Below, in pieces: positions 1 to 64,000 of a DNA stretch of 64,000 bases; positions within the stretch are counted from its first letter, which is position 1, and each line of letters opens with the position of its first letter. The DNA is from Acidobacteriota bacterium. GTDB lineage: Bacteria > Acidobacteriota > Thermoanaerobaculia > Multivoradales > Multivoraceae. The notes under the pieces are model-generated. The model was not told where the DNA came from and searched no databases. It saw only the letters and a list, made by a program, of their open reading frames with translations. The stretch covers positions 620,001 to 684,000 of the forward strand of contig JAPPCR010000015.1 of assembly GCA_028875725.1 (NCBI GenBank), in the 5' to 3' direction. The translations under genes and the position numbers were made by a program.

Positions 1-1
1 C

Positions 2-1039
2 TACGTCGCGATGACGGTCATGAACATCCCGCTCCGCGCGTGGTCGAGCGAACTCTCCGACGACTACAGCGAGCGCTCCCGACTGTCGCTCTACCTGACG
101 ACGGCGCTACTCGTCGGAGGCCTCCTCTTCTTCATCCTGCCGCCGCTGCTCGCCCACGAATCCGTCGGACTCCTGGCCTCGGCCGAGTTCAACCGCGACA
201 CGATGGCCCTGTTCGGCTGGATCGGCATCGCGCTGATCCCGCTGCTGCTCGGGGCGGCGTGCATCGGCGCGCCGGTCGGTCGCAGCGCCGGCCAGCCCCA
301 GACGTCGATCATCGAGTCCTTCAAGGCGGTCCGGGCCAACGGCCCGTTCTGGTCGCTGATGACCGCGGAGTCGCTGAACTACATCGCCTCCGGCGTGTCG
401 TACTCCGTGCTCATCATCGCGCTGTCCAACTACTGGGGCTTCGGCGACCGGGTATCCATCTTCCTGCTCATCGTCATCGTGGTTCAGGTCGCAGCCATGC
501 CGCCCACCGGCTGGCTGGCGCTCAGGCTCGGCAAGCACCGGACCTGGGGGCTCGGCGTTCTCGGTCAGGCGCTCGTCTTCCCGCTGATCTTCGTCATGCC
601 GCCCGGCGCGACGCCGTTCTTCGTCATCGCGCTGTTCGGCGCCGCGATCTCAATCTTCCAGGCGCCGCACATGATGATGCCGATGGCGATGCTCACGGAC
701 ACCGCCGACTACGACCTGATGAAGAGCGGCAAGCAGCGCACCGGCAACTACTTCGCCCTCCAGCACCTGATCTACAAGGGCATGAACGCGGTCGGCTACT
801 CGCTGGGCTACTTCCTGCTCGCCTGGGTCGGGTACGACCCGGCGATCCCGGAGAACACGGCGTCGGCGAACCTCGGGCTCCAGGTCATCGTCGGCGTCGT
901 CGCGCCCGTGTTCCTGCTGGCCTGCGGCGTCGTCCTGTTCCGCTATCCGCTCACCGCGGAGCGCCATGCCGTCATCCGGCGCTTCATTCGCCGCCGCGAG
1001 ACGCGGCTGTCGGCCACCACCCGGCAGGTCCCGGGATGA
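2..1039 (+). CDS. GPH-family (glycoside-pentoside-hexuronide) cation symporter, 5'-truncated by window edge
   Basis: The reading frame is open from the window edge, so the true start is upstream; the first internal ATG is at 11. The first residues contain the cytoplasmic-loop signature of GPH symporters (ELSDDYSERSRL). This is followed by at least six hydrophobic segments and a second conserved loop (MLTDTADYDLMKSGKQRTG) typical of the same family. GPH proteins cotransport sugars, glycosides or other small organics with a cation across the inner membrane. The gene overlaps the next one by 4 nt (ATGA), so it is probably translated with the downstream hydrolase and dioxygenase genes. It may import the substrate of that operon. 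The substrate cannot be told from sequence. Confidence 0.85.
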   Translation, partial: YVAMTVMNIPLRAWSSELSDDYSERSRLSLYLTTALLVGGLLFFILPPLLAHESVGLLASAEFNRDTMALFGWIGIALIPLLLGAACIGAPVGRSAGQPQTSIIESFKAVRANGPFWSLMTAESLNYIASGVSYSVLIIALSNYWGFGDRVSIFLLIVIVVQVAAMPPTGWLALRLGKHRTWGLGVLGQALVFPLIFVMPPGATPFFVIALFGAAISIFQAPHMMMPMAMLTDTADYDLMKSGKQRTGNYFALQHLIYKGMNAVGYSLGYFLLAWVGYDPAIPENTASANLGLQVIVGVVAPVFLLACGVVLFRYPLTAERHAVIRRFIRRRETRLSATTRQVPG

Positions 1040-2229
1040 CGCAGAACGCGCCGGCCACGAACGCTTCCAGCAGCCTCGAGCGCGAGCTCGACTCGCTGCT
1101 CGAAGGCCAGTCGGCGGCCGGCGCCAGGAACGCGGTGGCGCGCATCGAGGCGCCGGCGGCGGGTTTCGCCTATGAGCACGCCGTCGGCGTCGCCCGCGAG
1201 GACACCGGCGAGGCGATGACGCCCAGGCATCGCTTCCATACGGCGAGCGTGAGCAAGTCGATGACCGCGCTCCTCGTGCTTCAGCTCGCCGAGGAAGGCG
1301 CCCTCGGGCGCGCCGGGGTCGACGCCAGGTACGTCGAGTTCGAGGTCTTCCCCGACGAGGTGCAGGAGCGGCTCCTCACACGGGGCGGGCGGCCCGCCTT
1401 GGCCGGCGTCACCCTCCGTCACATGCTGTCGCACACCTCGGGGTTCCGCGACGCCTTCGTCGACGACGGCTCCCGGACCTCAGCGGATGCCGGCGGAGCG
1501 GCGCCGGGATCGATCATCGGCAGCAACGCGACGCGGGACATGACCGTCGCGTGGTCCCCCTGGCTGCCGGACGGCGACGCGGAGAACGAACGCGGCGTCA
1601 TCAACTACTACCTGTCGCAGCCGGACATGGCCGAGGCGCTGTTCGAGCCGGGCGCCGCGTTCCACTACAGCGATACCGCCTTCGTCCTGCTCGCGCTGCT
1701 CGTCGAGCGAGTCACCGGCGAGAGCTACCACGCGAACCTGAGGGACCGGATCATCGAGCCCTGCGGTCTCGGCGACACCTACCTGGCCTACCGGGACGAT
1801 CCGCCGCTCGGACCCCGTCGACAGCCGGAGTCCGACGTCCATGCCCGCGGCACGGCCGTGTTGAGCTCGGGAGGGAACCTGTCCTTCGACTGGGGCGGCG
1901 GCGGCCTCGTCACCACCGCCGGAGACCTCGTCCTTTTCCTGCGAGCGCTGATGGACCGGAAGCTCTACGGCTCCGACCCGACCCTGCGCGACATGACCGC
2001 CTGGCAGCAGCCGCCGGGTCTCGCGCCGCGGCGAACCGGTGTCGGGCTCGGGCTGTTCAGGACCGGTTACCAGGCCGGCGAGCTGTGGGGACACTCGGGC
2101 GCCTGGGGCGCGAAGATGGACCACGACCCCGCCGCGGGCATCTATTTCGCCGGCACCGTCAACCGCACCGACGCGGCCACCGGTTGGCACCACGCGCTGA
2201 TCGCGACCGTCGCCGAGCACATCCGATGA
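1036..2229 (+). CDS. Serine hydrolase, beta-lactamase/esterase family (class C-like fold), cytoplasmic
   Basis: A 397-residue protein. The ATG at 1036 overlaps the stop of the transporter (ATGA). It shows the SxxK catalytic motif (SVSK, about residue 73), the conserved HTSG turn, a tyrosine motif (YSD in place of YxN) and a C-terminal HSG. The family covers esterases, D-alanyl-D-alanine peptidases and class C beta-lactamases. There is no signal peptide, unlike the other serine hydrolases in this window, so an intracellular esterase or amidase role is more likely than cell-wall work. Its position between a transporter and ring-hydroxylating genes suggests hydrolysis of an imported ester or lactone; that is inference. 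Confidence 0.85.
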   Translation: MTQNAPATNASSSLERELDSLLEGQSAAGARNAVARIEAPAAGFAYEHAVGVAREDTGEAMTPRHRFHTASVSKSMTALLVLQLAEEGALGRAGVDARYVEFEVFPDEVQERLLTRGGRPALAGVTLRHMLSHTSGFRDAFVDDGSRTSADAGGAAPGSIIGSNATRDMTVAWSPWLPDGDAENERGVINYYLSQPDMAEALFEPGAAFHYSDTAFVLLALLVERVTGESYHANLRDRIIEPCGLGDTYLAYRDDPPLGPRRQPESDVHARGTAVLSSGGNLSFDWGGGGLVTTAGDLVLFLRALMDRKLYGSDPTLRDMTAWQQPPGLAPRRTGVGLGLFRTGYQAGELWGHSGAWGAKMDHDPAAGIYFAGTVNRTDAATGWHHALIATVAEHIR

Positions 2230-2245
2230 GGAGGGCAAGACACCA

Positions 2246-3292
2246 ATGCGCGACCTGATCCGACGCCATCCCTTCTGGACCTTCTACGCCGCGGCCGTGC
2301 TGATCGGCCTGCTGGCCTGGATCTACCTGATGACGGTCGAGGTCGTGCTGCAGGGGGAACGCGGCCCCGACTACAGCGCCTACGGCGAGTTCGTGGGCTA
2401 CCGGGACGCGACCCGGGCGGCGCACCCGACACTCCACCACCACGGCGACAGCGTCCTGCTGTACATGCAGGCGGCCGCCAGCAAGATGTCGATCCTGCTG
2501 CCCATGTTCTCGTTCCCCTTCGCGCCGACGCTGGCCGCGCTGCTGATCGTCTGGATCGGCTGGAAGCGGCTCGGGCTTCGCGCCCTGGTCGGTCTCTACC
2601 GCCCCATCCGCGGCAACGTGAGCCTTCGCGAAGGCGCCCAGCTCTACGCCATCCTGGTCGGCTTCCTGGTGACCTTCGTGAGCAGCCTGCTGATCGTCGA
2701 GCAGCTCTTCGGCGACCCGGCCAGGGTTCCGAACGCGGTCGCCCACATCGGGCTGCTGGACTGGCGGACCTTCGTCGTGACCCTCCTTGTCGCGGGCTTT
2801 CTCAACCAGGGCGCGCTGCTCGAAGAACTCGGCTGGCGCGGCTACGCCCTGCCGCTGCTCGTCCGCAAGTGGAGCAACCCCCTGGTTGCCTGCGTCGTGC
2901 TCGGCGTCCTCTGGGCGTTGTGGCACTTCCCGCGCGAGATCCCGGGAATCCTGTCCGGCCAGCAGACTCTCGCCGCCCTGGTGCAGTGGCACCTGATCTT
3001 CTTCCTGTCGACGATCGGCATGACGATCGTCGCGTTCTACTTCGTCAACGCCGCGGGCGGCAGCGTCATCCCGGCGATCCTCATCCACGGCGTCCTCAAC
3101 CACGTCGGCAACATGTTCGGCGCCGAGCAGCTCGTCGGCCGCTCGTACGGCGGGATGATCGGGCCGGTCGGCTGGGCGGTCGCCGGCGTCGTGGTCATCG
3201 CCCTGGTCGGGCCGGACCTCGGCTGGCGGCGCCGGGTCGAGGTGCTCGGCGACGACGACCCGAGCCTGATCTGGTCGGGCGGCGCACGATGA
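2246..3292 (+). CDS. CPBP-family intramembrane metalloprotease (CAAX protease-like)
   Basis: A 348-residue polytopic membrane protein preceded by a GAGGAGGG ribosome site. It carries the three CPBP/Abi motifs in order: EELGWRG with the paired glutamates, the WHF histidine about 30 residues later, and HGVLNH near the C-terminus. In this family the Glu and His residues form the metal site of an intramembrane glutamate protease related to Rce1. It lies inside the transporter/dioxygenase operon and ends in an ATGA overlap with the Rieske alpha gene. Its link to the pathway is unclear. CPBP proteins are frequent passengers in operons and some confer bacteriocin immunity. Confidence 0.85.
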   Translation: MRDLIRRHPFWTFYAAAVLIGLLAWIYLMTVEVVLQGERGPDYSAYGEFVGYRDATRAAHPTLHHHGDSVLLYMQAAASKMSILLPMFSFPFAPTLAALLIVWIGWKRLGLRALVGLYRPIRGNVSLREGAQLYAILVGFLVTFVSSLLIVEQLFGDPARVPNAVAHIGLLDWRTFVVTLLVAGFLNQGALLEELGWRGYALPLLVRKWSNPLVACVVLGVLWALWHFPREIPGILSGQQTLAALVQWHLIFFLSTIGMTIVAFYFVNAAGGSVIPAILIHGVLNHVGNMFGAEQLVGRSYGGMIGPVGWAVAGVVVIALVGPDLGWRRRVEVLGDDDPSLIWSGGAR

Positions 3293-4557
3293 ACGCCTGC
3301 GTTGACCTGATCGAACGGAGCGTGGCGCCCGACGCCTCCTGGATCCGGCCCGACATCTTCGCCGACGAGGCGCTTTACCGGCTCGAGCAGGAGAGGATCT
3401 TCGGCCGCTGCTGGCTACTGCTCGGCCACGAGAGCCAGTTGCCCGAGCCCGGCTCGTTCTTTCGCACCCACATGGGTGAGGAGCCGATTCTCGTCACCCG
3501 CACGCTGGAGGGCGAGGTCCGCGCCTTCCTGAACCTCTGCCGGCACCGGGGCGCGCAGCTCTGCCACGAGGACCGCGGCGTGGCGAAGTCGTTCAACTGC
3601 CGCTACCACGGCTGGGCCTACGCCTGCGACGGCAAGCTGCTGGCGGCACCCGGCGAGAAGCAGCTCTACTACGGCGAGCTGGACAAGGAGGAGTGGGGCC
3701 TCGTCCGGGTGGCGCGGGTCGAGAGCTACAAGGGACTCGTCTTCGGCAACTTCGACCCGGACGCCGAGCCGCTCGCCGACTACCTCGGCCACATGGCGTG
3801 GTACCTCGACATCCTGCTCGACCGGCGCGCCGGCGGCACCGAGCTGCTGGGCGTGCAGCGCTGGCGGATCCCCGCCAACTGGAAGGTCGTCGCCGAGAAT
3901 CACGTCGGCGACGAGTACCACGTCGGCTTCACCCACGGATCGCAATTGCCGAGACCGATCGAGAGCCGCGCCGCGCCGATCCCGATGGCCCGCGAGATCC
4001 GCCCCGAGCTCGGCCACGGCATCGGCGTCGACATCATTCCCGAGGAAATCTCCCCCGGAGAGCGCGGCGGCTTCGACGAGGAGGTCAATGAGTACCTGCA
4101 ATCGATCGCCGGGGAGATGAGGGAGCGCCTCGGCGAGATGAGGCCGCGCCTGTTCCCGATCCATGGCCTCGTGTTCCCCACGCTCGGCATGATCCCCATC
4201 CTCAACTCCATCCGGGTGATTCACCCGATCGGCCCCGGCGAGGTCGAGCTCTGGTCCTACTGCATGGTCGACCGGGACGCCCCGCAGCGGGTCAAGGACA
4301 TCCTGATCCAGCGATCGATCGCCGCGTTCGGCCCCGCCGGCGCCTTCGAGCAGGACGACTCCGCCAACTGGACCGGCGTGACGAGAAACACGGTCGGCCA
4401 CCAGGCCCGGAAACACCGGCTCAACCTGTCGATGGGCCTGGGGCACGAAGGGGAGGTTGCGGGGCTGCCTGGCGAGGTGGGCCTGACCGCGAGCGACATC
4501 AACCAGCGCGGCTTCTACCTGCGCTGGGTCCGCGAGATGACCGGGGAGTCGGCATGA
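3289..4557 (+). CDS. Aromatic-ring-hydroxylating dioxygenase, Rieske alpha subunit
   Basis: A 422-residue catalytic subunit. The Rieske [2Fe-2S] site is complete: C84-x-H86 and C104-x2-H107. The catalytic domain has the bridging Asp208, the iron ligands His211 and His216 (DEYH then FTH) and the distal carboxylate in EQDD near residue 356. The enzyme adds both atoms of O2 to an aromatic or related ring to give a cis-dihydrodiol, using electrons from a ferredoxin or reductase. The ATG at 3289 overlaps the CPBP stop, and the gene overlaps the beta subunit by 4 nt. An SDR that could oxidise the diol follows. No electron-transfer partner gene is visible in the window. The substrate is unknown. Confidence 0.93.
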   Translation: MNACVDLIERSVAPDASWIRPDIFADEALYRLEQERIFGRCWLLLGHESQLPEPGSFFRTHMGEEPILVTRTLEGEVRAFLNLCRHRGAQLCHEDRGVAKSFNCRYHGWAYACDGKLLAAPGEKQLYYGELDKEEWGLVRVARVESYKGLVFGNFDPDAEPLADYLGHMAWYLDILLDRRAGGTELLGVQRWRIPANWKVVAENHVGDEYHVGFTHGSQLPRPIESRAAPIPMAREIRPELGHGIGVDIIPEEISPGERGGFDEEVNEYLQSIAGEMRERLGEMRPRLFPIHGLVFPTLGMIPILNSIRVIHPIGPGEVELWSYCMVDRDAPQRVKDILIQRSIAAFGPAGAFEQDDSANWTGVTRNTVGHQARKHRLNLSMGLGHEGEVAGLPGEVGLTASDINQRGFYLRWVREMTGESA

Positions 4558-5093
4558 CGCCCGTCGACGCTCAACTGCTCGCCGACCTGCAGCTCTGGTA
4601 CGCGCGGGAGGCCCGCCTGCTCGACGAGCGGCGTTACGACCTCTGGCTCGAGATGGTGGACGTTGGCGTCCGCTACCAGGTCCCGACCCGCTACCTCACC
4701 GCGCAGGGCGACGTCGGCGACTTCGGCGCCTGGACCGTCGAGCGGGAGCTCACCCAGGCAGCCGATGTGTTCCTGATCGACGACGACTACGCGGGGATCA
4801 GGACGCGCATCGAACGGCTGCAGTCGGGCATGGCCTGGGCCGAGATGCCGCCGTCCATCACCCGCCGCATCGTCGGCAACGTCGAGCCGGGAAAAGTCCA
4901 CGAAGACGGCGGGATCGAGGTCTTCTCGGGGCTCATGGCCTTCAAGAGCCGCGGCCCGCGGGAGCGGAGCTTCCTCACCGCCCAGCGCCGCGATCTCCTG
5001 GGTCGCAGCGACGGCGACTTCCGCTTGCGGCGGCGCACGGTAATCATCGACGACACCGTGCTGATGGGCGAGAATCTCTCCATCATCCTCTGA
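4554..5093 (+). CDS. Aromatic-ring-hydroxylating dioxygenase, beta subunit
   Basis: A 179-residue protein of the NTF2-like fold, the usual length for the small subunit of alpha3beta3 ring-hydroxylating dioxygenases. Family features are the N-terminal ARLLDERRYDLWLEM stretch and the region ending in RRRTVIIDDTVLMGENLSIIL. The beta subunit is structural and sometimes affects substrate range. The ATG at 4554 overlaps the alpha stop, so the two subunits should be made in equal amounts. The next gene, an SDR, starts 13 nt downstream. Confidence 0.92.
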   Translation: MTPVDAQLLADLQLWYAREARLLDERRYDLWLEMVDVGVRYQVPTRYLTAQGDVGDFGAWTVERELTQAADVFLIDDDYAGIRTRIERLQSGMAWAEMPPSITRRIVGNVEPGKVHEDGGIEVFSGLMAFKSRGPRERSFLTAQRRDLLGRSDGDFRLRRRTVIIDDTVLMGENLSIIL

Positions 5094-5106
5094 GGGCTCA
5101 GGCACC

Positions 5107-5874
5107 ATGGCTGACTTCGACAACAAGATCTGCCTCGTCACCGGCGGCGCATCCGGCATCGGCAGCGCCACCTGCGAAGCGCTTGCCGGCCGGGGGGCGC
5201 ACGTCGTCGTCACGGATCTCGACGAAGCCGCGGGGCGGGGCGTCGCGGACGCGGTCGGAGGCGAGTTCGCGTACCTGGACGTCAGCGACCGGGACGCCTG
5301 GACCCGCGTCGTCTCCGGGGTCGTCGAGGTTCACGGTGGCCTCGACCTGGTCCACCTCAACGCCGGCGTGACGACCTATCCGGCCGCCGGGGGCGGCTTT
5401 CCCGCCTTCGACATCGCCGCCATGCCGACGGACGCCTATCGCCGCGTCACGGGGGCCAACATCGACGGCGTCGTCTTCGGCGTGGGTGCGACCGTGCAAG
5501 CGCTGGAGAACCGGGGCGGCGGAGCGATCGTCGTCACGGCCTCGGTTGCCGGGCTGGCGACGTGGGAAGTGGACCCCGTCTACACGATGACCAAGCACGC
5601 CGTGGTCGGCCTGGTTCGCGGGCTCGCACCGCCTCTCGCCGAGCGCGGAATCACGCTCAACGCGATCTGCCCGGCCGCGGTCGAGACGAAGATCTTCGGC
5701 CCCGAGGCCGACGAGTTCGTGAGGGAGGCCGACCTTCGGCTCATGCCGCCCGCCCAGGTCGCGGATGCCGTCATCGAGGCGGTGACTGGCGGCGAGACCG
5801 GCCAGTGCTGGGTCTGCTACGACGGCAGGGACCCGATCCTCTACGTGCCGGCGCCGCTTCCGCGGCTGGACTAG
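5107..5874 (+). CDS. Short-chain dehydrogenase/reductase, candidate cis-dihydrodiol dehydrogenase
   Basis: A 255-residue classical SDR. The nucleotide-binding motif TGGASGIG is near residue 12, the Asp ending beta-2 (VTDLD) favours NAD(H), and the catalytic tyrosine-lysine pair is in YTMTK. An NAG-type motif is present (LNAGV). Directly after the Rieske alpha/beta genes, an SDR of this type usually oxidises the dihydrodiol to a catechol. The position supports that role but the sequence alone does not prove it. It is the last gene of the plus-strand operon; 36 bases separate it from the toxin-antitoxin pair. Confidence 0.85.
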   Translation: MADFDNKICLVTGGASGIGSATCEALAGRGAHVVVTDLDEAAGRGVADAVGGEFAYLDVSDRDAWTRVVSGVVEVHGGLDLVHLNAGVTTYPAAGGGFPAFDIAAMPTDAYRRVTGANIDGVVFGVGATVQALENRGGGAIVVTASVAGLATWEVDPVYTMTKHAVVGLVRGLAPPLAERGITLNAICPAAVETKIFGPEADEFVREADLRLMPPAQVADAVIEAVTGGETGQCWVCYDGRDPILYVPAPLPRLD

Positions 5875-5888
5875 TCGCAAACCGGCCG

Positions 5889-5903
5889 TCTTACTGGTAA
5901 GAT
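5889..5903 (+). promoter_or_regulatory. Inverted repeat overlapping an extended -10 of the abrB/PIN operon
   Basis: TCTTAC-TG-GTAAGA (5889-5902) is a perfect 6+6 palindrome with a 2-nt centre. It contains TGG-TAAGAT, which reads as an extended -10 (hexamer 5898-5903). Only 7 nt separate the hexamer from the ATG at 5911, and there is no Shine-Dalgarno sequence, so a leaderless transcript is predicted. A palindrome covering the -10 is where an AbrB/MazE-type antitoxin would repress its own operon. Confidence 0.55.
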
Positions 5904-5910
5904 TCTCGCC

Positions 5911-6171
5911 ATGGCCGAGATTCAGACGACCAAGATGTCCTCGAAGGGCCAGGTTGTGATTCCCGGTGCCATCCGAACGCGGTTGGGGCTCGAGCCCGGC
6001 GTTCAGTTCGTGGTCATCGGGGAAGGGGACACGATCGTGCTCAAACCGATCGCTGCACCCTCGATACGCGAGTTCGATGAGGTCATGGAGCGAGCACGCG
6101 AAGCGGCCCGTCGCGCGGGCATGAAGCGATCGGACGTTGCCTCGGCGATCGCAGCCGTTCGCTCCCGGTGA
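5911..6171 (+). CDS. AbrB/MazE/SpoVT-type antitoxin
   Basis: An 86-residue swapped-hairpin AbrB-domain protein. Residues 6-48 have the family pattern (KMSSKGQVVIPGAIRTRLGL, then LEPG and a VLKP strand). The C-terminal half is charged and probably wraps the toxin. Such proteins bind DNA as dimers and neutralise the partner toxin. The next gene, a PIN-domain protein, overlaps it by 4 nt (GTGA), the normal layout of a type II toxin-antitoxin operon. A palindrome immediately upstream is a likely autoregulatory operator. Confidence 0.88.
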   Translation: MAEIQTTKMSSKGQVVIPGAIRTRLGLEPGVQFVVIGEGDTIVLKPIAAPSIREFDEVMERAREAARRAGMKRSDVASAIAAVRSR

Positions 6172-6569
6172 AGGTCGTACTCGACACGAACGTGTTCGTG
6201 TCCGGAGTCTTCTTCGGAGGCACCCCAGGTCGGGTCCTGGAAGCGTGGCGGAACGGCAAGGCGGAGGTCGTCCTCTCTCGCGAGATTGTCGAAGAGTATG
6301 TGCGCGTCGGCGAGGAACTGGCGGATCGCTTCCCGGCCGTCGACTTGAGGCCGGCTTTGGAACTCCTGGCTGTCTCGGCCACTCTTGTTCCGTCGCCTCC
6401 GCTTCCGGAATCGGTTTCCCGGGACACCGACGACGACAAGTTCCTCGCGTGCGCCCTGGCGGCAGGGGCTGACTACGTGGTCAGCGGCGACCGGGACCTG
6501 CTCGACGTTTCTTCCTACAAGGGGGTCGTCGTGCTGAGTCCCCGAGACTTCGTCGACCTACTTCGTTAG
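6168..6569 (+). CDS. PIN-domain ribonuclease toxin (COG1569-like)
   Basis: A 133-residue protein from a GTG start at 6168 that overlaps the antitoxin stop. PIN-domain acidic residues are visible: D6 in LDTN, then DTDDDKFL and SGDRDLL in the C-terminal half. It resembles the putative PIN toxin subfamily with the VLDTNVFVSG start. PIN toxins are Mg-dependent endoribonucleases, often cutting tRNA or rRNA, held inactive by the AbrB-type partner. The gene ends convergently with the CapA-like gene; the two stop codons overlap (6566-6569). Confidence 0.87.
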   Translation: MKVVLDTNVFVSGVFFGGTPGRVLEAWRNGKAEVVLSREIVEEYVRVGEELADRFPAVDLRPALELLAVSATLVPSPPLPESVSRDTDDDKFLACALAAGADYVVSGDRDLLDVSSYKGVVVLSPRDFVDLLR

Positions 6570-7828
6570 GGGTCTCCTGCCCGCTCCTCCGCCGGCAGGA
6601 TGCGCACGCCGCGATGTCCACCCACGTCGACGTAACCCGTCCTGTCCACGCGGCCGTTCAGGTTCTGGCTCGCACAGCCGTGATCGACGTAGTCCACGAC
6701 CTCCCGGCCCTCGGGTGACTCCGGATCGACCGCGCGCACGGCGCCTTCCGGATTCAGCCGGCAGGGCACGAAGCCGAACTCGGAGGGCGTCCCCTCCGCG
6801 AGCCTGACGTAGCCCAGAGCGGTCATCCGGGCCTCGGGGTGCAGCGGCATCAGCGGCCAGCCCCTGCGCGGCGCCACGCCGTAGTAGTCCGCATCGTCGT
6901 CGAGGACCGGCATGGCGGCGACCATCTCCTCCGGCCAGCGGTCCAGCCGGACGTCGAAGACGAAGTGGCCGAGGCCGTAGAACACCGGCCGGTCGCGGTA
7001 CCACTCCATGCCGCGCAGGACGTGCTGGTGATGGCCGACGACGATGTCGACCCCCAGGTCGATGCACAGGCGGGCGGTGCGCAGCTCGTGGTCGGTCAGG
7101 TGGTGAGCCTTGAAGTGGTCGCCCCAGTGGAAGCTGGCGACGACCAGATCCGCCTGCTCCTTCGCGGCCGCGATGTCGGCCGCGAGGTTGTCGTGGTCCG
7201 CCTTGTCGGGCACGGTCGATACCCGCGGGTCGGCGCCCGGCGTGTAGGCGTCGTCGATCAGGTCCTGGTAGAAGTTGTGAGCCCTGAGCGGCGCCAGTCC
7301 GGCAAGGCTGCCCCGTGCCTCGTAGCCGCGGGGGAAGACCGAGGCGTAGGCGAGGTAGGCGACCTTCACGCCGCCGGCCTCGAGGATCGCGGGAGCGCGG
7401 GCCTCCTCGAGGCTGCCGCCGGCGCCGCAGGTACTGACCCCCTGCTCGTGCAGGCGCTGCCGGTTCTCGAGCATCGCCTCGCGCCCCCCGTCGAGGATGT
7501 GGTTGTTGGCCAGCGACAGCACGTCGAAGCCGACCCGGCTCAGAACGTCGAGATTGCGCGCCGGCGGCACGAGGGCCAACCCGGCGCTGGGCACCGATCG
7601 GGGATTGTCGGAGTACGGCCCCTCCAGGTTGCCGAACAGCACGTCCGGCGCGGCGAGTAGATCGCGCACCGGCGCGTAGGCCTCGTCCGGATCGTCGCGG
7701 TCGGTGAGCAGGTCGCCGACGAAGCCGAGGAGCACGCCGCCGTCGGCGGCGCGGATTAAAGAGGGGCCGCCGACCAGGGCGACGACGCCGGCCGCGGCGC
7801 CCGATCTGAGGAATTGTCGTCGGTTCAC
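6566..7828 (-). CDS. CapA/PgsA-family metallophosphatase-like protein, Tat-exported
   Basis: A 420-residue protein with an N-terminal twin-arginine leader (MNRRQFLRSGAAAG) and cleavage expected after an AA motif near residue 28. CapA-family metal-site blocks follow in order: GD of FVGDLL, NLEGP, NNHILDGG, SFHWGDHF and GHHQHV. Relatives take part in poly-gamma-glutamate capsule synthesis or act as uncharacterised periplasmic phosphoesterases. No pgsB/C-like ligase is nearby, so a capsule role is not supported here. It is third in a minus-strand operon after the VOC dioxygenase and the alpha/beta hydrolase, with a 15-nt gap to the latter. Confidence 0.85.
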   Translation of the reverse strand: MNRRQFLRSGAAAGVVALVGGPSLIRAADGGVLLGFVGDLLTDRDDPDEAYAPVRDLLAAPDVLFGNLEGPYSDNPRSVPSAGLALVPPARNLDVLSRVGFDVLSLANNHILDGGREAMLENRQRLHEQGVSTCGAGGSLEEARAPAILEAGGVKVAYLAYASVFPRGYEARGSLAGLAPLRAHNFYQDLIDDAYTPGADPRVSTVPDKADHDNLAADIAAAKEQADLVVASFHWGDHFKAHHLTDHELRTARLCIDLGVDIVVGHHQHVLRGMEWYRDRPVFYGLGHFVFDVRLDRWPEEMVAAMPVLDDDADYYGVAPRRGWPLMPLHPEARMTALGYVRLAEGTPSEFGFVPCRLNPEGAVRAVDPESPEGREVVDYVDHGCASQNLNGRVDRTGYVDVGGHRGVRILPAEERAGDP

Positions 7829-7843
7829 GTTCGCACCTCCGGT

Positions 7844-8992
7844 TCAGCGGTCGATCCAGGCGCCGCAGATGGCCACCGCCTCGGCGAGCTTGTCGCCCTG
7901 CCCGAGGTAGTAGTGGGTGGCCCCGGCGATTTCGCGGAACTCCTTGTCGTCGTGGGACACCGCGGCGTAGAGCCGCCGCGCGTGGCTCGGCGTGCACGCG
8001 TCGTCCGCGCCGTTGTTGACAACGAGCACCGGAACGCTGATCTCCGCCGCGCACGCCAGGCCATCGGCGTTCGACTTCCCGAGGCTCCACTGCGACAGCC
8101 AGCTCCGCAGCGTCGTGAAGCGCGCCAGACCGGTCGGCCCCGTGTTCACGGTCTCCGGGTCGCCGAGATAGCACCTGCCCGGGGCCCGGCCGTTCGGATC
8201 CACCGCCGGATCGAGCCAGCGCGGATCCGCCATCGTTCCCTGGACGACGAAGCAGTGTTCCTTTTGGGCGCCGTCCTCGCTCTTCAGAGCCGCCAGCCTT
8301 TCGACCGCCCAGGCCGTGATCCGCGCGTTGCGGGCGACCTGCGCCCGCCGGTAGCGCTCGAGGAACTCGTCCGAGTAGGGCGGCTGATTCGGGTTGTCCG
8401 GGTTGTAGAGATCGAGCTCCGGGTCCTTCCGGTGCGGCTCGCGCTCGTCGAGGATCGAGGCATCGATCCACTCGGTGAGCGTTCCGGCGCGGCTGATGTG
8501 GGCGGCCAGCAGCATCACGCCGTCGGCCGGAACCAACCCGGCCGCCGTCAGGTCGTACGGGTCTCCGGCCGGCGTGTGGGTGACGGTCGGGTTCTCCGCC
8601 TGCTGCTGGTAGTAGAGCGACAGCGAGCCGCCGCCGCTCCACCCTCCGAGCAGGACGCGCTCGTAGCCGAGTTCCTCCTTCGCGTGCTGGATCGTGCGGC
8701 CGAGGTCGACCACGCACTTCTCCATGATGAGGGCCGTGTCGTTCCCCCGATAGCGCCCGTTGCAGTAGATGACGTGGTGGCCCGCCGCCGCCAGTCCCCG
8801 CACCAGCGGCAACCAGGCGCCGCCGCCGATCGGGTGGTTGAAGATGACGACCGTCTTCGAGGCGCGCTCGCGCGGCCGCAGCAGGTGACTGTCGAAGAAG
8901 ACGAAGCCGCCCGGCCCGCCGTAGACGTCGCCAAAGTCGGCTTCCTCGCGGAAGAAGACGGGAAAGGGAACGCGATCGTAGGGCTCGATCAT
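7844..8992 (-). CDS. Alpha/beta-hydrolase fold protein
   Basis: A 382-residue protein. The nucleophile elbow is GWSGGG (YERVLLGGWSGGGS), an oxyanion strand follows NHPIGGGAW, and the late Asp (NNGADDACTP) and His (GATHYY) complete a Ser-Asp-His triad. The frame stays open upstream inside the VOC gene; I chose the ATG at 8992 because homology-like sequence begins at MIEPYDRV and the gap to the VOC stop is then 14 nt. No signal peptide. Next to ring-cleavage genes it could hydrolyse an ester, lactone or meta-cleavage product. The substrate is not readable from sequence. Confidence 0.82.
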   Translation of the reverse strand: MIEPYDRVPFPVFFREEADFGDVYGGPGGFVFFDSHLLRPRERASKTVVIFNHPIGGGAWLPLVRGLAAAGHHVIYCNGRYRGNDTALIMEKCVVDLGRTIQHAKEELGYERVLLGGWSGGGSLSLYYQQQAENPTVTHTPAGDPYDLTAAGLVPADGVMLLAAHISRAGTLTEWIDASILDEREPHRKDPELDLYNPDNPNQPPYSDEFLERYRRAQVARNARITAWAVERLAALKSEDGAQKEHCFVVQGTMADPRWLDPAVDPNGRAPGRCYLGDPETVNTGPTGLARFTTLRSWLSQWSLGKSNADGLACAAEISVPVLVVNNGADDACTPSHARRLYAAVSHDDKEFREIAGATHYYLGQGDKLAEAVAICGAWIDR

Positions 8993-9006
8993 GGCGGCTC
9001 GGCCGG

Positions 9007-9966
9007 TCAGAACTCGACGCGAGGAAGCGCGGCCTCGATCGCTTCCCGCTGGGGTTCCAGGTGCTTCGGCAGCGAGAGGATCGTCCCCAGCGAGTCGAGG
9101 TCCTCGTCCACCGTCCAGCCCGGGTCGAGGTTCGACAGCTCCAGGTTGATGCCTCCAGGGGCAGTGAAGTACGTCGAGTGAAACCAGCCGCGGTCCCGAG
9201 CCCCGGTCACGATCAGGCCGGCACCGGCCAGGATCCGGGTCCACCGTTCCATGTCCCCGACGCTGTCGACCGTCAGCGCGATGTGGTGCAGGCCGCCGAG
9301 ACCGTGCCGCCCCCAGGGCCCGTCGCCTCGCTCGACGACATCGATCAGCTTGCCGGGCTCGTTGCCGCCTACGGCGAGCCGCGTGCGGCTGCCCTCGGTG
9401 GCGACCACTTCGAAACCGAGGACGCCGACGAGGAACTGCAGGGTCAGCTCGGGAATGCGCGGCGCGACCGTGGCGTGGTGAAAGCCGCGAATCTGGTGCT
9501 CCCCGGGAAGGTCGGCCAGCTCCGGTATCCGGGCGTCCTCGCAGCCGACGAGTTCCGACGAGATGCCGTCGAAGTCCCGAAAGTGGAGGACGGGGTCGCC
9601 GAACCGGGCCGGGCGATCGGTGCATGTGCAGCCCGCCGCGGTCAGTCGCTCCCGCCAGAAGTCCAGGCTCCCGGACGACACCGAGTAGCTCACGTCGGTG
9701 ATCGAACCGCGACCGTCGACGGCCGGCGACATCGGGATGCCCTCGAGGACGATGTTCGTCATGATCGTCCCCGGGTGGCCCAGGCGGTCACCGAAGAAGA
9801 AGTGCCAGCCGGAGGTCGGGTTCTCCTGATTGCAGGTCTTCTTCACCAGGCGGAGCCCCAGCACATCTCGGTAGAACCGGAGGTCGTTGGCGGCGGAACC
9901 GACCAGCCCCGTGATGTGGTGGATGCCCCGGATCGGGCCTCGGGTAGGCCTGCTGAACTCAGCCAT
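9007..9966 (-). CDS. Ring-cleaving dioxygenase, VOC superfamily (MhqO/PcpA-like two-domain type)
   Basis: A 319-residue protein made of two tandem VOC (glyoxalase/extradiol) modules. The first opens with RGIHHITG, contributing a metal-ligand His, and the second with IRGFHHATV. A third conserved His lies in GLGGLHHIALTV and a Glu in INLELSNL. This matches the Fe(II) hydroquinone/catechol ring-cleaving dioxygenases related to PcpA and MhqO. A GAGGAG ribosome site lies 5 nt before the ATG at 9966. First gene of the minus operon that continues with the hydrolase and CapA-like genes. It probably opens a dihydroxylated ring. Confidence 0.87.
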   Translation of the reverse strand: MAEFSRPTRGPIRGIHHITGLVGSAANDLRFYRDVLGLRLVKKTCNQENPTSGWHFFFGDRLGHPGTIMTNIVLEGIPMSPAVDGRGSITDVSYSVSSGSLDFWRERLTAAGCTCTDRPARFGDPVLHFRDFDGISSELVGCEDARIPELADLPGEHQIRGFHHATVAPRIPELTLQFLVGVLGFEVVATEGSRTRLAVGGNEPGKLIDVVERGDGPWGRHGLGGLHHIALTVDSVGDMERWTRILAGAGLIVTGARDRGWFHSTYFTAPGGINLELSNLDPGWTVDEDLDSLGTILSLPKHLEPQREAIEAALPRVEF

Positions 9967-10025
9967 GGGATCTCCTCGTCATCCGCTCGATGCCCTAGAG
10001 AGCAGATGTTACGTTCGTTGGCCGC

Positions 10026-10904
10026 ATGAACTCCTCCCCCGCGGCGCGGCTGCGCGCCCTGCTCGACGCTCCCGGACTCCGGGTGATGCCCTGCTGCTTC
10101 GACGCGCTCTCCGCCCGGCTCATCGAGCAGGCGGGATTCGAGCTGACCTTCATGAGCGGGTTCGCCGTCTCCGCCAGCCGCCTGGGGATGCCGGACACGG
10201 GTCTCATCTCCTTCGGCGAGATGCTCGACCAGGGCCGCAACATCTGTGCGGCCACCCGGCTGCCGGTGATCGGCGACGGCGACACCGGCTACGGCAACGC
10301 CCTGAACGTCAAGCGCACGGTGACGAGCTACGCGGCCGCCGGCTTCGCGGGCGTGATGATCGAAGACCAGGAGGCGCCCAAGCGCTGCGGGCACACCCGC
10401 GGCAAGCGGGTCGTCTCCCGCGCCGAGGCCCTGTCGCGGGTCCGCGCCGCGGCCGACGCGCGCGATGAAGGCGCGGACATTCTGGTCATGGCCCGCACCG
10501 ACGCTCGCGCCACCGACGGACTGGACGAAGCCATCGCCCGCTGCCGGGCCTTCGCCGACCTCGGCGCGGACATCCTCTTCCTCGAAGGTCCGCGGTCCGA
10601 GAGCGAGATGGCCGCGTTCTGCGAAGCGGTCCCCGGCCCGAAGATGGCGAACCTGGTCGAGGGAGGCGACACACCGTTGCTACCGCCCAAGCGGCTCGAG
10701 GAGATCGGCTACAGGATCGCTGCTTACCCGCTGACGCTTCTCTCCGCCGCCACCGCGGCGATGCTCGACGCTCTTCGAGCCCTGGGAAGCGGCGAGCAGC
10801 CTGACCGCGCCGTGGACTTCGAGCGTCTGCGGCGCATGGTCGGATTCGAGGACTACGACGCCGAGGCCGAGCGCTACCGCGTGGAGGACGAAGGAGACCC
10901 ATGA
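10026..10904 (+). CDS. Isocitrate lyase/PEP mutase superfamily enzyme (C-C or P-C lyase)
   Basis: A 292-residue TIM-barrel protein. Mg-binding residues D84 and D86 sit in GDGDTGYG, with ED at 113-114 and the mobile catalytic loop KRCGH at 119-123. The Cys in this loop is the general acid in lyases that cleave C-C bonds (2-methylisocitrate lyase, dimethylmalate lyase, oxaloacetate decarboxylase), which argues against phosphonomutase activity. It opens a four-gene plus operon and overlaps the FAD monooxygenase by 4 nt. It could cleave a dicarboxylic product at the end of the ring-degradation pathway. Exact substrate unknown. Confidence 0.87.
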   Translation: MNSSPAARLRALLDAPGLRVMPCCFDALSARLIEQAGFELTFMSGFAVSASRLGMPDTGLISFGEMLDQGRNICAATRLPVIGDGDTGYGNALNVKRTVTSYAAAGFAGVMIEDQEAPKRCGHTRGKRVVSRAEALSRVRAAADARDEGADILVMARTDARATDGLDEAIARCRAFADLGADILFLEGPRSESEMAAFCEAVPGPKMANLVEGGDTPLLPPKRLEEIGYRIAAYPLTLLSAATAAMLDALRALGSGEQPDRAVDFERLRRMVGFEDYDAEAERYRVEDEGDP

Positions 10905-12625
10905 CACGACACGAGAACGACGTCGACGTTCTGATCGTCGGAGCCGGACCGGTCGGGCTCTGCTGCTCCCGGCTGCTCAGCCGGATGGGCGTGTCCAACC
11001 GGGTGCTGGAGAGACGGTCCGGCCTGCACACGGCGCCGCAGGCGCATGTTGTCTCGGCTCGAAGCATGGAGATCTTCCGGGCCGCCGGCATTCCGGCCGA
11101 GAAGACGGTCGCCGTCGCCACGAGACCCCAGGACCAGGGCTCGATCCGCTGGGTCCAGACGCTGGCCGGCCCGGTGATCGGCGACCTCCAACTGGGATCG
11201 CCCGAACGCATCATGAAGACGTTCGCCTCGACGCCGACGCCCACGATGAACATTCCCCAGCATCGACTGGAGCCCGTGCTCTTCGACGCGGCCAGCGACG
11301 CGGGCGCCTCGATCGACTTCGAGGTCGAGTGGCTCGGCGCCACGCAGGACGAGAACGGGGTCGTGTCGGAGGCTCGGGATCACAAGACCGGCGAGAACCT
11401 GGAGATCCGCAGTCGCTACCTGCTCGGCTGCGACGGCGCGGGGAGTCCGGTGCGACGCGCGCTCGGCATCGGCATGGAGGGACCGGCCCACGTCCAGAGC
11501 TACCTCTCGGTATTCGTCCAGGGCAATCTCCGCCACGTCGTGGAGGAGCACCCCGGCCTGCTCTACTGGCACCTCGATCCGCTTGAGCCCGCGGTCTTCA
11601 TCGCCCACGACATCGACTCGACCTGGATCTTCATGCACCCGTACGATCCGGAACGGGTGTCGCAGGAGTCGTTCACCCCTGAGCGCTGCCGGCAGCTCGT
11701 CGAGGACGCCATCGGCGCCGAGGCCGACTTCGAGATTCGGGAAACCGGCTTCTGGCAGATGACCTGTCAGGTGGCCGACCGCTACCGCGACGGGCGGATC
11801 TTCCTCGTCGGCGATGCCGCGCACCGCTTCCCGCCGACCGGCGGCATGGGCATGAACACCGGCGTCGCCGACGCCTTCAATCTCGCCTGGAAGATCGCGG
11901 CGGTGCTCGGAGGACGCGCCGACGAGCGGCTGCTGGCCACCTACGACCAGGAGCGGCAACCCGTCGCGTCGGTGAACGCGGAGCAGAGCCTGTCGAATCA
12001 CCTGAAGATGATCGAGGTGGTCGAAGCCCTGCAGGTCGATCCGGGCCTCGCACCTGACGAGGCGCGGGCGGACCTACGGCGGCTGCCCGAACAGGAGGAG
12101 CGCCGGAGCGCGATCCAGGCGGCGATCGACGGACAGAGGGAGCACTTCGACATGCTGGGCCTGGACCTCGGCCAGCACTACGAGCGCGGCGCGCTGGTTC
12201 CGGACGGGACCTCGCCACCTGCGCCCGCAACGTCGACCTTCGACTTCGTGCCCTCGACCCGGCCGGGCAGCCGTCTGCCCCACGCCTGGGTCGAAGGCGA
12301 GGGCGGCCGTGTTTCCACCCTGGATCTCGTCGACCCGTCCCGGCCGACCGTCATCTGCGGCGCCGGAGGTGCGCGCTGGGTCGCCGCCGCCGAGTCCCTC
12401 GGGCTTGCCGCTCACGCGATCGGCGACGGCGCGGCGCTGGCGGATCCCCGCGGCGAGTGGCAGGCGATCAGCGGCATCGGTCCGGATGGTGCCCTCCTCG
12501 TGCGCCCGGACGGTCACGTCGCCTGGAGAGACCCGGATGGAAGCTCCGAGCTCGAGGCGGGTCTGGGAGCCGCGCTCGCCGCTGTCTACTGCACGGCTAC
12601 GCCTGCGAACGTGGAGGAAGCATGA
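10901..12625 (+). CDS. FAD-dependent monooxygenase, PheA/TfdB aromatic hydroxylase family
   Basis: A 574-residue flavoprotein hydroxylase. The Rossmann motif GAGPVG (14-19) is followed by the glutamate that binds ribose (LERR). The second FAD motif is GDAAHRFPPTGGMGMNTGVAD near residue 305. A DG motif is in LLGCDGAGS. The last 150 residues look like the thioredoxin-like C-terminal domain of phenol hydroxylases. Enzymes of this family use NAD(P)H and O2 to hydroxylate phenolic rings. It is coupled by 4-nt overlaps to the genes on both sides, so all four operon members probably serve one pathway. Confidence 0.9.
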   Translation: MTRHENDVDVLIVGAGPVGLCCSRLLSRMGVSNRVLERRSGLHTAPQAHVVSARSMEIFRAAGIPAEKTVAVATRPQDQGSIRWVQTLAGPVIGDLQLGSPERIMKTFASTPTPTMNIPQHRLEPVLFDAASDAGASIDFEVEWLGATQDENGVVSEARDHKTGENLEIRSRYLLGCDGAGSPVRRALGIGMEGPAHVQSYLSVFVQGNLRHVVEEHPGLLYWHLDPLEPAVFIAHDIDSTWIFMHPYDPERVSQESFTPERCRQLVEDAIGAEADFEIRETGFWQMTCQVADRYRDGRIFLVGDAAHRFPPTGGMGMNTGVADAFNLAWKIAAVLGGRADERLLATYDQERQPVASVNAEQSLSNHLKMIEVVEALQVDPGLAPDEARADLRRLPEQEERRSAIQAAIDGQREHFDMLGLDLGQHYERGALVPDGTSPPAPATSTFDFVPSTRPGSRLPHAWVEGEGGRVSTLDLVDPSRPTVICGAGGARWVAAAESLGLAAHAIGDGAALADPRGEWQAISGIGPDGALLVRPDGHVAWRDPDGSSELEAGLGAALAAVYCTATPANVEEA

Positions 12626-13479
12626 GACTGTTCACGACGACCGAAGGAATCGCCCTCGAGGCGGCCGGCGGTAAACTCGAGATCCTCGATCTCCCCTACG
12701 AGGACCTCGGCGAGGCGCTCCGAGCGGACCCGGAACTCGGCACCGTTCGCGATGCGGAGTCGAAGCGGCGTTGCGCGCCCGGCGACGCCACCCTCCGCGC
12801 GCCGGTCCTGCGCCCCGGCAAGGTCATCGGCATGGGCATCAACTTCCACAGCCACGTCGAGGAGACGCGTGAGTTCCTCAAGGCCCGAGGCATCGAGCCG
12901 CCGTCCGAGCCGGTGTTCTTCCTGGCACCGGGAAGCGCCGTCATCGGCCCCGGCGAGGAGATCGTGCTGCCCGCTGTCGCGCCCGACCAGGTCGACTACG
13001 AGATCGAGCTGGCTGCCGTGATCGGCGTAGGCGGCGCCTCCATCGACGAGGACGACGCGCTGCGACACGTGGCGGGCTACACGCTCGCCAACGACGTCTC
13101 GGCCCGCGATCTCCAGCGAAAGTCCTTCGAGGGTCCCGAGTACTCCCTGAGCCACGCAAAAGGCCTCGACACGTTCAAGCCGATGGGGCCGGCGCTGGTC
13201 ACCACCGACGAGTTCGCCGAGCCGCTCGACATCCGCCTCCGGGCCCGGGTCAACGGCGAAGTACGTCAGGACGAGCGGACCACGGACTTCGTTCACTCGG
13301 TGTCCCGCTGCGTGGCGCACGTCTCGCGCTTCATGCAGCTCGAACCGGGCGACGTGATGCTGACCGGTTCGCCGGCCGGCGTCGGGGTGTTCCAGGGCAA
13401 ATTCCTCCGCGCTGGCGACGTCGTCGAACTCGAGGCCGACCGGGTCGGCGTGCTTCGCAACGTCGTCGCGGCGGCCTGA
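12622..13479 (+). CDS. Fumarylacetoacetate hydrolase-family protein
   Basis: A 285-residue protein from the ATG at 12622, which overlaps the monooxygenase stop. FAH-fold features: the GMGINFHSHVEE entry, the acidic metal ligands in DYEIELAAVIG, the block ANDVSARDLQ, then KGLDTFKPMGPAL and LTGSPAGVG. The family includes fumarylacetoacetase, 2-hydroxyhepta-2,4-diene-1,7-dioate isomerase and acylpyruvases, which act on open-chain products of aromatic ring cleavage. This agrees with the extradiol-type dioxygenase encoded next. Confidence 0.9.
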   Translation: MRLFTTTEGIALEAAGGKLEILDLPYEDLGEALRADPELGTVRDAESKRRCAPGDATLRAPVLRPGKVIGMGINFHSHVEETREFLKARGIEPPSEPVFFLAPGSAVIGPGEEIVLPAVAPDQVDYEIELAAVIGVGGASIDEDDALRHVAGYTLANDVSARDLQRKSFEGPEYSLSHAKGLDTFKPMGPALVTTDEFAEPLDIRLRARVNGEVRQDERTTDFVHSVSRCVAHVSRFMQLEPGDVMLTGSPAGVGVFQGKFLRAGDVVELEADRVGVLRNVVAAA

Positions 13480-13522
13480 CCAGACGATTCGACCCCGCAA
13501 CAATCCCAGCAAGGAGTCCATC

Positions 13523-14170
13523 GTGTCTTCGAACTCCACCATCCGCCCCGGCTACATCCACCACATCTTCCTGCGCACGAAGCGATTCGACGCGATGCGC
13601 GCGTTCTACAAGCTGGTGCTCGGCTGCGAGGCGTTCTTCGAGAACGAGATGTTCAGTTGGCTCAGCTTCGACCAGGAGCACCATCGAATCGCCATCGCGA
13701 ACTTGCCCCAGTCACAGGACCAGGCTCCAACCCAGGAAGGCCTCGACCACGTCGGCTACCAGTACGCGGGGCCCGAGGACCTCTTCGCCACCTACGAGCG
13801 CCTCCGCGACGAAGGAGTCGAGCCCTACTGGTGCACCGATCACGGCGGCACGACGTCCTTCTACTACAAGGACCCCGACGGCAACGGCCTCGAACTCCAG
13901 TACGACAACTACCCGAACAGGGAAGCGCTCCTGGAGTGGATGAAGGGCGGCGACTTCGCGCGGAACCCCATCGGCGTCGACGTGGACCCGAAACGCCTGA
14001 TCGAGGCGTTCCGCACCGGACTCGACCGGCTGGAGCTTCACCAGCGATCACGGCGAGGCAACTTCCTGCCGGAAGGGATGTCGATGGCCGCGCCCGCCGC
14101 GCCCTTCCCGGCCGATCCTGTGGCCTACATGATCTCGATCCGGCGGGCGGTCGGCGCGGGGCCTGAGTAG
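13523..14170 (+). CDS. VOC-family extradiol-type dioxygenase
   Basis: A 215-residue protein from a GTG start at 13523, supported by AAGGAG at 13511-13516. The three metal positions of type I extradiol dioxygenases are present: His in YIHHIF, His in LDHVGYQY and Glu in GLELQYDNY. Only one full VOC unit is present, so it is a small single-domain form that must dimerise. It probably cleaves a catechol-like ring next to the hydroxyls, feeding the FAH-family hydrolase upstream. Last gene of the operon. Confidence 0.85.
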   Translation: MSSNSTIRPGYIHHIFLRTKRFDAMRAFYKLVLGCEAFFENEMFSWLSFDQEHHRIAIANLPQSQDQAPTQEGLDHVGYQYAGPEDLFATYERLRDEGVEPYWCTDHGGTTSFYYKDPDGNGLELQYDNYPNREALLEWMKGGDFARNPIGVDVDPKRLIEAFRTGLDRLELHQRSRRGNFLPEGMSMAAPAAPFPADPVAYMISIRRAVGAGPE

Positions 14171-14269
14171 GACGCGCGGGCCCGGGGAACACCTCGACTT
14201 TCGGGAAGATCAAAAGCGCGATTCTCGATTCTCCGCTTGGGGCCGCTGGCCGGTCCGCGGCGCTGGCCG

Positions 14270-15508
14270 CTATCCGTCGGCCGCAATCGTCTGTCGCTGA
14301 ATGAAGCGATCGAGCAGGGGAACCGCGAACGAGTAGCGGCCGTGGCGGTTCTTGAACACCAGCCCCTGTGCGGCGAGATTCGAGAGCATCTGATTGACGT
14401 GACTGGCGCTGAACGGCTTCGAGAGCGCCGCGGATCCTTGGACGATGTCCCGTACGCTGAACTCGCCATCGCTATGGTCGAGGTGGGCGACCACCCACAG
14501 CAGTTCTCGTTGGCGATCCGTCAGTCGAGACCAGCGGCCCGAGAAGAAATCAGTGTCCAGTTTCTGCTCGATCTCCGCCACCGGTACCGACGCGGTCTGG
14601 CCACGGTCCGCTCGCTGCGTGAACACGTCGTACACCTCGCGGCAAATGAACTGGATGAAGTAGGGGTAGCCTCCTGACATCTGGATGATCGTGCGCACCG
14701 AGTCGTCGGTGAGCCGGAGGGGACAGCGGGCGTCGGCGACGGGCTTGAGGATTGCTTCTTCGCTTTCCGCTTCGCTCAGGCGATCCAGGAAGCGGACCCG
14801 GAACATTCGCTCGGCATACGTCCGCGAGGCAACCAGTTTCGGGAAGAGCGTCGGGAGTCCGACCAGCACCAGCATCAGCGGAAGGCCCTGCCGCTGCAGC
14901 GACTGGAAGCTGTCCAGCAGCAGGGCCACAGGGAACTCCTCGTGCTGCGGTTGGTCCGACAGATTCTGGGCCTCGTCGTAGGCGAAGACGATCCCCCTCG
15001 GCTTCGACGGTGCGGCGGAAAGGACCCTCCAGGTCGCCTGCAGCACCGTCTTCAGCCGGTCGAGAGACAACCCCGGACTCTCCTGATAGAGACGGCGGAG
15101 GGTCTGGTAGTCGAGACGCTGCTCGACCGCGACCTCCTGCCCGCCGAACCCGGGTTCCTGCCGGTGCTCGACGGTCACCGCGAAGCCGGACGTGAGGGGA
15201 GCGAGATCCGTGCACAGGCGGACCGCCAGGTGATCCTCCCGCAAGCTCGCGGACTCGGAAAGGTCGGCGCCCACCCACAACCAGTCGGCCGCACGGGCCA
15301 GCGGCCGAAGCGTCTCCAGCAGCACCGTCTTCCCTACTCCGCGAAGGCCGGTGATGATGAGGTTCTCGAAGACCGGGACCTGTCCCAACAGCCGCTTGAA
15401 CTCCTGCTGCTCCTGCGTCCGGCCGGCGAGCCACGGCGGTGCGTGACCAGCTCCCGGTCGAAACGGGTTCAGGAAAGGGTCTATACTCCTCTGTCTTGAT
15501 TTAGCCAT
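14270..15508 (-). CDS. AAA ATPase with C-terminal winged helix (ORC/CDC6- or STAND-like)
   Basis: A 412-residue protein. Walker A is GLRGVGKT at 54-61 and Walker B is IVFAYDEA at 173-180. The C-terminal 80 residues (from LTDRQRELLW) form a winged helix with a VRDIVQGSAALSK helix pair and a basic wing. Overall it resembles ATPases of the ORC/CDC6 group that bind DNA and are common as accessory genes in defence or mobile regions. It is transcribed leftwards from a strong promoter, away from the helicase and methyltransferase genes. Whether it works with them is unknown; ATPase plus helicase plus methylase is a combination seen in phage-defence loci. Confidence 0.85.
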   Translation of the reverse strand: MAKSRQRSIDPFLNPFRPGAGHAPPWLAGRTQEQQEFKRLLGQVPVFENLIITGLRGVGKTVLLETLRPLARAADWLWVGADLSESASLREDHLAVRLCTDLAPLTSGFAVTVEHRQEPGFGGQEVAVEQRLDYQTLRRLYQESPGLSLDRLKTVLQATWRVLSAAPSKPRGIVFAYDEAQNLSDQPQHEEFPVALLLDSFQSLQRQGLPLMLVLVGLPTLFPKLVASRTYAERMFRVRFLDRLSEAESEEAILKPVADARCPLRLTDDSVRTIIQMSGGYPYFIQFICREVYDVFTQRADRGQTASVPVAEIEQKLDTDFFSGRWSRLTDRQRELLWVVAHLDHSDGEFSVRDIVQGSAALSKPFSASHVNQMLSNLAAQGLVFKNRHGRYSFAVPLLDRFIQRQTIAADG

Positions 15509-15545
15509 AGGGCTAACTTTAGTGTGACGGCGATGGACATGTCAA
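15501..15545 (-). promoter_or_regulatory. Sigma70-type promoter and start-codon-spanning palindrome for the AAA ATPase
   Basis: On the minus strand: perfect -35 TTGACA (15540-15545), 18-nt spacer, -10 TAAAGT (15516-15521), then 7 nt to the ATG at 15508. This predicts a leaderless mRNA. TTAGCC-ATAG-GGCTAA (15501-15516) is a perfect 6+6 inverted repeat that spans the start codon and touches the -10. It is a candidate operator, plausibly for the encoded winged-helix protein itself. Confidence 0.65.
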
Positions 15546-15603
15546 TTCGGTGGGGCGGCTCCGCTCCTCGGCCACCCGAGCGGGCCCAACAGCCCGAGGC
15601 GCT

Positions 15604-15880
15604 ACCCTGAAGTCTCGCCGGACTACCCGGAAGACCGGCGAGACTACCCAAGAAACTACCCAGGAAACGGTCTCGACTACCCAAGAAACTACCCAGAAGA
15701 ACCGTTCCCGACCAGATCCTGGATCATCTGCGGGCCGAGCCCGAACTCACCCGGAAGGCGCTCGCCAAGCTGGTCGGCCTGACGCCGGATGGAGTGAAGT
15801 ACCACCTGAACAACCTGAAGGCCGCCGGAGCCCTTCGCCGCGTCGGTTCACCGAGAGCAGGCCGTTAGAAGGTACTCTGA
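15604..15880 (+). pseudogene. Relic of a winged-helix tail of an AlbA_2/RecG-like divergent-AAA protein
   Basis: One frame encodes TTQETTQE-type repeats (about 15640-15705), a linker commonly seen before the C-terminal winged helix of divergent-AAA (AlbA_2, RecG-like) regulators. A frame change near 15705-15715 is then needed to continue into the helix-turn-helix residues TRKALAKLVGLTPDGVKYHL. The tail ends at an in-frame TAG (15866-15868), where the second copy at 23316 has TGG (Trp). Four codons later both copies have CTC-TGA. No upstream ATPase domain remains. This is a decayed 3' fragment. Confidence 0.7.
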
Positions 15881-15890
15881 TCGGCGCGGA
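15771..15890 (+). repeat. 120-bp direct repeat, left copy
   Basis: Ungapped match to 23221-23340: 98 of 120 positions identical by hand count. Similarity starts abruptly at the beginning of the winged-helix coding tail and continues about 10 bases past the stop (TCGGCGCGG). The two copies flank the helicase-methyltransferase pair at a spacing of 7450 bp. Confidence 0.85.
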
Positions 15891-15907
15891 CGGGGACTGG
15901 AGCTTTC

Positions 15908-16123
15908 ATGACGAACCAGCGAACGGAGACAGGCCGCGATGTAGAAGCTGCCCTCGGAGAGGTGCTCGCTCATGTGCGCGGCAAGACGCGACTGCCTTGC
16001 CGAATCGTCGACGATCCGGCAGATGAGCGGATCGTTGCGCTCCGCAAGCGCAACCAGCGGCCCCCCGCATCGTCAGACCGGAGAACTCCAGGACGCTTCC
16101 GACGACCGGGGCCCGACTCCTAG
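15908..16123 (+). pseudogene. Decayed HigA-like helix-turn-helix antitoxin fragment
   Basis: The ATG at 15908 opens a 71-codon frame. Its first 45 residues resemble the start of HigA/Xre-type antitoxins (TGRDVEAALGEVLAHVRGK, then ADERIVALRKR). After residue 48 the match is lost. A similar helix-like string (GELQDASDDRG) reappears in another frame, as expected after a frameshift. No toxin partner is present. The call is tentative; it could also be a chance short ORF. Confidence 0.35.
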
Positions 16124-16345
16124 CTCCCATCGACTGGCCCCGTCGCTGCGGCGCGGGCCTTATGCTGCGTCGGACTGGCTTCAGTTGCCACACCCCCGCG
16201 CTCGGCGTTCTCCTACGGGCGACGGAAAAAAGCAACGCGAAGAACACTCCGCCGCAGCCGAAGTCCCGCCAGTTTGACGATCATCGCGGACGCGCTAGCT
16301 GAACGCTGATACCTGACCAAGTGTGCGCGCGAGCCGCCATGCGGC
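16124..16345. other. Non-coding remainder of the intergenic region before the helicase
   Basis: I see no convincing gene, RNA or repeat here. Short open frames on both strands lack recognisable domains and ribosome sites. Together with the two relics before it, the stretch 15546-16359 holds no intact gene. Confidence 0.5.
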
Positions 16346-16359
16346 TAGCATCCGCGGCC

Positions 16360-19300
16360 ATGCCTAACGCCCCAAGGCAGCTTCCATCGCCTGTCGGCAT
16401 CCTCGACAACCGCTCCCGCGGCATGGCCGGAGACTTCCTGAAGGCACACCTCCAGGAAGGCACAGAGCTCTCGGTCGTCTCCGCCTACTTCACGATCAGC
16501 GCCTACGAAGCGCTAAGGACGGAACTGGAACGCGTCGAGCGGATGCGTTTCCTCTACGGCGCGCCCCAACACCTGCGTGCCCTGTCGCGGGACAAACGGC
16601 CGGCAAGAGCCTTCGGGCTGACGGAAGCGGGTCTCGCGCCCACTCGGCAGCTCACGCAGCGTGCCGAGGCGAAGCGCTGCGCCGACTGGATCCGCCGTAA
16701 GGCGGAGATCCACTCGGTCAAAGACGACCTACTGCACGGGAAGATGTACCACGTTCAGGGCGCCCGAGCGCACGCCCTGATCGGCAGCTCGAACTTCACC
16801 CTTCCCGGGCTCGGTCTCCACGAGCGCAAGAACGTCGAACTGAACCTAGTGGTCGACGGGGACCGTGACCGAAACGACCTCCTCGCGTGGTTCGAGGAGT
16901 GGTGGAGCGACACGAAGCGAACCGAAGACGTGAAGGACCGCGTGCTGCGCGAGTTGGAACTTCTTCACTGCAACCACTCGCCCGAGTTCATCTACCACCT
17001 GACCCTCTTCCACCTCTTCGGGGACGAGCTGGCCGACCTCGCCGGAACCGACGAAGATGTCGACCGGCGCGGTCTGGGCCGGACGGAGATCTGGCGTTCG
17101 CTCTTCGACTTCCAGAGGGAGGCCGCGAAGATCGTCATCGATCGGGTGAATCGACTGAACGGCTGCATCCTCGCGGACAGCGTTGGCCTCGGAAAGACCT
17201 ACACCGCCCTTGCCGTCATCAAATACTTCGAGTTGCAGAACGAACGGGTCCTGGTTCTCTGCCCCAAGAAGCTGATGCGGAACTGGAAGAGCTTCAAGGC
17301 AAACTCGACGGTCAATCCGTTTACTGAAGACCGCTTCAGCTACGACGTCCTGTTTCACACCGACCTCTCCCGTAGCTCCGGCTGGAGTGGCGACCAGGAC
17401 CTCGCTACCGTGAACTGGGGGAACTACCACCTCGTCGTTATCGACGAGTCCCACAACTTCCGCAACAACACCCGGGGCACCGAGGCCGACGGCGAACCCA
17501 GGCGAAAGTCGCGGTACGAGAAGCTGATCGAGGACATCGTCGGCAGCGGCATCAACACGAAGGTCCTCATGCTGTCGGCCACGCCGGTCAACTGCGACCT
17601 ACGCGACCTCCGGAATCAGATCTCCTTCATCGCGGGAGGCGACGTCACCCGCGAAGCAGCGGCCGACGGCTTCTTCGGCGGCCCGAAACGCCTTGACGTC
17701 GACTCCATCCGCCAGACGACGGAAGCGGCGCAGAGGCGATTCGCCGACTGGGCTCGCAAGCCCCAGGCGGAGCGCAAGCGCGAAGGCTTGATCGATGTTC
17801 TCGACGCAGACTTCCTCCGTCTCCTGGATGGCGTCAGCATCGCCCGGTCCCGCCGGCACATCCTGGAGCACTACGAAGACGACATGGGCCGACTCGGCGC
17901 ATTCCCGACACGAGAGCGGCCTGAGTCGGTCTATGCCGAGATCGACCTCCAGAACCCGAAGTTCTCCTTCGATGGGCTGGTCGAGCAGATCGAGAACCTG
18001 AATCTGGCTCTGTACAACCCCACGGGGTACCTCCGCGAGGACCTAAGTCCCGTGGTGCGGGCCGAGTACGAGCGTGACGTAGTCAGCGGCTTCACCCAAG
18101 TGGGCCGCGAGCGTAGCCTGATCGGGATGATGAAGGTGAATCTCCTGAAGCGGCTCGAAAGCTCGGTCGAGTCCTTCCGTCTGACCCTGCAGAGGACGCT
18201 CGGGAAGATCGACGACCTCTTCGCGGCGTTCGAACGCTTCGAGCGTGCGGAACCGCGCAATCTGGACCTCCCCTACTCGAAGCTCTCGCCGGACGACGTC
18301 GAGGACCCCGACGTCGAGTACGGCGACTTCGTCGTCGGCGGCAAGCTCGGCTTTGACTTGCGACACATCGACATCGCGAAGTGGCGCCCTCTCCTGGAGC
18401 AGGATCGGGTGATCTTGCGCCACATTCTGGCGGAGGCGGCCGAGGTCGTTCCCGGACGAGACGCCAAGCTCGCCGAACTCCGTCGGCGCATCGAGGAGAA
18501 GCTCCGGGCACCGAGTAGGACGAAACACGGGCACGCGAACAGGAAGGTCCTCGTCTTCACGGCGTTCTCCGACACCGCGGAGTACGTGTACGACAACCTG
18601 GCGCCGGCGGTGCAGGCGGAAGGCGGCCAGATCGGACTCGTCCGGGGAAGCGGCGGCAACCGGGCCACATCCGGGCGAGCCAACTACGACGAGATCCTGG
18701 CGAACTTCAGCCCGGGGTCGCACGCCGGCACGTTCTCGCGTGAAGACGGAATCGACGTACTGGTGGCAACGGACTGCATCTCCGAGGGGCAGAATCTCCA
18801 GGACTGCGACGTCGTCATCAACTACGACATTCACTGGAATCCCGTGCGCATCATCCAGCGGTTCGGCCGCGTGGACCGGATTGGTTCCCCGAACGCGTCC
18901 GTGAAGCTGGTGAACTTCTGGCCCGTCGAGGACTTGGACCGCTACCTGAACGTCCAGAGCCGCGTTCGGGCGCGAATGGCGCTGGTCGATGTGACGGCTG
19001 CTCAGGGCGACGATCTGCTGGAGGACCAGCAGACGAGGGAGATCGTCCAGGAGGAACTGCAATTCCGCGACAAGCAGTTGCGGCTGCTCAGGGAACAGGT
19101 GGTCGATCTGGAGGACTTCGAGGACGCCGTCAGTCTGGCCGACTTCTCGTTGGCGGACTTCCGCCGCGACCTGCAGGAGTTGCTCGCATCCCAGCGGGAA
19201 GCGCTCGAAGCGGCCGCTCTCGGCCTCTACGCGGTTGTGCCGCCGAGCACGCCGAGCGGAACCGTGGCGCCGGGCGCAATCTTCTGTCTGCGTCAACGCG

Positions 19301-19740
19301 ACAACGAAACACCGGAGGACGCTGGCGCCGGAGGCCGCGGTCGCCGGGGTGCCGACCGACGCCGGATCAACCCCTTGGGCAGCCACGACCTGGTCTACGT
19401 CCGCGACGACGGCGAAGTCGAGTTCGGATTCACTTCGGCCAGAAGGACGCTCGCGCTGTTCCGAGATCTCGCCCAAGGCAGAGACTCGGCCATCGAGGAG
19501 TTGTGCGGGATCTTTGATCGACGCACGAGAAACGGAGCGGAGATGGGCCACTACGACGACCTGATCCTGCGCGCTGTCCGCAACATCGTCAGCAACTTCG
19601 CGCGACGGGCTGGCCAACAGCTTGGTCGCAAGGACGGCATGCTGCCGCGCGCTGCGGCGCAACCGCCTCGAGTCGACGGCGACTACGAGTTGGTGACGTG
19701 GCTGGCGATCATCGACTCGGAACCCGGGAGCCAGACGTGA
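16360..19740 (+). CDS. PLD-domain SNF2/DEAD-like helicase (defence-type)
   Basis: A 1126-residue protein. The N-terminal 200 residues are PLD-like: HGK near residue 127, then IGSSNFTLPGL. The usual aspartate of HxKxxxxD is not seen. The SNF2 helicase core follows: ADSVGLGKT (about 271), DESHNF (about 362), LMLSATPVN (about 405), and the C-lobe with LVFTAFSDTAEY, ATDCISEGQNLQ (about 803) and QRFGRVDRIG (about 831). I use the ATG at 16360 rather than the in-frame GTG at 16321, because TAGCAT at 16346-16351 would give a leaderless start. Such helicases translocate on DNA in BREX-, DISARM- and R-M-like systems. It overlaps the methyltransferase by 4 nt (GTGA). Confidence 0.88.
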   Translation: MPNAPRQLPSPVGILDNRSRGMAGDFLKAHLQEGTELSVVSAYFTISAYEALRTELERVERMRFLYGAPQHLRALSRDKRPARAFGLTEAGLAPTRQLTQRAEAKRCADWIRRKAEIHSVKDDLLHGKMYHVQGARAHALIGSSNFTLPGLGLHERKNVELNLVVDGDRDRNDLLAWFEEWWSDTKRTEDVKDRVLRELELLHCNHSPEFIYHLTLFHLFGDELADLAGTDEDVDRRGLGRTEIWRSLFDFQREAAKIVIDRVNRLNGCILADSVGLGKTYTALAVIKYFELQNERVLVLCPKKLMRNWKSFKANSTVNPFTEDRFSYDVLFHTDLSRSSGWSGDQDLATVNWGNYHLVVIDESHNFRNNTRGTEADGEPRRKSRYEKLIEDIVGSGINTKVLMLSATPVNCDLRDLRNQISFIAGGDVTREAAADGFFGGPKRLDVDSIRQTTEAAQRRFADWARKPQAERKREGLIDVLDADFLRLLDGVSIARSRRHILEHYEDDMGRLGAFPTRERPESVYAEIDLQNPKFSFDGLVEQIENLNLALYNPTGYLREDLSPVVRAEYERDVVSGFTQVGRERSLIGMMKVNLLKRLESSVESFRLTLQRTLGKIDDLFAAFERFERAEPRNLDLPYSKLSPDDVEDPDVEYGDFVVGGKLGFDLRHIDIAKWRPLLEQDRVILRHILAEAAEVVPGRDAKLAELRRRIEEKLRAPSRTKHGHANRKVLVFTAFSDTAEYVYDNLAPAVQAEGGQIGLVRGSGGNRATSGRANYDEILANFSPGSHAGTFSREDGIDVLVATDCISEGQNLQDCDVVINYDIHWNPVRIIQRFGRVDRIGSPNASVKLVNFWPVEDLDRYLNVQSRVRARMALVDVTAAQGDDLLEDQQTREIVQEELQFRDKQLRLLREQVVDLEDFEDAVSLADFSLADFRRDLQELLASQREALEAAALGLYAVVPPSTPSGTVAPGAIFCLRQRDNETPEDAGAGGRGRRGADRRRINPLGSHDLVYVRDDGEVEFGFTSARRTLALFRDLAQGRDSAIEELCGIFDRRTRNGAEMGHYDDLILRAVRNIVSNFARRAGQQLGRKDGMLPRAAAQPPRVDGDYELVTWLAIIDSEPGSQT

Positions 19741-22700
19741 ACCCCATGATGCGAACCGCCGTCCGCGATGCGTTGGCCCAAGGCGCGGGCTTGCCATTCG
19801 ACGAGGCCGCGTTCCGGCTGCTGGACTGTCTGGGTTTCCGAAGCGACCGAACGCTGCCTGGCCAGACAGGCCGTGTGGCGGACCTCCCCGAGGCGTTCAC
19901 GGTAAACCAAAGGGCCACGAAGACCGCCAGGGACTTCAAGGCCGAAGCGACTTCGGCTCGCGTCCTGTTTCAGCTTGGCGATGACGAGATCCGGCACGCG
20001 TCTCAGTCCAGCCTGCTTGAAGGCGCGGGGCGGTTCGACGCCGGTTCCACCAAGAGCTTCCTGTTCGTGGCGGTGGAGTTGCGCGGGAGCGCATACTCCA
20101 GAACCCGCTACTCCCAGTTCGCCCGCGAGATGAACCAAGGCCTCGCGATGCCCGCGTTCGTCCTGTTCCGCGAGCGCGGCGGCGGGCGTATGGCGCTCGC
20201 CTTCGTTGACCGCAGGCCGCACAAGCGAGACGGTAAGAGAGAGGTCCTGAGTGGCGTCTCGTTGATCCGGGACGTTGAGCCCTCCGCGCCCCACCGCGCC
20301 CATGTGGACATTCTCGCCGATTTGTCGTTGAACCAGCGACTTGCCTGGATGGGGAGCCGGGGGAAGAGCCGGAACTTCGATGGCCTCCGGGCCGCCGTAC
20401 TCGACGCTCTAGACACCGAGGAACTGAACAAGCGCTTCTACAAGGAGCTCTTCACATGGTTCGAGCGGGCCCTGGAGGAAGCCAAGTTTCCAGCGGATCC
20501 GAACCGCACCGTCGACCCAGAGCACCACGTCATTCGGCTCATAACCCGGCTCATGTTCATCTGGTTCATCAAGGAGAAGGGTCTTGTAGCCGAGGAGCTG
20601 TTCGTCCAAGAGAAGTTGAACGCAGTGCTCAAGGACTACGACGCGAAGGGCGGCCACTCCTGGTATCGCGCAGTGCTGCAGAACCTGTTCTTCGCGACGC
20701 TGAACACCGAGATCGACCGCCGCGGTTTCAGTAGCCGCAAGCGTCGAACGCACCGCGTTCCGAGCCACTTCCGCTACCAGGACCTGATGGCAGACTCCGC
20801 CCGACTGGTGTCGCTCTTCGGCGAGACGCCGTTCATCAACGGCGGCTTGTTCGAGTGTCTCGACTCCGACCTCTCGCAAACAAGGGGTGGCTACCGAATC
20901 GACTGCTTTACGGACAACACAGATCACCGAAAGAAGATCCTCCTCCCCGATGGGCTCTTCTTCGACGACGACGGGCTGATTCCCCTGTTCGATCGCTACC
21001 GCTTCACGGTCGAGGAGAACACGCAGGTTGAGAAGGAGGTCGCACTAGACCCGGAGTTGCTGGGCAGCGTTTTCGAGAACTTGCTGGCGGCGGTCAACCC
21101 AGAAACCAAGGAAACGGCCCGCAAACAATCCGGGTCCTTCTATACGCCACGCCCTGTCGTGGACTACATGGTCGACGAAGCTCTAGCTCTGACACTCGCC
21201 AACGCCGTTGCGCCTGACGACGGCGACCTTGCTTGGTGGAGGGAACGACTACTCTATCTCTTGGATCCGGCCGCCGCCTTCGACGAGTCAGACGAGGAGC
21301 TCTTCACACCCGCCGAACGAGAGGGCATCGTCCACGCCGTAGCCGACCTCACCGTCCTCGATCCCGCCGTCGGATCCGGTGCCTTCCTGATCTCCGTCCT
21401 GAATGTCCTAACCCAGGTCCTACGAAGGCTCGACCCGCACAACGAGTTTTGGGAAGCGGAACAGCGCCGCCGCGCGGGCGAAAGGGCGAGGGACACGTAT
21501 CTCCAGGCCGACGACGATAGGACCCGGAAGGAACGACTCACTGAAATCGACGAGATCTTCACCAAGTACCGCGACTCGGACTTCGGGAGGAAGCTCTACT
21601 TGATTCAGAACGGCCTCCACGGCGTGGATGTCCAGCCCGTTGCCTGTCTAATCACGAAGTTGCGCTTCTTCATTTCCTTGGCGATCGAGCAGGACACATC
21701 GCAGGACCCGGCTCGCAACTTCGGAATCCGACCTCTGCCCAATCTCGAGACGCGCATCCTTGCCGCAAACACCCTGATCGGTGTGCCGGGCCAGGCCACG
21801 ATCCGCACTCCCGACCAGGAGCAGATCGAAGCCAGTCTTCATGCCAACCGCGAGCGGCATTTCCACGCAGCAACTCGTCGCGAGAAACTGTTGTGCCGCG
21901 AACGGGACTACGAGATCCGTCAGGCACTCGAAGTGGAGCTCCTAACACGCGGTCTTCCATCACCTGCTGCCAAGCGGGTCGCCAGCTGGAACCCCTACGA
22001 CCAGAACGCGTGCGCCGATTGGTTCGATCCGGCTTACATGTTCGGCGTCGCCGAGGGTTTCGACATCGTCATCGGCAACCCTCCCTATGTTGAGTCGCGA
22101 AACGGTGCCCTCTTTCCCTCCACGCTAAAATCTTCCTATCGGAGTCAATCCGCACACGACTGGGATGTCGACGTGCCGAAGGGAAGCGATCTACTTATCT
22201 ACTTCTTCTGGCGCGCTGCGCACCTGCTAGCTGATCGCGGGTCGGCGGTGTTCATCACACAAAACGCCTGGCTCAGCACGAACTATGGGCGCAAGTTCCA
22301 GCAGTCGTTTCTGACACGCGGACGATTCGAGAAAATCGTGGACTCCGAGAGGAAGTTCTTCCCAGACGCGGGAGCACAGAACATCAACACCGTTGTGTCG
22401 ATCTTCTCGAGAAAGACCGCAGGCGCTCATGTTTCATATCAGATGCTCGACGCCGCCATGAACGACGTTGTGCGGGAAGCATCGATCGAGACCGCCTCTC
22501 CGATGAAGTGGGGGCACCAGCTAGCGATGTCCGATTGTCTGCGCGAGGCTCTTCGACGACTCTCCGAGACCTCCGCAATGCGCCGGCCGCCAGTAGGTAC
22601 CATCAAATTCGGCCAAGGCTTGAACTTCCCGATGGCCAGGGCAACCGGTGCCGCCGGAGGCGTGCCGGTAGTGATGAAGAGGGTGCAGTTCGCAAACCTG

Positions 22701-23330
22701 GACTATGAGACGACCGCGGAAGTTGCCGTCTCTCCTAGACGTCAGGTGCCAGCCCTGTTCATGCCGCGTGGCATCGGAAGCCGGTTCTACTGCACCATGA
22801 ACTTCGGAAGAGCATACACTTACAGCCACGTGGAACTGTACCTCCCGGTAGACTGGTGGGAAGGCGAGTTGCACTATTGCCTTTGGGCTTTCATGAACTC
22901 ATCTCTGGCTTGGCTCTTTCGGGAAACGACCGGCCGCACCAACCTAGGTGGCGGCATGCTGAAGGCCGAGGCAACGGACATGAAGTCACTGCCGATCGGG
23001 CTGTTCGGTTTCGGAGACGAGGCGAGGCGTGTCCTGGACACTCACAAGGATCGACCGCCGCTTCCGGTAGACGCAGAACTGGCCTCTGAGGAGCACCTCT
23101 ACCTGGACAGGGTCGTCTTGGCGCACTTGGTATGGAGGACCTCGGAGAAGCCATTAGAAGGGAACTCTTGGAGAAGGTGTCTGCAAGGCTCCACAGAGCG
23201 AAGGGATGAGCCAAGCCAGAGGGTCGACCTGACGCCAGACGGAGTGAAGTACCACCTGGACCACCTGAGAGTGGCCGGAGCCATCCGTCGCGTCGGCTCA
23301 ACGAAAGCGGGCCGCTGGGAGGTCCTCTGA
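19737..23330 (+). CDS. Eco57I-type N6-adenine DNA methyltransferase, with probable 3' frameshift
   Basis: A 1197-residue protein from the GTG at 19737, which overlaps the helicase stop; an ATG at 19746 is an alternative. SAM-binding motif I is DPAVGSGAFL near residue 542 and the catalytic motif IV is IGNPPY near 779, as in Eco57I-class enzymes. A clear nuclease motif is not visible in the N-terminal 200 residues. After LDRVVLAHL (23127) the frame switches: one lost base would restore a typical ending (GMEDLGEAIRRELLEKVSAR... AKG) with a stop at 23207-23209. As written, the protein instead runs into the winged-helix relic. Base composition is less GC-rich than neighbours, which suggests transfer. 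Confidence 0.85.
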   Translation: MNPMMRTAVRDALAQGAGLPFDEAAFRLLDCLGFRSDRTLPGQTGRVADLPEAFTVNQRATKTARDFKAEATSARVLFQLGDDEIRHASQSSLLEGAGRFDAGSTKSFLFVAVELRGSAYSRTRYSQFAREMNQGLAMPAFVLFRERGGGRMALAFVDRRPHKRDGKREVLSGVSLIRDVEPSAPHRAHVDILADLSLNQRLAWMGSRGKSRNFDGLRAAVLDALDTEELNKRFYKELFTWFERALEEAKFPADPNRTVDPEHHVIRLITRLMFIWFIKEKGLVAEELFVQEKLNAVLKDYDAKGGHSWYRAVLQNLFFATLNTEIDRRGFSSRKRRTHRVPSHFRYQDLMADSARLVSLFGETPFINGGLFECLDSDLSQTRGGYRIDCFTDNTDHRKKILLPDGLFFDDDGLIPLFDRYRFTVEENTQVEKEVALDPELLGSVFENLLAAVNPETKETARKQSGSFYTPRPVVDYMVDEALALTLANAVAPDDGDLAWWRERLLYLLDPAAAFDESDEELFTPAEREGIVHAVADLTVLDPAVGSGAFLISVLNVLTQVLRRLDPHNEFWEAEQRRRAGERARDTYLQADDDRTRKERLTEIDEIFTKYRDSDFGRKLYLIQNGLHGVDVQPVACLITKLRFFISLAIEQDTSQDPARNFGIRPLPNLETRILAANTLIGVPGQATIRTPDQEQIEASLHANRERHFHAATRREKLLCRERDYEIRQALEVELLTRGLPSPAAKRVASWNPYDQNACADWFDPAYMFGVAEGFDIVIGNPPYVESRNGALFPSTLKSSYRSQSAHDWDVDVPKGSDLLIYFFWRAAHLLADRGSAVFITQNAWLSTNYGRKFQQSFLTRGRFEKIVDSERKFFPDAGAQNINTVVSIFSRKTAGAHVSYQMLDAAMNDVVREASIETASPMKWGHQLAMSDCLREALRRLSETSAMRRPPVGTIKFGQGLNFPMARATGAAGGVPVVMKRVQFANLDYETTAEVAVSPRRQVPALFMPRGIGSRFYCTMNFGRAYTYSHVELYLPVDWWEGELHYCLWAFMNSSLAWLFRETTGRTNLGGGMLKAEATDMKSLPIGLFGFGDEARRVLDTHKDRPPLPVDAELASEEHLYLDRVVLAHLVWRTSEKPLEGNSWRRCLQGSTERRDEPSQRVDLTPDGVKYHLDHLRVAGAIRRVGSTKAGRWEVL

Positions 23331-23340
23331 TCGGCGCGGG
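23221..23340 (+). repeat. 120-bp direct repeat, right copy
   Basis: Partner of 15771-15890 (98/120 identical, no gaps). It encodes TPDGVKYHL and an intact GRWEVL ending with TGA at 23328-23330, whereas the left copy has TAG in place of the Trp codon. Because of the frameshift at about 23127 it is read as the C-terminus of the methyltransferase. The native methyltransferase stop would lie 12 nt before the repeat. Confidence 0.85.
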
Positions 23341-23356
23341 CCGACCGACGCTCCCC

Positions 23357-24730
23357 TCAATCCACCTCCCACTTCCCCGCCTCCTCCATCGCCTTCCGGT
23401 ACGCGGACAGGCAGTACCAGAAGAGCAACGCGCCCGCCGGCTTGAAGATCGCCTGCATCGTGGCGAGCGAGTAGTGGACCTTGCCGTCGTCCTGGAAGAG
23501 GAAATCGGTGAAGGCGGCCAGTGTGCTGGTGCCGAAGGCCATGCCGATGAAGCTGGTCAGGAAGATGTAGAAGGCCGTGGCCTGGCCGCGCATCTGGTTG
23601 GGCGTGATCGGCTGGAACGCTGCCGCCATCACGCCGAGGTAGGCGCCCGAGAAGATCATCCCGGGGATCAGCACCAGCAGGGTGAGCGTGGCGCTGCCCA
23701 CGAGCGGCGCCGCGACCGAGGGCGGCGTGGCGATCAGGGTCGTCGCCAGCAGGGTGCGCACGTAGGCGTCCCTGTAGCCGCGCGCCGCAAGGCGGTTGGC
23801 GATCCAGGGCGCGACCATGATGCCGACGACCCCGGTGATGATCGAGATCGTCCCGTAGCTCGTTCCGGCGTCCCCGCGGCTCAGGCCGTAGTTGCGCACG
23901 AGGAACTCCGGGTACCAGGCGGAGGACCCGTAGCCGGCCATCGCCAGCATGGACGAGCCGATGAACAGCGGCAGGTAGACGCGCTTGCGCTCCCAGATGA
24001 ACCTGACGAACTCGGAAACCGGCAGATGCTCCCTTCCGCTCCGTGAAACCGCCAGCTCCTTGCGCTGCGGCTCGACCATCGTCAGCAGCAGAACCGCCAG
24101 CAGAACCCCGGGCAGACCGACCGTCACCAGCGTCGCCTGCCAGGGTTGCAGCGTCCCGATCACCGGCAGGTCGATCGGACCGATCCGTGTGTAGTAGTCG
24201 ATCAGCAGGCCGCCGATCACCAGGGCGAAGCCGCCGCCGACCCGCACGCCCGTCTTGTAGAAGGACATCGCGTAGCCGAAATGGGCCGGGCGGAAGCTGT
24301 CGGTGATGATCGAGTAGGCGGGCGGTGCGAGCCCGGCCTCGCCCGCGCCGACCGCCATCCGCGAAGCGAACAGTTGCGCCACGCTGTTGGCCAGCCCTCC
24401 CGCCGCCGTCGCCAGACTCCAGAAGGCGACGCTGGCGGCGACGATGACCCTGCGCGAATAGTGGTCGGCGAGCCGGCCCAGGGGAAAGCTGGCGAAGCTG
24501 TAGACCAGCGCGAACGCGGCGCCGGCGAGCAGGCTGTACTGGAAGTCGGTGATTCCGAACTGGTCGCGGATCGGGCCGACCAGGAGGGAGAGGATGTTGC
24601 GGTCGAGAAACGACAGCACGTAGGCGAGGAACAGGAGGACGACGCCGTAGTTGGCGGCGCCGAGCGACGGGTAGCCGGCGGCCTGCTCCGCCGACCCGGC
24701 TTCGCCCGCGGTCCTGGTGTCGACGGTCAA
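23357..24730 (-). CDS. MFS transporter, spinster-like
   Basis: A 457-residue protein with 12 predicted membrane helices. The N-terminal DRNILSLLVGPI and the loop GRLADHYSRRVIV (MFS motif A) match the spinster-like major facilitator group that is widespread in Proteobacteria and Acidobacteria. The start is a TTG at 24730, which overlaps the stop of the upstream amidohydrolase (TTGA), so translation is probably coupled. The substrate may be related to products of that amidohydrolase (an acyl amino acid or carboxylate); this is inference. Convergent with the methyltransferase gene. Confidence 0.88.
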   Translation of the reverse strand: MTVDTRTAGEAGSAEQAAGYPSLGAANYGVVLLFLAYVLSFLDRNILSLLVGPIRDQFGITDFQYSLLAGAAFALVYSFASFPLGRLADHYSRRVIVAASVAFWSLATAAGGLANSVAQLFASRMAVGAGEAGLAPPAYSIITDSFRPAHFGYAMSFYKTGVRVGGGFALVIGGLLIDYYTRIGPIDLPVIGTLQPWQATLVTVGLPGVLLAVLLLTMVEPQRKELAVSRSGREHLPVSEFVRFIWERKRVYLPLFIGSSMLAMAGYGSSAWYPEFLVRNYGLSRGDAGTSYGTISIITGVVGIMVAPWIANRLAARGYRDAYVRTLLATTLIATPPSVAAPLVGSATLTLLVLIPGMIFSGAYLGVMAAAFQPITPNQMRGQATAFYIFLTSFIGMAFGTSTLAAFTDFLFQDDGKVHYSLATMQAIFKPAGALLFWYCLSAYRKAMEEAGKWEVD

Positions 24731-26262
24731 CGCGCGAAGCGACCGACGATCGGGCGACCGGGGCTGACTCCCTCCACGGTCTCACCGTCGCGCACGACGA
24801 ACACGCCGTTCACCATCGTGTGGACGATGCCTTCCGAGAACGAGAGCCCGCCTTCGAAGGTGGCGGTGTCGATCACCGTCTCCGGGTCGAACACCACGAT
24901 GTCCGCGTCGGCGCCGACCTGGATTCGTCCCTTGCGCCTCATCTGATCGGACATCGACGCCACCCGGTCCGCCGGGAGCAGGCTCATTTTCAACAGGGCC
25001 GTCATCAGGTCGAGCGTGCCCCGCTCGCGCACGTAGCGCCCGAGAATCCGGGAGTAGGTGCCGGCCGTCCGCGGGTGCGCGCCCGGGGCGTAGGGCATGC
25101 CGTCCGAAGCGACGATCACCCAGTCGTTGTCCAGGGCCGTCTCGATCCACTCCTCCTTCATGAAGTGGAGGATCACCGTTCCCCCCTCGCGGCGGTACCG
25201 CTCGAAGGTCTCTCTCGTCAGCCTCTCCCCGGTCTCCTCCCACTGCAGGTCGCCGTAGTCGATCTGCAGGCGGTCCTGCCAGCCTTCGTCGAAGATGGAC
25301 GACTCGAGACTGGTCGAGCCGGCGGTGTAGGGGTACGCCTCAGTCGTCACGTCGAGCCCCAGCCGGCGCGCGCCGCCGATCATGTCGAGGACCGTGTCGA
25401 TCTCTCCCAGCGCCATGCTGTTCACGTGGACGATGTGCAGCGGCGCCCCGGTCCCGACCGCGTTGGCCAGGACTTCCTGCATCGCGTCGATGCTCATCGA
25501 GCGCACGTGCGTGTGGATGGTGGCCCGCTTCTCGCCGGCGAACCGGAAGACCTCGAAGATCTCCCTGCGGCTGGCGCCTGGGTAGTACTGGGTCGCCATT
25601 CCGATGCCCAGGCCGCCCTGCTCCAGCCCGTGCTGCAGATGCTCCAGCATGGCCGGGAAGCGCTCGGGCGGCAGTTCCGAGTAGTACGTCCTTTGCGCGG
25701 CATCGCGCATGGAGTCGAGCGGTTCGTCCTCGGCGCCGGCAGCCGCGAAGGCCGCCGCGAGGTCCGCACGTTCCTCCTCCGGGACGATCTCCAGGCCTCT
25801 CAGGGCGCCGTGGTTGACCGTGGCGCCGTAGTTCACGAGCGACCTGCCGCGTCTCGACTCCAGGAACGACCCAACGTCCGGCACGCCCCATTCGAGCTCC
25901 AGGGCCGTGGTGACGCCGTCCCGCGCCTGGTACTCGTGGGCCCGCGGACCCTGACCGTGGGCGTGGAGGTCGACGAAGCCCGGCGCCAACACCAGCCCGG
26001 CCGCGTCGATCAGGACGCCTCCGTCGGCGAGCGAGTCCGCGAGGGACTCTTCGGTGAGGGCGGCGATCACGTCGCCCCGGATGCCCACGTTCCTGACCTC
26101 GTCGAGCCTCCTCTCGGGGTCGATGACGCGGGCGCCCTGGAAGACGACGTCGAACTCCTGCGGGTCGGCTTCGCCGCTCCCGTCTGTGGCGGGGTTGCAG
26201 GCGATGAGAAGCGCGGCGAGAAACGGGGCCGCTCTTGCTACAGATGACCGATCCAGAACCAC
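24727..26262 (-). CDS. Amidohydrolase, N-acyl-D-amino-acid deacylase-like lipoprotein
   Basis: A 511-residue protein. A lipobox-like LLIAC at about residue 22 predicts a secreted lipoprotein. Metal-site residues of the amidohydrolase barrel are seen in FVDLHAHGQG, a later ATIHTHVRS and ASDGMPYAPGAHPRT. The DGMP...HPRTAGTYSRIL block is typical of D-aminoacylase/dihydroorotase-like enzymes. I chose the GTG at 26262, just before the signal peptide; a GTG at 26292 is also in frame. It forms an operon with the MFS transporter and diverges from an M19 dipeptidase, which suggests a role in using D-amino-acid or peptide derivatives. Confidence 0.85.
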   Translation of the reverse strand: MVLDRSSVARAAPFLAALLIACNPATDGSGEADPQEFDVVFQGARVIDPERRLDEVRNVGIRGDVIAALTEESLADSLADGGVLIDAAGLVLAPGFVDLHAHGQGPRAHEYQARDGVTTALELEWGVPDVGSFLESRRGRSLVNYGATVNHGALRGLEIVPEEERADLAAAFAAAGAEDEPLDSMRDAAQRTYYSELPPERFPAMLEHLQHGLEQGGLGIGMATQYYPGASRREIFEVFRFAGEKRATIHTHVRSMSIDAMQEVLANAVGTGAPLHIVHVNSMALGEIDTVLDMIGGARRLGLDVTTEAYPYTAGSTSLESSIFDEGWQDRLQIDYGDLQWEETGERLTRETFERYRREGGTVILHFMKEEWIETALDNDWVIVASDGMPYAPGAHPRTAGTYSRILGRYVRERGTLDLMTALLKMSLLPADRVASMSDQMRRKGRIQVGADADIVVFDPETVIDTATFEGGLSFSEGIVHTMVNGVFVVRDGETVEGVSPGRPIVGRFAR

Positions 26263-26333
26263 GAAGCGTCGATGGTATACACCCTTCTGCACCGTAGCCC
26301 CTACGTCGGACTCTCGATCACGGAGTGGTGACC

Positions 26334-27524
26334 ATGCCAAAGGCAACACCGCGTACCCGCCTGTCACGCCGAACTCTGCTCGGGCAAGGCGCCGGGGCGG
26401 GCGCTCTCCTCGCCGCGTCGACGCTCGGGGCGCCATACCTCGCCTTCGGCAGGCACAGGCTGTTCGCCCAGAGCGAGGAGCGGTACTCGACGCGGGCAGT
26501 CGACCTGATGGGCGACTCGCTGGTCATCGACATGCTGAGTCCCCTCACGCTCGCGTCCTCGACCATGCGGGCCTGGTACGGCAACCCGGAGAACATCCCC
26601 GAGTCGTTCTGGGACGATCTCGACCGTTCCGGGATCGACGCCGTTCTCGACGCCGTGGGAACCGGCCCCTTCGGCGCCAGGGAGTCCGTCCTGGAGCGGG
26701 TGGCGGGAGTCAACGGCGTCGTCGCGCACAACGGACACCGGATGCTCCGCGTCTCTCGAGCCGCAGACCTCGACGAGGCGGCTCGAAGCGGCCGCTTCGG
26801 CATGATCTTCGGCGTGCAGAACGCCGATCACTTCCACTCGCTGGAGGACGTCGACTACTTCTACGGGCTCGGCCAGCGCGTGTCGCAGTTGACCTACAAC
26901 GCCCGCAACCTGATCGGCACCGGAGCGACCGACCGGATCGACGGCGGCCTGTCGAACTGGGGAGTCGCGATCATCGAGCGGATGAACGACGTCGGGATGG
27001 CCGTCGACGTGTCCCACTGCGGCGACCGCACGTCGCTCGACGCCTTCGAAGCCTCGAAGAAGCCCGTCCTGGTCACCCACTCGAACGTCCGGGCGCTCGC
27101 GGACGGTCACGTCCGCTGCAAGCCGGACGAGGTCATCGACGCGGTCAAGGAGGCCGGCAGCGTCTTCGGCGTGACGAACATCCGGATGTTCGTCAAGGCC
27201 GACGAGCCGACGACCGTCGAGCACTATCTCGACCACTTCGACTACCTGACGAAGCGGATCGGCGCCGAGCACGTGGGCATCGGCAGCGACATCGACCTCT
27301 ACGGCTACGACGACATGCCGAAGGCGGACTACGAGCGGCTCAAGGCCGCCTACCAGCAGGGCAAGTACCGTTTCCGGGACCAGATCGACATCCCGGAGGT
27401 GGCCCACCCCCAACGGGTCTTCGACCTCACCGAGGGCCTGATCCGACGGGGCTACACGGACCCCGACATTCGGGGCATCCTCGGCGGCAACTTCCGCCGG
27501 GTTCTGGAGGAGATCTGGGGATGA
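26334..27524 (+). CDS. M19 membrane-dipeptidase family protein with altered metal ligands, Tat-exported
   Basis: A 396-residue protein. GGAG at 26322-26325 supports the ATG at 26334. A twin-arginine leader (SRRTLLGQGAGAGALLA) is present. Of the M19 zinc ligands, the C-terminal two are kept: His228 in DVSH and His249 in THSN, plus GIGSDID. The N-terminal HxD (normally DGHND) reads DMLSP at 66-70, and the bridging Glu (normally in a VEGGH-type block) is Gln162 in VQNADH. So the binuclear site is incomplete and activity may be changed. It overlaps the following serine hydrolase by 4 nt. Confidence 0.85.
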   Translation: MPKATPRTRLSRRTLLGQGAGAGALLAASTLGAPYLAFGRHRLFAQSEERYSTRAVDLMGDSLVIDMLSPLTLASSTMRAWYGNPENIPESFWDDLDRSGIDAVLDAVGTGPFGARESVLERVAGVNGVVAHNGHRMLRVSRAADLDEAARSGRFGMIFGVQNADHFHSLEDVDYFYGLGQRVSQLTYNARNLIGTGATDRIDGGLSNWGVAIIERMNDVGMAVDVSHCGDRTSLDAFEASKKPVLVTHSNVRALADGHVRCKPDEVIDAVKEAGSVFGVTNIRMFVKADEPTTVEHYLDHFDYLTKRIGAEHVGIGSDIDLYGYDDMPKADYERLKAAYQQGKYRFRDQIDIPEVAHPQRVFDLTEGLIRRGYTDPDIRGILGGNFRRVLEEIWG

Positions 27525-29122
27525 GAGCGTCAACCTCAAGCACGTGGCGATCGTGGCCGCTTGGCTGCCGAGCTCCGAGGGCGGCGGTTAGACACATCGT
27601 CCTGGCGGCTCTCGCCGTCACGTTCGTCGCCGTCCCGCTGTGGTCAGACACCGTCGACGAGCGGCTCGACGGTTTCGACCCGTGGGTCGAATCGATCATG
27701 CAGGAGTGGAAGGTCCCGGGCCTCGGCGTGGCGATCGTCGAGGACGGCAAGACCGTGTTCGCCAAGGGCTACGGCTGGCGCAACGTCGAAGAGAAGCTGC
27801 CCGTGACTCCCGACACGCTCTTCGCCATCGGCTCCAACACGAAGTCGTTCACCGCCACCCTGCTGGCGATGCAGGTGGACGACGGCACCCTCGCCTGGGA
27901 CGATCCGATCCGGACGGTGCTCCCCGAGTTCCGGCTCCACGATCCGGCGGCGACCGACGAGATGACCGCCGTCGACCTGCTGAGCCACCGCTCGGGCCTG
28001 CCGCGTCACGACCTGTACTGGTACGCCACGGGCAGGAACCGCTCGGAGCTGCTGGCGGGCCTTCACCACCTGGAGCCTTCCGCCTCCTTCCGGAGCAGGT
28101 ATCAGTACCAGAACCTCATGTTCATGACCGCCGGCATCGTCTCCGAGCGGATCGGCGGCAAGTCCTGGGAGGAACTGGTCCAGGAACGCGTCCTCACCCC
28201 GCTCGGCATCGATCGGGCCACCTTCTCGGTGATCCGGATGCAGGAGGACGACGACTTCTCCTACGGCTACGGCGCGGACGAGGAGATCGAGCGGGTGCCC
28301 TTCCGCAACATCGACGCGATCGGACCGGCCGGATCGATCAACATGTCGGCCCGCGACCTCGCCGCCTACGTCCGGTTCCATCTCGCCTACGGCAAGGTCG
28401 GCGACGAGCAGCTCCTGAAGGAGGCCTCAGCGAGGCTCATGCAGCTACCCCAGATGGTGCTGACCGGCCCGCTCCAGCAGCGTTTGCAGAACGGCCCGGA
28501 GATCGGCGATCCCACCTACGGGCTCGGCCTCATGGTGAGCACCTACCGGGGCCGCAAGCACATCAGCCACGGCGGCGGCATCGACGGCTTCATCTCGGCG
28601 ATGGAGTGGCTGCCCGACGACAAGATCGGCGTCATCGCACTCTCCAACACGTCGCACACCGGAACCGTGCCGGCGCTCGTCGTGCGCAACGCGTTCGACC
28701 GCATGCTCGGTCTCGAGCCGATTGACTGGGCCGGCCGGGCCCGCAAGCAGATCGCGGAAGCTGAGGAGAAGGCCGAGGAAGCGAAGAAGAAGGACCTCGC
28801 GGCCGCGGTGGCGGACACGAGCCCCTCCCACCCACTCGCGGATCACGCCGGCGAGTACGAGCACGAGGGCTACGGCAAGGCCTCCGTCCGCACGGACGGG
28901 GACGGCCTCGTCCTCGAGGTCGCCGGCATCGAGTTCCCGCTCCGGCACTACCACTACGACGTGTGGAGCGTCCCCTACGACCTGCCGGCCAGCTCGCCCG
29001 CGTCAGGCCGCGGCGGTGCCAAGGTCCGCTTCGACTACGGCAACGACGGGAAGATCAACGTCGTGGCCGTGCCGCTCGAGCCGTCCGTCTCGCCCATCCG
29101 CTTCCTGCGCGCCGGCGACTGA
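27521..29122 (+). CDS. Secreted serine hydrolase (beta-lactamase family) with C-terminal DUF3471-like domain
   Basis: A 533-residue protein from the ATG at 27521 (ATGA overlap). A hydrophobic leader lies at about residues 24-42. The catalytic SxxK is SNTK, the Tyr motif is YQYQN, and a late HGGG closes the hydrolase domain at about residue 350. A charged coiled-coil-like stretch (KQIAEAEEKAEEAKKK) links to a C-terminal beta domain of the DUF3471 type. Function is probably peptidase or esterase in the periplasm. It sits with an M19 protein and a YkvI-like transporter in one operon. Confidence 0.87.
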   Translation: MRASTSSTWRSWPLGCRAPRAAVRHIVLAALAVTFVAVPLWSDTVDERLDGFDPWVESIMQEWKVPGLGVAIVEDGKTVFAKGYGWRNVEEKLPVTPDTLFAIGSNTKSFTATLLAMQVDDGTLAWDDPIRTVLPEFRLHDPAATDEMTAVDLLSHRSGLPRHDLYWYATGRNRSELLAGLHHLEPSASFRSRYQYQNLMFMTAGIVSERIGGKSWEELVQERVLTPLGIDRATFSVIRMQEDDDFSYGYGADEEIERVPFRNIDAIGPAGSINMSARDLAAYVRFHLAYGKVGDEQLLKEASARLMQLPQMVLTGPLQQRLQNGPEIGDPTYGLGLMVSTYRGRKHISHGGGIDGFISAMEWLPDDKIGVIALSNTSHTGTVPALVVRNAFDRMLGLEPIDWAGRARKQIAEAEEKAEEAKKKDLAAAVADTSPSHPLADHAGEYEHEGYGKASVRTDGDGLVLEVAGIEFPLRHYHYDVWSVPYDLPASSPASGRGGAKVRFDYGNDGKINVVAVPLEPSVSPIRFLRAGD

Positions 29123-29145
29123 TCTAGCGGTAGACGGCGTCGGTA

Positions 29146-30285
29146 ATGCCAGGCAGGGCGCCAACCCGTTTCCACACCCTGCTTCTGCCGGCGATCATCG
29201 CGCAGTCGATGATCATCGGCGGCGGCTACGCGACGGGGCGGGAGGTCGTCCAGTACGCCGGCCGCTTCGGCAACTGGGGCTGGCTGTCGGTCGCGATCAT
29301 CGCCGTCTGCTTCTCGCTCGTCATGGCGCTGGCCTTCGAGCTGGCGCGGCTGGCCGGCGCGTACGACTACAAGGCCTGGAGCCGGAACCTGGTCGGGCCG
29401 TTCTGGTGGCTCGTCGACCTCCTCTTCCTCAGCATGATGCTGTTGGTCATCGCGGTCATGACGGCGGCCATCGGCGAAGTCCTCCAGCAGACCCTGGCGT
29501 TTCCGAAGCCGCTCAGCCTGATCCTGGCCCTGGCATGCGTCGGCTTCCTCACCTGGCGCGGGTCCGGCTTCATCGAGCGGGCGAAGACCTGGGGCAGCGC
29601 GGCCCTGTACCTGGGCTACTGCGCGTTCTCGGTCCTCGTGCTGACCGCGCCCGTCGGCGACACTGCCGCGCCGCCACCGCCCGGCTCCGAGGCCGGAGCG
29701 GGAGAGGTCGTCATCACGGCCGTCCTGTACGTCGCCTACAACGTCGCCGTCGTGCCGGCCGTCCTCTTCTGCCTGCACCGCCAGACCCGGCGCAGCGAGA
29801 CCTTCGCGTCCGGGATCCTCTCCGGCCTGGCGATGACGATTCCGTTCGCCCTGACCCTGGCCTGCCTCCTCCGGTTCCCCCATGCCTCCGTGATGGAGGC
29901 GGAGGTGCCCTGGCTGCGACTGATCGGAACCGCGGCCGACGGACGCGCCGGCGGCGCGACCCTCTGGATTGCCCTCTTCGGACTGGTCGCCGGCTGGACG
30001 CTGATCGAGACCGCGGTCGGCTCGATCCACGCGCTGCTCCATCGCGTCGAACGCAACCTGGGCGACCTGCCGCGCCGCTGGAGGCCCGCCTCCGGCGCGC
30101 TCACGCCGAGGCAGAAGGCGCTGACCGCCGTCCTCGTCCTGGCGGCCGCCGCCGGCCTTTCCACCATCGGCATCATCGACCTCGTCGCCAGGGGCTACGG
30201 CACCCTCGCCTGGGGCTTCATCGCCCTGATCGTGCTGCCGCTCTTCGTCGTCGTGCCGTACCGGGCGTTCAAGACATCGGCCTGA
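29146..30285 (+). CDS. YkvI-like membrane protein (APC superfamily, putative transporter)
   Basis: A 379-residue protein with about ten hydrophobic helices. The N-terminal IIGGGYATGREVVQYAGRFG stretch matches the unwound first helix of the APC/LeuT fold found in uncharacterised YkvI-type proteins. No experimental substrate is known to me for this group; amino acid or peptide transport would fit the operon. It begins 23 nt after the serine hydrolase and ends 2 nt before an interspersed repeat element. Confidence 0.75.
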   Translation: MPGRAPTRFHTLLLPAIIAQSMIIGGGYATGREVVQYAGRFGNWGWLSVAIIAVCFSLVMALAFELARLAGAYDYKAWSRNLVGPFWWLVDLLFLSMMLLVIAVMTAAIGEVLQQTLAFPKPLSLILALACVGFLTWRGSGFIERAKTWGSAALYLGYCAFSVLVLTAPVGDTAAPPPPGSEAGAGEVVITAVLYVAYNVAVVPAVLFCLHRQTRRSETFASGILSGLAMTIPFALTLACLLRFPHASVMEAEVPWLRLIGTAADGRAGGATLWIALFGLVAGWTLIETAVGSIHALLHRVERNLGDLPRRWRPASGALTPRQKALTAVLVLAAAAGLSTIGIIDLVARGYGTLAWGFIALIVLPLFVVVPYRAFKTSA

Positions 30286-30287
30286 GC

Positions 30288-30429
30288 CCCACACTGGGTG
30301 CGCCGGCGTGTCATCCGTGCGCCCGATGACGGGCGCACGGACTGTGACGCGCGTGGCGCGGACCGCGCCACACGGGTTCCCGCCGGCATTCGGCGCGTAG
30401 CGCCGGCTTCTGGGCTTCCGCCGCGCCTA
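30288..30429 (+). repeat. Interspersed palindromic repeat, copy A (with 68-bp insertion)
   Basis: The ends and core match the reverse complement of 46321-46394: 21/22 identical at 30288-30309 and 42/50 at 30380-30429. Between them copy A holds 70 nt where copy B has 2. The element fills the gap between two convergent genes, and its right-end CTA (30427-30429) is the stop codon (TAG) of the minus-strand gene. It has several GC-rich stem-forming segments, such as CGGCGC-GTA-GCGCCG at 30391-30405. Confidence 0.75.
30314..30341. repeat. Perfect 12-bp stem, ATGA loop, inside repeat copy A
   Basis: TCCGTGCGCCCG pairs exactly with CGGGCGCACGGA around ATGA. A second perfect hairpin (GTGGCGCGG-A-CCGCGCCAC, 30353-30371) follows 11 nt later. 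Both lie in the insertion specific to copy A, between convergent genes. They may act as transcription barriers, although no T-run follows. Confidence 0.7.
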
Positions 30430-31170
30430 GCGAACGGACTGAACGAACACGCTGGTCGTTCTTTCGAGCCCCTCCCCAAGGGCGGCCATGACCGCCGCGT
30501 AGAACCCCGCGATGCCGAGTCCCTTCCACTTCGACACTCGAGCCACTACCCCGATGCCCAAGCCAAGCAGAATCAACGTCCAAAGGGAGACGGCGATGCT
30601 GGCGGCCCCCTCGAGCAGCGCCCCGACGGTCGTGTGAAGTGCAGGATTGGAGAAATCGAGTTCGAATCCCGAAGACGCCTCGGGTAGCTCAAGCGCCCGA
30701 CGGCCCTTCGACAGCAAGTAGCTGAAGAGGTCGCCCAGGCGACCGACCACGTAGACGTGGACCATCAGCGAGAACAACGTCAGGAAAGGTAGTTTGGCTC
30801 CGAAGACGAGTGACAGCCGCCAGACCAGTAGAGCCTCGATCGGCAGTGCAATCAGTACGGCCGCGGCCATGACCGTGCTGGGTCCGTAGAGGTTCACGGC
30901 CGACTCCCCGCCTCCCATGATGGCAGCCAAATCCCGCTGCCCGAGCACCGTCCTAAGGGCGAGGACCGCCAGGATCACCGCGAGGGCTGCAACCCACGGC
31001 CGGCGCTCGCGGATGATCTCGAAGCTGGTCCGCGGAAACGCGACGATCCCTACCAGAGCTCTCACCCCCGCTAAGCCACCGACCACAGCCCCCGTGTCCG
31101 GAGTGGGCGCTTCGTCTGCCTCGGTCCCGGTCGAGGCATCTGCATTGGTTGGCTTCTGATCCTCGACCAT
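30427..31170 (-). CDS. Yip1-like multi-pass membrane protein, function unknown
   Basis: A 247-residue protein. The first 35 residues are hydrophilic and acidic; five hydrophobic segments follow, with a FPRTSFEIIRERRPW entry that resembles Yip1-domain proteins in bacteria. No catalytic motif is visible. The stop codon TAG is supplied by the edge of the repeat element 30288-30429. Convergent with the YkvI-like gene; 14 nt separate its start from the end of the aldo/keto reductase gene on the same strand. Confidence 0.65.
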   Translation of the reverse strand: MVEDQKPTNADASTGTEADEAPTPDTGAVVGGLAGVRALVGIVAFPRTSFEIIRERRPWVAALAVILAVLALRTVLGQRDLAAIMGGGESAVNLYGPSTVMAAAVLIALPIEALLVWRLSLVFGAKLPFLTLFSLMVHVYVVGRLGDLFSYLLSKGRRALELPEASSGFELDFSNPALHTTVGALLEGAASIAVSLWTLILLGLGIGVVARVSKWKGLGIAGFYAAVMAALGEGLERTTSVFVQSVR

Positions 31171-31184
31171 CGCGAGGTCCCAGA

Positions 31185-32153
31185 CTAGAACAGGTTCGCC
31201 CGCGGCGTGTACACCTCTTCGAGCCGCTTCTTCTCCTCGGCGGTCAGCTCGACGTCGAGCGACGACACTGCCTCATCGAGGTGGCTCATCTTCGTGACGC
31301 CGACGATCGGCGACGCGACGACGGGATTGGCCAGGACCCAGGCCATCGCGACCTGGGCCCGGGACACGCCCTTGTCCCGCGCCACCTCGCCCAGCCGATC
31401 AACGATCGGCCGGTCCTTCGCCTCGTCGAAACGTCTCGCCATCATCGGGTCGCTCTGCGACCGGCGCGTGGTCTCGTCCCAGTCGCGGGTCAGCAGCCCC
31501 CGGCCCAGCGGGCTCCACGGGATCGTCCCGATGCCCTGATCGGCGCAGAGCGGGTGCATCTCGCGTTCCTCTTCGCGCTGGAGGAGGCTGTATTGGTTCT
31601 GCATGCTGACGAACTTCGTGAAGCCACGCATCTCGCTGGTGTAGAGCGCCTTGCTGAACTGCCACGCCCACATCGACGAGGCGCCGATGTAGCGGACCTT
31701 GCCGGCCGTCACCGCGTCGTGCAGCGCGCCGAGCGTCTCGTCTATCGATGTCCGGTCGTCCCAGCGGTGAATCTGGTACAGGTCGATGTAGTCGGTTCCC
31801 AGACGGCGCAGCGACGCATCGAGCTCGGTCATGATCGCCTTGCGCGAGAGCCCCCGCGCGTTGCGCCCGCGGCGAACCGGGAAGTAGACCTTGGTCGCGA
31901 TGACCACCTCGTCGCGGTTCGCCATGTCCCGCAACGCCCTGCCCGTGATCTCCTCGCTCGAGCCAATCGAGTAGGCGTTCGCCGTGTCGAAGAAGTTGAT
32001 GCCCAGATCGAGCGCCTTCTCGATGATCGGGCGGCTGGCGGCTTCGTCCAGGCTCCAGTCGTGAGCTCCCGGCGACTCTTCGCCGAAGCTCATGCATCCG
32101 AGACAGATCCGGGACACCTCGAGACCGGAACTGCCCAACTTCGTGTACTTCAT
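31185..32153 (-). CDS. Aldo/keto reductase
   Basis: A 322-residue TIM-barrel reductase. The catalytic tetrad is visible: Asp and Tyr in FFDTANAYS, Lys in VVIATKV and His in YIDLYQIHRWD. The C-terminal TPRANLF is unexceptional. I chose the ATG at 32153 over an in-frame ATG at 32168, because GGAGGA lies 7 nt before it. NADPH-dependent reduction of an aldehyde or ketone is expected. It lies downstream of a 3-hydroxyisobutyrate dehydrogenase-like gene on the same strand (43-nt gap). Confidence 0.9.
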   Translation of the reverse strand: MKYTKLGSSGLEVSRICLGCMSFGEESPGAHDWSLDEAASRPIIEKALDLGINFFDTANAYSIGSSEEITGRALRDMANRDEVVIATKVYFPVRRGRNARGLSRKAIMTELDASLRRLGTDYIDLYQIHRWDDRTSIDETLGALHDAVTAGKVRYIGASSMWAWQFSKALYTSEMRGFTKFVSMQNQYSLLQREEEREMHPLCADQGIGTIPWSPLGRGLLTRDWDETTRRSQSDPMMARRFDEAKDRPIVDRLGEVARDKGVSRAQVAMAWVLANPVVASPIVGVTKMSHLDEAVSSLDVELTAEEKKRLEEVYTPRANLF

Positions 32154-32196
32154 CCCAGATTCCTCCAAACGGCCCTCAGAGTCGAAGGCCGTATCT

Positions 32197-32997
32197 TCAG
32201 GCCTCCGGCTGACCGGAGTCCAGACTCGCCCTCACCAGCGGCGCCTCGACGTCGAACTCCCTGGCGACATCCAGGCACAGGGACAGATCCTTGACCGGCA
32301 TCGCCGGCCAGGTCACGCGCCGCCGGGGCATCGGGAAGTTCTTCGAGACGAAGCTCCGGCCCGTCGACACGTTCAGGATCTCCATGAACCGGTCCAGTTC
32401 CATGCCGTAGGCGCCGACAACCTCGCGCACCTCCTGCACGAGCGCCCAGGTGCCAAGCGCGATCGCGTTGTTGCCAATCTTCATCGCCTGACCGGCGCCG
32501 ACGCCGCCGCAGTGCATCGTCGTGCCGAGCACGTCGAAGGCCTCACGGCACCGGTCGATCGTGGCCGCGTCGCCTCCGGCCATCAGGGTGAGCGTACCCT
32601 CCCTGGCGCCGGCCACGAGCCCGCTGACCGGGCAGTCGATCACGTCCACCCGTTGAGATGCCACCTCTCTCGCGAGTGCCTGGCAGTAGACCGGCGACAT
32701 TGTGCTCATGACCACGACGATCGCGCCCTCACGCAGAGTGCTCAACGCTCCGTCTTCACCGCACAGCACGCGGTCGGTCTGCTCCTCGTCCCAGACGATC
32801 GTCATCAGGATGTCGGCGTGTTCGCCGACTTCGCGCGGCGTCCCAAGCTCTTCGATCCCCTTCGCCGCAAGCCGCTCGATCGCGTCGCGGCTGCGGTTGA
32901 TCGAGCTGACGACCCGAAAGCCGGCATCGAGCAGGCGGGCCGCCATCGGCTCCCCCATGGCGCCGAGTCCTATGAAACCGATCGTGGGTCGCTGCAT
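32197..32997 (-). CDS. NAD(P)-dependent oxidoreductase, 3-hydroxyisobutyrate dehydrogenase family
   Basis: A 266-residue protein. It has the Rossmann motif GFIGLGAMGEPMA at the N-terminus, the substrate-binding block DCPVSGLVAGAREGTL, and the catalytic lysine block GAGQAMKIGNNAI. This is the beta-hydroxyacid dehydrogenase family (3-hydroxyisobutyrate, tartronate semialdehyde, 6-phosphogluconate-like). The C-terminus is somewhat short for the family. It probably acts with the adjacent aldo/keto reductase. The start diverges from an SDR gene 92 nt away. Confidence 0.88.
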   Translation of the reverse strand: MQRPTIGFIGLGAMGEPMAARLLDAGFRVVSSINRSRDAIERLAAKGIEELGTPREVGEHADILMTIVWDEEQTDRVLCGEDGALSTLREGAIVVVMSTMSPVYCQALAREVASQRVDVIDCPVSGLVAGAREGTLTLMAGGDAATIDRCREAFDVLGTTMHCGGVGAGQAMKIGNNAIALGTWALVQEVREVVGAYGMELDRFMEILNVSTGRSFVSKNFPMPRRRVTWPAMPVKDLSLCLDVAREFDVEAPLVRASLDSGQPEA

Positions 32998-33089
32998 TGT
33001 TCGTGTACTCCTCGTTCTGGCGTTCGTGGTCTACCATTCTGCCGCTTTACTGAGTCGCCAACCAGAAACCCCAAGGGAGATCCAGATAG

Positions 33090-33926
33090 ATGACAGACCG
33101 CACCGTACTCATCACCGGCTGCTCGAGCGGCTTCGGCAAGCTGGCAGTCCACACCTTCCGAGCCAACAGCTGGAACGTCGTGGCCACGATGCGCTCGCCG
33201 GAGAAGGAAGCGGAGCTCACGGGCCTCGAAGGCGTCCTGGTTACAAGGCTCGACGTCAAGGATCCGCGGAGCATCGACGCCGCCTTCGAGCAGGGCACCG
33301 CCGCGTTCGGCCCGATCGACGCGGTCGTCAACAACGCCGGCTACGGCAGCAACGCGCTCTTCGAGCAGTCGCCCGATGCCTCCGTCCGCGACATCTACGA
33401 GACGAACGTGTTCGGCCTGATGAACGTGATGCGCCGCGCCCTGCCCGACATGCGGAAACGGGGCTCCGGCTGCATCGTCAACGTGACGTCGATGGGGGGC
33501 CTGATGGGCCTGCTCGGCAACTCCGTCTACTCGTCGTCGAAGTTCGCCGCCGAGGGACTCACCGAGGCGCTCGCGCTCGAGTACAAACCGCTCGGCATCC
33601 GCGTCGTTTCCGTCGCGCCCGGGGCCTACCTCACCACCGCGTTCGGCTCCAATACGGACAACTACGTCGAGTCCGGCGACTCCCAACTCGTCGAGCACTC
33701 GCGGAAGCTCCGCGACCACTTCGCCGCGATCGTCGGAGACGGTGAGCCGCAGGACCCGCAGGAGGTGGCGGACAAGATCTTCGAGTGCGTGACCGCGGAC
33801 GATGTCGCGGTGCACAACCCCGTCGGTGCCGACGCGGAGCGGCTCAGCGGTCTGATCGACAGCCTGCCGTCGCGCCAGACGTTCGTCGCCGCGATGGAGC
33901 AGATGCTGCTGCCGCCGGCCGGCTAA
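33090..33926 (+). CDS. Short-chain dehydrogenase/reductase
   Basis: A 278-residue SDR. The cofactor motif is TGCSSGFG, NNAG is intact (VNNAGYG), and the catalytic pair is YSSSK. The extended C-terminus and Phe in the glycine motif fit the group of retinol/17-beta-hydroxysteroid-like SDRs. GGGAG about 11 nt upstream could serve the ATG at 33090. Substrate unknown. It ends 38 nt before a strong hairpin shared with the convergent katG gene. Confidence 0.88.
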   Translation: MTDRTVLITGCSSGFGKLAVHTFRANSWNVVATMRSPEKEAELTGLEGVLVTRLDVKDPRSIDAAFEQGTAAFGPIDAVVNNAGYGSNALFEQSPDASVRDIYETNVFGLMNVMRRALPDMRKRGSGCIVNVTSMGGLMGLLGNSVYSSSKFAAEGLTEALALEYKPLGIRVVSVAPGAYLTTAFGSNTDNYVESGDSQLVEHSRKLRDHFAAIVGDGEPQDPQEVADKIFECVTADDVAVHNPVGADAERLSGLIDSLPSRQTFVAAMEQMLLPPAG

Positions 33927-33964
33927 CGGCTAGCCAGGCGTCAGTCTCGGAAACAGCTCCCCCG

Positions 33965-34003
33965 AGGTGGCGATTCTGCATTTCAAATGCACAATCGCCA
34001 CCT
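33965..34003. terminator. Near-perfect 19-bp inverted repeat between convergent genes
   Basis: The left arm 33965-33983 (AGGTGGCGATTCTGCATTT) pairs with 33985-34003 in 18 of 19 positions; a single C-C mismatch is at 33976/33992. It sits between the SDR stop and the katG stop and reads the same from both sides, so it could stop transcription in both directions. There is no U-run, so a REP-like repeat or a protein-binding site is an alternative. Confidence 0.6.
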
Positions 34004-34029
34004 TACGGCTCCCCTGCCGGAGCACCTGA

Positions 34030-36342
<2,313 letters not shown>

Positions 36343-36394
36343 TCAGCGACAATAGAATCGCCAAGTTCATCACGATCTCCGGGGAGGAGCCAGA

Positions 36395-37150
36395 ATGACC
36401 AGCACGACCGGAACCACGTCTCGCACCTGGTCGCCCGTGGTCTGTGCCGGTGCCGGCGCCGTCGCCGTCGGCGCTCTGCTCGCGCTCGCCGCCGCCCTGG
36501 GCTACCGCACGGGCCTGCTCGGGCTCGGGATGTCCTTCACCGTTCTCCGTTGGGGCGCTCTCATCTCGGCAGGCGCGGCGGGCATCGCCTTGATCGGGAC
36601 GGTTTGGGCCACGTTCCGGCGCCTGCACTGGCAGAACGTCGCGGCCGGCCTGGTGGCTGCCGCATTTGGCGCGGTTTGCTACATGGTCCCGGCAGGGCAG
36701 CAGGCTCTTGCCCGATCGGTTCCGCCGATCCATGACATCACGACCGACACCGACGATCCGCCGGCCTTCGTCGCGATTCTCCCCCTCCGGGCCGACGCCC
36801 CGAATCCTCCGGAGTACGACCCCGCAGTTGCCGCGCAGCAGCGTGAGGGCTATCCGGATCTCCGTTCGGTGATGCTGGACGTACCGCCCGCCGAAGCGTT
36901 CTCCCAGGCGCTGGCCGCAGCCGGGGCAATGGGGTGGGAACTGGTGGCTGACGACGCCGCGGCGGGACGCATAGAAGCAACCGACACGACCTTCTGGTAC
37001 GGCTTCAAGGACGACGTCGTCATTCGCGTGCGCGGAGATGGCGCCGGCAGCCGCATTGACGTCCGATCCAAGTCGAGAGTGGGCCGCAGCGATGTCGGCG
37101 CGAATGCAGAGCGCATCCGTGAGTACACTGCCCGTCTCACGGGCAACTGA
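36395..37150 (+). CDS. DUF1499 membrane protein
   Basis: A 251-residue protein. Three hydrophobic segments occupy the first 110 residues. The soluble C-terminal half is a DUF1499 domain: [11 protein letters not shown], then [32 protein letters not shown] and a final [21 protein letters not shown]. This last block is highly characteristic. The biochemical function of the family is unknown to me. GGGGAGGAG provides a good ribosome site. Convergent with the phytanoyl-CoA dioxygenase-like gene. Confidence 0.87.
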
Positions 37151-37156
37151 TCTCGG

Positions 37157-37789
37157 TCATGAACGGGTGCGTCCAGGGTGCGCCGGCCCCGTGCACGAGG
37201 TCGCCCAGTAGAAGTACGTGATCGCCTGGCGCGGCCGCTCGCTACGGTTCGCCTCCGACCAGTGCACGGTGCGGGAGTTGTGGATTGTTGCGTCGCCCGC
37301 GTCGACCTCGACCGCCACCGCCCCCTCGGACTCCGCGCCGAAGCCTTCCAGGCCAACGACACTCGGCAGGTCCTGCCGGTGGGTGCCCTTCACGTAGAAG
37401 AGACAGCCGTTCTCCCGGTCGGCACGGTCCAGGGCGATCCACGCCGTCGCGCCCCTGCGCCGTCGGCCGATGGCATCGATATGGGGCCTGATCCCCGAGC
37501 TCTCGCCGGGAATCCTTTCGAAGCAGCCGGCGCTGGCCGGCTCCAGTTCGGCCTCCAGCAATGCCGAGATCAGCTCGGCCTGTTTGCCTCGCTGGAGCTG
37601 ATCCTCGAACCACGGATCGATCCCGTTCAGGTTCTTGACGACGCCCGGGTACTCCTCGCTTCTCCTGGCTTCGCTGAGACATCCCGCGGCGCGGACACGC
37701 AGCTCTTCGAGTTCGTCCCGCGAAAGAAAGCCGCGCAGGACGACGTAGCCATCCCGGTCGAAGTCCCGTTTGAGCTGCTCCAGGCTCAT
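37157..37789 (-). CDS. Phytanoyl-CoA dioxygenase (PhyH)-family Fe(II)/2-oxoglutarate oxygenase
   Basis: A 210-residue protein, short for the family. The iron-binding HxD is in RPHIDAIG, the distal His in NSRTVHWSEAN, and the Arg that binds 2-oxoglutarate in RPRQ. The N-terminal FDRDGYVVLRGFLSRDEL is typical PhyH. It would hydroxylate an unknown small molecule using O2 and 2-oxoglutarate. The ATG at 37789 overlaps the stop of the GPH transporter gene upstream, so both probably handle the same compound. Confidence 0.87.
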   Translation of the reverse strand: MSLEQLKRDFDRDGYVVLRGFLSRDELEELRVRAAGCLSEARRSEEYPGVVKNLNGIDPWFEDQLQRGKQAELISALLEAELEPASAGCFERIPGESSGIRPHIDAIGRRRRGATAWIALDRADRENGCLFYVKGTHRQDLPSVVGLEGFGAESEGAVAVEVDAGDATIHNSRTVHWSEANRSERPRQAITYFYWATSCTGPAHPGRTRS

Positions 37790-39285
37790 CCGCCGCCGGC
37801 TCCCGTCGCACGCGCCGCACGCCTCGTTTCGAGCACGGTCAGGATCTCCTCATGCCTGGCGGCGTTCAGGCGGTACAGCATCATGAACAGAATGCCGACG
37901 CCGTAGATCACAAGACAGAGCAGTCCGCTCATCACCAGCAGGCCGGTGAGGGTCCCCGCCGAAACTCCTTCCGCCTCCGCGTTCTGCGGGAACCGGATCA
38001 GTTCCAGCCCGAAGCCCCCGATCAGGCCGCCGAAGCCCTCCGTCGCCTTCATCGCGAACTCCCGAACCGAGAAGATCGTGCCCTCGGCCCGGCTGCCGGT
38101 CCGGAGTTCGTGGTCGTCCGCGATGTCGACCAACTGGGAGTCGACCACGATGGCCATTACCGTCACCAGGGCATAGCCGACGAACAGCGGTCCGAACAGC
38201 AGGGGCAGCAGCAGCGCCGAGTCGTTCCCGGGAAACAGACCCGCCAGGCGCAGGACGTGCGGAAAGGCCACCAGGACGGCCGAGACCGCGCTGGTGAAGA
38301 TGACCGTCGGTTTCTTGTCGAAGCGGCGCGTCATGTACTTGGCGAGCGGAAGGGCCACGAAGATCCCTGGAATCTTCGCGAAGGCCAGGACCGAGAACTG
38401 TTCCGTCGACAGGTCGTACACCCAGATCCAGGTGAAGATGTTGACCATGTCCAGCACACCCTGGGCCGCGGCGATGGTCAGCCAGGAGGCAGTCACCGAC
38501 ACGAAGGACCTGTTCGCGAGCAGTTGCCGCAGCTCTCCGTAGTGGTCGCGGAAGTTGAAGCGCCGGCGCGTGGTCGCGTGCAGATGGGGGATCTGGTCGG
38601 CCGTGCCGAAGGTACAGACGAGAACAGCCGCCAGCACCACGACTGCGCCGAACCCGGCCAGAATGACGTACCGACTCGGGTCGAGGAGCCCGTTGCTGAA
38701 CGCCGGCGTGGACGGAAAGACAGCGTTCAGGACGAGCAGGCTCAGCCCGACCGCGGCGCCCGTGGCGACGACGTTGTACCAACCGAAGACCGAGGTCCTT
38801 TCGTGGTAGTCGTCGGTGAGCTCCGCGCCGAGCGCGTCGCGCGGGATGTTGTGGAAGGACGTCGCGATGCGGAGCAGGACCAGGAAGCACACCTGCCACG
38901 CGAAGAGGGCGCCCTCGCTCAGGCCCGAGACGGGCTGATACAGGAAGTAGAACGAGGTCGCGATCGGGAGGGCCGACATCAGCATCAGCGGGTGGCGACG
39001 CCCCCATCGGCTCCGGAAGCGATCGGAGATCGCTCCGACCATCGGATCGGAGACCGCGTCGACGATGCTCGCGATCAGGTAGGCGACGCCGCACAGAGCC
39101 GCCGAGACGCCGAGCACCTGGTTGTAGAAGATCAGAGTGGTGATCCGTCCGGCGACCACCATCCCCTCCTGAAAGCCGCCGGAGGAGAAGGCGAGCTTGG
39201 TGCGCAGCGGCACTCTTCGCCGACGATCGGAGCGTTGGCGGGCAGGCGAGTCGGCGGCCGTCTGGGGCTGAGTGTCGTCCGTCAT
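37786..39285 (-). CDS. GPH-family (MelB-like) MFS symporter
   Basis: A 499-residue protein with about 12 membrane helices. GPH signatures include DAVSDPMVGAISDRFRSRWGRRHP, then RDALGAELTDDYHERTSVFGW, the second resembling the loop seen in the transporter at the start of this window. It imports a sugar, glycoside or other organic solute with a cation. It is followed by a PhyH-like oxygenase in a 4-nt overlap and diverges from an LLM enzyme. Confidence 0.9.
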   Translation of the reverse strand: MTDDTQPQTAADSPARQRSDRRRRVPLRTKLAFSSGGFQEGMVVAGRITTLIFYNQVLGVSAALCGVAYLIASIVDAVSDPMVGAISDRFRSRWGRRHPLMLMSALPIATSFYFLYQPVSGLSEGALFAWQVCFLVLLRIATSFHNIPRDALGAELTDDYHERTSVFGWYNVVATGAAVGLSLLVLNAVFPSTPAFSNGLLDPSRYVILAGFGAVVVLAAVLVCTFGTADQIPHLHATTRRRFNFRDHYGELRQLLANRSFVSVTASWLTIAAAQGVLDMVNIFTWIWVYDLSTEQFSVLAFAKIPGIFVALPLAKYMTRRFDKKPTVIFTSAVSAVLVAFPHVLRLAGLFPGNDSALLLPLLFGPLFVGYALVTVMAIVVDSQLVDIADDHELRTGSRAEGTIFSVREFAMKATEGFGGLIGGFGLELIRFPQNAEAEGVSAGTLTGLLVMSGLLCLVIYGVGILFMMLYRLNAARHEEILTVLETRRAARATGAGGG

Positions 39286-39302
39286 CGCCGCGCGTCACAA
39301 AC

Positions 39303-39331
39303 TTGGAACAGCGTACCACTTGGAGTAACTT
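39303..39331 (+). promoter_or_regulatory. Putative promoter of the LLM oxidoreductase, leaderless type
   Basis: TTGGAA (39303-39308), 17-nt spacer, TAACTT (39326-39331), then 7 nt to the ATG at 39339. A GGAG at 39322-39325 is too far from the ATG (13 nt) to be a good ribosome site. The hexamers are weak matches, so confidence is moderate. Confidence 0.4.
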
Positions 39332-39338
39332 ACGGCCC

Positions 39339-40250
39339 ATGGAGTTTGGCGCCCAACTCAGCAGCTACCGCGTGCCGTGGTCGGAAACCGAGGCCACGGT
39401 CCAGGCGATCGAGAACGGCACCTGGCGCAGCCTGTGGTTCTCGGACCACTTCCTGCCGCCGGCCGCTCCCAACGACGAACACCTGTCGGCCCTCGAGGTG
39501 TGGACCCTGGTCACGGCGGCGGCGGTCGTGACCGAGCGGGTGCGCCTCGGCACGCTCGCCTGCGGCGTCACCTACCGCAATCCGGCCCTGCTCGCGAAGA
39601 TCTGCGCCAGCGTCGACCACATCAGCGGCGGGCGCATGGAGCTGGGGATCGGCGCAGCCTGGTTCGAGCGCGAACACCAGGCCTACGGCTGGGACTTCCC
39701 CACCCTGCGCGAGCGCTCCGACCGCCTGGAGGAGGCGGCTCAACTCATCCGCCTGCTGTTCACCGCGGATGAGGGCGAGAAGGTCACTTTCGAGGGCGAC
39801 CACTACCGCCTGGACGAGGCGCCGCTCGTGCCCGGCTCGACCAACAAGCCTCACATCCCGATCCTGATCGGCGGCAACGGCGAGAAGCGGACGCTCCGCA
39901 CCTGCGCCCGCTACGGCGACATCAGCAACCTCGACTTCTGGCATCCCGCCGGCGTCGACGTCTTCCGGCACAAACAGAAGGTCCTCGACCGCCACTGCGA
40001 GGACGCCGGCCGCGACCCGGCGGAGATCAAGAGAACGGTCGGCCTCCCCTTCCGGCTCTTCGCGAACGACGAGGAAGCCGCGAAGTCGCCCGGACAGCCC
40101 TGGTACTGCTGGGGCACCGCCTCCCACGTTCAGGACCTGCTGCACCAGTACGTCGAAGCCGGCGCCGAGGAGATCGTCCTCTGCGGCGTCGGCAACCGGC
40201 CTGAGGCCTGGCAGCAGATCGACGAAGAGGTTCTTTCGGCGTTCGACTGA
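39339..40250 (+). CDS. LLM-class flavin-dependent oxidoreductase
   Basis: A 303-residue TIM-barrel protein. Features of the luciferase-like monooxygenase family: the N-terminal MEFGAQLSSY, then SLWFSDHF, TVRLGT-like strand TERVRLGTLACGVTYRNP and LAKICASVDHISGGRMELGIGAAW, with PILIGGNGEKRTLR binding the flavin phosphate. It resembles the F420-dependent subgroup, but FMN use cannot be excluded. I prefer the ATG at 39339 over the in-frame GTG/ATG codons from 39303, because family similarity begins there. Oxidises or hydroxylates an unknown small substrate. Confidence 0.87.
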   Translation: MEFGAQLSSYRVPWSETEATVQAIENGTWRSLWFSDHFLPPAAPNDEHLSALEVWTLVTAAAVVTERVRLGTLACGVTYRNPALLAKICASVDHISGGRMELGIGAAWFEREHQAYGWDFPTLRERSDRLEEAAQLIRLLFTADEGEKVTFEGDHYRLDEAPLVPGSTNKPHIPILIGGNGEKRTLRTCARYGDISNLDFWHPAGVDVFRHKQKVLDRHCEDAGRDPAEIKRTVGLPFRLFANDEEAAKSPGQPWYCWGTASHVQDLLHQYVEAGAEEIVLCGVGNRPEAWQQIDEEVLSAFD

Positions 40251-40333
40251 AGCTCTCGAAGCGCCGGTTTCCGGTGCCTTTTCCCGCTAGACTCGCCGCG
40301 TCCACGGACACGAACCGGGCCAAGGAGAAACCC

Positions 40334-41689
40334 ATGAAGTCCCGCCTCCCCTACCTCGCTCTCGCCCTCGCCTTCCTCGCGGGCGCCGCCCTCGCCGCGC
40401 CGCCAGCCAACAACGCGGCAGACCCCTCCGAGGTGACCTGGGCGGACCACGTAGCGCCCATCCTCCACAAGAACTGCGCGAGCTGTCATCGGCCCGGACA
40501 GACCGCGCCCATGTCCTTGCTGACGTACGACGAGACGCGCCCCTGGGCAAAGTCGATCCGCCGGGTCACGACCGAGCGCACCATGCCGCCCTGGTTCGCC
40601 AACCCGGAGCACGGCGAGTTCGTGGAGGATCCGAGCCTCACGGACGCCGAGATCGAGACCCTGAACAACTGGGTGGCCGTGGGCGCGCCGGCCGGCGACC
40701 TCTCGCAGGCGCCGGAGCCGCCCACCTTCGATTCCGACTGGAAGCTGGGTGAGCCGGACGTCATCTACACGGCGCCGGAGTTCCACGTCTCAGACGACAT
40801 CGAGGATCACTACGAGTGGCTCCAGGTGGACAACCCGGTCGACGAGGAGCGCTGGATCCGTGCGATCGAGATCCACCCCGGATTCGTCGAAGCTGTACAT
40901 CACCAACTGACGTACCTGGCGCCGCCCGACGCCACGATCGCGGGCGTGCGGAGCACGACCGGAACCCTGGACCTCACCTTCGTCGGCGGTTGGGGTCCGG
41001 GCGTCGCGCCGCTCCAGTTCGCGGAAGGGCACGGAATGCGCATGCCGCCGAACAGCACGCTGTTCTTCCAGATGCACTACCACAAGATCCCGGGTCCGGG
41101 CACCGGCGGCACCGACCAGACGACGATGGGCCTCTACTTCCACGACGAGAAGCCCGAGAACGTGGTGGAGACGCTGTGGCTGGTCGATCCGACGCTGAAC
41201 ATTCCGGCGGGCGATAGCGACTACCACTCCTGGTCGTCATTCACCACCGAACACGAGGCTGTCCTCTTCGACTTCACGCCGCACATGCACCTGCGGGGCA
41301 AGTCGATGACGTTCACGGCCGAGTACCCGGACGGCAGCAAGGAAGTCCTGCTCGACGTGCCGAACTATGATTTCAACTGGCAGCTCACCTACACGCCGAC
41401 GGCGCCCAGGGTGATCCCGGCCGGCACGACGATCCGCGTCGACGCGAAGTTCGACAACTCGACCGACAACCTGGCCAACCCCGATCCGACGTCGAACGTG
41501 ACCTGGGGCGAAGCAACGACCGACGAGATGATGGTCGGCTTCATCCACTACACGTTCAGCGACACGACGCAGCAGACGAACATGCCCACCTTCATCGTGC
41601 CCGAGCAGTTGAGGGAGCAGATGCAGCGGATCCGCGAGTTCCGCCGCCAGCAGCGGGAAGCCAAGGCAGCCGCAGAGACCGGCGACTAG
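40334..41689 (+). CDS. Exported cytochrome c / copper type II monooxygenase-like protein
   Basis: A 451-residue protein with a Sec signal peptide (to about AAP at residue 22) and AAGGAGA before the ATG at 40334. A haem c site is C48-x2-C51-H52 (NCASCHRPG). The rest resembles peptidylglycine/dopamine-type copper monooxygenases: the HH pair in EAVHHQL, MHYH, HMHLRG near residue 317, and the DEMM block with the Met ligand near residue 399. The haem domain may deliver electrons in place of ascorbate. The substrate is unknown. Convergent 4-nt overlap with the next gene. Confidence 0.8.
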   Translation: MKSRLPYLALALAFLAGAALAAPPANNAADPSEVTWADHVAPILHKNCASCHRPGQTAPMSLLTYDETRPWAKSIRRVTTERTMPPWFANPEHGEFVEDPSLTDAEIETLNNWVAVGAPAGDLSQAPEPPTFDSDWKLGEPDVIYTAPEFHVSDDIEDHYEWLQVDNPVDEERWIRAIEIHPGFVEAVHHQLTYLAPPDATIAGVRSTTGTLDLTFVGGWGPGVAPLQFAEGHGMRMPPNSTLFFQMHYHKIPGPGTGGTDQTTMGLYFHDEKPENVVETLWLVDPTLNIPAGDSDYHSWSSFTTEHEAVLFDFTPHMHLRGKSMTFTAEYPDGSKEVLLDVPNYDFNWQLTYTPTAPRVIPAGTTIRVDAKFDNSTDNLANPDPTSNVTWGEATTDEMMVGFIHYTFSDTTQQTNMPTFIVPEQLREQMQRIREFRRQQREAKAAAETGD

Positions 41690-42420
41690 TGGCCTAGTAC
41701 GGCATACGTCCCGTCCAGAACCAGGCGGATCGCTACGTACAGCCCGAACATCGGCACGACGACCCAGATCGTGTTGGGCGCCCACACCCACACGAGCCGG
41801 TCCAGCCGGCCGATTGCCCGGTGTCCGCCGGAGACGTAGAAGCTCACCATGTAGAGCGAGCTGACGTAGACCCACTGCCAGAAGAGCGCGACTCCGAGGA
41901 TCCCGGCGACGACGGCCGGCAGGAAACCGGTGGTCATCGACAGAAGAAGGACCATCGACGGGACTGGCGTGGCGAAGCCGTTGCCCACGTCGCAATTGAA
42001 GCCGAACGTCCGCCGATCCGTGTAGGCGTCGTCATACACGGAGTAGGCCGCCCAGACGTCCGACCATGCCGTCGGCGACAGGATGCCCGTGAGCGGGATC
42101 CCCGAGAACAGGAACAGGATGGCCGGCGGCCGGCCGGTCTCCGCGCCGCGTCCGCGCCAGTACTCGGCCCGCTGCGCGATGTAGTCGCGCCGCAGGTACA
42201 GGCAGGCCTCCCAGTAGCAGATCAGCAGGTTGATCGACAGGAACAGGCTGAGCACGAAGTAGATCGGATCGACGCTTCCGTGCAGCCGGTAACTCGCCAC
42301 GTTCCAGGCCGCTGTCTGGAGGCCGACGACGATGACGACGAAGACCGCGACCGGGATCTTCGGCCCCTTCGCGCTCCCGGTTTCACTGCCCGCCGCACCG
42401 GCGGTCTCGCGCACATCCAT
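41686..42420 (-). CDS. Multi-pass membrane protein of unknown function
   Basis: A 244-residue protein with about six hydrophobic helices, a hydrophilic N-terminal 20 residues and a loop YDDAYTDRRTFGFNCDVGNG that may face the periplasm. I do not recognise the family. It starts 5 nt after the S9 peptidase stop, so the two are cotranscribed. No catalytic motif is evident. Confidence 0.6.
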   Translation of the reverse strand: MDVRETAGAAGSETGSAKGPKIPVAVFVVIVVGLQTAAWNVASYRLHGSVDPIYFVLSLFLSINLLICYWEACLYLRRDYIAQRAEYWRGRGAETGRPPAILFLFSGIPLTGILSPTAWSDVWAAYSVYDDAYTDRRTFGFNCDVGNGFATPVPSMVLLLSMTTGFLPAVVAGILGVALFWQWVYVSSLYMVSFYVSGGHRAIGRLDRLVWVWAPNTIWVVVPMFGLYVAIRLVLDGTYAVLGH

Positions 42421-42425
42421 CCCGA

Positions 42426-44519
42426 CTAGCCGGTGCTCGCGCCGGTCTCCTCGACCGCCCCGTCTTCTTCAGACCCCGGAGCGGTCTCCCACTCGTACTC
42501 GATGCCCCGAACGTGGCGCTCGAACCAGTCGATCTCCACGTTCACCTTGAACAGCTCGTGGCGGAGCTCCCGCCAGCCGTGGGGCTCCCGCGGTGCAACG
42601 TATAGGTGGGTCTCGACTCCGTTCGCCTTCAGCGCCCGGTAGAGCTCCACCGACTGGGGCGGCGGTACGCGAACGTCGTTCTCACCAACCAGGACGAGGG
42701 TCGGCGTCGTCACCTTGTAGATGTCCCTGAGCGGCGAGTTCTCCCAGTAGACCCCGATCGGGGCGTCCTCCTGCCACGGAGTGCCCCCGAACCAGGGGGT
42801 GCGGTAGGTCCGCACGTCGCTCTGGCCGTACATCGAGATCCAGTTCACCGCGCCGGCGCCTGAGGACGCCGCCTTGAAGCGGTCGGTGTGAGTGATGATC
42901 TTGTTCGTCATGTGACCGCCGCCGCTCCAGCCCATCTTGGCCATGCGGTCGCCGTCCACCAGCCCAAGCTCGATCAGGTGGTCGACACCGGTCATCACGT
43001 CGAGGTGCGCCTGGTGGAAGTAGTGGCCGACCATGTCGCGCAGGAACGGATCGCCGTAGCCTGTACTCCCACGGTAGTTCGGCTTGAAGACGAAGTAGCC
43101 GCGGGCCGCCAGCACCTGGACGTAGTTGGACCAGCGGCCGAAGCCGAACTTGTCGGACGCCGCCGGTCCGCCGTGCGTCTGCACGACCACGGGATACCGG
43201 TTGCCCTCCTCGTAGTCGAGCGGGTAGTAGAGGAGGCCTTCGACTTCGACGCCGTCCTCGCCCGGCCAGCGGATCGCTTCCTGGCGAGGCAGCAGGAAGG
43301 TCTCGTCGAGGTAGTCGTAGGCCGCGGTCACCTTCCTCGGAGTCCCGCCCCCGGCCGGCATCACGTGGATGTCGCCGGCGTTCTCGCGGCGGTTGATCCC
43401 GAACGCGTGCAGGCCCGCTTGCTGCGAGTAGCTCCAGGAGCCCAGCGCGTGGTCGCCCTCGGTGAGCGGCACAGGCTGAGAATCGCCGACCGCGGCACGG
43501 AAGAGCTGGTTTCGCACCCCGGTGTTCGCGGTGAAGTAGATCGTGCCGGCGTCCGCCCAGCGGGCGCCGTTGACCTCGTGCAGCATGTCCTCGTACAGCA
43601 GACGGTGCGCTCCGCCGGCGGCCGGCACCACGAAGATGTTGCCGTTGTAATACGTCTCCAGATCGGCACTGGAGGTGGAGGTGAACAGCACCCACTGCCC
43701 GTCCGGCGACAGCTCGGCGCCGGACTCGGTCACCGTGTTGTCGGTGAGCTGCAGAGCGTTGCCGCCGTCGGCATCCATGAGCCAGACCTCGCCCTCGTCG
43801 CGGTTGTCGAAGAGCGGCGAAGGCGCCCGGTGGTGCGCGATCCGCGCGCCGTCCGCCGAGATTCGGAAGCCGACCACGGAGAAGTCGCCCTCGGTGATCC
43901 TCTCGACGCCGCCCCGGTCGTCGCCGGTCCAGGCGACCCGGAACAGGTGGCGCTGCTTGTAGTCCTCGTCGAAGGCGAAGACGTCGTCCTTCAGTTCGTC
44001 CTTCTTCTTCTCCTCGGGAGTCTCCGGGTCGGCAGCCACGAAGAAGATGTGCTCGCCGTCCGGCGAGAACTCGAAGCTCTGAACGGAGGTCTCGTGGCCG
44101 GTCAACGGGGCGGCTTCCCCGCCTCCGTTCGGCAGGAGGTAGATCTGCGTAGTGTCCTCCTCGCCGCGATTCGCGAGGAAGGCCACGTAGTTCCCGTCCG
44201 GGGACCAGCGCGGACTACGCTCCCCCTTCTCGCCGTAGGTCAACCGGACGTCTCCCGCACCGTCCATCCCGATCCGGCGGATGTGGGTGGTGCGACCGTT
44301 CTTCTTCCAGTCCGTGTCGCTGCGGGTGTAGAGGAGCTGGGCGCCGTCCGGGGAGATTCGCGGACTGCCAACACCGGGCACGTCGATCAGGTCGACGATC
44401 GTCATGGGCCGCTTGTCCGCGGCGAAGCCGGCGGACGCGACCAGGGCGGCAGACAGGAACACAAGGGGCCGTGGCCTGGGGCTGCCGCCGCCCAGGTACC
44501 GCCTCGGGTTGTGCGTCAT
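42426..44519 (-). CDS. S9-family peptidase (prolyl oligopeptidase / acylaminoacyl-peptidase type), exported
   Basis: A 697-residue protein: signal peptide (LVFLSAALVASAGFA), a beta-propeller with WD40-like/TolB-like SPDG repeats (SPRISPDG, SPRWSPDGNYVAF), then an alpha/beta hydrolase domain. The triad is Ser in GWSGGG, Asp in VGENDVRVPP and His in PREPHGW. It cleaves short peptides in the periplasm. I chose the ATG at 44519; another in-frame ATG at 44531 is possible. It diverges from a large serine hydrolase 62 nt away. Confidence 0.92.
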   Translation of the reverse strand: MTHNPRRYLGGGSPRPRPLVFLSAALVASAGFAADKRPMTIVDLIDVPGVGSPRISPDGAQLLYTRSDTDWKKNGRTTHIRRIGMDGAGDVRLTYGEKGERSPRWSPDGNYVAFLANRGEEDTTQIYLLPNGGGEAAPLTGHETSVQSFEFSPDGEHIFFVAADPETPEEKKKDELKDDVFAFDEDYKQRHLFRVAWTGDDRGGVERITEGDFSVVGFRISADGARIAHHRAPSPLFDNRDEGEVWLMDADGGNALQLTDNTVTESGAELSPDGQWVLFTSTSSADLETYYNGNIFVVPAAGGAHRLLYEDMLHEVNGARWADAGTIYFTANTGVRNQLFRAAVGDSQPVPLTEGDHALGSWSYSQQAGLHAFGINRRENAGDIHVMPAGGGTPRKVTAAYDYLDETFLLPRQEAIRWPGEDGVEVEGLLYYPLDYEEGNRYPVVVQTHGGPAASDKFGFGRWSNYVQVLAARGYFVFKPNYRGSTGYGDPFLRDMVGHYFHQAHLDVMTGVDHLIELGLVDGDRMAKMGWSGGGHMTNKIITHTDRFKAASSGAGAVNWISMYGQSDVRTYRTPWFGGTPWQEDAPIGVYWENSPLRDIYKVTTPTLVLVGENDVRVPPPQSVELYRALKANGVETHLYVAPREPHGWRELRHELFKVNVEIDWFERHVRGIEYEWETAPGSEEDGAVEETGASTG

Positions 44520-44580
44520 CGGGCGTAGCATCGTATCGTGCTCGGCCTTGCGATCCTGATCAGGCAGAGGAGATCGAAAC

Positions 44581-46323
44581 ATGAGGCATGACCCTCTCCG
44601 TCAACCGAACCCACGCCGGCGCCGGACCCTCCTGGGGTATCTGCTCCTCGGCCTGGCGGTCTGCGCCGGTGCCTCGGCTCAGGACGTCGAGCAGTCGGCG
44701 CCAACGGTGGCGGAGCAGGTCGACGCGGTCTTCAGGGCGTGGGACCGGGACGACACGGCCGGTTGCGCCGTCTCCATCACCAGGGCCGGCGAGACCGTCT
44801 ACGCCCGCGGATTCGGCATGGCCCACCTCGAGCAGCCGGCGGCCATCACGCCCGAGACGATCTTCGAGGCCGGCTCCGTCTCCAAGCAGTTCACCGCCGC
44901 CGCCATCGTGCTCCTCGCCCTCGACGGCAAGCTCTCGCTCGATGACCCGGTGCGTGAGTATCTTCCCGAACTGCCGGACTTCGGCGCGCCGGTCACGATC
45001 CGCCACCTGCTGACCCACACCAGCGGGCTCAGGACGTTCCGGCCGCTGGTCGCCCTCCGGGGGCGGCCCGACGGCTTCGCCGCGCATACCAACGCCGAAG
45101 TCCTGGCCCTCATGGCCCGGCAGAGGGATCTCAACTTCCTGCCCGGTGAGGAGTACCTCTACAGCAACGCTCCCTACATCCTGAGCGTGGTGCTCGCCGA
45201 GCGCATTTCCGGGCAGTCGTTCAACGAGTTCACGACCGAGCGGATCTTCGGTCCGCTGGGCATGACGAACACACTCTGGCGGGACGACTTCACGCAGATC
45301 GTCAAGGGTCGCGCCACCGCCTATGGGACCGGCAGGAGCGGCGGGCTCCACAAGAACATGGCGAACACCGAGGTCTTCGGCAACGGCGGCCTGCTGACGA
45401 CGGTGGGCGATCTGCAGCGCTGGAACCAGGAGCTCGACGAGCCGAAGCTCCTCGGCCAGCAGCTCGTCGACATGCTGGAGACTCCCGGACGGTTCAACGA
45501 CGGGACCGAGAGCGACTACGCCCTCGGGCTCGCTATCGGCGAGTACCGTGGCGAACGCGAGATCTCGCACAGCGGCGGCACCGCCGGCTACCGGTCCTGG
45601 CTGGCCCGCTATCCCAACCGCGACCGCCTGTCGCTCGCTCTCCTGTGCAATCACGGCGACATCAATCCGGTCGCGATCGGTCGCCGCGCGATCGACGTCT
45701 TCCTCGGGCCAGACGACGAGGCCGCGGACGCGGAGAGTCCGCAGCCGAGCGTCGAGGTCCCGCTGGAAGACCTGGAACGCTGGGCGGACCCCTACCTCCA
45801 TACCCGTACCGACTCGATCGTCCCGATCACCGTCCGAAACGGCGGGCTCTACTTCGGCGCGGTGAGAACCAGGCCCCTGGGCGAGGACCGGTTCGCGGTC
45901 GGCCTGTCCGGCCTCATCGTCGCGTTCGACGCGGACGAGGACGGCACGAGAACGGCGACCCTGGCGGACGATCCGAAGCGCCGCTACAGGGCGATGCCCG
46001 CGGTGACTCCCACGCCCGAGGAGCTGGCGGAGTACGTCGGCTCCTACACGAGCGACGAACTCGACGTTACCTACTCGGTCGAGTTCCAGGACGGCAAGCT
46101 GCTGTTTCGCCGTCCGCTCGAGAAGCCGCGCACACTCGATCCCCTGTTCAAGGACGCCTTCGAACTGAGCGATCCGTTACTGGAGAGGTTTCCGGCCCGC
46201 GCGCTGTTCAGCACCTTCGTCGCCTGGCCGGCGCGCTTCGAGCGAGATGCCAACGGACGTGTCAGAGCCCTCTACATCAGCGATTCGTCGCGGGTGCGGC
46301 GGCTGCGGTTCGACCGCCGGTAG
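44581..46323 (+). CDS. Secreted serine hydrolase (beta-lactamase family)
   Basis: A 580-residue protein with AGAGGAGA about 9 nt before the ATG at 44581. Signal peptide to about GASAQ (residue 34). Catalytic SVSK, then HTSG, YSN (the YxN motif) and HSGG. The C-terminal 200 residues form a beta-rich extension (EYVGSYTSDELDVTYSV). This resembles serine peptidases/esterases common in soil and marine heterotrophs. The TAG stop codon is the first three bases of repeat copy B. Confidence 0.88.
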   Translation: MRHDPLRQPNPRRRRTLLGYLLLGLAVCAGASAQDVEQSAPTVAEQVDAVFRAWDRDDTAGCAVSITRAGETVYARGFGMAHLEQPAAITPETIFEAGSVSKQFTAAAIVLLALDGKLSLDDPVREYLPELPDFGAPVTIRHLLTHTSGLRTFRPLVALRGRPDGFAAHTNAEVLALMARQRDLNFLPGEEYLYSNAPYILSVVLAERISGQSFNEFTTERIFGPLGMTNTLWRDDFTQIVKGRATAYGTGRSGGLHKNMANTEVFGNGGLLTTVGDLQRWNQELDEPKLLGQQLVDMLETPGRFNDGTESDYALGLAIGEYRGEREISHSGGTAGYRSWLARYPNRDRLSLALLCNHGDINPVAIGRRAIDVFLGPDDEAADAESPQPSVEVPLEDLERWADPYLHTRTDSIVPITVRNGGLYFGAVRTRPLGEDRFAVGLSGLIVAFDADEDGTRTATLADDPKRRYRAMPAVTPTPEELAEYVGSYTSDELDVTYSVEFQDGKLLFRRPLEKPRTLDPLFKDAFELSDPLLERFPARALFSTFVAWPARFERDANGRVRALYISDSSRVRRLRFDRR

Positions 46324-46394
46324 GCGCAGCAGAAGTTCGGAAGCCGGCGCTGCACGCCGGATGCCGGCGGGGACGCCGGCGCACCCAGCGTGGG
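46321..46394 (-). repeat. Interspersed palindromic repeat, copy B
   Basis: A 74-bp element, inverted relative to 30288-30429 and 63/72 identical to it over the aligned parts. It spans almost the whole gap between the convergent serine hydrolase and SDR genes. Its outer TAG (46321-46323) is the hydrolase stop codon, the same element end that supplies the stop in copy A. Contains repeated GCGCCGGC and GCCGGC segments able to fold. Confidence 0.75.
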
Positions 46395-46400
46395 ACGCGT

Positions 46401-47225
46401 TCAGCCGATGTCGCCGGTGTTCCCGGCCATCAGCCGGATCGCCGCCTTGCGCGGCAGGAGACGCGTAAGCAGCACGGCGACCAGACGGTTGACGAGTCCA
46501 GGCACAAACCGCGGACCCTTGCCCAGCGCATCCAGCGTCCGCCGCGCCACCGCGTCGGGGTCGAGCATGCCCGGCACCCGGCCCTTGCCCGAGCGCTTGT
46601 AGCCCGGCGTGGGAATCGCGCCGGCGCAGCAGGCCACCACATCGATGTCCTGTTCGCGGAGCTCCTGCCACAGGCCCTCGCCGAGGACCGTGCTGAATGC
46701 CTTGGTCGCGGCGTAGGCAGCCACCCGCGCCGTCCCCTGCAGGCCCGCCAGCGAGGACATCAGGATCACCGCGCCGCGGCCACGCCGCTCGAGACCCGGC
46801 AGCAGCGTGTGCAGCATGACGACCGGTGCCCGCACGTTGACGTCGACCGCCCGCTCGAGCGCTCGGGCGTCGTTGTCGACGAAGCGCCCCACCGGCACGA
46901 AGGCAGCGTTGTAGACGAGCACGCCCAGGTCGAGGTCCGCAGTGGCGGTAGCGAGGCCGTCGGCGAGATCGGAACTGGCGAGGTCCATCGCAAGCGGCCG
47001 CACCTCGACGCCGTACCGATCGCGAAGCCGGCCCGCCAGGTCGCCGAGCAACGATTCGCGCCGGGCGATGAGCACGAGGTCCATGCCGCGTTCGGCGAGG
47101 CACTCCGCGAAGGAGGCGCCAAGACCCTCCGAGGCGCCAGCGACGAGTGCCCAGTCGCCGTACCGGTCACGGAACGCCGTCCCGGCTTCGGGCTTGCGCG
47201 CGGTCTCCGCTACTCTGCGTGCCAC
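46401..47225 (-). CDS. Short-chain dehydrogenase/reductase
   Basis: A 274-residue SDR from a GTG at 47225; an in-frame ATG at 47276 would extend it past the divergent sulfatase start, so I prefer the shorter form. Cofactor motif GASEGLG, YNAA in place of NNAG, and catalytic YAATK. The C-terminal hydrophobic tail (RLVAVLLTRLLPRK) may contact the membrane. Resembles SDRs acting on acyl or steroid-like substrates; specificity unknown. Confidence 0.83.
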   Translation of the reverse strand: MARRVAETARKPEAGTAFRDRYGDWALVAGASEGLGASFAECLAERGMDLVLIARRESLLGDLAGRLRDRYGVEVRPLAMDLASSDLADGLATATADLDLGVLVYNAAFVPVGRFVDNDARALERAVDVNVRAPVVMLHTLLPGLERRGRGAVILMSSLAGLQGTARVAAYAATKAFSTVLGEGLWQELREQDIDVVACCAGAIPTPGYKRSGKGRVPGMLDPDAVARRTLDALGKGPRFVPGLVNRLVAVLLTRLLPRKAAIRLMAGNTGDIG

Positions 47226-47263
47226 CGCTCGCTCTTGGAAACACCCACCATGGAGACTCGATC

Positions 47264-49090
47264 GTGAGGCTAACAACGTCTCTTCCCGGTGTTCTGCTGT
47301 CCGCGCTCGCCACGACGACCGCGTTCGCGCAGCCGCCCAACGTCGTCATCGTGATGACGGACGATCAGGGCTACGGCGAACTGTCCGCCCACGGAAACCC
47401 CGTGCTCGAGACTCCGCATCTCGACCGGCTACGCGGCGAGAGCGTGCGCCTGGACGACTTCCACGTGGCGCCGATGTGCACACCGACCCGCGGGCAACTG
47501 CTGACCGGCATGGACGCCGCCCGCAACGGCGCGATCAACGTCAGCAGCGGTCGAGCGCTCCTGCGGCCGGAGATTCCGACGATGGCCAACATCTTCGCCG
47601 ACGCGGGCTACCGGACCGGGGTGTTCGGCAAGTGGCACCTCGGCGACAACTACCCCTTCCGGCCGGAGGACCGCGGCTTCCACGAAACGGTGTGGTTCCC
47701 CTCCTCCCACATCGGTTCGGTGCCCGACTTCTGGGGCAACGACTACTTCGACGACACCTACATCCGCAACGGCAGGCGGCAGGCGTTCAAGGGGTACTGC
47801 ACGGACATCTTCTTCGCCGAGGCGATCGACTTCATGCGACGCTCGGCGGAGTCCGGCGATCCCTTTCTCGCCTACATCGCGCCCAACACGCCACACGGTC
47901 CGCTGATCGCCAAGGAGGAGGACGAAGCCGCGCTGGCGGCCGCGCTGGCGAGGCCCGAGTTCGCCGACATGAGCACGGCACTGAAGGGCCGGCTGGCCAG
48001 CTATCTGGGCATGGTCCGGAACATCGACACGAACATGGGCAAGCTCGCCGAGTTCCTCGAGGAGGAAGGGCTTCGGGAGAACACGATCGTGATCTTCATG
48101 ACAGACAACGGCAGCACCCACGGCCCGCTCTACTTCAACGCCGGCATGCGCGGCATGAAGACCGAGTTGTGGGAAGGCGGCCATCGGGTGCCCTTCTTCA
48201 TCAGTTGGCCGAACGGCGACCTGGCGGACCCGCGGGACGTCACGGGCCTGACTCAGGTCCAGGATGTCCTGCCGACGCTTCTGGACCTCGCCGGCATCGA
48301 AACGCCGGCCGCCCGGAACTTCAACGGCATGAGTCTGGCCCCCGTCTTGCGCGGAGATGCTGCTGTGCCCGAGGACCGCATGCTGATCATCAACTACAGC
48401 CGGATGCCGTCCGGATTCAACTACCCCTCCCCGTACACCCAGTCGATCCTGACCCGCAGTCATGCGGGGGTCCTGTGGAAGCACTGGCGCCTGCTCGAAG
48501 ACCGCGAGCTCTACGACCTGGCATCCGATCCGTTGCAAACCACGAACGTGATCGACCAGCACCCGGACGTCGTCGCCAGGATGCGGGACCATCTCTACGA
48601 GTGGTGGGACGAGGTGGCCCCGACCGCCAACGAGCCCCAGCGGATCGTTATCGGCAACGACATCGAGAATCCCATGATGCTGACCGGCTGCGAGTGGCTC
48701 GACGTCTTCGTCGACCAGCAGGCGCAGGTTCGACGCGGCACCCGGAAGACCGGCTATTGGCTGCTCGACGTGGCCGTGGCGGGCGAGTACGAGTTCGCGC
48801 TCCGGCGCTGGCCCCGGGAACTCGACGTACCGCTTGCGTCGGCGCCCGAGGGCAGCACGGCGCTGCCCATCTCCTCGGCACGCCTGTTCATCAGCGACCA
48901 CCATCACCTGGACATCGGCGACAAGAGGCCCTACGGCTTCGAGGGACTGACGACGCGAGTCGGCGCCGACGACACGGAGGCCACCTTCACGGTGACCCTG
49001 CCCGAGGGCACCATCGCCCTGCACACCTGGTTCGAAGAAGGGCGGGAAGTCATCGCGAGCGCCTACTACGTGTACGTGACGAGGAAGTAG
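47264..49090 (+). CDS. Secreted formylglycine-dependent sulfatase
   Basis: A 608-residue protein from a GTG at 47264, with GGAGA 7 nt upstream. Sec signal peptide (to about FAQ, residue 23). The modification motif C72-T-P-T-R76 matches CxPxR, in which Cys is converted to formylglycine. The metal residues are D33/D34 (MTDDQG) and TDNGS, and GKWHLGD is present. After about residue 460 there is an extra beta domain. It removes sulfate from a carbohydrate or other ester. No maturation enzyme is in the window. A relic of the end of a related gene lies at 53584. Confidence 0.93.
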   Translation: MRLTTSLPGVLLSALATTTAFAQPPNVVIVMTDDQGYGELSAHGNPVLETPHLDRLRGESVRLDDFHVAPMCTPTRGQLLTGMDAARNGAINVSSGRALLRPEIPTMANIFADAGYRTGVFGKWHLGDNYPFRPEDRGFHETVWFPSSHIGSVPDFWGNDYFDDTYIRNGRRQAFKGYCTDIFFAEAIDFMRRSAESGDPFLAYIAPNTPHGPLIAKEEDEAALAAALARPEFADMSTALKGRLASYLGMVRNIDTNMGKLAEFLEEEGLRENTIVIFMTDNGSTHGPLYFNAGMRGMKTELWEGGHRVPFFISWPNGDLADPRDVTGLTQVQDVLPTLLDLAGIETPAARNFNGMSLAPVLRGDAAVPEDRMLIINYSRMPSGFNYPSPYTQSILTRSHAGVLWKHWRLLEDRELYDLASDPLQTTNVIDQHPDVVARMRDHLYEWWDEVAPTANEPQRIVIGNDIENPMMLTGCEWLDVFVDQQAQVRRGTRKTGYWLLDVAVAGEYEFALRRWPRELDVPLASAPEGSTALPISSARLFISDHHHLDIGDKRPYGFEGLTTRVGADDTEATFTVTLPEGTIALHTWFEEGREVIASAYYVYVTRK

Positions 49091-49117
49091 AATCCACCGT
49101 TCAATCCAGAGTCCTCA

Positions 49118-52099
49118 ATGATCCGCGCTGCGCCCTTCCTGTTTGCCTGGCTGGCGGCGGTCGGAACGGTCGCCGGCGCCTCGGAGATCGATCCCGCCGA
49201 CCTCGAGTTCTTCGAGTCGAAGATCCGGCCGGTCCTGGCTGAGCGCTGCTACCAGTGCCACGGCGGCGATCCCGCGAAGATCCGTGGCGGCCTGATCCTG
49301 CTCGACGCGGAAGGCGTGCGCGCCGGCGGCGACAGCGGCGCCGTGATCGTCCCGGGATCACCCGAGGACAGCCTGATGATCGAGGCGCTCCGCTACGAGG
49401 GTCTCACCCAGATGCCGCCGGACGGCAAGCTGGCGGCCCATGTGATCGCCGACTTCGAGCAGTGGATCCGCCGCGGCGCGCCCGACCCGCGCACCGGCGG
49501 GAAGCAGACGGTGGTGGCCACCAGAACCGCCGAGACGTTCGACTACGGCCCCGGCCGCGAGCACTGGGCCTTCCGCAGGGTCGAGGATCCCGCGCTACCC
49601 GAGGTCCGGAACGAGGCCTGGGTCAGCCATGACCTCGACCGCTTCATCCTGTCGCACCTCGAGGAGCGCGGCCTCGCGCCGGTGGCGCCAGCCGACAAGC
49701 GCACGCTGCTGAGACGCGCGACCTTCGATCTGATCGGCCTGGCCCCGTCGGAAGCCGAGATCGAGGACTTCCTCGCCGATTCGAGCCCCGACGCCTTCGC
49801 GAAGGTCGTCGACCGGCTGCTCACCTCGCCTCACTACGGTGAGCGCTGGGGCCGCCACTGGCTCGACATCGCCCGCTACGCCGACTCGAACGGCCTGGAC
49901 GAGAACATCGCGTTCCCCAACGCCTTCCGCTACCGCGACTACGTCGTCGATTCCCTGAACCGCGACAAGCCCTTCAACCGCTTCGTCCGCGAGCAGATCG
50001 CCGGCGATCTGATGCCGGCGGAGACCGACGCGCAGCGCTTCGAGCAGATCACCGCCACCGGCTTTCTGATGCTGGGCCCCAAGGTGCTCGCCGAGCAGGA
50101 CGTCGACAAGATGCTGATCGACATCGTCGACGAGCAGGTCAACACCCTGGGCCGTGCCTTTCTCGCCCTGCCGGTCGGCTGCGCCCGCTGCCACGACCAC
50201 AAGTTCGATCCGATCCCCACCGCCGACTACTACGCGATGGCCGGCATCCTGCGCTCGACCGAGACGATGAGCGACGCCGCCGGCATGCGCTGGTTGGAGC
50301 GGCCACTGGCCCCGGAAGACGAGATCGCCGAGTACGAGGCGGCGCAGAGGCTGGTCGCCGAGGCGCAGGAGAAGGTCGACGGGGTGGTCCGCGAGCAGAA
50401 CGACGTCCTGCGTGGCCCCCGCCGCGCGGCCCTCGCCGAGTACCTGCTCGCCGCGGAGGAGGCCTACCCGAGCTGGAGCGACGACGAGGCGAAGCAGGAG
50501 GAAGCCCGCGAGACGATCGCCGGAGTGGCCCAGGGCCGGGGCCTGGAGCCGCCGGTCCTCGAGCGCTGGGTCAGGGCCTTCTACCGCTACCGGGAGGGCC
50601 CGCCGGTCGAGGGGGACGCCCCGAGCCCGAGTACCGTCTTCGTGATCTGGAACGCCTACGCGGCCTCCTCGCCCGATCGCTACGAGCAGGTGACCGAGGA
50701 GCTGAGGGCGATCATCGCCTCGGAGAAGGTGCTGATCGCGCCCCTCACCCGAAGCCTCGTCCGCGGACCGGCGCCGAAGACGCTGGAGGAGGTCGCCTGG
50801 CGCTACGCGAGCCTGTTCGCGACGATCGAGATCGCCTGGGAAGAACACCTCATGCGACTCGGGCTCAAGGACGAGGACGACCTCGCGTCCTCCGACTTCA
50901 GGCTCCCCCGCGAGCAGGAGGAGTTGCGCTGGCTGGTCTACGACGGCTACTTCTGCATCCTCTGCCTCGACCAGGAAGAGGAAGAGAAGCTCTACCCGCC
51001 GGAGGCCCTGGAGCAGCTAGCCGGGCTGCGCGCCGAGGTCGAACGCCTGGAGGAAGCGTCCCCGCCCGCACTGCCTTACGCCATGGCCGTGGACGAGACC
51101 GCGACAGTCGATCTGCCGGTGCATATCCGCGGCAGCCATCTGAACCTCGCCGAAGAACCCGAGCCGCGCGGCTACCTGAAGGTCACGGACCACCTGGTGC
51201 CGCCGCCGCCGGTCGCCGGCGACACGAGCGGCCGCCTCGAACTGGCGCGCTGGATGACACACCCCGAGCACCCGCTCACCGCGCGCGTCATCGTCAACCG
51301 CGTCTGGCACTGGCACTTCGGCCGCGGCATCGTCGACACGCCGAGCAACTTCGGCGCGATCGGCAGCGTTCCCAGCCACCCTGAGCTTCTCGACTGGCTG
51401 GCGCGCCGCTTCGTTGAGGGCGGCTGGTCGCTCAAGGACCTGCACCGAGACATCATGCTGTCGAGCACCTATCGGTTGTCCACCGACTACGACGCCGCCA
51501 ACGCAGCCGTCGACGAGGAGAACCGCCTCCTCTGGCGCAACAACCGGAGACGCCTCGAGGTCGAGCCGATTCGCGACGCCCTGCTGCAGCTCGCCGGCCG
51601 GCTCGATCTGACGATCGGTGGACGGGTGGAGGAGTACAAGGCCAGGGGATACGTCTTCGGCGAGTACGGCCCACTCGACCGGGTCGACATCTACGACGCG
51701 CCGCGGCGTTCGATCTACATGCCGGTCGTGCGTACCGCGGTCTATCCGATCTTCGGCGGCTTCGACTTCGGCGACGCCAGCGACTCGGTAGGCGATCGAT
51801 CCGAGACGGTCGTGCCGCGGCAGGCGTTGCTAATGATGAACAGCCCCTTCGTCGAGGAAGCGGCGCTCGGCTTCGCAAGGCAACTGCTGGAGATCGAGGA
51901 CGCCGACGCCGCGGATCGCATCGATACCGCCTTCGTCCGCGCCTACGGGCGCCCGGCCGACGCGACCGAGATCGCCGACAGCCTCGCCTTCCTCGACGAG
52001 ATGCGGAGCCTGGCGCCGGCGGACGAAGCGGAGGTCTACGCCTGGACGCGCCTCGCCCATGTGATCCTCGCGGCGAGCGAGTTCATCTACATCAACTAG
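49118..52099 (+). CDS. Planctomycete-type cytochrome protein (PSCyt1-DUF1549-DUF1553, PSD1)
   Basis: A 993-residue exported protein. N-terminal haem site C44-x2-C47-H48 (CYQCHGG, PSCyt1). The DUF1549 domain contains FDLIGLAPSEAEIEDFL and the second CxxCH, GCARCHDHKFDPI, near residue 355. The DUF1553 domain is in the C-terminal third (RVIVNRVWHWHFGRGIV to SSTYRLSTD). The family is abundant in Planctomycetes and some Acidobacteria, usually beside a DUF1501 gene and near sulfatases; its function is thought to be in polysaccharide use but is unproved. Confidence 0.93.
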   Translation: MIRAAPFLFAWLAAVGTVAGASEIDPADLEFFESKIRPVLAERCYQCHGGDPAKIRGGLILLDAEGVRAGGDSGAVIVPGSPEDSLMIEALRYEGLTQMPPDGKLAAHVIADFEQWIRRGAPDPRTGGKQTVVATRTAETFDYGPGREHWAFRRVEDPALPEVRNEAWVSHDLDRFILSHLEERGLAPVAPADKRTLLRRATFDLIGLAPSEAEIEDFLADSSPDAFAKVVDRLLTSPHYGERWGRHWLDIARYADSNGLDENIAFPNAFRYRDYVVDSLNRDKPFNRFVREQIAGDLMPAETDAQRFEQITATGFLMLGPKVLAEQDVDKMLIDIVDEQVNTLGRAFLALPVGCARCHDHKFDPIPTADYYAMAGILRSTETMSDAAGMRWLERPLAPEDEIAEYEAAQRLVAEAQEKVDGVVREQNDVLRGPRRAALAEYLLAAEEAYPSWSDDEAKQEEARETIAGVAQGRGLEPPVLERWVRAFYRYREGPPVEGDAPSPSTVFVIWNAYAASSPDRYEQVTEELRAIIASEKVLIAPLTRSLVRGPAPKTLEEVAWRYASLFATIEIAWEEHLMRLGLKDEDDLASSDFRLPREQEELRWLVYDGYFCILCLDQEEEEKLYPPEALEQLAGLRAEVERLEEASPPALPYAMAVDETATVDLPVHIRGSHLNLAEEPEPRGYLKVTDHLVPPPPVAGDTSGRLELARWMTHPEHPLTARVIVNRVWHWHFGRGIVDTPSNFGAIGSVPSHPELLDWLARRFVEGGWSLKDLHRDIMLSSTYRLSTDYDAANAAVDEENRLLWRNNRRRLEVEPIRDALLQLAGRLDLTIGGRVEEYKARGYVFGEYGPLDRVDIYDAPRRSIYMPVVRTAVYPIFGGFDFGDASDSVGDRSETVVPRQALLMMNSPFVEEAALGFARQLLEIEDADAADRIDTAFVRAYGRPADATEIADSLAFLDEMRSLAPADEAEVYAWTRLAHVILAASEFIYIN

Positions 52100-52121
52100 G
52101 TTCACGTTCAGCTCACCGACC

Positions 52122-53549
52122 ATGCGCTACCCCCACTACCAGCCGCCACCGCTCACCCGCCGCCAGATGCTGAAGACCTGCGGCTGCGGCTTCGGCGGCC
52201 TGGCGCTCTCTTCCCTGCTCCAGCGCGACGTCCTGGCCGCGACAGCCACGAACCCGCTGGCGCCGCGCGTGCCGCATTTCGCGCCTAAGGCCAAGCGGAT
52301 CATCTTCCTGCACATGCACGGCGGCCCGTCGCAGCACGACCTGTTCGAGTACAAGCCGCTGCTCATCCGCGACGACAACAAACCGCTGCCCTTCGCCAAG
52401 CCGCGAGTCCAGTTCAACGAGACCGGCAACCTGTTCAAGAGCCCCTGGGAGTTCAGGCAGCACGGCCAGTCCGGCGCCTGGGTGAGCGAACTGCTGCCCA
52501 ACATCGCCTCCGTGGTCGACGATCTCTGCTTCATCCGCTCGATGTGGGGCACGAACGCCGCCCACGGCGGGGCCATCCTGGCGATGAATACGGGTAGCGA
52601 CCGCTTCGTGCGCCCGTCGATGGGCTCGTGGATCGCCTACGGACTCGGCACCGAGAACGAGAACCTGCCCGGCTTCATCACGATCTGCCCCTCGTACCAG
52701 CACGGCGGCGTCCAGAACTACTCGTCCGCCTTCTTGCCCGCCGCCTACAACGGCACGGCGATCGGCACGACGCGGATGAAGACGGAAGACGCGACGATCG
52801 ACTTCCTCGACAACGAATCGGTGTCGCCCGAGGTCCAGCGGAGCGAGCTCGACCTCCTCCAGCGCTGGCAGCGCCGCCAGCTCGAGCAGACCGGCCCCGA
52901 CCAGGCGCTCGAGGGCCGCATCGAGTCGTTCGAGCTCGCTTTCCGCATGCAGACGGAGGCGCCCGAGCTGATGAGCATCGAGGGCGAGTCCGAGGCCACC
53001 CGGCGGCTCTACGGACTCGACGACCCGGTGGCCAGCAACTTCGGGCTCCGCTGCCTGCTGGCCCGGCGCTTCTCGGAATCGGGCGTGCGCTTCGTGCAGG
53101 CGACCCACGGCCCGGACACGAAGTGGGACCACCACTCGGGCCTGATCACCGGCCTGCCGCAGAGCTGCGCCGAGGTCGACAAGGGGGTCGCCGGCCTGAT
53201 CAAGGACCTCAAGTCACGCGGACTGCTGGACGAGACCCTGGTGCTCTGGGGCGGCGAGTTCGGGCGCACCCCCGGCGCCGAAGCCGGCGCCAGAAACGGC
53301 CGCGACCACAACCCCCACGGCTACACGATGTTCATGGCCGGCGGCGGCGTGAAGCCGGGCCACAGCCACGGCCGCACCGATGACTACGGCTACTACGCGA
53401 TCGAGAACAAGGTCCACATCCACGACCTCCACGCCACGATCCTGCACCTGCTCGGTCTCGACCACGAACGGTTGACCTACCGCTCGCAGGGACGCGACTT
53501 CCGTCTGACAGACGTCGAAGGCCTGGTCGTCGACGACATCATCGTCTGA
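52122..53549 (+). CDS. DUF1501 protein (sulfatase-like fold), Tat-type leader
   Basis: A 475-residue protein with a twin-arginine-like leader (TRRQMLKTCGCGFGGLALSS). DUF1501 hallmarks: FLHMHGGPSQHDLFEYKP, the metal-binding THGPDTKWDHH, and GGEFGRTPGAE. The fold is related to alkaline phosphatase/sulfatase. It follows the PSD1 gene by 22 nt, the standard pairing for these two families. Probably exported as a folded protein and partners with PSD1 at the cell envelope. Confidence 0.92.
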   Translation: MRYPHYQPPPLTRRQMLKTCGCGFGGLALSSLLQRDVLAATATNPLAPRVPHFAPKAKRIIFLHMHGGPSQHDLFEYKPLLIRDDNKPLPFAKPRVQFNETGNLFKSPWEFRQHGQSGAWVSELLPNIASVVDDLCFIRSMWGTNAAHGGAILAMNTGSDRFVRPSMGSWIAYGLGTENENLPGFITICPSYQHGGVQNYSSAFLPAAYNGTAIGTTRMKTEDATIDFLDNESVSPEVQRSELDLLQRWQRRQLEQTGPDQALEGRIESFELAFRMQTEAPELMSIEGESEATRRLYGLDDPVASNFGLRCLLARRFSESGVRFVQATHGPDTKWDHHSGLITGLPQSCAEVDKGVAGLIKDLKSRGLLDETLVLWGGEFGRTPGAEAGARNGRDHNPHGYTMFMAGGGVKPGHSHGRTDDYGYYAIENKVHIHDLHATILHLLGLDHERLTYRSQGRDFRLTDVEGLVVDDIIV

Positions 53550-53583
53550 AAGAAACGGGGCGCGCCGGTGAGGCTGACCTCGC

Positions 53584-53654
53584 CTCGGTGCCCGAGCACG
53601 GCACGGCGCTGCCCATCTCCTTCGCACGCATGCTCATCAGCGACCACATTCACG
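53584..53654 (+). pseudogene. Relic of a sulfatase C-terminal segment
   Basis: Bases 53584-53652 match 48840-48908 within the intact sulfatase at 59 of 69 positions. The encoded VPEHGTALPISFARMLISDH parallels APEGSTALPISSARLFISDH. The similarity stops at the stop codon of the convergent S9 peptidase (53650-53652). No more of a sulfatase gene is present on either side. Confidence 0.75.
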
Positions 53655-56061
53655 GTGTCTCTGCCGGGAGGACCACTGCTCCGTCCTCGTCGATCTCAAG
53701 GCTCAGGTGTTCGGCCAGGAACTCGAGGCGCCGCTCCCAGAAGTCGATCACATTGGGCCGCTTGGAGATCACATGCCCTTCACCGCCGTACAAGCGGTAC
53801 TCGACCGGCTTCTGGAGTCGCTCCAACGCGACGAAGATAGCCTCGGAGGGCACCAGATCGCCGTCATGCTCGCCCTGTCCGATCAGAAGCGGGGTGTCGA
53901 TGCGGTCGAAAGCGAACAACGGTGAGTTCTCCCGGTAGCGCTCGGGAAACTCCCACATGCTGCCCCCCATGTGGCCCTGGCCCTGCTCGTAGTATCCCGG
54001 GCGATGCACCCCCCCGACGTAGGCCGCGAACAGATCCGGGTGAGTGACCGCGGCCGTAATCACTGCGGCCTTGAAACGGTGTGTCCGCGTGATGATGCCG
54101 AGGACGTTGTACGCGCCGTAGCTCTGGCCCATGAGCGCGAGCCGCCCGGAGTCGGCGTAGCCTTGATCGATCACGGCGTCCACGCCCGTCATCACGGACT
54201 CCATCACATCCTTGATCGGCGACCCCACGCGGATCGGCGCATTGGGGAAGAAGACGGCGTAACCCCTGGTGGCGAGCACATGCATGTTGAACGCCGGGTA
54301 GCCCGCCAGCCCGAACTGGTTGACGGAGTCTGAGCCGCGACGGGCATACCTTGAGCCGTGAACACCTCCGTAGACCCACACGACGAGGGGCAACCGCTCG
54401 CCCTCCCGGTATCCGGGAGGAAGCAGGAGTGACCCGGCCAGCGGCGCGCCGTCTCGGCTCTGCCACTCGATGAGCCTGGCGGAGCCCAACTCGTAGCGTT
54501 GCAGTCCCGGATTGATCCGGGACCGCTGGCTGGACGCTCCAGTACGCGTGTCGAACGTCCAGATGTCCTCCAGGTGCTTCTGGTCGGTGGAGACGAAGGC
54601 AAGCTCGCCGGTCTCGGTGTTCGCATCGACGTTCAGGATCCCCGAGTACAACTTCCGCTCGGTAAGCGAGGCGCGGCTCGCGCCGGAGATGCGATCGACG
54701 GCAAAGATCCCGGATTCCCCGCCGCTCTCGGTGCGTGCGATGACCCAGAGAGTCCGACCTCCATCGGTGGTCCAGGCAGTCTCGTCATGCGGACCGGCTA
54801 CGATGACCCCAATCCGCCAACCTGGAATGTCGGTCAGGCGGCGGAGCGAGCCGGTGCCGAGCGAAACCTCCCACAGGTCGCCGTCACCGACCCCGTACAC
54901 CCGCTCCCCGGCCGAGTCCCACAGGGGCCTCAAGTAGCCTTGGCCTGGCACAAGGCTCGGTACATGCGCTTCACCGATCTCGGTGACGTTGCCGTCGGCG
55001 ATGGAAGCAACCATCAGCCGTCCAGGTTCGCCGGCGGCAGCCGCAGCGAAGGCGGATCGTCCCGCCGGGAACCACGCGACATGGCGGTTGTCCGGCGACC
55101 AGCTCCATTCGATGCCATAACGGAGCCGCACATTGGTGCCAACAGTCCGCGTCCAGCCGGTGGCAACTTCGTGGACGATCAAATCGAAGTTGGTCTGCTC
55201 GCTCGCTGGCTCGCGTCCCTTCTCCACGGTGTATGCAACGTGCCGCCCGTCCGGGGAGAAGGCCCAGTCCCATATCGCCTTGCGCTCGACGAGCCTTGTC
55301 ACCTCCCCGCTCAAACTGACCACCCCCAAATCCCCTTCGTCGAGAAGGTCGCCGGTGGGCGGAAGGCGTTCGGACGGCGGTTCCACGTCGGGAGGATCGA
55401 TCGACTCGATCGGGGCATCGACGCGCCGCACCCATACAGAGGGCGCATCCGGCCCCGTGTCCGGAAAGCGGGAGGGAGTGGCTCCGGGAACCGGACTATC
55501 CACACCGTTGGCGCCGGCTATCGACTCGCCAGTTGGCAGGATCTTGACGAGGATTGCGTTGCCGTCAGGATTCCATCGCGGCATCTCAAATCCGAAGTAC
55601 GACAGCACGACCACGCTGCCCAGGCGCTCGGCCCGGCGCGCGCTTGCATCCCAGATCCAAAGAGCGGCCTCGCCACCCTCGTCCGAGAAAAAGGCCACCG
55701 ACTTGCCGTCCGGCGACCAGACTCCCGCCCAACTGGAGCTGTGCTCGCCACCTAGTCGTATCGACTCGGAATCCGCGAGCCTGGTCACCGTCGCCTCCAT
55801 GCGGGGCCCCCCCGGCACGGTCTCATCCGTCTCCACCGTGTGGGCGATCCAGGCTCCGTCAGGCGAGAAGTTGATCGACGAGCGTGCGTGGTGGCCGTGC
55901 ACGGAGACTGCGATCTCGAGCGGCAGTGGCTCCCGGATTCGCGTCCGCGTCGATTGAGCCAGGACCAATGACGCGGCGCTGGTGAGGGCGATCGTCGCGA
56001 TCAGCACAGAGCCCACAACACGAGCGCTTCTCCTACGAGGACCATCCGTTCGTTGAATCAC
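53650..56061 (-). CDS. S9-family peptidase (prolyl oligopeptidase / DPP-like), exported
   Basis: An 803-residue protein from a GTG at 56061. Signal peptide (SVLIATIALTSAASLVLAQ), a long propeller with SPDG repeats, and a C-terminal hydrolase domain: Ser in GQSYGAYN, Asp in EHDGDLVP and His in GGEGHVIS. The stop codon lies within the edge of a sulfatase relic. It starts 15 nt after the DUF1080-PVC dehydrogenase, so the two form an operon. Confidence 0.92.
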   Translation of the reverse strand: MIQRTDGPRRRSARVVGSVLIATIALTSAASLVLAQSTRTRIREPLPLEIAVSVHGHHARSSINFSPDGAWIAHTVETDETVPGGPRMEATVTRLADSESIRLGGEHSSSWAGVWSPDGKSVAFFSDEGGEAALWIWDASARRAERLGSVVVLSYFGFEMPRWNPDGNAILVKILPTGESIAGANGVDSPVPGATPSRFPDTGPDAPSVWVRRVDAPIESIDPPDVEPPSERLPPTGDLLDEGDLGVVSLSGEVTRLVERKAIWDWAFSPDGRHVAYTVEKGREPASEQTNFDLIVHEVATGWTRTVGTNVRLRYGIEWSWSPDNRHVAWFPAGRSAFAAAAAGEPGRLMVASIADGNVTEIGEAHVPSLVPGQGYLRPLWDSAGERVYGVGDGDLWEVSLGTGSLRRLTDIPGWRIGVIVAGPHDETAWTTDGGRTLWVIARTESGGESGIFAVDRISGASRASLTERKLYSGILNVDANTETGELAFVSTDQKHLEDIWTFDTRTGASSQRSRINPGLQRYELGSARLIEWQSRDGAPLAGSLLLPPGYREGERLPLVVWVYGGVHGSRYARRGSDSVNQFGLAGYPAFNMHVLATRGYAVFFPNAPIRVGSPIKDVMESVMTGVDAVIDQGYADSGRLALMGQSYGAYNVLGIITRTHRFKAAVITAAVTHPDLFAAYVGGVHRPGYYEQGQGHMGGSMWEFPERYRENSPLFAFDRIDTPLLIGQGEHDGDLVPSEAIFVALERLQKPVEYRLYGGEGHVISKRPNVIDFWERRLEFLAEHLSLEIDEDGAVVLPAETP

Positions 56062-56076
56062 GCTGAATCTCCTGGG

Positions 56077-59000
56077 CTAGCGAAGCGTCGTCAGGTACTC
56101 GACCAGATCGATGAGTTCTTCGACCGTCATCTGGCTCGAGAGATCGGAGGGCATGATCGACACCGACTGCGGTACGACGCTCTCTACCTCCGCGCGCTCG
56201 TACTCGGTGACGACGCCGCCCTCGGTTCTGACGATCAGACGACTGTCGGTCTCCGAGACCAGCATCCCGACCACGGACTCGCCGTTCGCGAGCTCGAACA
56301 GGTGGGGCGCGTAGGTCGGCGAAACCGAGGCGCTCGGATCGAGAATCGACTCGTAGAGGCCCTTCTTGGCCAGCTTGGCGCCGATCGTCGAGAGATCCGG
56401 GCCGTACTCGGTGCCGTGGCCCGCAACGATGTGACACTCGCCGCAGGTCGCCGAGGCGAAGACCTCGCGGCCGCGGTCGACGTCGCCGAGAAGGACGAGC
56501 AGGTCGGTCATCTGCGGCAACGGCTCGGGGCTCTTCGTCGACGGCAGCGGGTACACCACCGCGGCGCGCTCCCGGACGGGAACCTGCATCACGCTCGAGA
56601 GCGCCGCCCCCGCGACTTCGTGCAGCTCTTCGGGCAGCTTCCGCTGCTCGCCCAGTTCCACCAGCCGCTCCGCGCCCGCCCTGGTTCTCGCCAGTCCGCG
56701 CACCGCCTGGTCGCGAGGTCCCCAGTCGAGAGAGTCGCCGAGCGCCGCGGCCTCGAGGTGGGCGACCGCCCCGGGTTCACGCGAGCGACCGAGGGCTTCG
56801 ACCAGCTTCGCCGCCTCGGCACCCGCAGCGCCGGCGAGAAACGACTCGATGACGTCGTGTCGGCCGCCGGCCAGCAGAGCACTGACCGCCGCCTGTCCGA
56901 CCGCCTCGGCGCCATGCCGGGCGGCAATCCCGGCCAGCTTCGGAAAGTGGGCATCGAGCTCGTAGCGACTCACGAGGCGCACGAAGGGGCCCGCTGCCAC
57001 ATCCGTACTGAGAAGCGTAGAGAGCGCCGAGGCGACCTCGGGGTCGTTCTCCAGATCGATGCGCTCCAGACGCACCGCCGCCTCGCTGGCGATGAACGCG
57101 GCCGCCGGACCCGCATCCCCTGCCGCATCGAGAAAGACACGCCGGAGGGCGTCTTCCTTCGCCGCACTCTCCGCCTGGAAGTCGAAGGCGCGGAGGTAAC
57201 GGGCGGCATCCGAGGCGTCGAGGTCAACGTCCGCCAGAATCCTCCGCAGAAGCGCCGGCGTCGCGGCGGCCCGCGACCTCCAGATCAGATCGCGGCCGGC
57301 GGCGGCGTTCCACTCGTCGCCCGCCCTCGCGAGCCAGGCGGCGAGCAGCTCGTCCCAGCGATCCGCGGCCGCGATGCCGAGCGCCTCCAGATACCACCGG
57401 TCTTCGCCGTCGTGGCGCAGGGCAAGCCGGGCCCACAGGTCGGCAGCGGCCTCGACCTCGTTGCCCCGCAGCGCCAGGGCGACCTCACGGCGCACCTGCG
57501 GCGAAGCATCGGCGGCGGCCTGTTCCAGCACCCGCTCGAGTCCCGTCTCCAACTGGCGCGCCGCTCGCACCGCCACGACCCGGATGTCCTCGTCGTCATC
57601 GGCCAGCGCACGCTCGATCCACAACGGGCCGCGACCGTTGATCCTGCTGAGCAGCCAGAGGGCGCGGGCCCTGAAGACCGCCCGGTCGGACTCGAAGAGC
57701 CCGGCGAGCGCCTCCTCCGCATCGCTGCCCATGGCACGCAATGCCTGCCAGGCGCCGAACCGGGCATCGGCATTGGGACTCTCCAGCGCCTCCACCGCGC
57801 CCGCGGCCGTCGAGAAGTCGTACTCGGACCCTTGGCTGCGATGACCGGGCGGCGCGAGGCGGAAGACGCGTCCCCGATCGAGATCGGCCTGACGGTTCCA
57901 GCCGACGACCGGGTCGTACCAGTCGCTGACGTAGACCGCTCCGTCGGGAGCCACGGCGACGTCGACGGGCCGGGCCCAGCGATCCTCGCCGCCGAGCAGC
58001 GGCACCATCTCCCCGCTCCAGCCGGCGCCCGTCTTCTCGGTGGCGACCCCGCGCACTACCCCGGGACCGGCGTCGGCGTGCAGGGGTCGGTCCCAGTAGA
58101 CGTCGGGCAGCAGCCGCCCCTCGTAGACCGTGATGCCGGCGGGCGAGCCGGCACCGAGGTACACCGAGTTGGGGACGACTCCCGGATCGTTCTGATGCCA
58201 GTGCCTCTCCCAGGAGATGTCGCTCTGCCCGGTCCGGGGCTGGGCCCAGGCGGCCGCCGTCATCTCGTCGCGGTAGCCGTAGTTGCCGTACTCCATGACG
58301 TAGTTGATCCGCACGCCGCGGTAGCCGTCGTCGTCGTTGTCCGACTGCCAGAGATTGCCGAACGAGTCGACGGCGACCTCGTAGTTGTTGCGGAAGTTGT
58401 GACCCAGGACCTCGAAGTCGCTGCCGTCGGGGTTGCAGCGAAAGACCATGCCTCCCAGGTAGTGCGGCTCGATGTCGTCGAACTCGCCCGGACGGAATCG
58501 CGTGACGCGGCGCTGGGCGACCGGCAGACCGAAGCGGTCGTACACGAGCCGGCCCCGCGCATCGTGCACGTACATGCCGGCGTTGCCCATGTTCCAGTAG
58601 TACTTGCCGTCGGGTCCGAAGACGAAGGAGTGCGTGGAGTGGTCGTTCTGGGCGAGGCCGGTCCGCGTGAACAGCGACTCCTTCGAGTCGGGAAGGTCGT
58701 CGCCGTCCTCGTCCGTGAAGACGATCACTTCGGGCGCCGCGGTCACGATGACCTGGTTCCCCAGCACCGCGATGCCGAGCGCGGCGTCGATGTCGCGACC
58801 CTGGTAGAAGACCTTGGCCTGGTCGGCGACGCCGTCACCGTCGGCATCGTCGAGGATCAGGATGCGATCGCCCTCCGGACGCTCGTCGTTCTCACCGTGT
58901 TCGCGGTAGTTCATGACGTCGATGACCCACACGCGGCCGTGGCGGTCGACGTCGAGGTTGGTCGGGCTCGCCAGGAGCGGTTCGGAAGCGAAGAGGATCG

Positions 59001-59778
59001 CTTCGACGCCCGGCGGTGTCCGGCGCAAGGCCGTACCGCTAGTCGGATCACGCACGCTGTCCACGGCCGCTGGCGCCGGCGCGTCGACGGCGGTTCGCGG
59101 GCCTCCGAACCCGAGCAGCGGAGCCGGTCTCAACGCCTCCTCGAGCACCGCTTCGTTCATCCCGGCCAGCTCCACCACGGGGTCTCGCGTAAGCGTGGCA
59201 TCGCGGAAGCGGACCTCCTGCGGCGGCCCCGAGTGGATCTGGAAGGCGAGGAGGCCCTCGAGCTCCCCCGCTTCGTCGAGGGTCGCCACCGACAGGCGCC
59301 CGTTGATGGCCGTCCAGATGCGGTGGCCGACGGCGAGAATCTCGTAACGGTTCCACTCGCCCGGCCGAACGTGGCGCTCGCCGGCGTCCGTCCAGTCGAG
59401 CTGCCCGCGTCCGTACTCATGGTAGAGGCGGCCCCAGACGCCAAGACCGATGTCGGCCTGGTACCCCACCGCGTGGCCGTTCTCGAGGCGGCTCGACCGG
59501 AACTGAATCCCGGCGTTGAGCCGATTCGGCACGAGCTTCACTTCCACCGACAGATGGAAGTCGCCGACCGGCTCAGGGGCGTAGAGGAACTCGTTTCGCG
59601 GCACTCGTTCGGTGGCGAGGCCGATCAACTCGCCGTTCTCGAATCGCCACAGCTCCGGCGAACCCCGCCACGTCTCGAGGTCGGCGCCGGCGAAGAGATC
59701 CTCGGCCCATGCGGCCGGCGCGACCGCCGCGGCGGCGGTGAGCAGGACGACGAGGAGAGCGGGCGCGTAACGGATCAC
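56077..59778 (-). CDS. DUF1080 (3-keto-disaccharide hydrolase-like) fused to PVC-type haem-binding dehydrogenase
   Basis: A 1233-residue exported protein from a GTG at 59778, just before the signal peptide (ALLVVLLTAAAAVAPAAWA). The N-terminal 190 residues are a DUF1080 lectin-like/hydrolase fold (LFAGADLETWRG, GYQADIGLGVWGRLYHEYGRG). Residues about 240-620 are a PVC-type beta-propeller dehydrogenase (GVEAILFASEPLL, WVIDVMNYREHG, GRVFRLAPPGHR). HEAT-like helices follow, then a C-terminal haem c, CGECH near residue 1115. It may oxidise or hydrolyse sugars at the cell surface and pass electrons to a cytochrome. Confidence 0.88.
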   Translation of the reverse strand: MIRYAPALLVVLLTAAAAVAPAAWAEDLFAGADLETWRGSPELWRFENGELIGLATERVPRNEFLYAPEPVGDFHLSVEVKLVPNRLNAGIQFRSSRLENGHAVGYQADIGLGVWGRLYHEYGRGQLDWTDAGERHVRPGEWNRYEILAVGHRIWTAINGRLSVATLDEAGELEGLLAFQIHSGPPQEVRFRDATLTRDPVVELAGMNEAVLEEALRPAPLLGFGGPRTAVDAPAPAAVDSVRDPTSGTALRRTPPGVEAILFASEPLLASPTNLDVDRHGRVWVIDVMNYREHGENDERPEGDRILILDDADGDGVADQAKVFYQGRDIDAALGIAVLGNQVIVTAAPEVIVFTDEDGDDLPDSKESLFTRTGLAQNDHSTHSFVFGPDGKYYWNMGNAGMYVHDARGRLVYDRFGLPVAQRRVTRFRPGEFDDIEPHYLGGMVFRCNPDGSDFEVLGHNFRNNYEVAVDSFGNLWQSDNDDDGYRGVRINYVMEYGNYGYRDEMTAAAWAQPRTGQSDISWERHWHQNDPGVVPNSVYLGAGSPAGITVYEGRLLPDVYWDRPLHADAGPGVVRGVATEKTGAGWSGEMVPLLGGEDRWARPVDVAVAPDGAVYVSDWYDPVVGWNRQADLDRGRVFRLAPPGHRSQGSEYDFSTAAGAVEALESPNADARFGAWQALRAMGSDAEEALAGLFESDRAVFRARALWLLSRINGRGPLWIERALADDDEDIRVVAVRAARQLETGLERVLEQAAADASPQVRREVALALRGNEVEAAADLWARLALRHDGEDRWYLEALGIAAADRWDELLAAWLARAGDEWNAAAGRDLIWRSRAAATPALLRRILADVDLDASDAARYLRAFDFQAESAAKEDALRRVFLDAAGDAGPAAAFIASEAAVRLERIDLENDPEVASALSTLLSTDVAAGPFVRLVSRYELDAHFPKLAGIAARHGAEAVGQAAVSALLAGGRHDVIESFLAGAAGAEAAKLVEALGRSREPGAVAHLEAAALGDSLDWGPRDQAVRGLARTRAGAERLVELGEQRKLPEELHEVAGAALSSVMQVPVRERAAVVYPLPSTKSPEPLPQMTDLLVLLGDVDRGREVFASATCGECHIVAGHGTEYGPDLSTIGAKLAKKGLYESILDPSASVSPTYAPHLFELANGESVVGMLVSETDSRLIVRTEGGVVTEYERAEVESVVPQSVSIMPSDLSSQMTVEELIDLVEYLTTLR

Positions 59779-59826
59779 GGCAGCGGAAGGGTGCGAACGC
59801 AGGCGTGTACTGTAGCCCGCGTCCCG

Positions 59827-61467
59827 ATGACCATCGCAGCCGTCGATCTCTTCATCATCGTCGTCTACCTGCTGGGCATCCTGTTCGTCGGCCTGTGGTC
59901 GGTGCGCAAGATCAAGCGGCAGACCAGCGAGTCGTACTTCCTGGCGAGCCGCAACCTGAAGTGGCCCGTGGTGGGCGCCGCGCTCTTCGCGTCGAACATC
60001 TCGACGATTCACCTGGTCGGGCTCGCGGAGAGCGGCTTCGGCGTCGGCATGGTCGTGGGCAACTACGAGTGGATGGCGTCCTTCACGATCATCCTGCTCA
60101 GCCTCGTCTTCGTGCCGATCTACTTCAGGAGCCGGATCACGACGCTGCCCGAGTTCATGGAGCGGCGCTACAGCCCCGCCGCCCGGACCACGCTCTCCTT
60201 CATGTTCATCATGTCGGCGATGCTGATCCACATCGGCATCAGCCTCTACGCCGGCGCCGCGGTGTTCGAGCGGTTCTTCGGCATCCCGTCGTTCATGTCG
60301 ATCGCGATGATCTCGATCATCACGGTGATCTACACCGTGGTCGGAGGCCTCCGGGCGGTCGTCGTCACCGAGACGATCCAGACCGTCATCCTGCTCGGCG
60401 GCGCCATCCTGATCACGATCATCGCGATGACCAGGCTCCCCGGCGTGGGGATCGACTCCTACGGCGATCTCCTCGAGGCGACGAAGCCGAACCAGCTCAG
60501 CATGATTCACCTCCCCGGGGAAGAGGGATTCGACCCCGGGTCGATCTGGTACGGCTTCCTGCTCGGCTTCCCCATCCTCGGCCTCTGGTACTGGTGCACC
60601 GACCAGACGATCGTTCAACGGGTTCTGGGCGCGGGAACCCTGCGCGACGCGCAGCACGGCGCGCTGTTCGCTTCCCTGCTCAAGTTCCTGCCCCCGCTCT
60701 TCATGGTGCTGCCGGGCGTGTTCGCCTACGTGCTCTTCCGGGACATCATCACCGAGCCGACGGACGCCCTGCCGACGCTGATCACCGAGCTGCTGCCGAC
60801 CGGGCTCATCGGCATCATGGCGGCGGCGTTGCTCGCGGCCCTGATGAGCACGATCGCGGCCGCGGTGAACAGCACGGGGACGCTCGTCGCCGTCGACATC
60901 GCGAAGCACTTTCGGCCCGGCCTGTCGGAAACGTCGCAGGTGCGCATCGGGCGCGTCAGCTCGGTCGTCGTCATGAGCGTCGCGATCGCCTGGTCCACCC
61001 AGGGCGAGCGGTTCGGCTCCATCTTCGAGGCGATCAACAAGCTGCCGGCGCAGTTCATCGCGCCTCCCATCGCGACGGTGCTCCTATGGGGCGTCTTCTG
61101 GCGGCGCGGAACACGTCAAGCCGGCACGTTCACCCTGCTCTTCGGCTTCGTGGCCGGCTTCATCATCTTCCTGTTCGACATGGGCTTCGGATTCCTCGGC
61201 GGCGTCCAGTACGTCTCCGATCCCGTGAACGGCCTCGGAATCCCCTTCCTCCTCCAGGCCTGGTGGTACTTCTGCATCCTGAGCGTCATCTACGTGGCCA
61301 TCAGCCTGGCGACCCCGCCGCCGAAGCCCGAGCAGATCGACGGCCTGACCTGGGACAAGCCCTACGCGTTCCTGACCCGGTCCGAGATCCGCGGCGTTCT
61401 GGATCCGCGGCTGCTGGCGGCGCTGCTCGCCGTTGCGCTGGTGGTGATGTACGTGCTGGTTCGGTAG
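59827..61467 (+). CDS. Sodium:solute symporter (SSS/SGLT family)
   Basis: A 546-residue protein with about 13-14 membrane helices. SSS features are SESYFLASRNLKWPVVGAAL, then FASNISTIHLVGLAESG (sodium-site region), TVVGGLRAVVVTETIQ and LLAALMSTIAAAVNSTGTL. The ATG at 59827 fits the family start, and a -10-like TACTGT (59808-59813) would give a short leader. It diverges from the DUF1080-PVC gene and may take up the sugar or acid released by it. Substrate unknown. Confidence 0.92.
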   Translation: MTIAAVDLFIIVVYLLGILFVGLWSVRKIKRQTSESYFLASRNLKWPVVGAALFASNISTIHLVGLAESGFGVGMVVGNYEWMASFTIILLSLVFVPIYFRSRITTLPEFMERRYSPAARTTLSFMFIMSAMLIHIGISLYAGAAVFERFFGIPSFMSIAMISIITVIYTVVGGLRAVVVTETIQTVILLGGAILITIIAMTRLPGVGIDSYGDLLEATKPNQLSMIHLPGEEGFDPGSIWYGFLLGFPILGLWYWCTDQTIVQRVLGAGTLRDAQHGALFASLLKFLPPLFMVLPGVFAYVLFRDIITEPTDALPTLITELLPTGLIGIMAAALLAALMSTIAAAVNSTGTLVAVDIAKHFRPGLSETSQVRIGRVSSVVVMSVAIAWSTQGERFGSIFEAINKLPAQFIAPPIATVLLWGVFWRRGTRQAGTFTLLFGFVAGFIIFLFDMGFGFLGGVQYVSDPVNGLGIPFLLQAWWYFCILSVIYVAISLATPPPKPEQIDGLTWDKPYAFLTRSEIRGVLDPRLLAALLAVALVVMYVLVR

Positions 61468-61482
61468 AGCGCCGTAGTTCGA

Positions 61483-62031
61483 CTAGCCCCAGAACCAGAC
61501 AGGAAACGCCAGCGTCGCGACCTGTCGGGCGACGCTGCGAACGGATGCCGGAAACCACGCCAGTTCCCGTCCCGCGCCGTCCCGGGACTTAGCAGACCGC
61601 GCACGGACGCCGTTCAGACCCTGGTCCTTGGCCCGTTTTCCGATTGCCCAGCAATGTTCATGTCCGACCACGTCGCCGTTCCCATCGAGAGGATAGGTGA
61701 CGGGCATCCCAGCGGCACGCACACCCTCAGGCGTGTGCATGTCGCAGACGACCTGGCCTCGCGGCAACGTGCACTCCACGAGCACCGGCCCGTTGTCTTC
61801 CCGTAGTTCTTCCGGTTCGTACGGCTCGTCAACGATGAAGGCGCGAAGATTCAGGCGCGCTGTGACTATGTCCTCGTTCAGGTAGAGCGTCGGGAAGCTG
61901 GCCGGCGGGTTCCATCGTCGGCCCTGCCGCTGAGCGTAGCTAGGGTCAAGCGGATCATCCCAAGTCCGCTTGGCGATCCGCCACCACGAGTGACCGTCGG
62001 GGATTCGTTCGACTATCAGCTCGGCCGTCAC
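61483..62031 (-). CDS. RES-domain toxin (NAD+ phosphorylase/ADP-ribosyltransferase-like)
   Basis: A 182-residue protein. I use the GTG at 62031, which overlaps the antitoxin stop (GTGA); an in-frame ATG at 62067 would overlap the antitoxin by 40 nt. RES features are the N-terminal WWRIAKR arginine, SYAQRQGRRWNPP and the LYLNEDIVTARLNL helix, where the usual active-site Glu after LYL is shifted or absent. RES toxins degrade NAD+ and are paired with Xre-MbcA/ParS-type antitoxins, as here. Confidence 0.8.
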   Translation of the reverse strand: MTAELIVERIPDGHSWWRIAKRTWDDPLDPSYAQRQGRRWNPPASFPTLYLNEDIVTARLNLRAFIVDEPYEPEELREDNGPVLVECTLPRGQVVCDMHTPEGVRAAGMPVTYPLDGNGDVVGHEHCWAIGKRAKDQGLNGVRARSAKSRDGAGRELAWFPASVRSVARQVATLAFPVWFWG

Positions 62032-62516
62032 CTGTGCGCGCGCTCGAAATCGAACATGTCCCGACATGCGGACAGCACTTGGCTCGTGTCACCACGGCTC
62101 AGCAGATCCAGCAGGGAGACACCTGCAAGCCTCGGTATCGGCCGCCGCACCACCGCGGGTATCCGGTCGCGCTTGAGATAGTGCTCCAGCAGCTTGGTAG
62201 CGTTCATCAGATTCGCCACGGCCACCACGCGGTTTTCCGGCACACCGCGCTCCAGCCACTTGGCGAACGCTTGGCGACTCACGCCGAACAACGCGGCGGC
62301 CTTCGCCTGACTGAGTTGCCACAGACCGATAGTGCGCAGCAGTTCCGAACCGGACTGGCGGACAGTGAGGCTTGTTCCGCCAGCCGGCCCTTCGCGATAG
62401 CCAGCGAGGCACTCGGCAAAGCGGTCGAGCCACGCGCTGTCCTCTTCGCGGGCCCTGAAGAGCCGTTCAGCCGCCTCTTCGGGTCGCAACTCCTGGATCG
62501 CTATCTCCGTGGGCAT
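62028..62516 (-). CDS. Xre/MbcA/ParS-type antitoxin
   Basis: A 162-residue protein from the ATG at 62516. Helix-turn-helix at about 64-90 (LWQLSQAKAAALFGVSRQAF). The C-terminal MbcA/ParS toxin-binding domain ends with PRLAGVSLLDLLSRGDTSQVLSACRDMFDF. The open frame continues far upstream but has no homology there. Overlaps the RES toxin by 4 nt. A promoter with two tandem 17-bp repeats lies 25-55 nt upstream and is its probable operator. Confidence 0.88.
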   Translation of the reverse strand: MPTEIAIQELRPEEAAERLFRAREEDSAWLDRFAECLAGYREGPAGGTSLTVRQSGSELLRTIGLWQLSQAKAAALFGVSRQAFAKWLERGVPENRVVAVANLMNATKLLEHYLKRDRIPAVVRRPIPRLAGVSLLDLLSRGDTSQVLSACRDMFDFERAHR

Positions 62517-62533
62517 ATCTCCTACGTCCTTGC

Positions 62534-62571
62534 AGATGCAACCATATGTCAACCGCAACCCTTCGTCAACC
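62534..62571 (-). promoter_or_regulatory. Promoter and tandem operator repeats of the Xre-RES operon
   Basis: Minus strand -35 TTGACG (62564-62569), 17-nt spacer, -10 TATGGT (62541-62546). Two back-to-back 17-bp repeats occupy 62538-62554 and 62555-62571, each with the form GGTTGAC-N4-GGTTGC (centres ATAT and GAAG). They cover both promoter hexamers, so protein bound there would shut the promoter. AAGGA lies about 10 nt before the ATG. Confidence 0.65.
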
Positions 62572-62708
62572 AGAAGTGTGTGAGAGGCCGCGCGATCGCC
62601 ATCGCCGTACGAAGCCTCCTCCATAGCGACTAAGACGGATTCTGAACCTGTTTTCATTGTCGCTTCGTTCACGGCGGTACGATCGGTGGAGCCATAAAGG
62701 AAGACGCC

Positions 62709-64000
62709 GTGCCTTACCCCATTGCTCGACGCGACTTGCTCAAGTCGGCTCTCGTCGGGTTCGGCGCCTGCCTTGGAGGGCCGACCTGGGCCGCGCAACC
62801 GGCCAGTGACCGAGACCGCTTCGGCGGCTGGACCGGGCTGAAGTTCGACGCCACGGGCTTCTTTCGCACCGAGCACGACGGACGACGATGGTGGCTGGTC
62901 ACTCCCGAAGGCCACGCCTTCATCAGTTGGGGCGTCAACCACTACCACGCGAACTGGTGGGCGCAGGACTACAACCGCGATCACTGGCTGCGGCGATTCG
63001 GCGCGGAGGACGTCTACGACCGGGCCTGGAACCGGGGCTTCCGCGAGGCAGCGCTGGCCGATTTGCGGAGGCTGGGCCTCAACACCCTGGGCATTCACAC
63101 GAACGCCACGATGCTCACGCATCCGCCGGGTCAGGCCCGGTTTCCGTTCGTCGCGCCCTACGAGCCGCTGGCGCTGTCGCACTACCTCAAGCCCAAGCCC
63201 GATGCCTACGCGGACATCTTCGCCCCGGAGTTCGAGGCGCTGTGCGAACGCACGGCCCGGCAAGTCGCCGCGCCCTACCGTGAAGACCCCATGGTGCTGG
63301 GCTACTGCATGGCGGACTGTCCTCCCCTGACCGACAACGAGGCGGAATGGAACGGCAGCACGACGTGGCCCCGCCGGCTACGCAACTTCGCCGCCGAGGC
63401 GCCCGGCAAACAGGCCTATGTCGACTTCACGCGGGATCGCTACGGCGACGTGTCCGGTTTCAACGCCACTTACGGCACAGGCTTCGGAGCGTGGTCAGAC
63501 CTGCTCGAGGCGACGGACTGGCGACCCGATCAGGCTCCCTCGAACCAGGCGGAGCGCGATGACAACGCTGCCTTCCTGCTGCCCTGCGTCGAGCGCTACT
63601 ACTCGGTCGCGAAGACAGCCCTCCGCCGGACCGACCCGAACCACCTCTTCCTCGGCGACAAGATCAACGGCGACACGGACGGGCTCGACTCGATCGCAGC
63701 CACAACGAGCCGGTACACCGACCTCGTGAACACCCAGCACTACGCCCGCTGGGAGGGTCAGCGCGAGACGATGGACCGGCTGACCGACACGGTGGGGCAA
63801 CCCTTCCTCAACGGCGACGCCGCTTACACCACGCCGACCGAGAGCATGCCCAATCCCCATGGCCAGCACGCGCGCGACATGGCGGAGCGCGCCCAGTGGA
63901 CGCGGGAGTTCATGGAGAACGCGACCGCCCGGCCCGACTTCGTCGGCTGGCACATGTGCGGGATGATCGACACGGCGAACACCATGCCCGGCAAGGAGCA
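62709..64000 (+). CDS. Probable glycoside hydrolase (GH-A clan, agarase-like), 3'-truncated by window edge
   Basis: A GTG at 62709, preceded by AAAGGAAG (62696-62703), opens a frame that stays open to the window end (430 codons). The leader is twin-arginine-like (ARRDLLKSALVGFGACLGG). The mature part begins FGGWTGLKFDATGFFRTEHD, then RWWLVTPEGHAFISWGVNHYH, a pattern seen in beta-agarase and related retaining glycosidases in which the WLVTPxG strand leads the barrel. A later GYCMADCPP and NTQHYA fit a barrel but I cannot point to both catalytic acids. Family assignment is tentative. It may degrade a marine or plant polysaccharide. Confidence 0.65.
   Translation, partial: MPYPIARRDLLKSALVGFGACLGGPTWAAQPASDRDRFGGWTGLKFDATGFFRTEHDGRRWWLVTPEGHAFISWGVNHYHANWWAQDYNRDHWLRRFGAEDVYDRAWNRGFREAALADLRRLGLNTLGIHTNATMLTHPPGQARFPFVAPYEPLALSHYLKPKPDAYADIFAPEFEALCERTARQVAAPYREDPMVLGYCMADCPPLTDNEAEWNGSTTWPRRLRNFAAEAPGKQAYVDFTRDRYGDVSGFNATYGTGFGAWSDLLEATDWRPDQAPSNQAERDDNAAFLLPCVERYYSVAKTALRRTDPNHLFLGDKINGDTDGLDSIAATTSRYTDLVNTQHYARWEGQRETMDRLTDTVGQPFLNGDAAYTTPTESMPNPHGQHARDMAERAQWTREFMENATARPDFVGWHMCGMIDTANTMPGKE

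Follow-up and report, generated by a model that had tools for sequence, protein, structure and literature searches.

Type IIG enzymes and PglX (BrxX) of BREX combine an Eco57I/N6_Mtase core with an integral C-terminal specificity domain. Studies by Goldfarb in 2015 and Milman in 2023 are said to bear on PglX phase variation and programmed inversions. The Type-2 BREX-related (BR) systems carry an HKD nuclease that is joined to the N-terminus of a Swi2/Snf2 helicase, together with an N6-adenine methyltransferase and a DUF499 ATPase (PMC12839542); the words 'invert' and 'recombinase' are absent from the main text of that paper. In phase-variable type I restriction-modification (RM) systems, such as that of S. 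pneumoniae, inversions of hsdS change the methylation specificity, and the specificity domains reside in a separate HsdS subunit (PMC4948785). According to a report on the antiphage system Swarozyc, the DUF4062 domain is a TIR-like NADase, and it occurs there in a single protein with a winged-helix part (PMC13174449).

The 64,000-nucleotide stretch of an Acidobacteriota genome (G000) analysed here, hereafter the window, contains on its forward strand a system of two core genes that is similar to the Type-2 BR systems in its types of helicase and methyltransferase. The first gene (16372-19740, in an ORF that opens at 16321) encodes an HKD(PLD)-SNF2 helicase with the Pfam domains PLDc_2, SNF2-rel_dom and Helicase_C, and matches the unnamed PADLOC candidate C3a139 'HKD+Snf2' (2.9e-105, model positions 143-921 of 948). 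The second (19698-23209 in its native frame) encodes an Eco57I-family N6-adenine methyltransferase (Pfam Eco57I, 2.8e-23), in which the motifs DPAVGSGAF and NPPY are intact; the catalytic motifs of the helicase are intact as well. The architecture of the methyltransferase is that of the Type IIG and PglX enzymes, and its best PADLOC matches are REase_MTase_IIG. However, its partner is an HKD-SNF2 helicase rather than the BREX set, and it scores 54.2 bits, below the NCBIfam cut-off of 500 for PglX. The helicase likewise stays below the cut-off for DrmD of DISARM class 1 (145.9 bits against 610). A search of the PDB with the methyltransferase sequence gave no match. The DUF499 ATPase of Type-2 BR systems was not found at the locus; DUF499 matches in G000 lie only elsewhere, on contig C23, and the nearby ATPase (14270-15508, reverse strand) is an AAA_16 protein (Pfam AAA_16, 1.1e-10). 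Standalone DUF3780 gave no match in five genomes, in a search whose positive control likewise matched nowhere. The methyltransferase is predicted to recognise a specific site and to mark it in self DNA, whereas the HKD-SNF2 helicase-nuclease would attack DNA that lacks the mark.

The gene pair stands between two direct repeats. The preliminary description had counted 98 identities by hand over the 120 positions of 15771-15890 and 23221-23340, a figure that a gapless comparison reproduced exactly; the maximal repeat on the forward strand comprises 15772-15889 and 23222-23339 (118 nt, 83% identity, E about 1.3e-28). Such repeats might have been common throughout the genome, but a whole-genome search of G000 found these two copies only, besides a 35-bp internal self-match. 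Both repeats are indeed 3' tails of winged-helix genes, with frames encoding the C-terminus LTPDGVKYHL...RRVGS...GRWEVL followed by a stop, and their likeness extends ~10 nt beyond the ancestral TGA (15878-15880 and 23328-23330). The statement that they flank the pair exactly holds in that they lie on either side of the two genes. On the left, however, it is loose, since ~480 bp separate the left copy from the helicase start, and a small-ORF relic lies in this interval (15908-16081, forward strand, 71% identity by tblastn). Relatives of this small ORF follow a left-type tail in the congeners G014 and G003 and follow RelE in G008. On the right, the methyltransferase frame ends at a TGA (23207-23209) 12 nt ahead of the repeat; the present ORF runs on into the repeat only owing to a 1-nt frameshift near 23120. 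The window contains no integrase, as had been observed, and one is present in the full-size cassette of relatives. Integrase att sites were rejected as an identity of the repeats, which are imperfect (83%) and have no short identical core, with no integrase within the window.

The parent gene of the tails is preserved in the congener G017, where the right-hand tail belongs to an intact gene of 522 aa adjoining the same MFS gene as in the window (L045:1277-2845). This gene encodes a DUF4062 domain (PF13271, 4.7e-21), a HATPase_c_4 domain (RecG C-terminal, 3.2e-17) and an HTH/winged-helix. The right repeat of the window is the tail of a second such gene, 92.4% identical to the intact G017 tail. 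The left repeat lies in a longer 3' relic (15529-15880, forward strand) that matches residues 392-446 and 462-522 of the intact protein at 63-74% identity (tblastn). This tail belongs to a pseudogene, being frameshifted near 15700 and cut short by a premature TAG at 15866-15868, and it is 83% identical both to the right tail of the window and to the G017 tail. The DUF4062 domain is missing from the relics in the window. The earlier assignment to an AlbA_2/RecG-like gene was right as to the winged-helix/RecG-like family, but the parent here is a DUF4062 gene and not AlbA_2. Nor is its proposed role as an insertion target borne out. The parent is a full defence gene of the DUF4062 NADase type that would once have stood on both sides. 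Homologues of the gene within the genus, at identities of at least 57% (mostly >70%), are confined to this site.

The parent gene is similar to Swarozyc in joining a DUF4062 domain to a winged-helix part in one protein, and the glutamate of SPTEREF, a candidate catalytic residue, is found in the DUF4062 copies of both G017 and the distant locus L142 (PMC13174449). In contrast to Swarozyc, a HATPase_c_4 domain intervenes in the parent gene, and the copies in the window are tail relics only (PMC13174449). At L142, a DUF4062-HATPase gene is located between the helicase and the methyltransferase genes, within their operon. At other loci, the space between the two genes is filled by putative AlbA_2/HATPase, Fic or DUF1016-like genes. 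Genes of these types and of the DUF4062 type accompany the pair recurrently, and this may be why relics of such genes are next to it in the window. A regular-expression search for RecG-type tails found none in 80 distant loci.

The site is delimited by a PEP_mutase/ICL-family gene on the left (10026-10904, forward strand; Pfam PEP_mutase, 2.5e-48) and an MFS transporter gene on the right (23357-24730, reverse strand; Pfam MFS_1, 7.7e-45), the latter being present in 16 of the 21 genomes of the genus. A search for an empty site, as suggested in the preliminary description, identified a truly empty version in G002, where the two edge genes adjoin with a gap of 43 bp. Other congeners hold a DUF4062 stub (G015), metabolic genes only (G007), an ABC transporter alone (G010) or with MazF/RHH (G005 and G006), ABC, ATPase and DUF2335 genes (G018), ABC, ATPase and RelE genes (G008), or a decayed DUF4062 gene with DUF2335 (G014 and G003), to which MazF-RHH is added in G014. 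The site in G001 (C146, L106) contains an ATPase and, of the cassette recombinase, just the C-terminal 140 aa. The AAA_16 ATPase is cargo that occurs also in G001, G008, G017 and G018. The full cassette is found in G017. There, the left tail relic is followed by the helicase gene, by the methyltransferase gene with its spare specificity domain in inverted orientation, and by the gene for the tyrosine recombinase; small genes come next, and then the intact DUF4062 gene and the MFS gene. This site spans two contigs that are linked only by a 94-bp overlap. These differences between congeners show that the turnover of cargo is real.

We consider it probable (about 0.75) that the repeats are what is left of the 3' ends of a pair of paralogous DUF4062-HATPase_c_4-winged-helix genes flanking the RM-like genes in a hotspot of defence cargo, and that the bracket is a by-product of their decay. 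Two paralogous DUF4062 defence genes would once have stood on either side of the helicase-methyltransferase pair, a layout of which G017 would retain the fuller form. In the window, we infer that a deletion removed the spare specificity domain and the recombinase, along with the 5' portion of the right DUF4062 gene, and so joined the end of the methyltransferase to the tail of that gene; the left DUF4062 gene would have decayed. Deletion and decay of this kind would make the bracket a product of gene loss rather than a mark of insertion. The duplication of the DUF4062 gene could have occurred before or along with the arrival of the cassette, in an order of events that we can only infer.

An unlikely alternative is that homologous (Campbell-like) integration, or some comparable event, brought in the cassette at a DUF4062 gene and left copies of the end of that gene on the two sides, so that the repeats are insertion marks. 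Among the 21 genomes, two tails are present in both, and only, the genomes with the cassette at the site (G000 and G017), and the likeness beyond the stop codon is common to the left and right copies of these two but not shared with G014 and G003. However, the left copy is a relic of a longer gene in the same context as in G014 and G003, both of which lack the cassette, the intact gene stands on the right with its own RHH relic upstream, and the repeats share 83% identity with no short identical core. At a second locus, on contig C7 of G016, the same cassette lies between 190-bp direct repeats (93% identity) of the end of a resident gene (L043:7674-7862 and 18809-18997), a segment that is single copy in G000 (G000:C15:594659-594846) and in G017. 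This second bracket is more in keeping with an insertion process than with decay by chance, and on its account we give a small probability to a process that copies gene ends upon insertion. It is rather doubtful that the helicase-methyltransferase-recombinase unit is mobile, enters gene ends and leaves imperfect end copies of 120-190 bp, with one tyrosine recombinase both moving the unit and flipping the domains.

The possibility that the repeats are substrates of recombination, through which cargo is exchanged between fixed gene tails, is very improbable. The different cargo in about ten congeners and the empty version in G002 agree with the preliminary description of a swap site. None of the 21 genomes has other cargo between two such tails, hybrids of left and right tails are likewise absent, and most differences in cargo lie outside the two tails. 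Two tails occurring only around the same cargo, together with the lack of hybrids, do not support exchange via the tails. An origin of the cargo-free relatives by left/right recombination was rejected, since the stubs in G008 and G015 are of the right type without hybrid junctions. Finally, many AlbA_2, Fic and DUF4062 proteins have a winged-helix tail of this type, but 83% DNA identity over 118 nt that continues past the stop codon, in a sequence with two genomic copies, makes a common domain with no special history a negligible explanation.

The methyltransferase gene of relatives has a feature that the window lacks. In G016, G017 and G019, a further specificity domain lies downstream of it in the opposite orientation and is followed by a tyrosine recombinase gene, with inverted repeats of ~107-173 bp (93-98% identity). 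Both the expressed and the silent domains are TaqI_C specificity domains. The expressed position is occupied by type A in G016 and G017 and by type B in G019 and G013:C157, showing that silent and expressed domains are swapped between genomes. The arms of the inverted repeats are 95.3, 98.1 and 91.6% identical within genomes and 84-94% between genomes. The identity is thus higher within a genome in nearly all comparisons, the exception being one G017 arm that is equally close or slightly closer to the arms of G019 and G013:C157 (91.6-92.5%). Arms that are mostly closer within than between genomes are expected if they keep recombining. The G016 assembly contains two copies of the region, possibly from two strains, which are 96% identical and differ in the combination of half-domains: the first half of the silent domain on C6 is of type B, and its second half is 97% identical to the half in the expressed position on C7. 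From these sequences, the pair in relatives is predicted to switch its DNA target when recombination between the inverted repeats flips half specificity domains. Repeats longer than 100 bp could also be recombined by RecA. The arrangement resembles the phase-variable type I RM systems in its DNA inversion between specificity domains, but here the domains form the C-terminal part of one methyltransferase chain with an HKD-SNF2 partner rather than in an HsdS subunit (PMC4948785).

In G019, an insertion of ~1.6 kb splits the recombinase gene (L044, reverse complement 11711-13296), which would freeze the switch, provided that it is driven by the recombinase. In G013, a cassette remnant at another site (L048:5024-5928) consists of the helicase N-terminus fused by deletion to the recombinase C-terminus, with a short fragment of a winged-helix tail upstream. 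Many congeners also have pairs of related tyrosine recombinases (56-61%) next to regulator-like genes (L091, L094 and L096), which possibly mark other invertible loci.

In the window, the 3' third of the methyltransferase gene after NPPY (22087-23209, forward strand) has been replaced and shows no homology to the domains that are invertible in relatives. The DNA identity to relatives falls from ~0.7 to ~0.4 or less at about 22100, just past NPPY, and no relative of the replaced part was found in 149 genomes of the class or in any of the loci examined. The methyltransferase stop and the MFS gene are separated by 148 bp, with no inverted repeats, silent specificity domain or recombinase. The copy in the window is probably an inactive derivative, locked or dead and unable to switch. 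Six methyltransferase copies of the genus were examined (at L043, L044, L042, L045, L047 and 19698-23209 of the window), and every one of them is frameshifted or has a frame-breaking duplication, mostly in the C-terminal part, a uniformity that calls for caution as some may be assembly errors. However, G016 and G019 share a tandem duplication of 22 bp within the left arm of the inverted repeats, which is not easily explained as an assembly error.

A genome scan with the helicase alignment identified 80 loci in many phyla, ~50 of which have a relative of the methyltransferase, usually directly downstream of the helicase. At three loci of distant relatives, part of the methyltransferase 3' tail is repeated in direct orientation (L144:15576-15746, L162:21910-21990 and L135:23204-23317), several kb downstream and with other cargo between. 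In Longilinea arvoryzae KOME-1 (NZ_DF967973.1, L114:13273-18830), a silent TaqI_C domain in inverted orientation lies after the methyltransferase, together with inverted repeats of 312 bp (95.5% identity) and a serine recombinase that is assigned to the Mpi invertase family (332.7 bits against a cutoff of 272). These repeats encode the same protein linker (INYGIKTGLNEAFI...RGRD) as those of the window's genus, and the recombinases are unrelated.

The explanation of the bracket by gene relics removes the need to pursue it as a swap site. Judging from the assemblies, the widespread and unnamed HKD-SNF2/methyltransferase pair appears to have gained inversion-based specificity switching at least twice independently, with unrelated recombinases and at the same protein linker. 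The copy in the window would represent one way in which such a switch ends, through a foreign 3' third, the loss of the recombinase and a frameshift.

Follow-up and report, generated by a model that had tools for sequence, protein, structure and literature searches.

The window, that is, the whole stretch of 64,000 nt that was analysed, contains two copies of one repeat, copy A on the forward strand and copy B on the reverse strand, and copy A carries an insert. Copy A with its insert is placed between two convergent ORFs; the upstream ORF has no Pfam match at E <= 0.001, and the downstream one contains a Yip1 domain. The features are listed below with the basis of each assignment, where a slash within a loop marks the place of the insert.

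29146-30285, + strand: upstream ORF of 379 aa, which stops just short of the repeat (ORF list)
30294-30405, + strand: copy A, REP-like repeat carrying the insert (alignment with copy B)
30294-30301, + strand: conserved head of the host REP in copy A, CTGGGTGC (head also in copy B)
30302-30308, + strand: 5' arm of the host REP hairpin, GCCGGCG (pairs with 30381-30387)
30309, + strand: first base of the REP loop, T, left side of the junction (base tally at junctions)
30310-30377, + strand: putative nested element (the core), GNCATCC...CGGGT, with two hairpins (match of model R1, empty sites, tandem period)
30314-30341, + strand: core hairpin 1, perfect 12-bp stem with loop ATGA (fold and compensatory changes)
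30353-30371, + strand: core hairpin 2, GTGGCGCG/CGCGCCAC, loop GAC (fold and compensatory changes)
30378-30380, + strand: remainder of the REP loop, TCC (T/TCC and T/TCT are the commonest residual loops in REP-borne copies)
30381-30387, + strand: 3' arm of the host REP hairpin, CGCCGGC (pairing with the 5' arm)
30391-30405, + strand: second small hairpin of the host REP, CGGCGC-GTA-GCGCCG (sequence; region common to copy B)
30427-31170, - strand: downstream ORF of 247 aa, convergent, Yip1 domain (Pfam)
46318-46394, - strand: copy B, coreless version of the REP, with loop TCCC (alignment with copy A)

Copy A aligns with the reverse strand at 46318-46374 (82% over 57 nt) and at 46373-46394 (21 of 22 nt). 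Copy B reads CTGGGTGC-GCCGGCG-TCCC-CGCCGGC followed by the second small hairpin, and copy A consists of the same parts, except that its loop is filled by the insert. A sequence-only reading of this locus had described a 70-nt piece at 30310-30379 in place of 2 nt in copy B. It turned out that the extra piece is real and that about 69 nt are absent from copy B, while the supposed 2 nt are actually the 4-nt loop TCCC within GCCGGCG-TCCC-CGCCGGC, inside which the insert of copy A lies. The start of the piece holds; its end has to be moved to about 30377 from the comparison of empty and filled sites, which gives 68 nt here. Both stems described in that reading are found as well, the perfect 12-bp one with its ATGA loop (arms 30314-30325 and 30330-30341) and the 9-bp one (30353-30361 and 30363-30371), the latter lying within longer arms (30347-30361 and 30363-30377) that pair at 87%. 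Besides, the window has two pairs of direct repeats, of 118 nt (15772-15889 and 23222-23339) and of 75 nt (48833-48907 and 53579-53653), each with 83-84% identity.

To find further copies of the insert, we queried its own genome with a stretch of 160 nt that includes copy A, which gave 56 matches at E <= 10, and the insert was present in 17 of the 30 loci listed, mostly in other surroundings. A covariance model (R1) built from these 17 copies gave 33 matches in the same genome at E <= 0.1 and 28 at E <= 3e-4, and the match ranked after the 28th overlaps accepted copies on the opposite strand. Among 60 genomes (its own and 59 relatives), searched with stricter filters, all 21 of the genus contain the core, with 7 to at least 83 matches each, while none of the 39 other genomes of the order was matched. 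Deeper scoring raised the number to 142 matches in G019 and at least 150 in G016, a few of which may be opposite-strand echoes as in the own genome, so that a genome of the genus has between 7 and over 100 copies. The segment is thus dispersed and conserved; a unique segment, absent from all other copies, was what the sequence-only reading had named as the finding that would refute it, and this is not what is seen. A pattern for hairpin 1 matched at least 120 stretches across the genome collection; the 80 loci listed all bear acidobacterial labels (Thermoanaerobaculia, Holophagales, Acidobacteria, Vicinamibacteraceae and Candidatus Multivorans thiocomprendens). Such acidobacterial lineages live in sponges.

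Folded as single-stranded DNA, the 70-nt piece has a z of -5.97, and none of 200 shuffles folds as well. The two stems are common to the 17 aligned own-genome copies, in which 14 of 26 base pairs show changes on both sides in one copy or more, a number above all 500 shuffles. The second set comprised 93 matches, 84 of them distinct; here 13 of the 26 pairs are changed on both sides, again above all 500 shuffles, although this number leans towards the model because the alignment was fitted to it. These compensatory changes support both hairpins of the core. The window copy, which is among the 17 that built the model, matches R1 at 30309-30379 with 92.1 bits (E 9.1e-13). For a comparison with miniatures of the IS200/IS605 type, the hairpins of a gene-bearing parent were sought among the 82 hairpin-1 matches listed: hairpin 2 stands directly behind hairpin 1 in 80 of them, the other two are cut at the end of the locus, and no gene-bearing version of the core is found among the 82. 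A regular expression for hairpin 2 had missed 13 of these, 11 of which the covariance model recovers as double hairpins, the remaining two being the cut ones.

The ends of the core can be read in several contexts. In tandem arrays the units have a period of 68-69 nt, and a single T separates the GGG of one unit from its successor. The base to the left of the junction is T in 80 of the 81 copies that lie in an exact REP tip and in 55 of the 63 copies with neither tip nor REP head, while the bases following GGG are variable in these 63. Generally, most junctions fit T^TC, and a duplication of a single T (1 nt) is indistinguishable from none. Taken together, the contexts point to a putative T^TC junction, the inserted piece measuring about 69 nt.

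To summarize where the cores sit, we took 190 model matches from 172 loci (92 mostly best-scoring by genome, 80 from the hairpin-1 pattern, with orthologous copies counted apart), of which 165 are unique by core plus 25-nt flanks. The flanks are complementary over at least 6 bp in 82 of the 165 unique copies, and 81 of these 82 pair at one offset. Shuffling the flank partners as a control gave 36.9 on average and at most 51 in 500 trials, a consequence of the small number of stem types, while random sites paired in 5 of 825 cases. After three copies with short flanks were dropped, the remaining 162 divide into 81 in an exact REP tip, 18 with a REP head and an imperfect tip (by a head pattern drawn up after inspecting the copies) and 63 with neither. 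The sample from the hairpin-1 pattern, which is the least biased by context, has 48 of 90 copies in an exact tip. In the best-scoring sample the number is 43 of 88 unique copies, or 38 of 81 without ten of the 92 loci that came from the RAYT, orthologue and composite searches and favour REPs (L093, L106, L107, L122-L124, L129, L130, L132 and L133). Of the 28 loci in the own genome, 27 were included and one of these fell below the threshold; 7 of the 26 copies matched there lie in an exact tip.

The REP-borne cores occupy hairpins with the stems GCCGGCG, GCCGGCC and GCGGGTC, and once GCGGACC; all four stem types are also represented among 105 unique coreless REPs in the collected loci. For three types, the loop that remains around the core is identical with the usual empty loop TTCT: T/TCT in 10 of 15 copies with GCGGGTC, in 14 of 28 with GCCGGCC and in the single copy with GCGGACC. 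In the stem type of the window, GCCGGCG, filled loops are T/TCC in 30 of 35 copies and empty ones are TCCC in 26 of 43, which is one base off the simple rule. A second larger repeat, found chiefly in G016 and G019, holds 20 of the 162 copies. In L137-L159 of these two genomes, this larger repeat, GCATCCCGCCCGGCATCG ... GCTCCTCGGTCG, contains many nearly identical copies of the core, whose right junction has 1-3 variable bases. That non-REP sites would generally need a hairpin was rejected, since none of 43 (the second larger repeat excluded) has a flanking 6-bp stem, compared with a mean of 2.3 and a maximum of 7 in shuffled sets. At some loci the core stands beside a tRNA-Pro(CGG) gene, which lies directly downstream of the core in L045, L082 and L203 (L045 and L203 possibly from one genome); in L188 the core directly follows the CCA end of such a gene.

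The repeat that hosts the core in the window was also found next to RAYT genes. The own genome has one Y1_Tnp match (Pfam, 32.9 bits, above the cut-off of 23), and this RAYT is flanked by two symmetric repeats of about 140 nt; these start with CTGGGTGCGC, which is also the head in copies A and B. In L032:2071-3026, the RAYT gene is enclosed by those repeats of about 140 nt, the ends of each repeat being in inverted orientation. Twelve of the 21 genomes of the genus contain Y1_Tnp matches, 13 genes in all, and the CTGGGTGCGC repeats are present at 11 of the 13 loci. The stem type of copy B, GCCGGCG, is found at the RAYT loci L100, L102 and L103, with the loop TCCC in L100 and L103 and CCCC in L102. 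A core lies near the RAYT gene at one of the 13 loci only (L093), and there it is inside a REP. In REPs of RAYT systems, a GT(A/G)G head adjoins the palindrome, according to the accessible text of one report (PMC2817692). The head of the host repeat is CTGGGTGC and not the classical GT(A/G)G; with this head, the host repeat is REP-like and RAYT-linked, yet not GTAG-tagged. Judged by the same head and hairpin adjoining RAYT genes in the genus, the host repeat in copies A and B is REP-like.

Evidence for movement comes from orthologous sites. The window locus is readable across both flanks in 8 of the 21 genomes: the core lies within the REP in G000, G007 and G015, the REP hairpin of G011 has an intact loop and no core, partial coreless REPs are found in G002, G005 and G006, and G008 has neither REP nor core. 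At a second locus, which is not a REP (G000 C6:1903390), 13 loci were examined, 10 of which are readable and three show one flank only. This site is filled in G000 and G001 (GGGCGGG-T-core-TC) and empty in the eight genomes G003, G004, G005, G006, G011, G012, G014 and G018, where it reads GGGT^TCAACG four times, GGCCT^TCAACG three times and GGGT^CCAACG once. It belongs to a repeat of about 200 nt (L038:1308-1515) with many matches in the genus. What's more, nearly the same core occurs in different surroundings. The cores of L086 and L089 are one edit apart in two different REP stem types. Eleven cores in non-REP flanks were compared as well: those of L069 and L183 each differ by a single edit from a core borne by a GCGGGTC REP, and for the remaining nine the closest core in a REP is 3 to 10 edits away. 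Since two loci have both filled and empty orthologues and unrelated flanks hold almost identical cores, the core seems to move by itself. Composite matches of REP plus core over about 135-140 nt, at 91-96% identity, are also found in G006, G011 and G018, and a REP with a core inside it may also be copied as one block.

On this evidence, we consider it quite probable that the segment is a copy of a non-autonomous mobile double-hairpin element of about 69 nt, nested in a REP, joined at T^TC and favouring REP loops. Such a core would fold into hairpins as single-stranded DNA and move in that form, with a cellular or transposon-encoded nuclease or transposase acting on it in trans, and it would be joined between T and TC, preferably in the exposed loop of a REP hairpin. 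An insertion in the loop would turn a simple hairpin into a three-way junction and leave the REP stem unbroken, so that intergenic REPs would be a safe harbour for the core, and core-laden REPs might then be copied onward together. Single-strand chemistry is known for IS200/IS605 and REP transposases, and a chemistry of this kind would agree with the presence of two hairpins, with their exact place in the loop and with the fact that no clear duplication is seen. A strand bias is expected of single-strand transposition; in G019, 50 of 78 copies are on the leading strand (p 0.017), which is a weak bias, counted on 78 of the 142 matches with GC skew taken from 40 sampled stretches.

In the search for a mobilising enzyme, an IS110 transposase was rejected, as it occurs in only 8 of the 21 genomes, its element has ends unlike those of the core, and the left end is at the REP head and not in the loop at three G019 loci. 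This IS110-type element, which is a REP-targeting IS110, has six copies of equal score in G019; in the three that were read, L280, L288 and L291, its left end is at the REP head. The REP of L288 carries a core by model match, and that of L291 apparently carries a partial core by eye. The core copies in L179, L221 and L224 also abut this IS110-type end.

Another candidate is the RAYT that moves the host REP, which might mobilise the core in trans, core and REP being two substrates of one enzyme. The REP types that hold cores adjoin RAYT genes, and the RAYT of G000 comes close to REP_Tyr_transpos, its best NCBIfam match (77.7 bits against a cut-off of 80), with HVH and Tyr motifs identified by eye. 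The E. coli REP transposase requires mismatched bases in the REP stem, according to the accessible text of its report (PMC8266576), which can also be counted in favour of this enzyme. We nevertheless consider it unlikely as the mobiliser. Y1_Tnp is matched in only 12 of the 21 genomes and is not matched in two copy-rich ones, G019 (one contig, 142 core matches) and G016 (at least 150), and the mean number of cores is at least 43.7 in the nine genomes without a match versus at least 28.8 in the twelve with one. Besides, the 13 RAYT loci have a single core nearby, within a REP, and the core itself lacks the REP head.

The relation between copies A and B could also be reversed: the core would be the original tip of a long three-way-junction REP, and short REPs such as copy B would be deletion derivatives, produced when replication slips from one terminal T of the double hairpin to the other. 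A deletion between these flanking T bases would be precise, the composite of REP and core is itself dispersed in three genomes, and G011 has an intact coreless REP hairpin where G000, G007 and G015 hold the core. Against this, 81 of the 162 copies lie outside an exact REP tip and 63 of these also lack the REP head; the non-REP site is empty in eight and filled in two of the ten readable genomes; the REPs at RAYT loci, the presumed source, hold the core at 1 of 13 loci (L093); and the commonest loop of coreless GCCGGCG hairpins is TCCC, where a deletion would leave TTCC. An origin as the REP tip is therefore improbable as a general account. The sequence-only reading had offered both directions, a smaller mobile element nested in the first or a copy B that lost its centre; the nested element is favoured by the many copies outside the repeat in different contexts and by the filled and empty orthologues, while loss of the centre is less favoured overall and possible at single loci, such as the G011 orthologue. 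A structured small RNA or terminator, copied by duplication and kept for its RNA function, would account for the strong covariation of the stems, for the position of the window copy between convergent ORFs, for the tandem repeats and perhaps for the tRNA-Pro gene adjoining the core at four loci. The window has no Rfam match at gathering thresholds, and compensatory change is equally expected for a DNA hairpin substrate. The core is scattered over many unrelated sites, its presence varies among species at orthologous loci and a genome may hold anywhere between 7 and over 100 copies, a pattern more in keeping with a mobile repeat than with a conserved gene, and we regard an RNA function as very improbable.

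The core often lies, exact to the letter, in the loop of a different repeat, and one mobile repeat would thus seem to serve as landing site for another. For REPs, REPINs and mitochondrial GC clusters alike, it is not settled how such small hairpin repeats without genes are spread. The present family offers a landing site defined almost to a single base, orthologous sites both filled and empty in 21 related genomes, four host stem types, and a candidate enzyme matched in some genomes only, which makes the mechanism testable by comparison and by cutting and joining in vitro. There is also a warning, as a second parasite in the loop can alter both the counts and the structure of REPs.

Some known classes do not suit the core. 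An inverted REP pair, as in a REPIN, is not supported, for hairpin 1 compared with reverse-complemented hairpin 2 is no better than random in all three subfamilies (73%, 98% and 78% of random hairpins score as high). Nor does the core show the RAYT association of REPINs, with one core at 13 RAYT loci and cores in 9 of 21 genomes that have no Y1_Tnp match. As a MITE of a DDE transposon it was rejected too, the ends GNCATCC and CGGGT not being inverted copies and no duplication being seen beyond a possible single T. In the accessible text of the REPIN and RAYT reports (PMC3116915, PMC2817692), the systems are like the core in that its host repeat is RAYT-linked; unlike REPINs as described there, its hairpins are not mutual inverted copies, it lies near only 1 of 13 RAYT genes, and its abundance extends to genomes in which Y1_Tnp is not matched.

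The literature already has REPs placed within palindromes, as well as insertion sequences that sit in REP hairpins. The accessible part of one report (PMC3733652) describes REPs or their dimers inside other palindromes, namely GTAG-15 of A. variabilis, GTAG-23 of T. roseum and CGTC-1 of H. neapolitanus; these resemble the core as short palindromic units regularly found within a second palindrome, the T. roseum target being present in hundreds of copies. Unlike those described there, the palindrome that hosts the core is a RAYT-linked REP in its own right, of four stem types, its guest consists of two different hairpins and not an inverted dimer, and filled and empty orthologues are given here. 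Among insertion sequences that target REPs, ISPsy8, ISRm22, ISPa11 and ISPpu9/10 are described in the accessible text of PMC1525189; they share with the core the use of one exact base of the REP, which is the axis of symmetry for ISPsy8 and ISRm22, whereas they bear genes, several with target duplications, and the core has no gene. Of the known systems found, these two groups, the REPINs and the mitochondrial hairpin elements come nearest to the core. We found no published report of the core element in the freely readable literature, subscription papers lying outside that scope, and do not claim its absence from print. What is new is the combination of a two-hairpin guest, a nearly base-exact site in the loop of a RAYT-linked REP, four stem types and filled and empty orthologues.

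The mitochondrial GC clusters, double-hairpin elements and repetitive hairpin elements are likewise tiny, palindromic and gene-less, according to the accessible text of two reports (PMC4478555, PMC2800124, and the Allomyces paper as cited there). They are mobile by strain comparison, can merge together and have a mechanism that is unsettled, in all of which the core is like them; the core differs in residing on a bacterial chromosome and in having a conserved landing site in a host REP, the likeness being one of description. It is a tentative possibility that the core is the bacterial counterpart of these double-hairpin elements and, together with its host, forms a two-level hierarchy of selfish hairpins in one genus of Acidobacteriota; it would be gene-less, independent of Y1 transposases and probably spread by host replication or repair, with the loop of a different selfish repeat, the RAYT-linked REP, serving as its specific T^TC landing pad.
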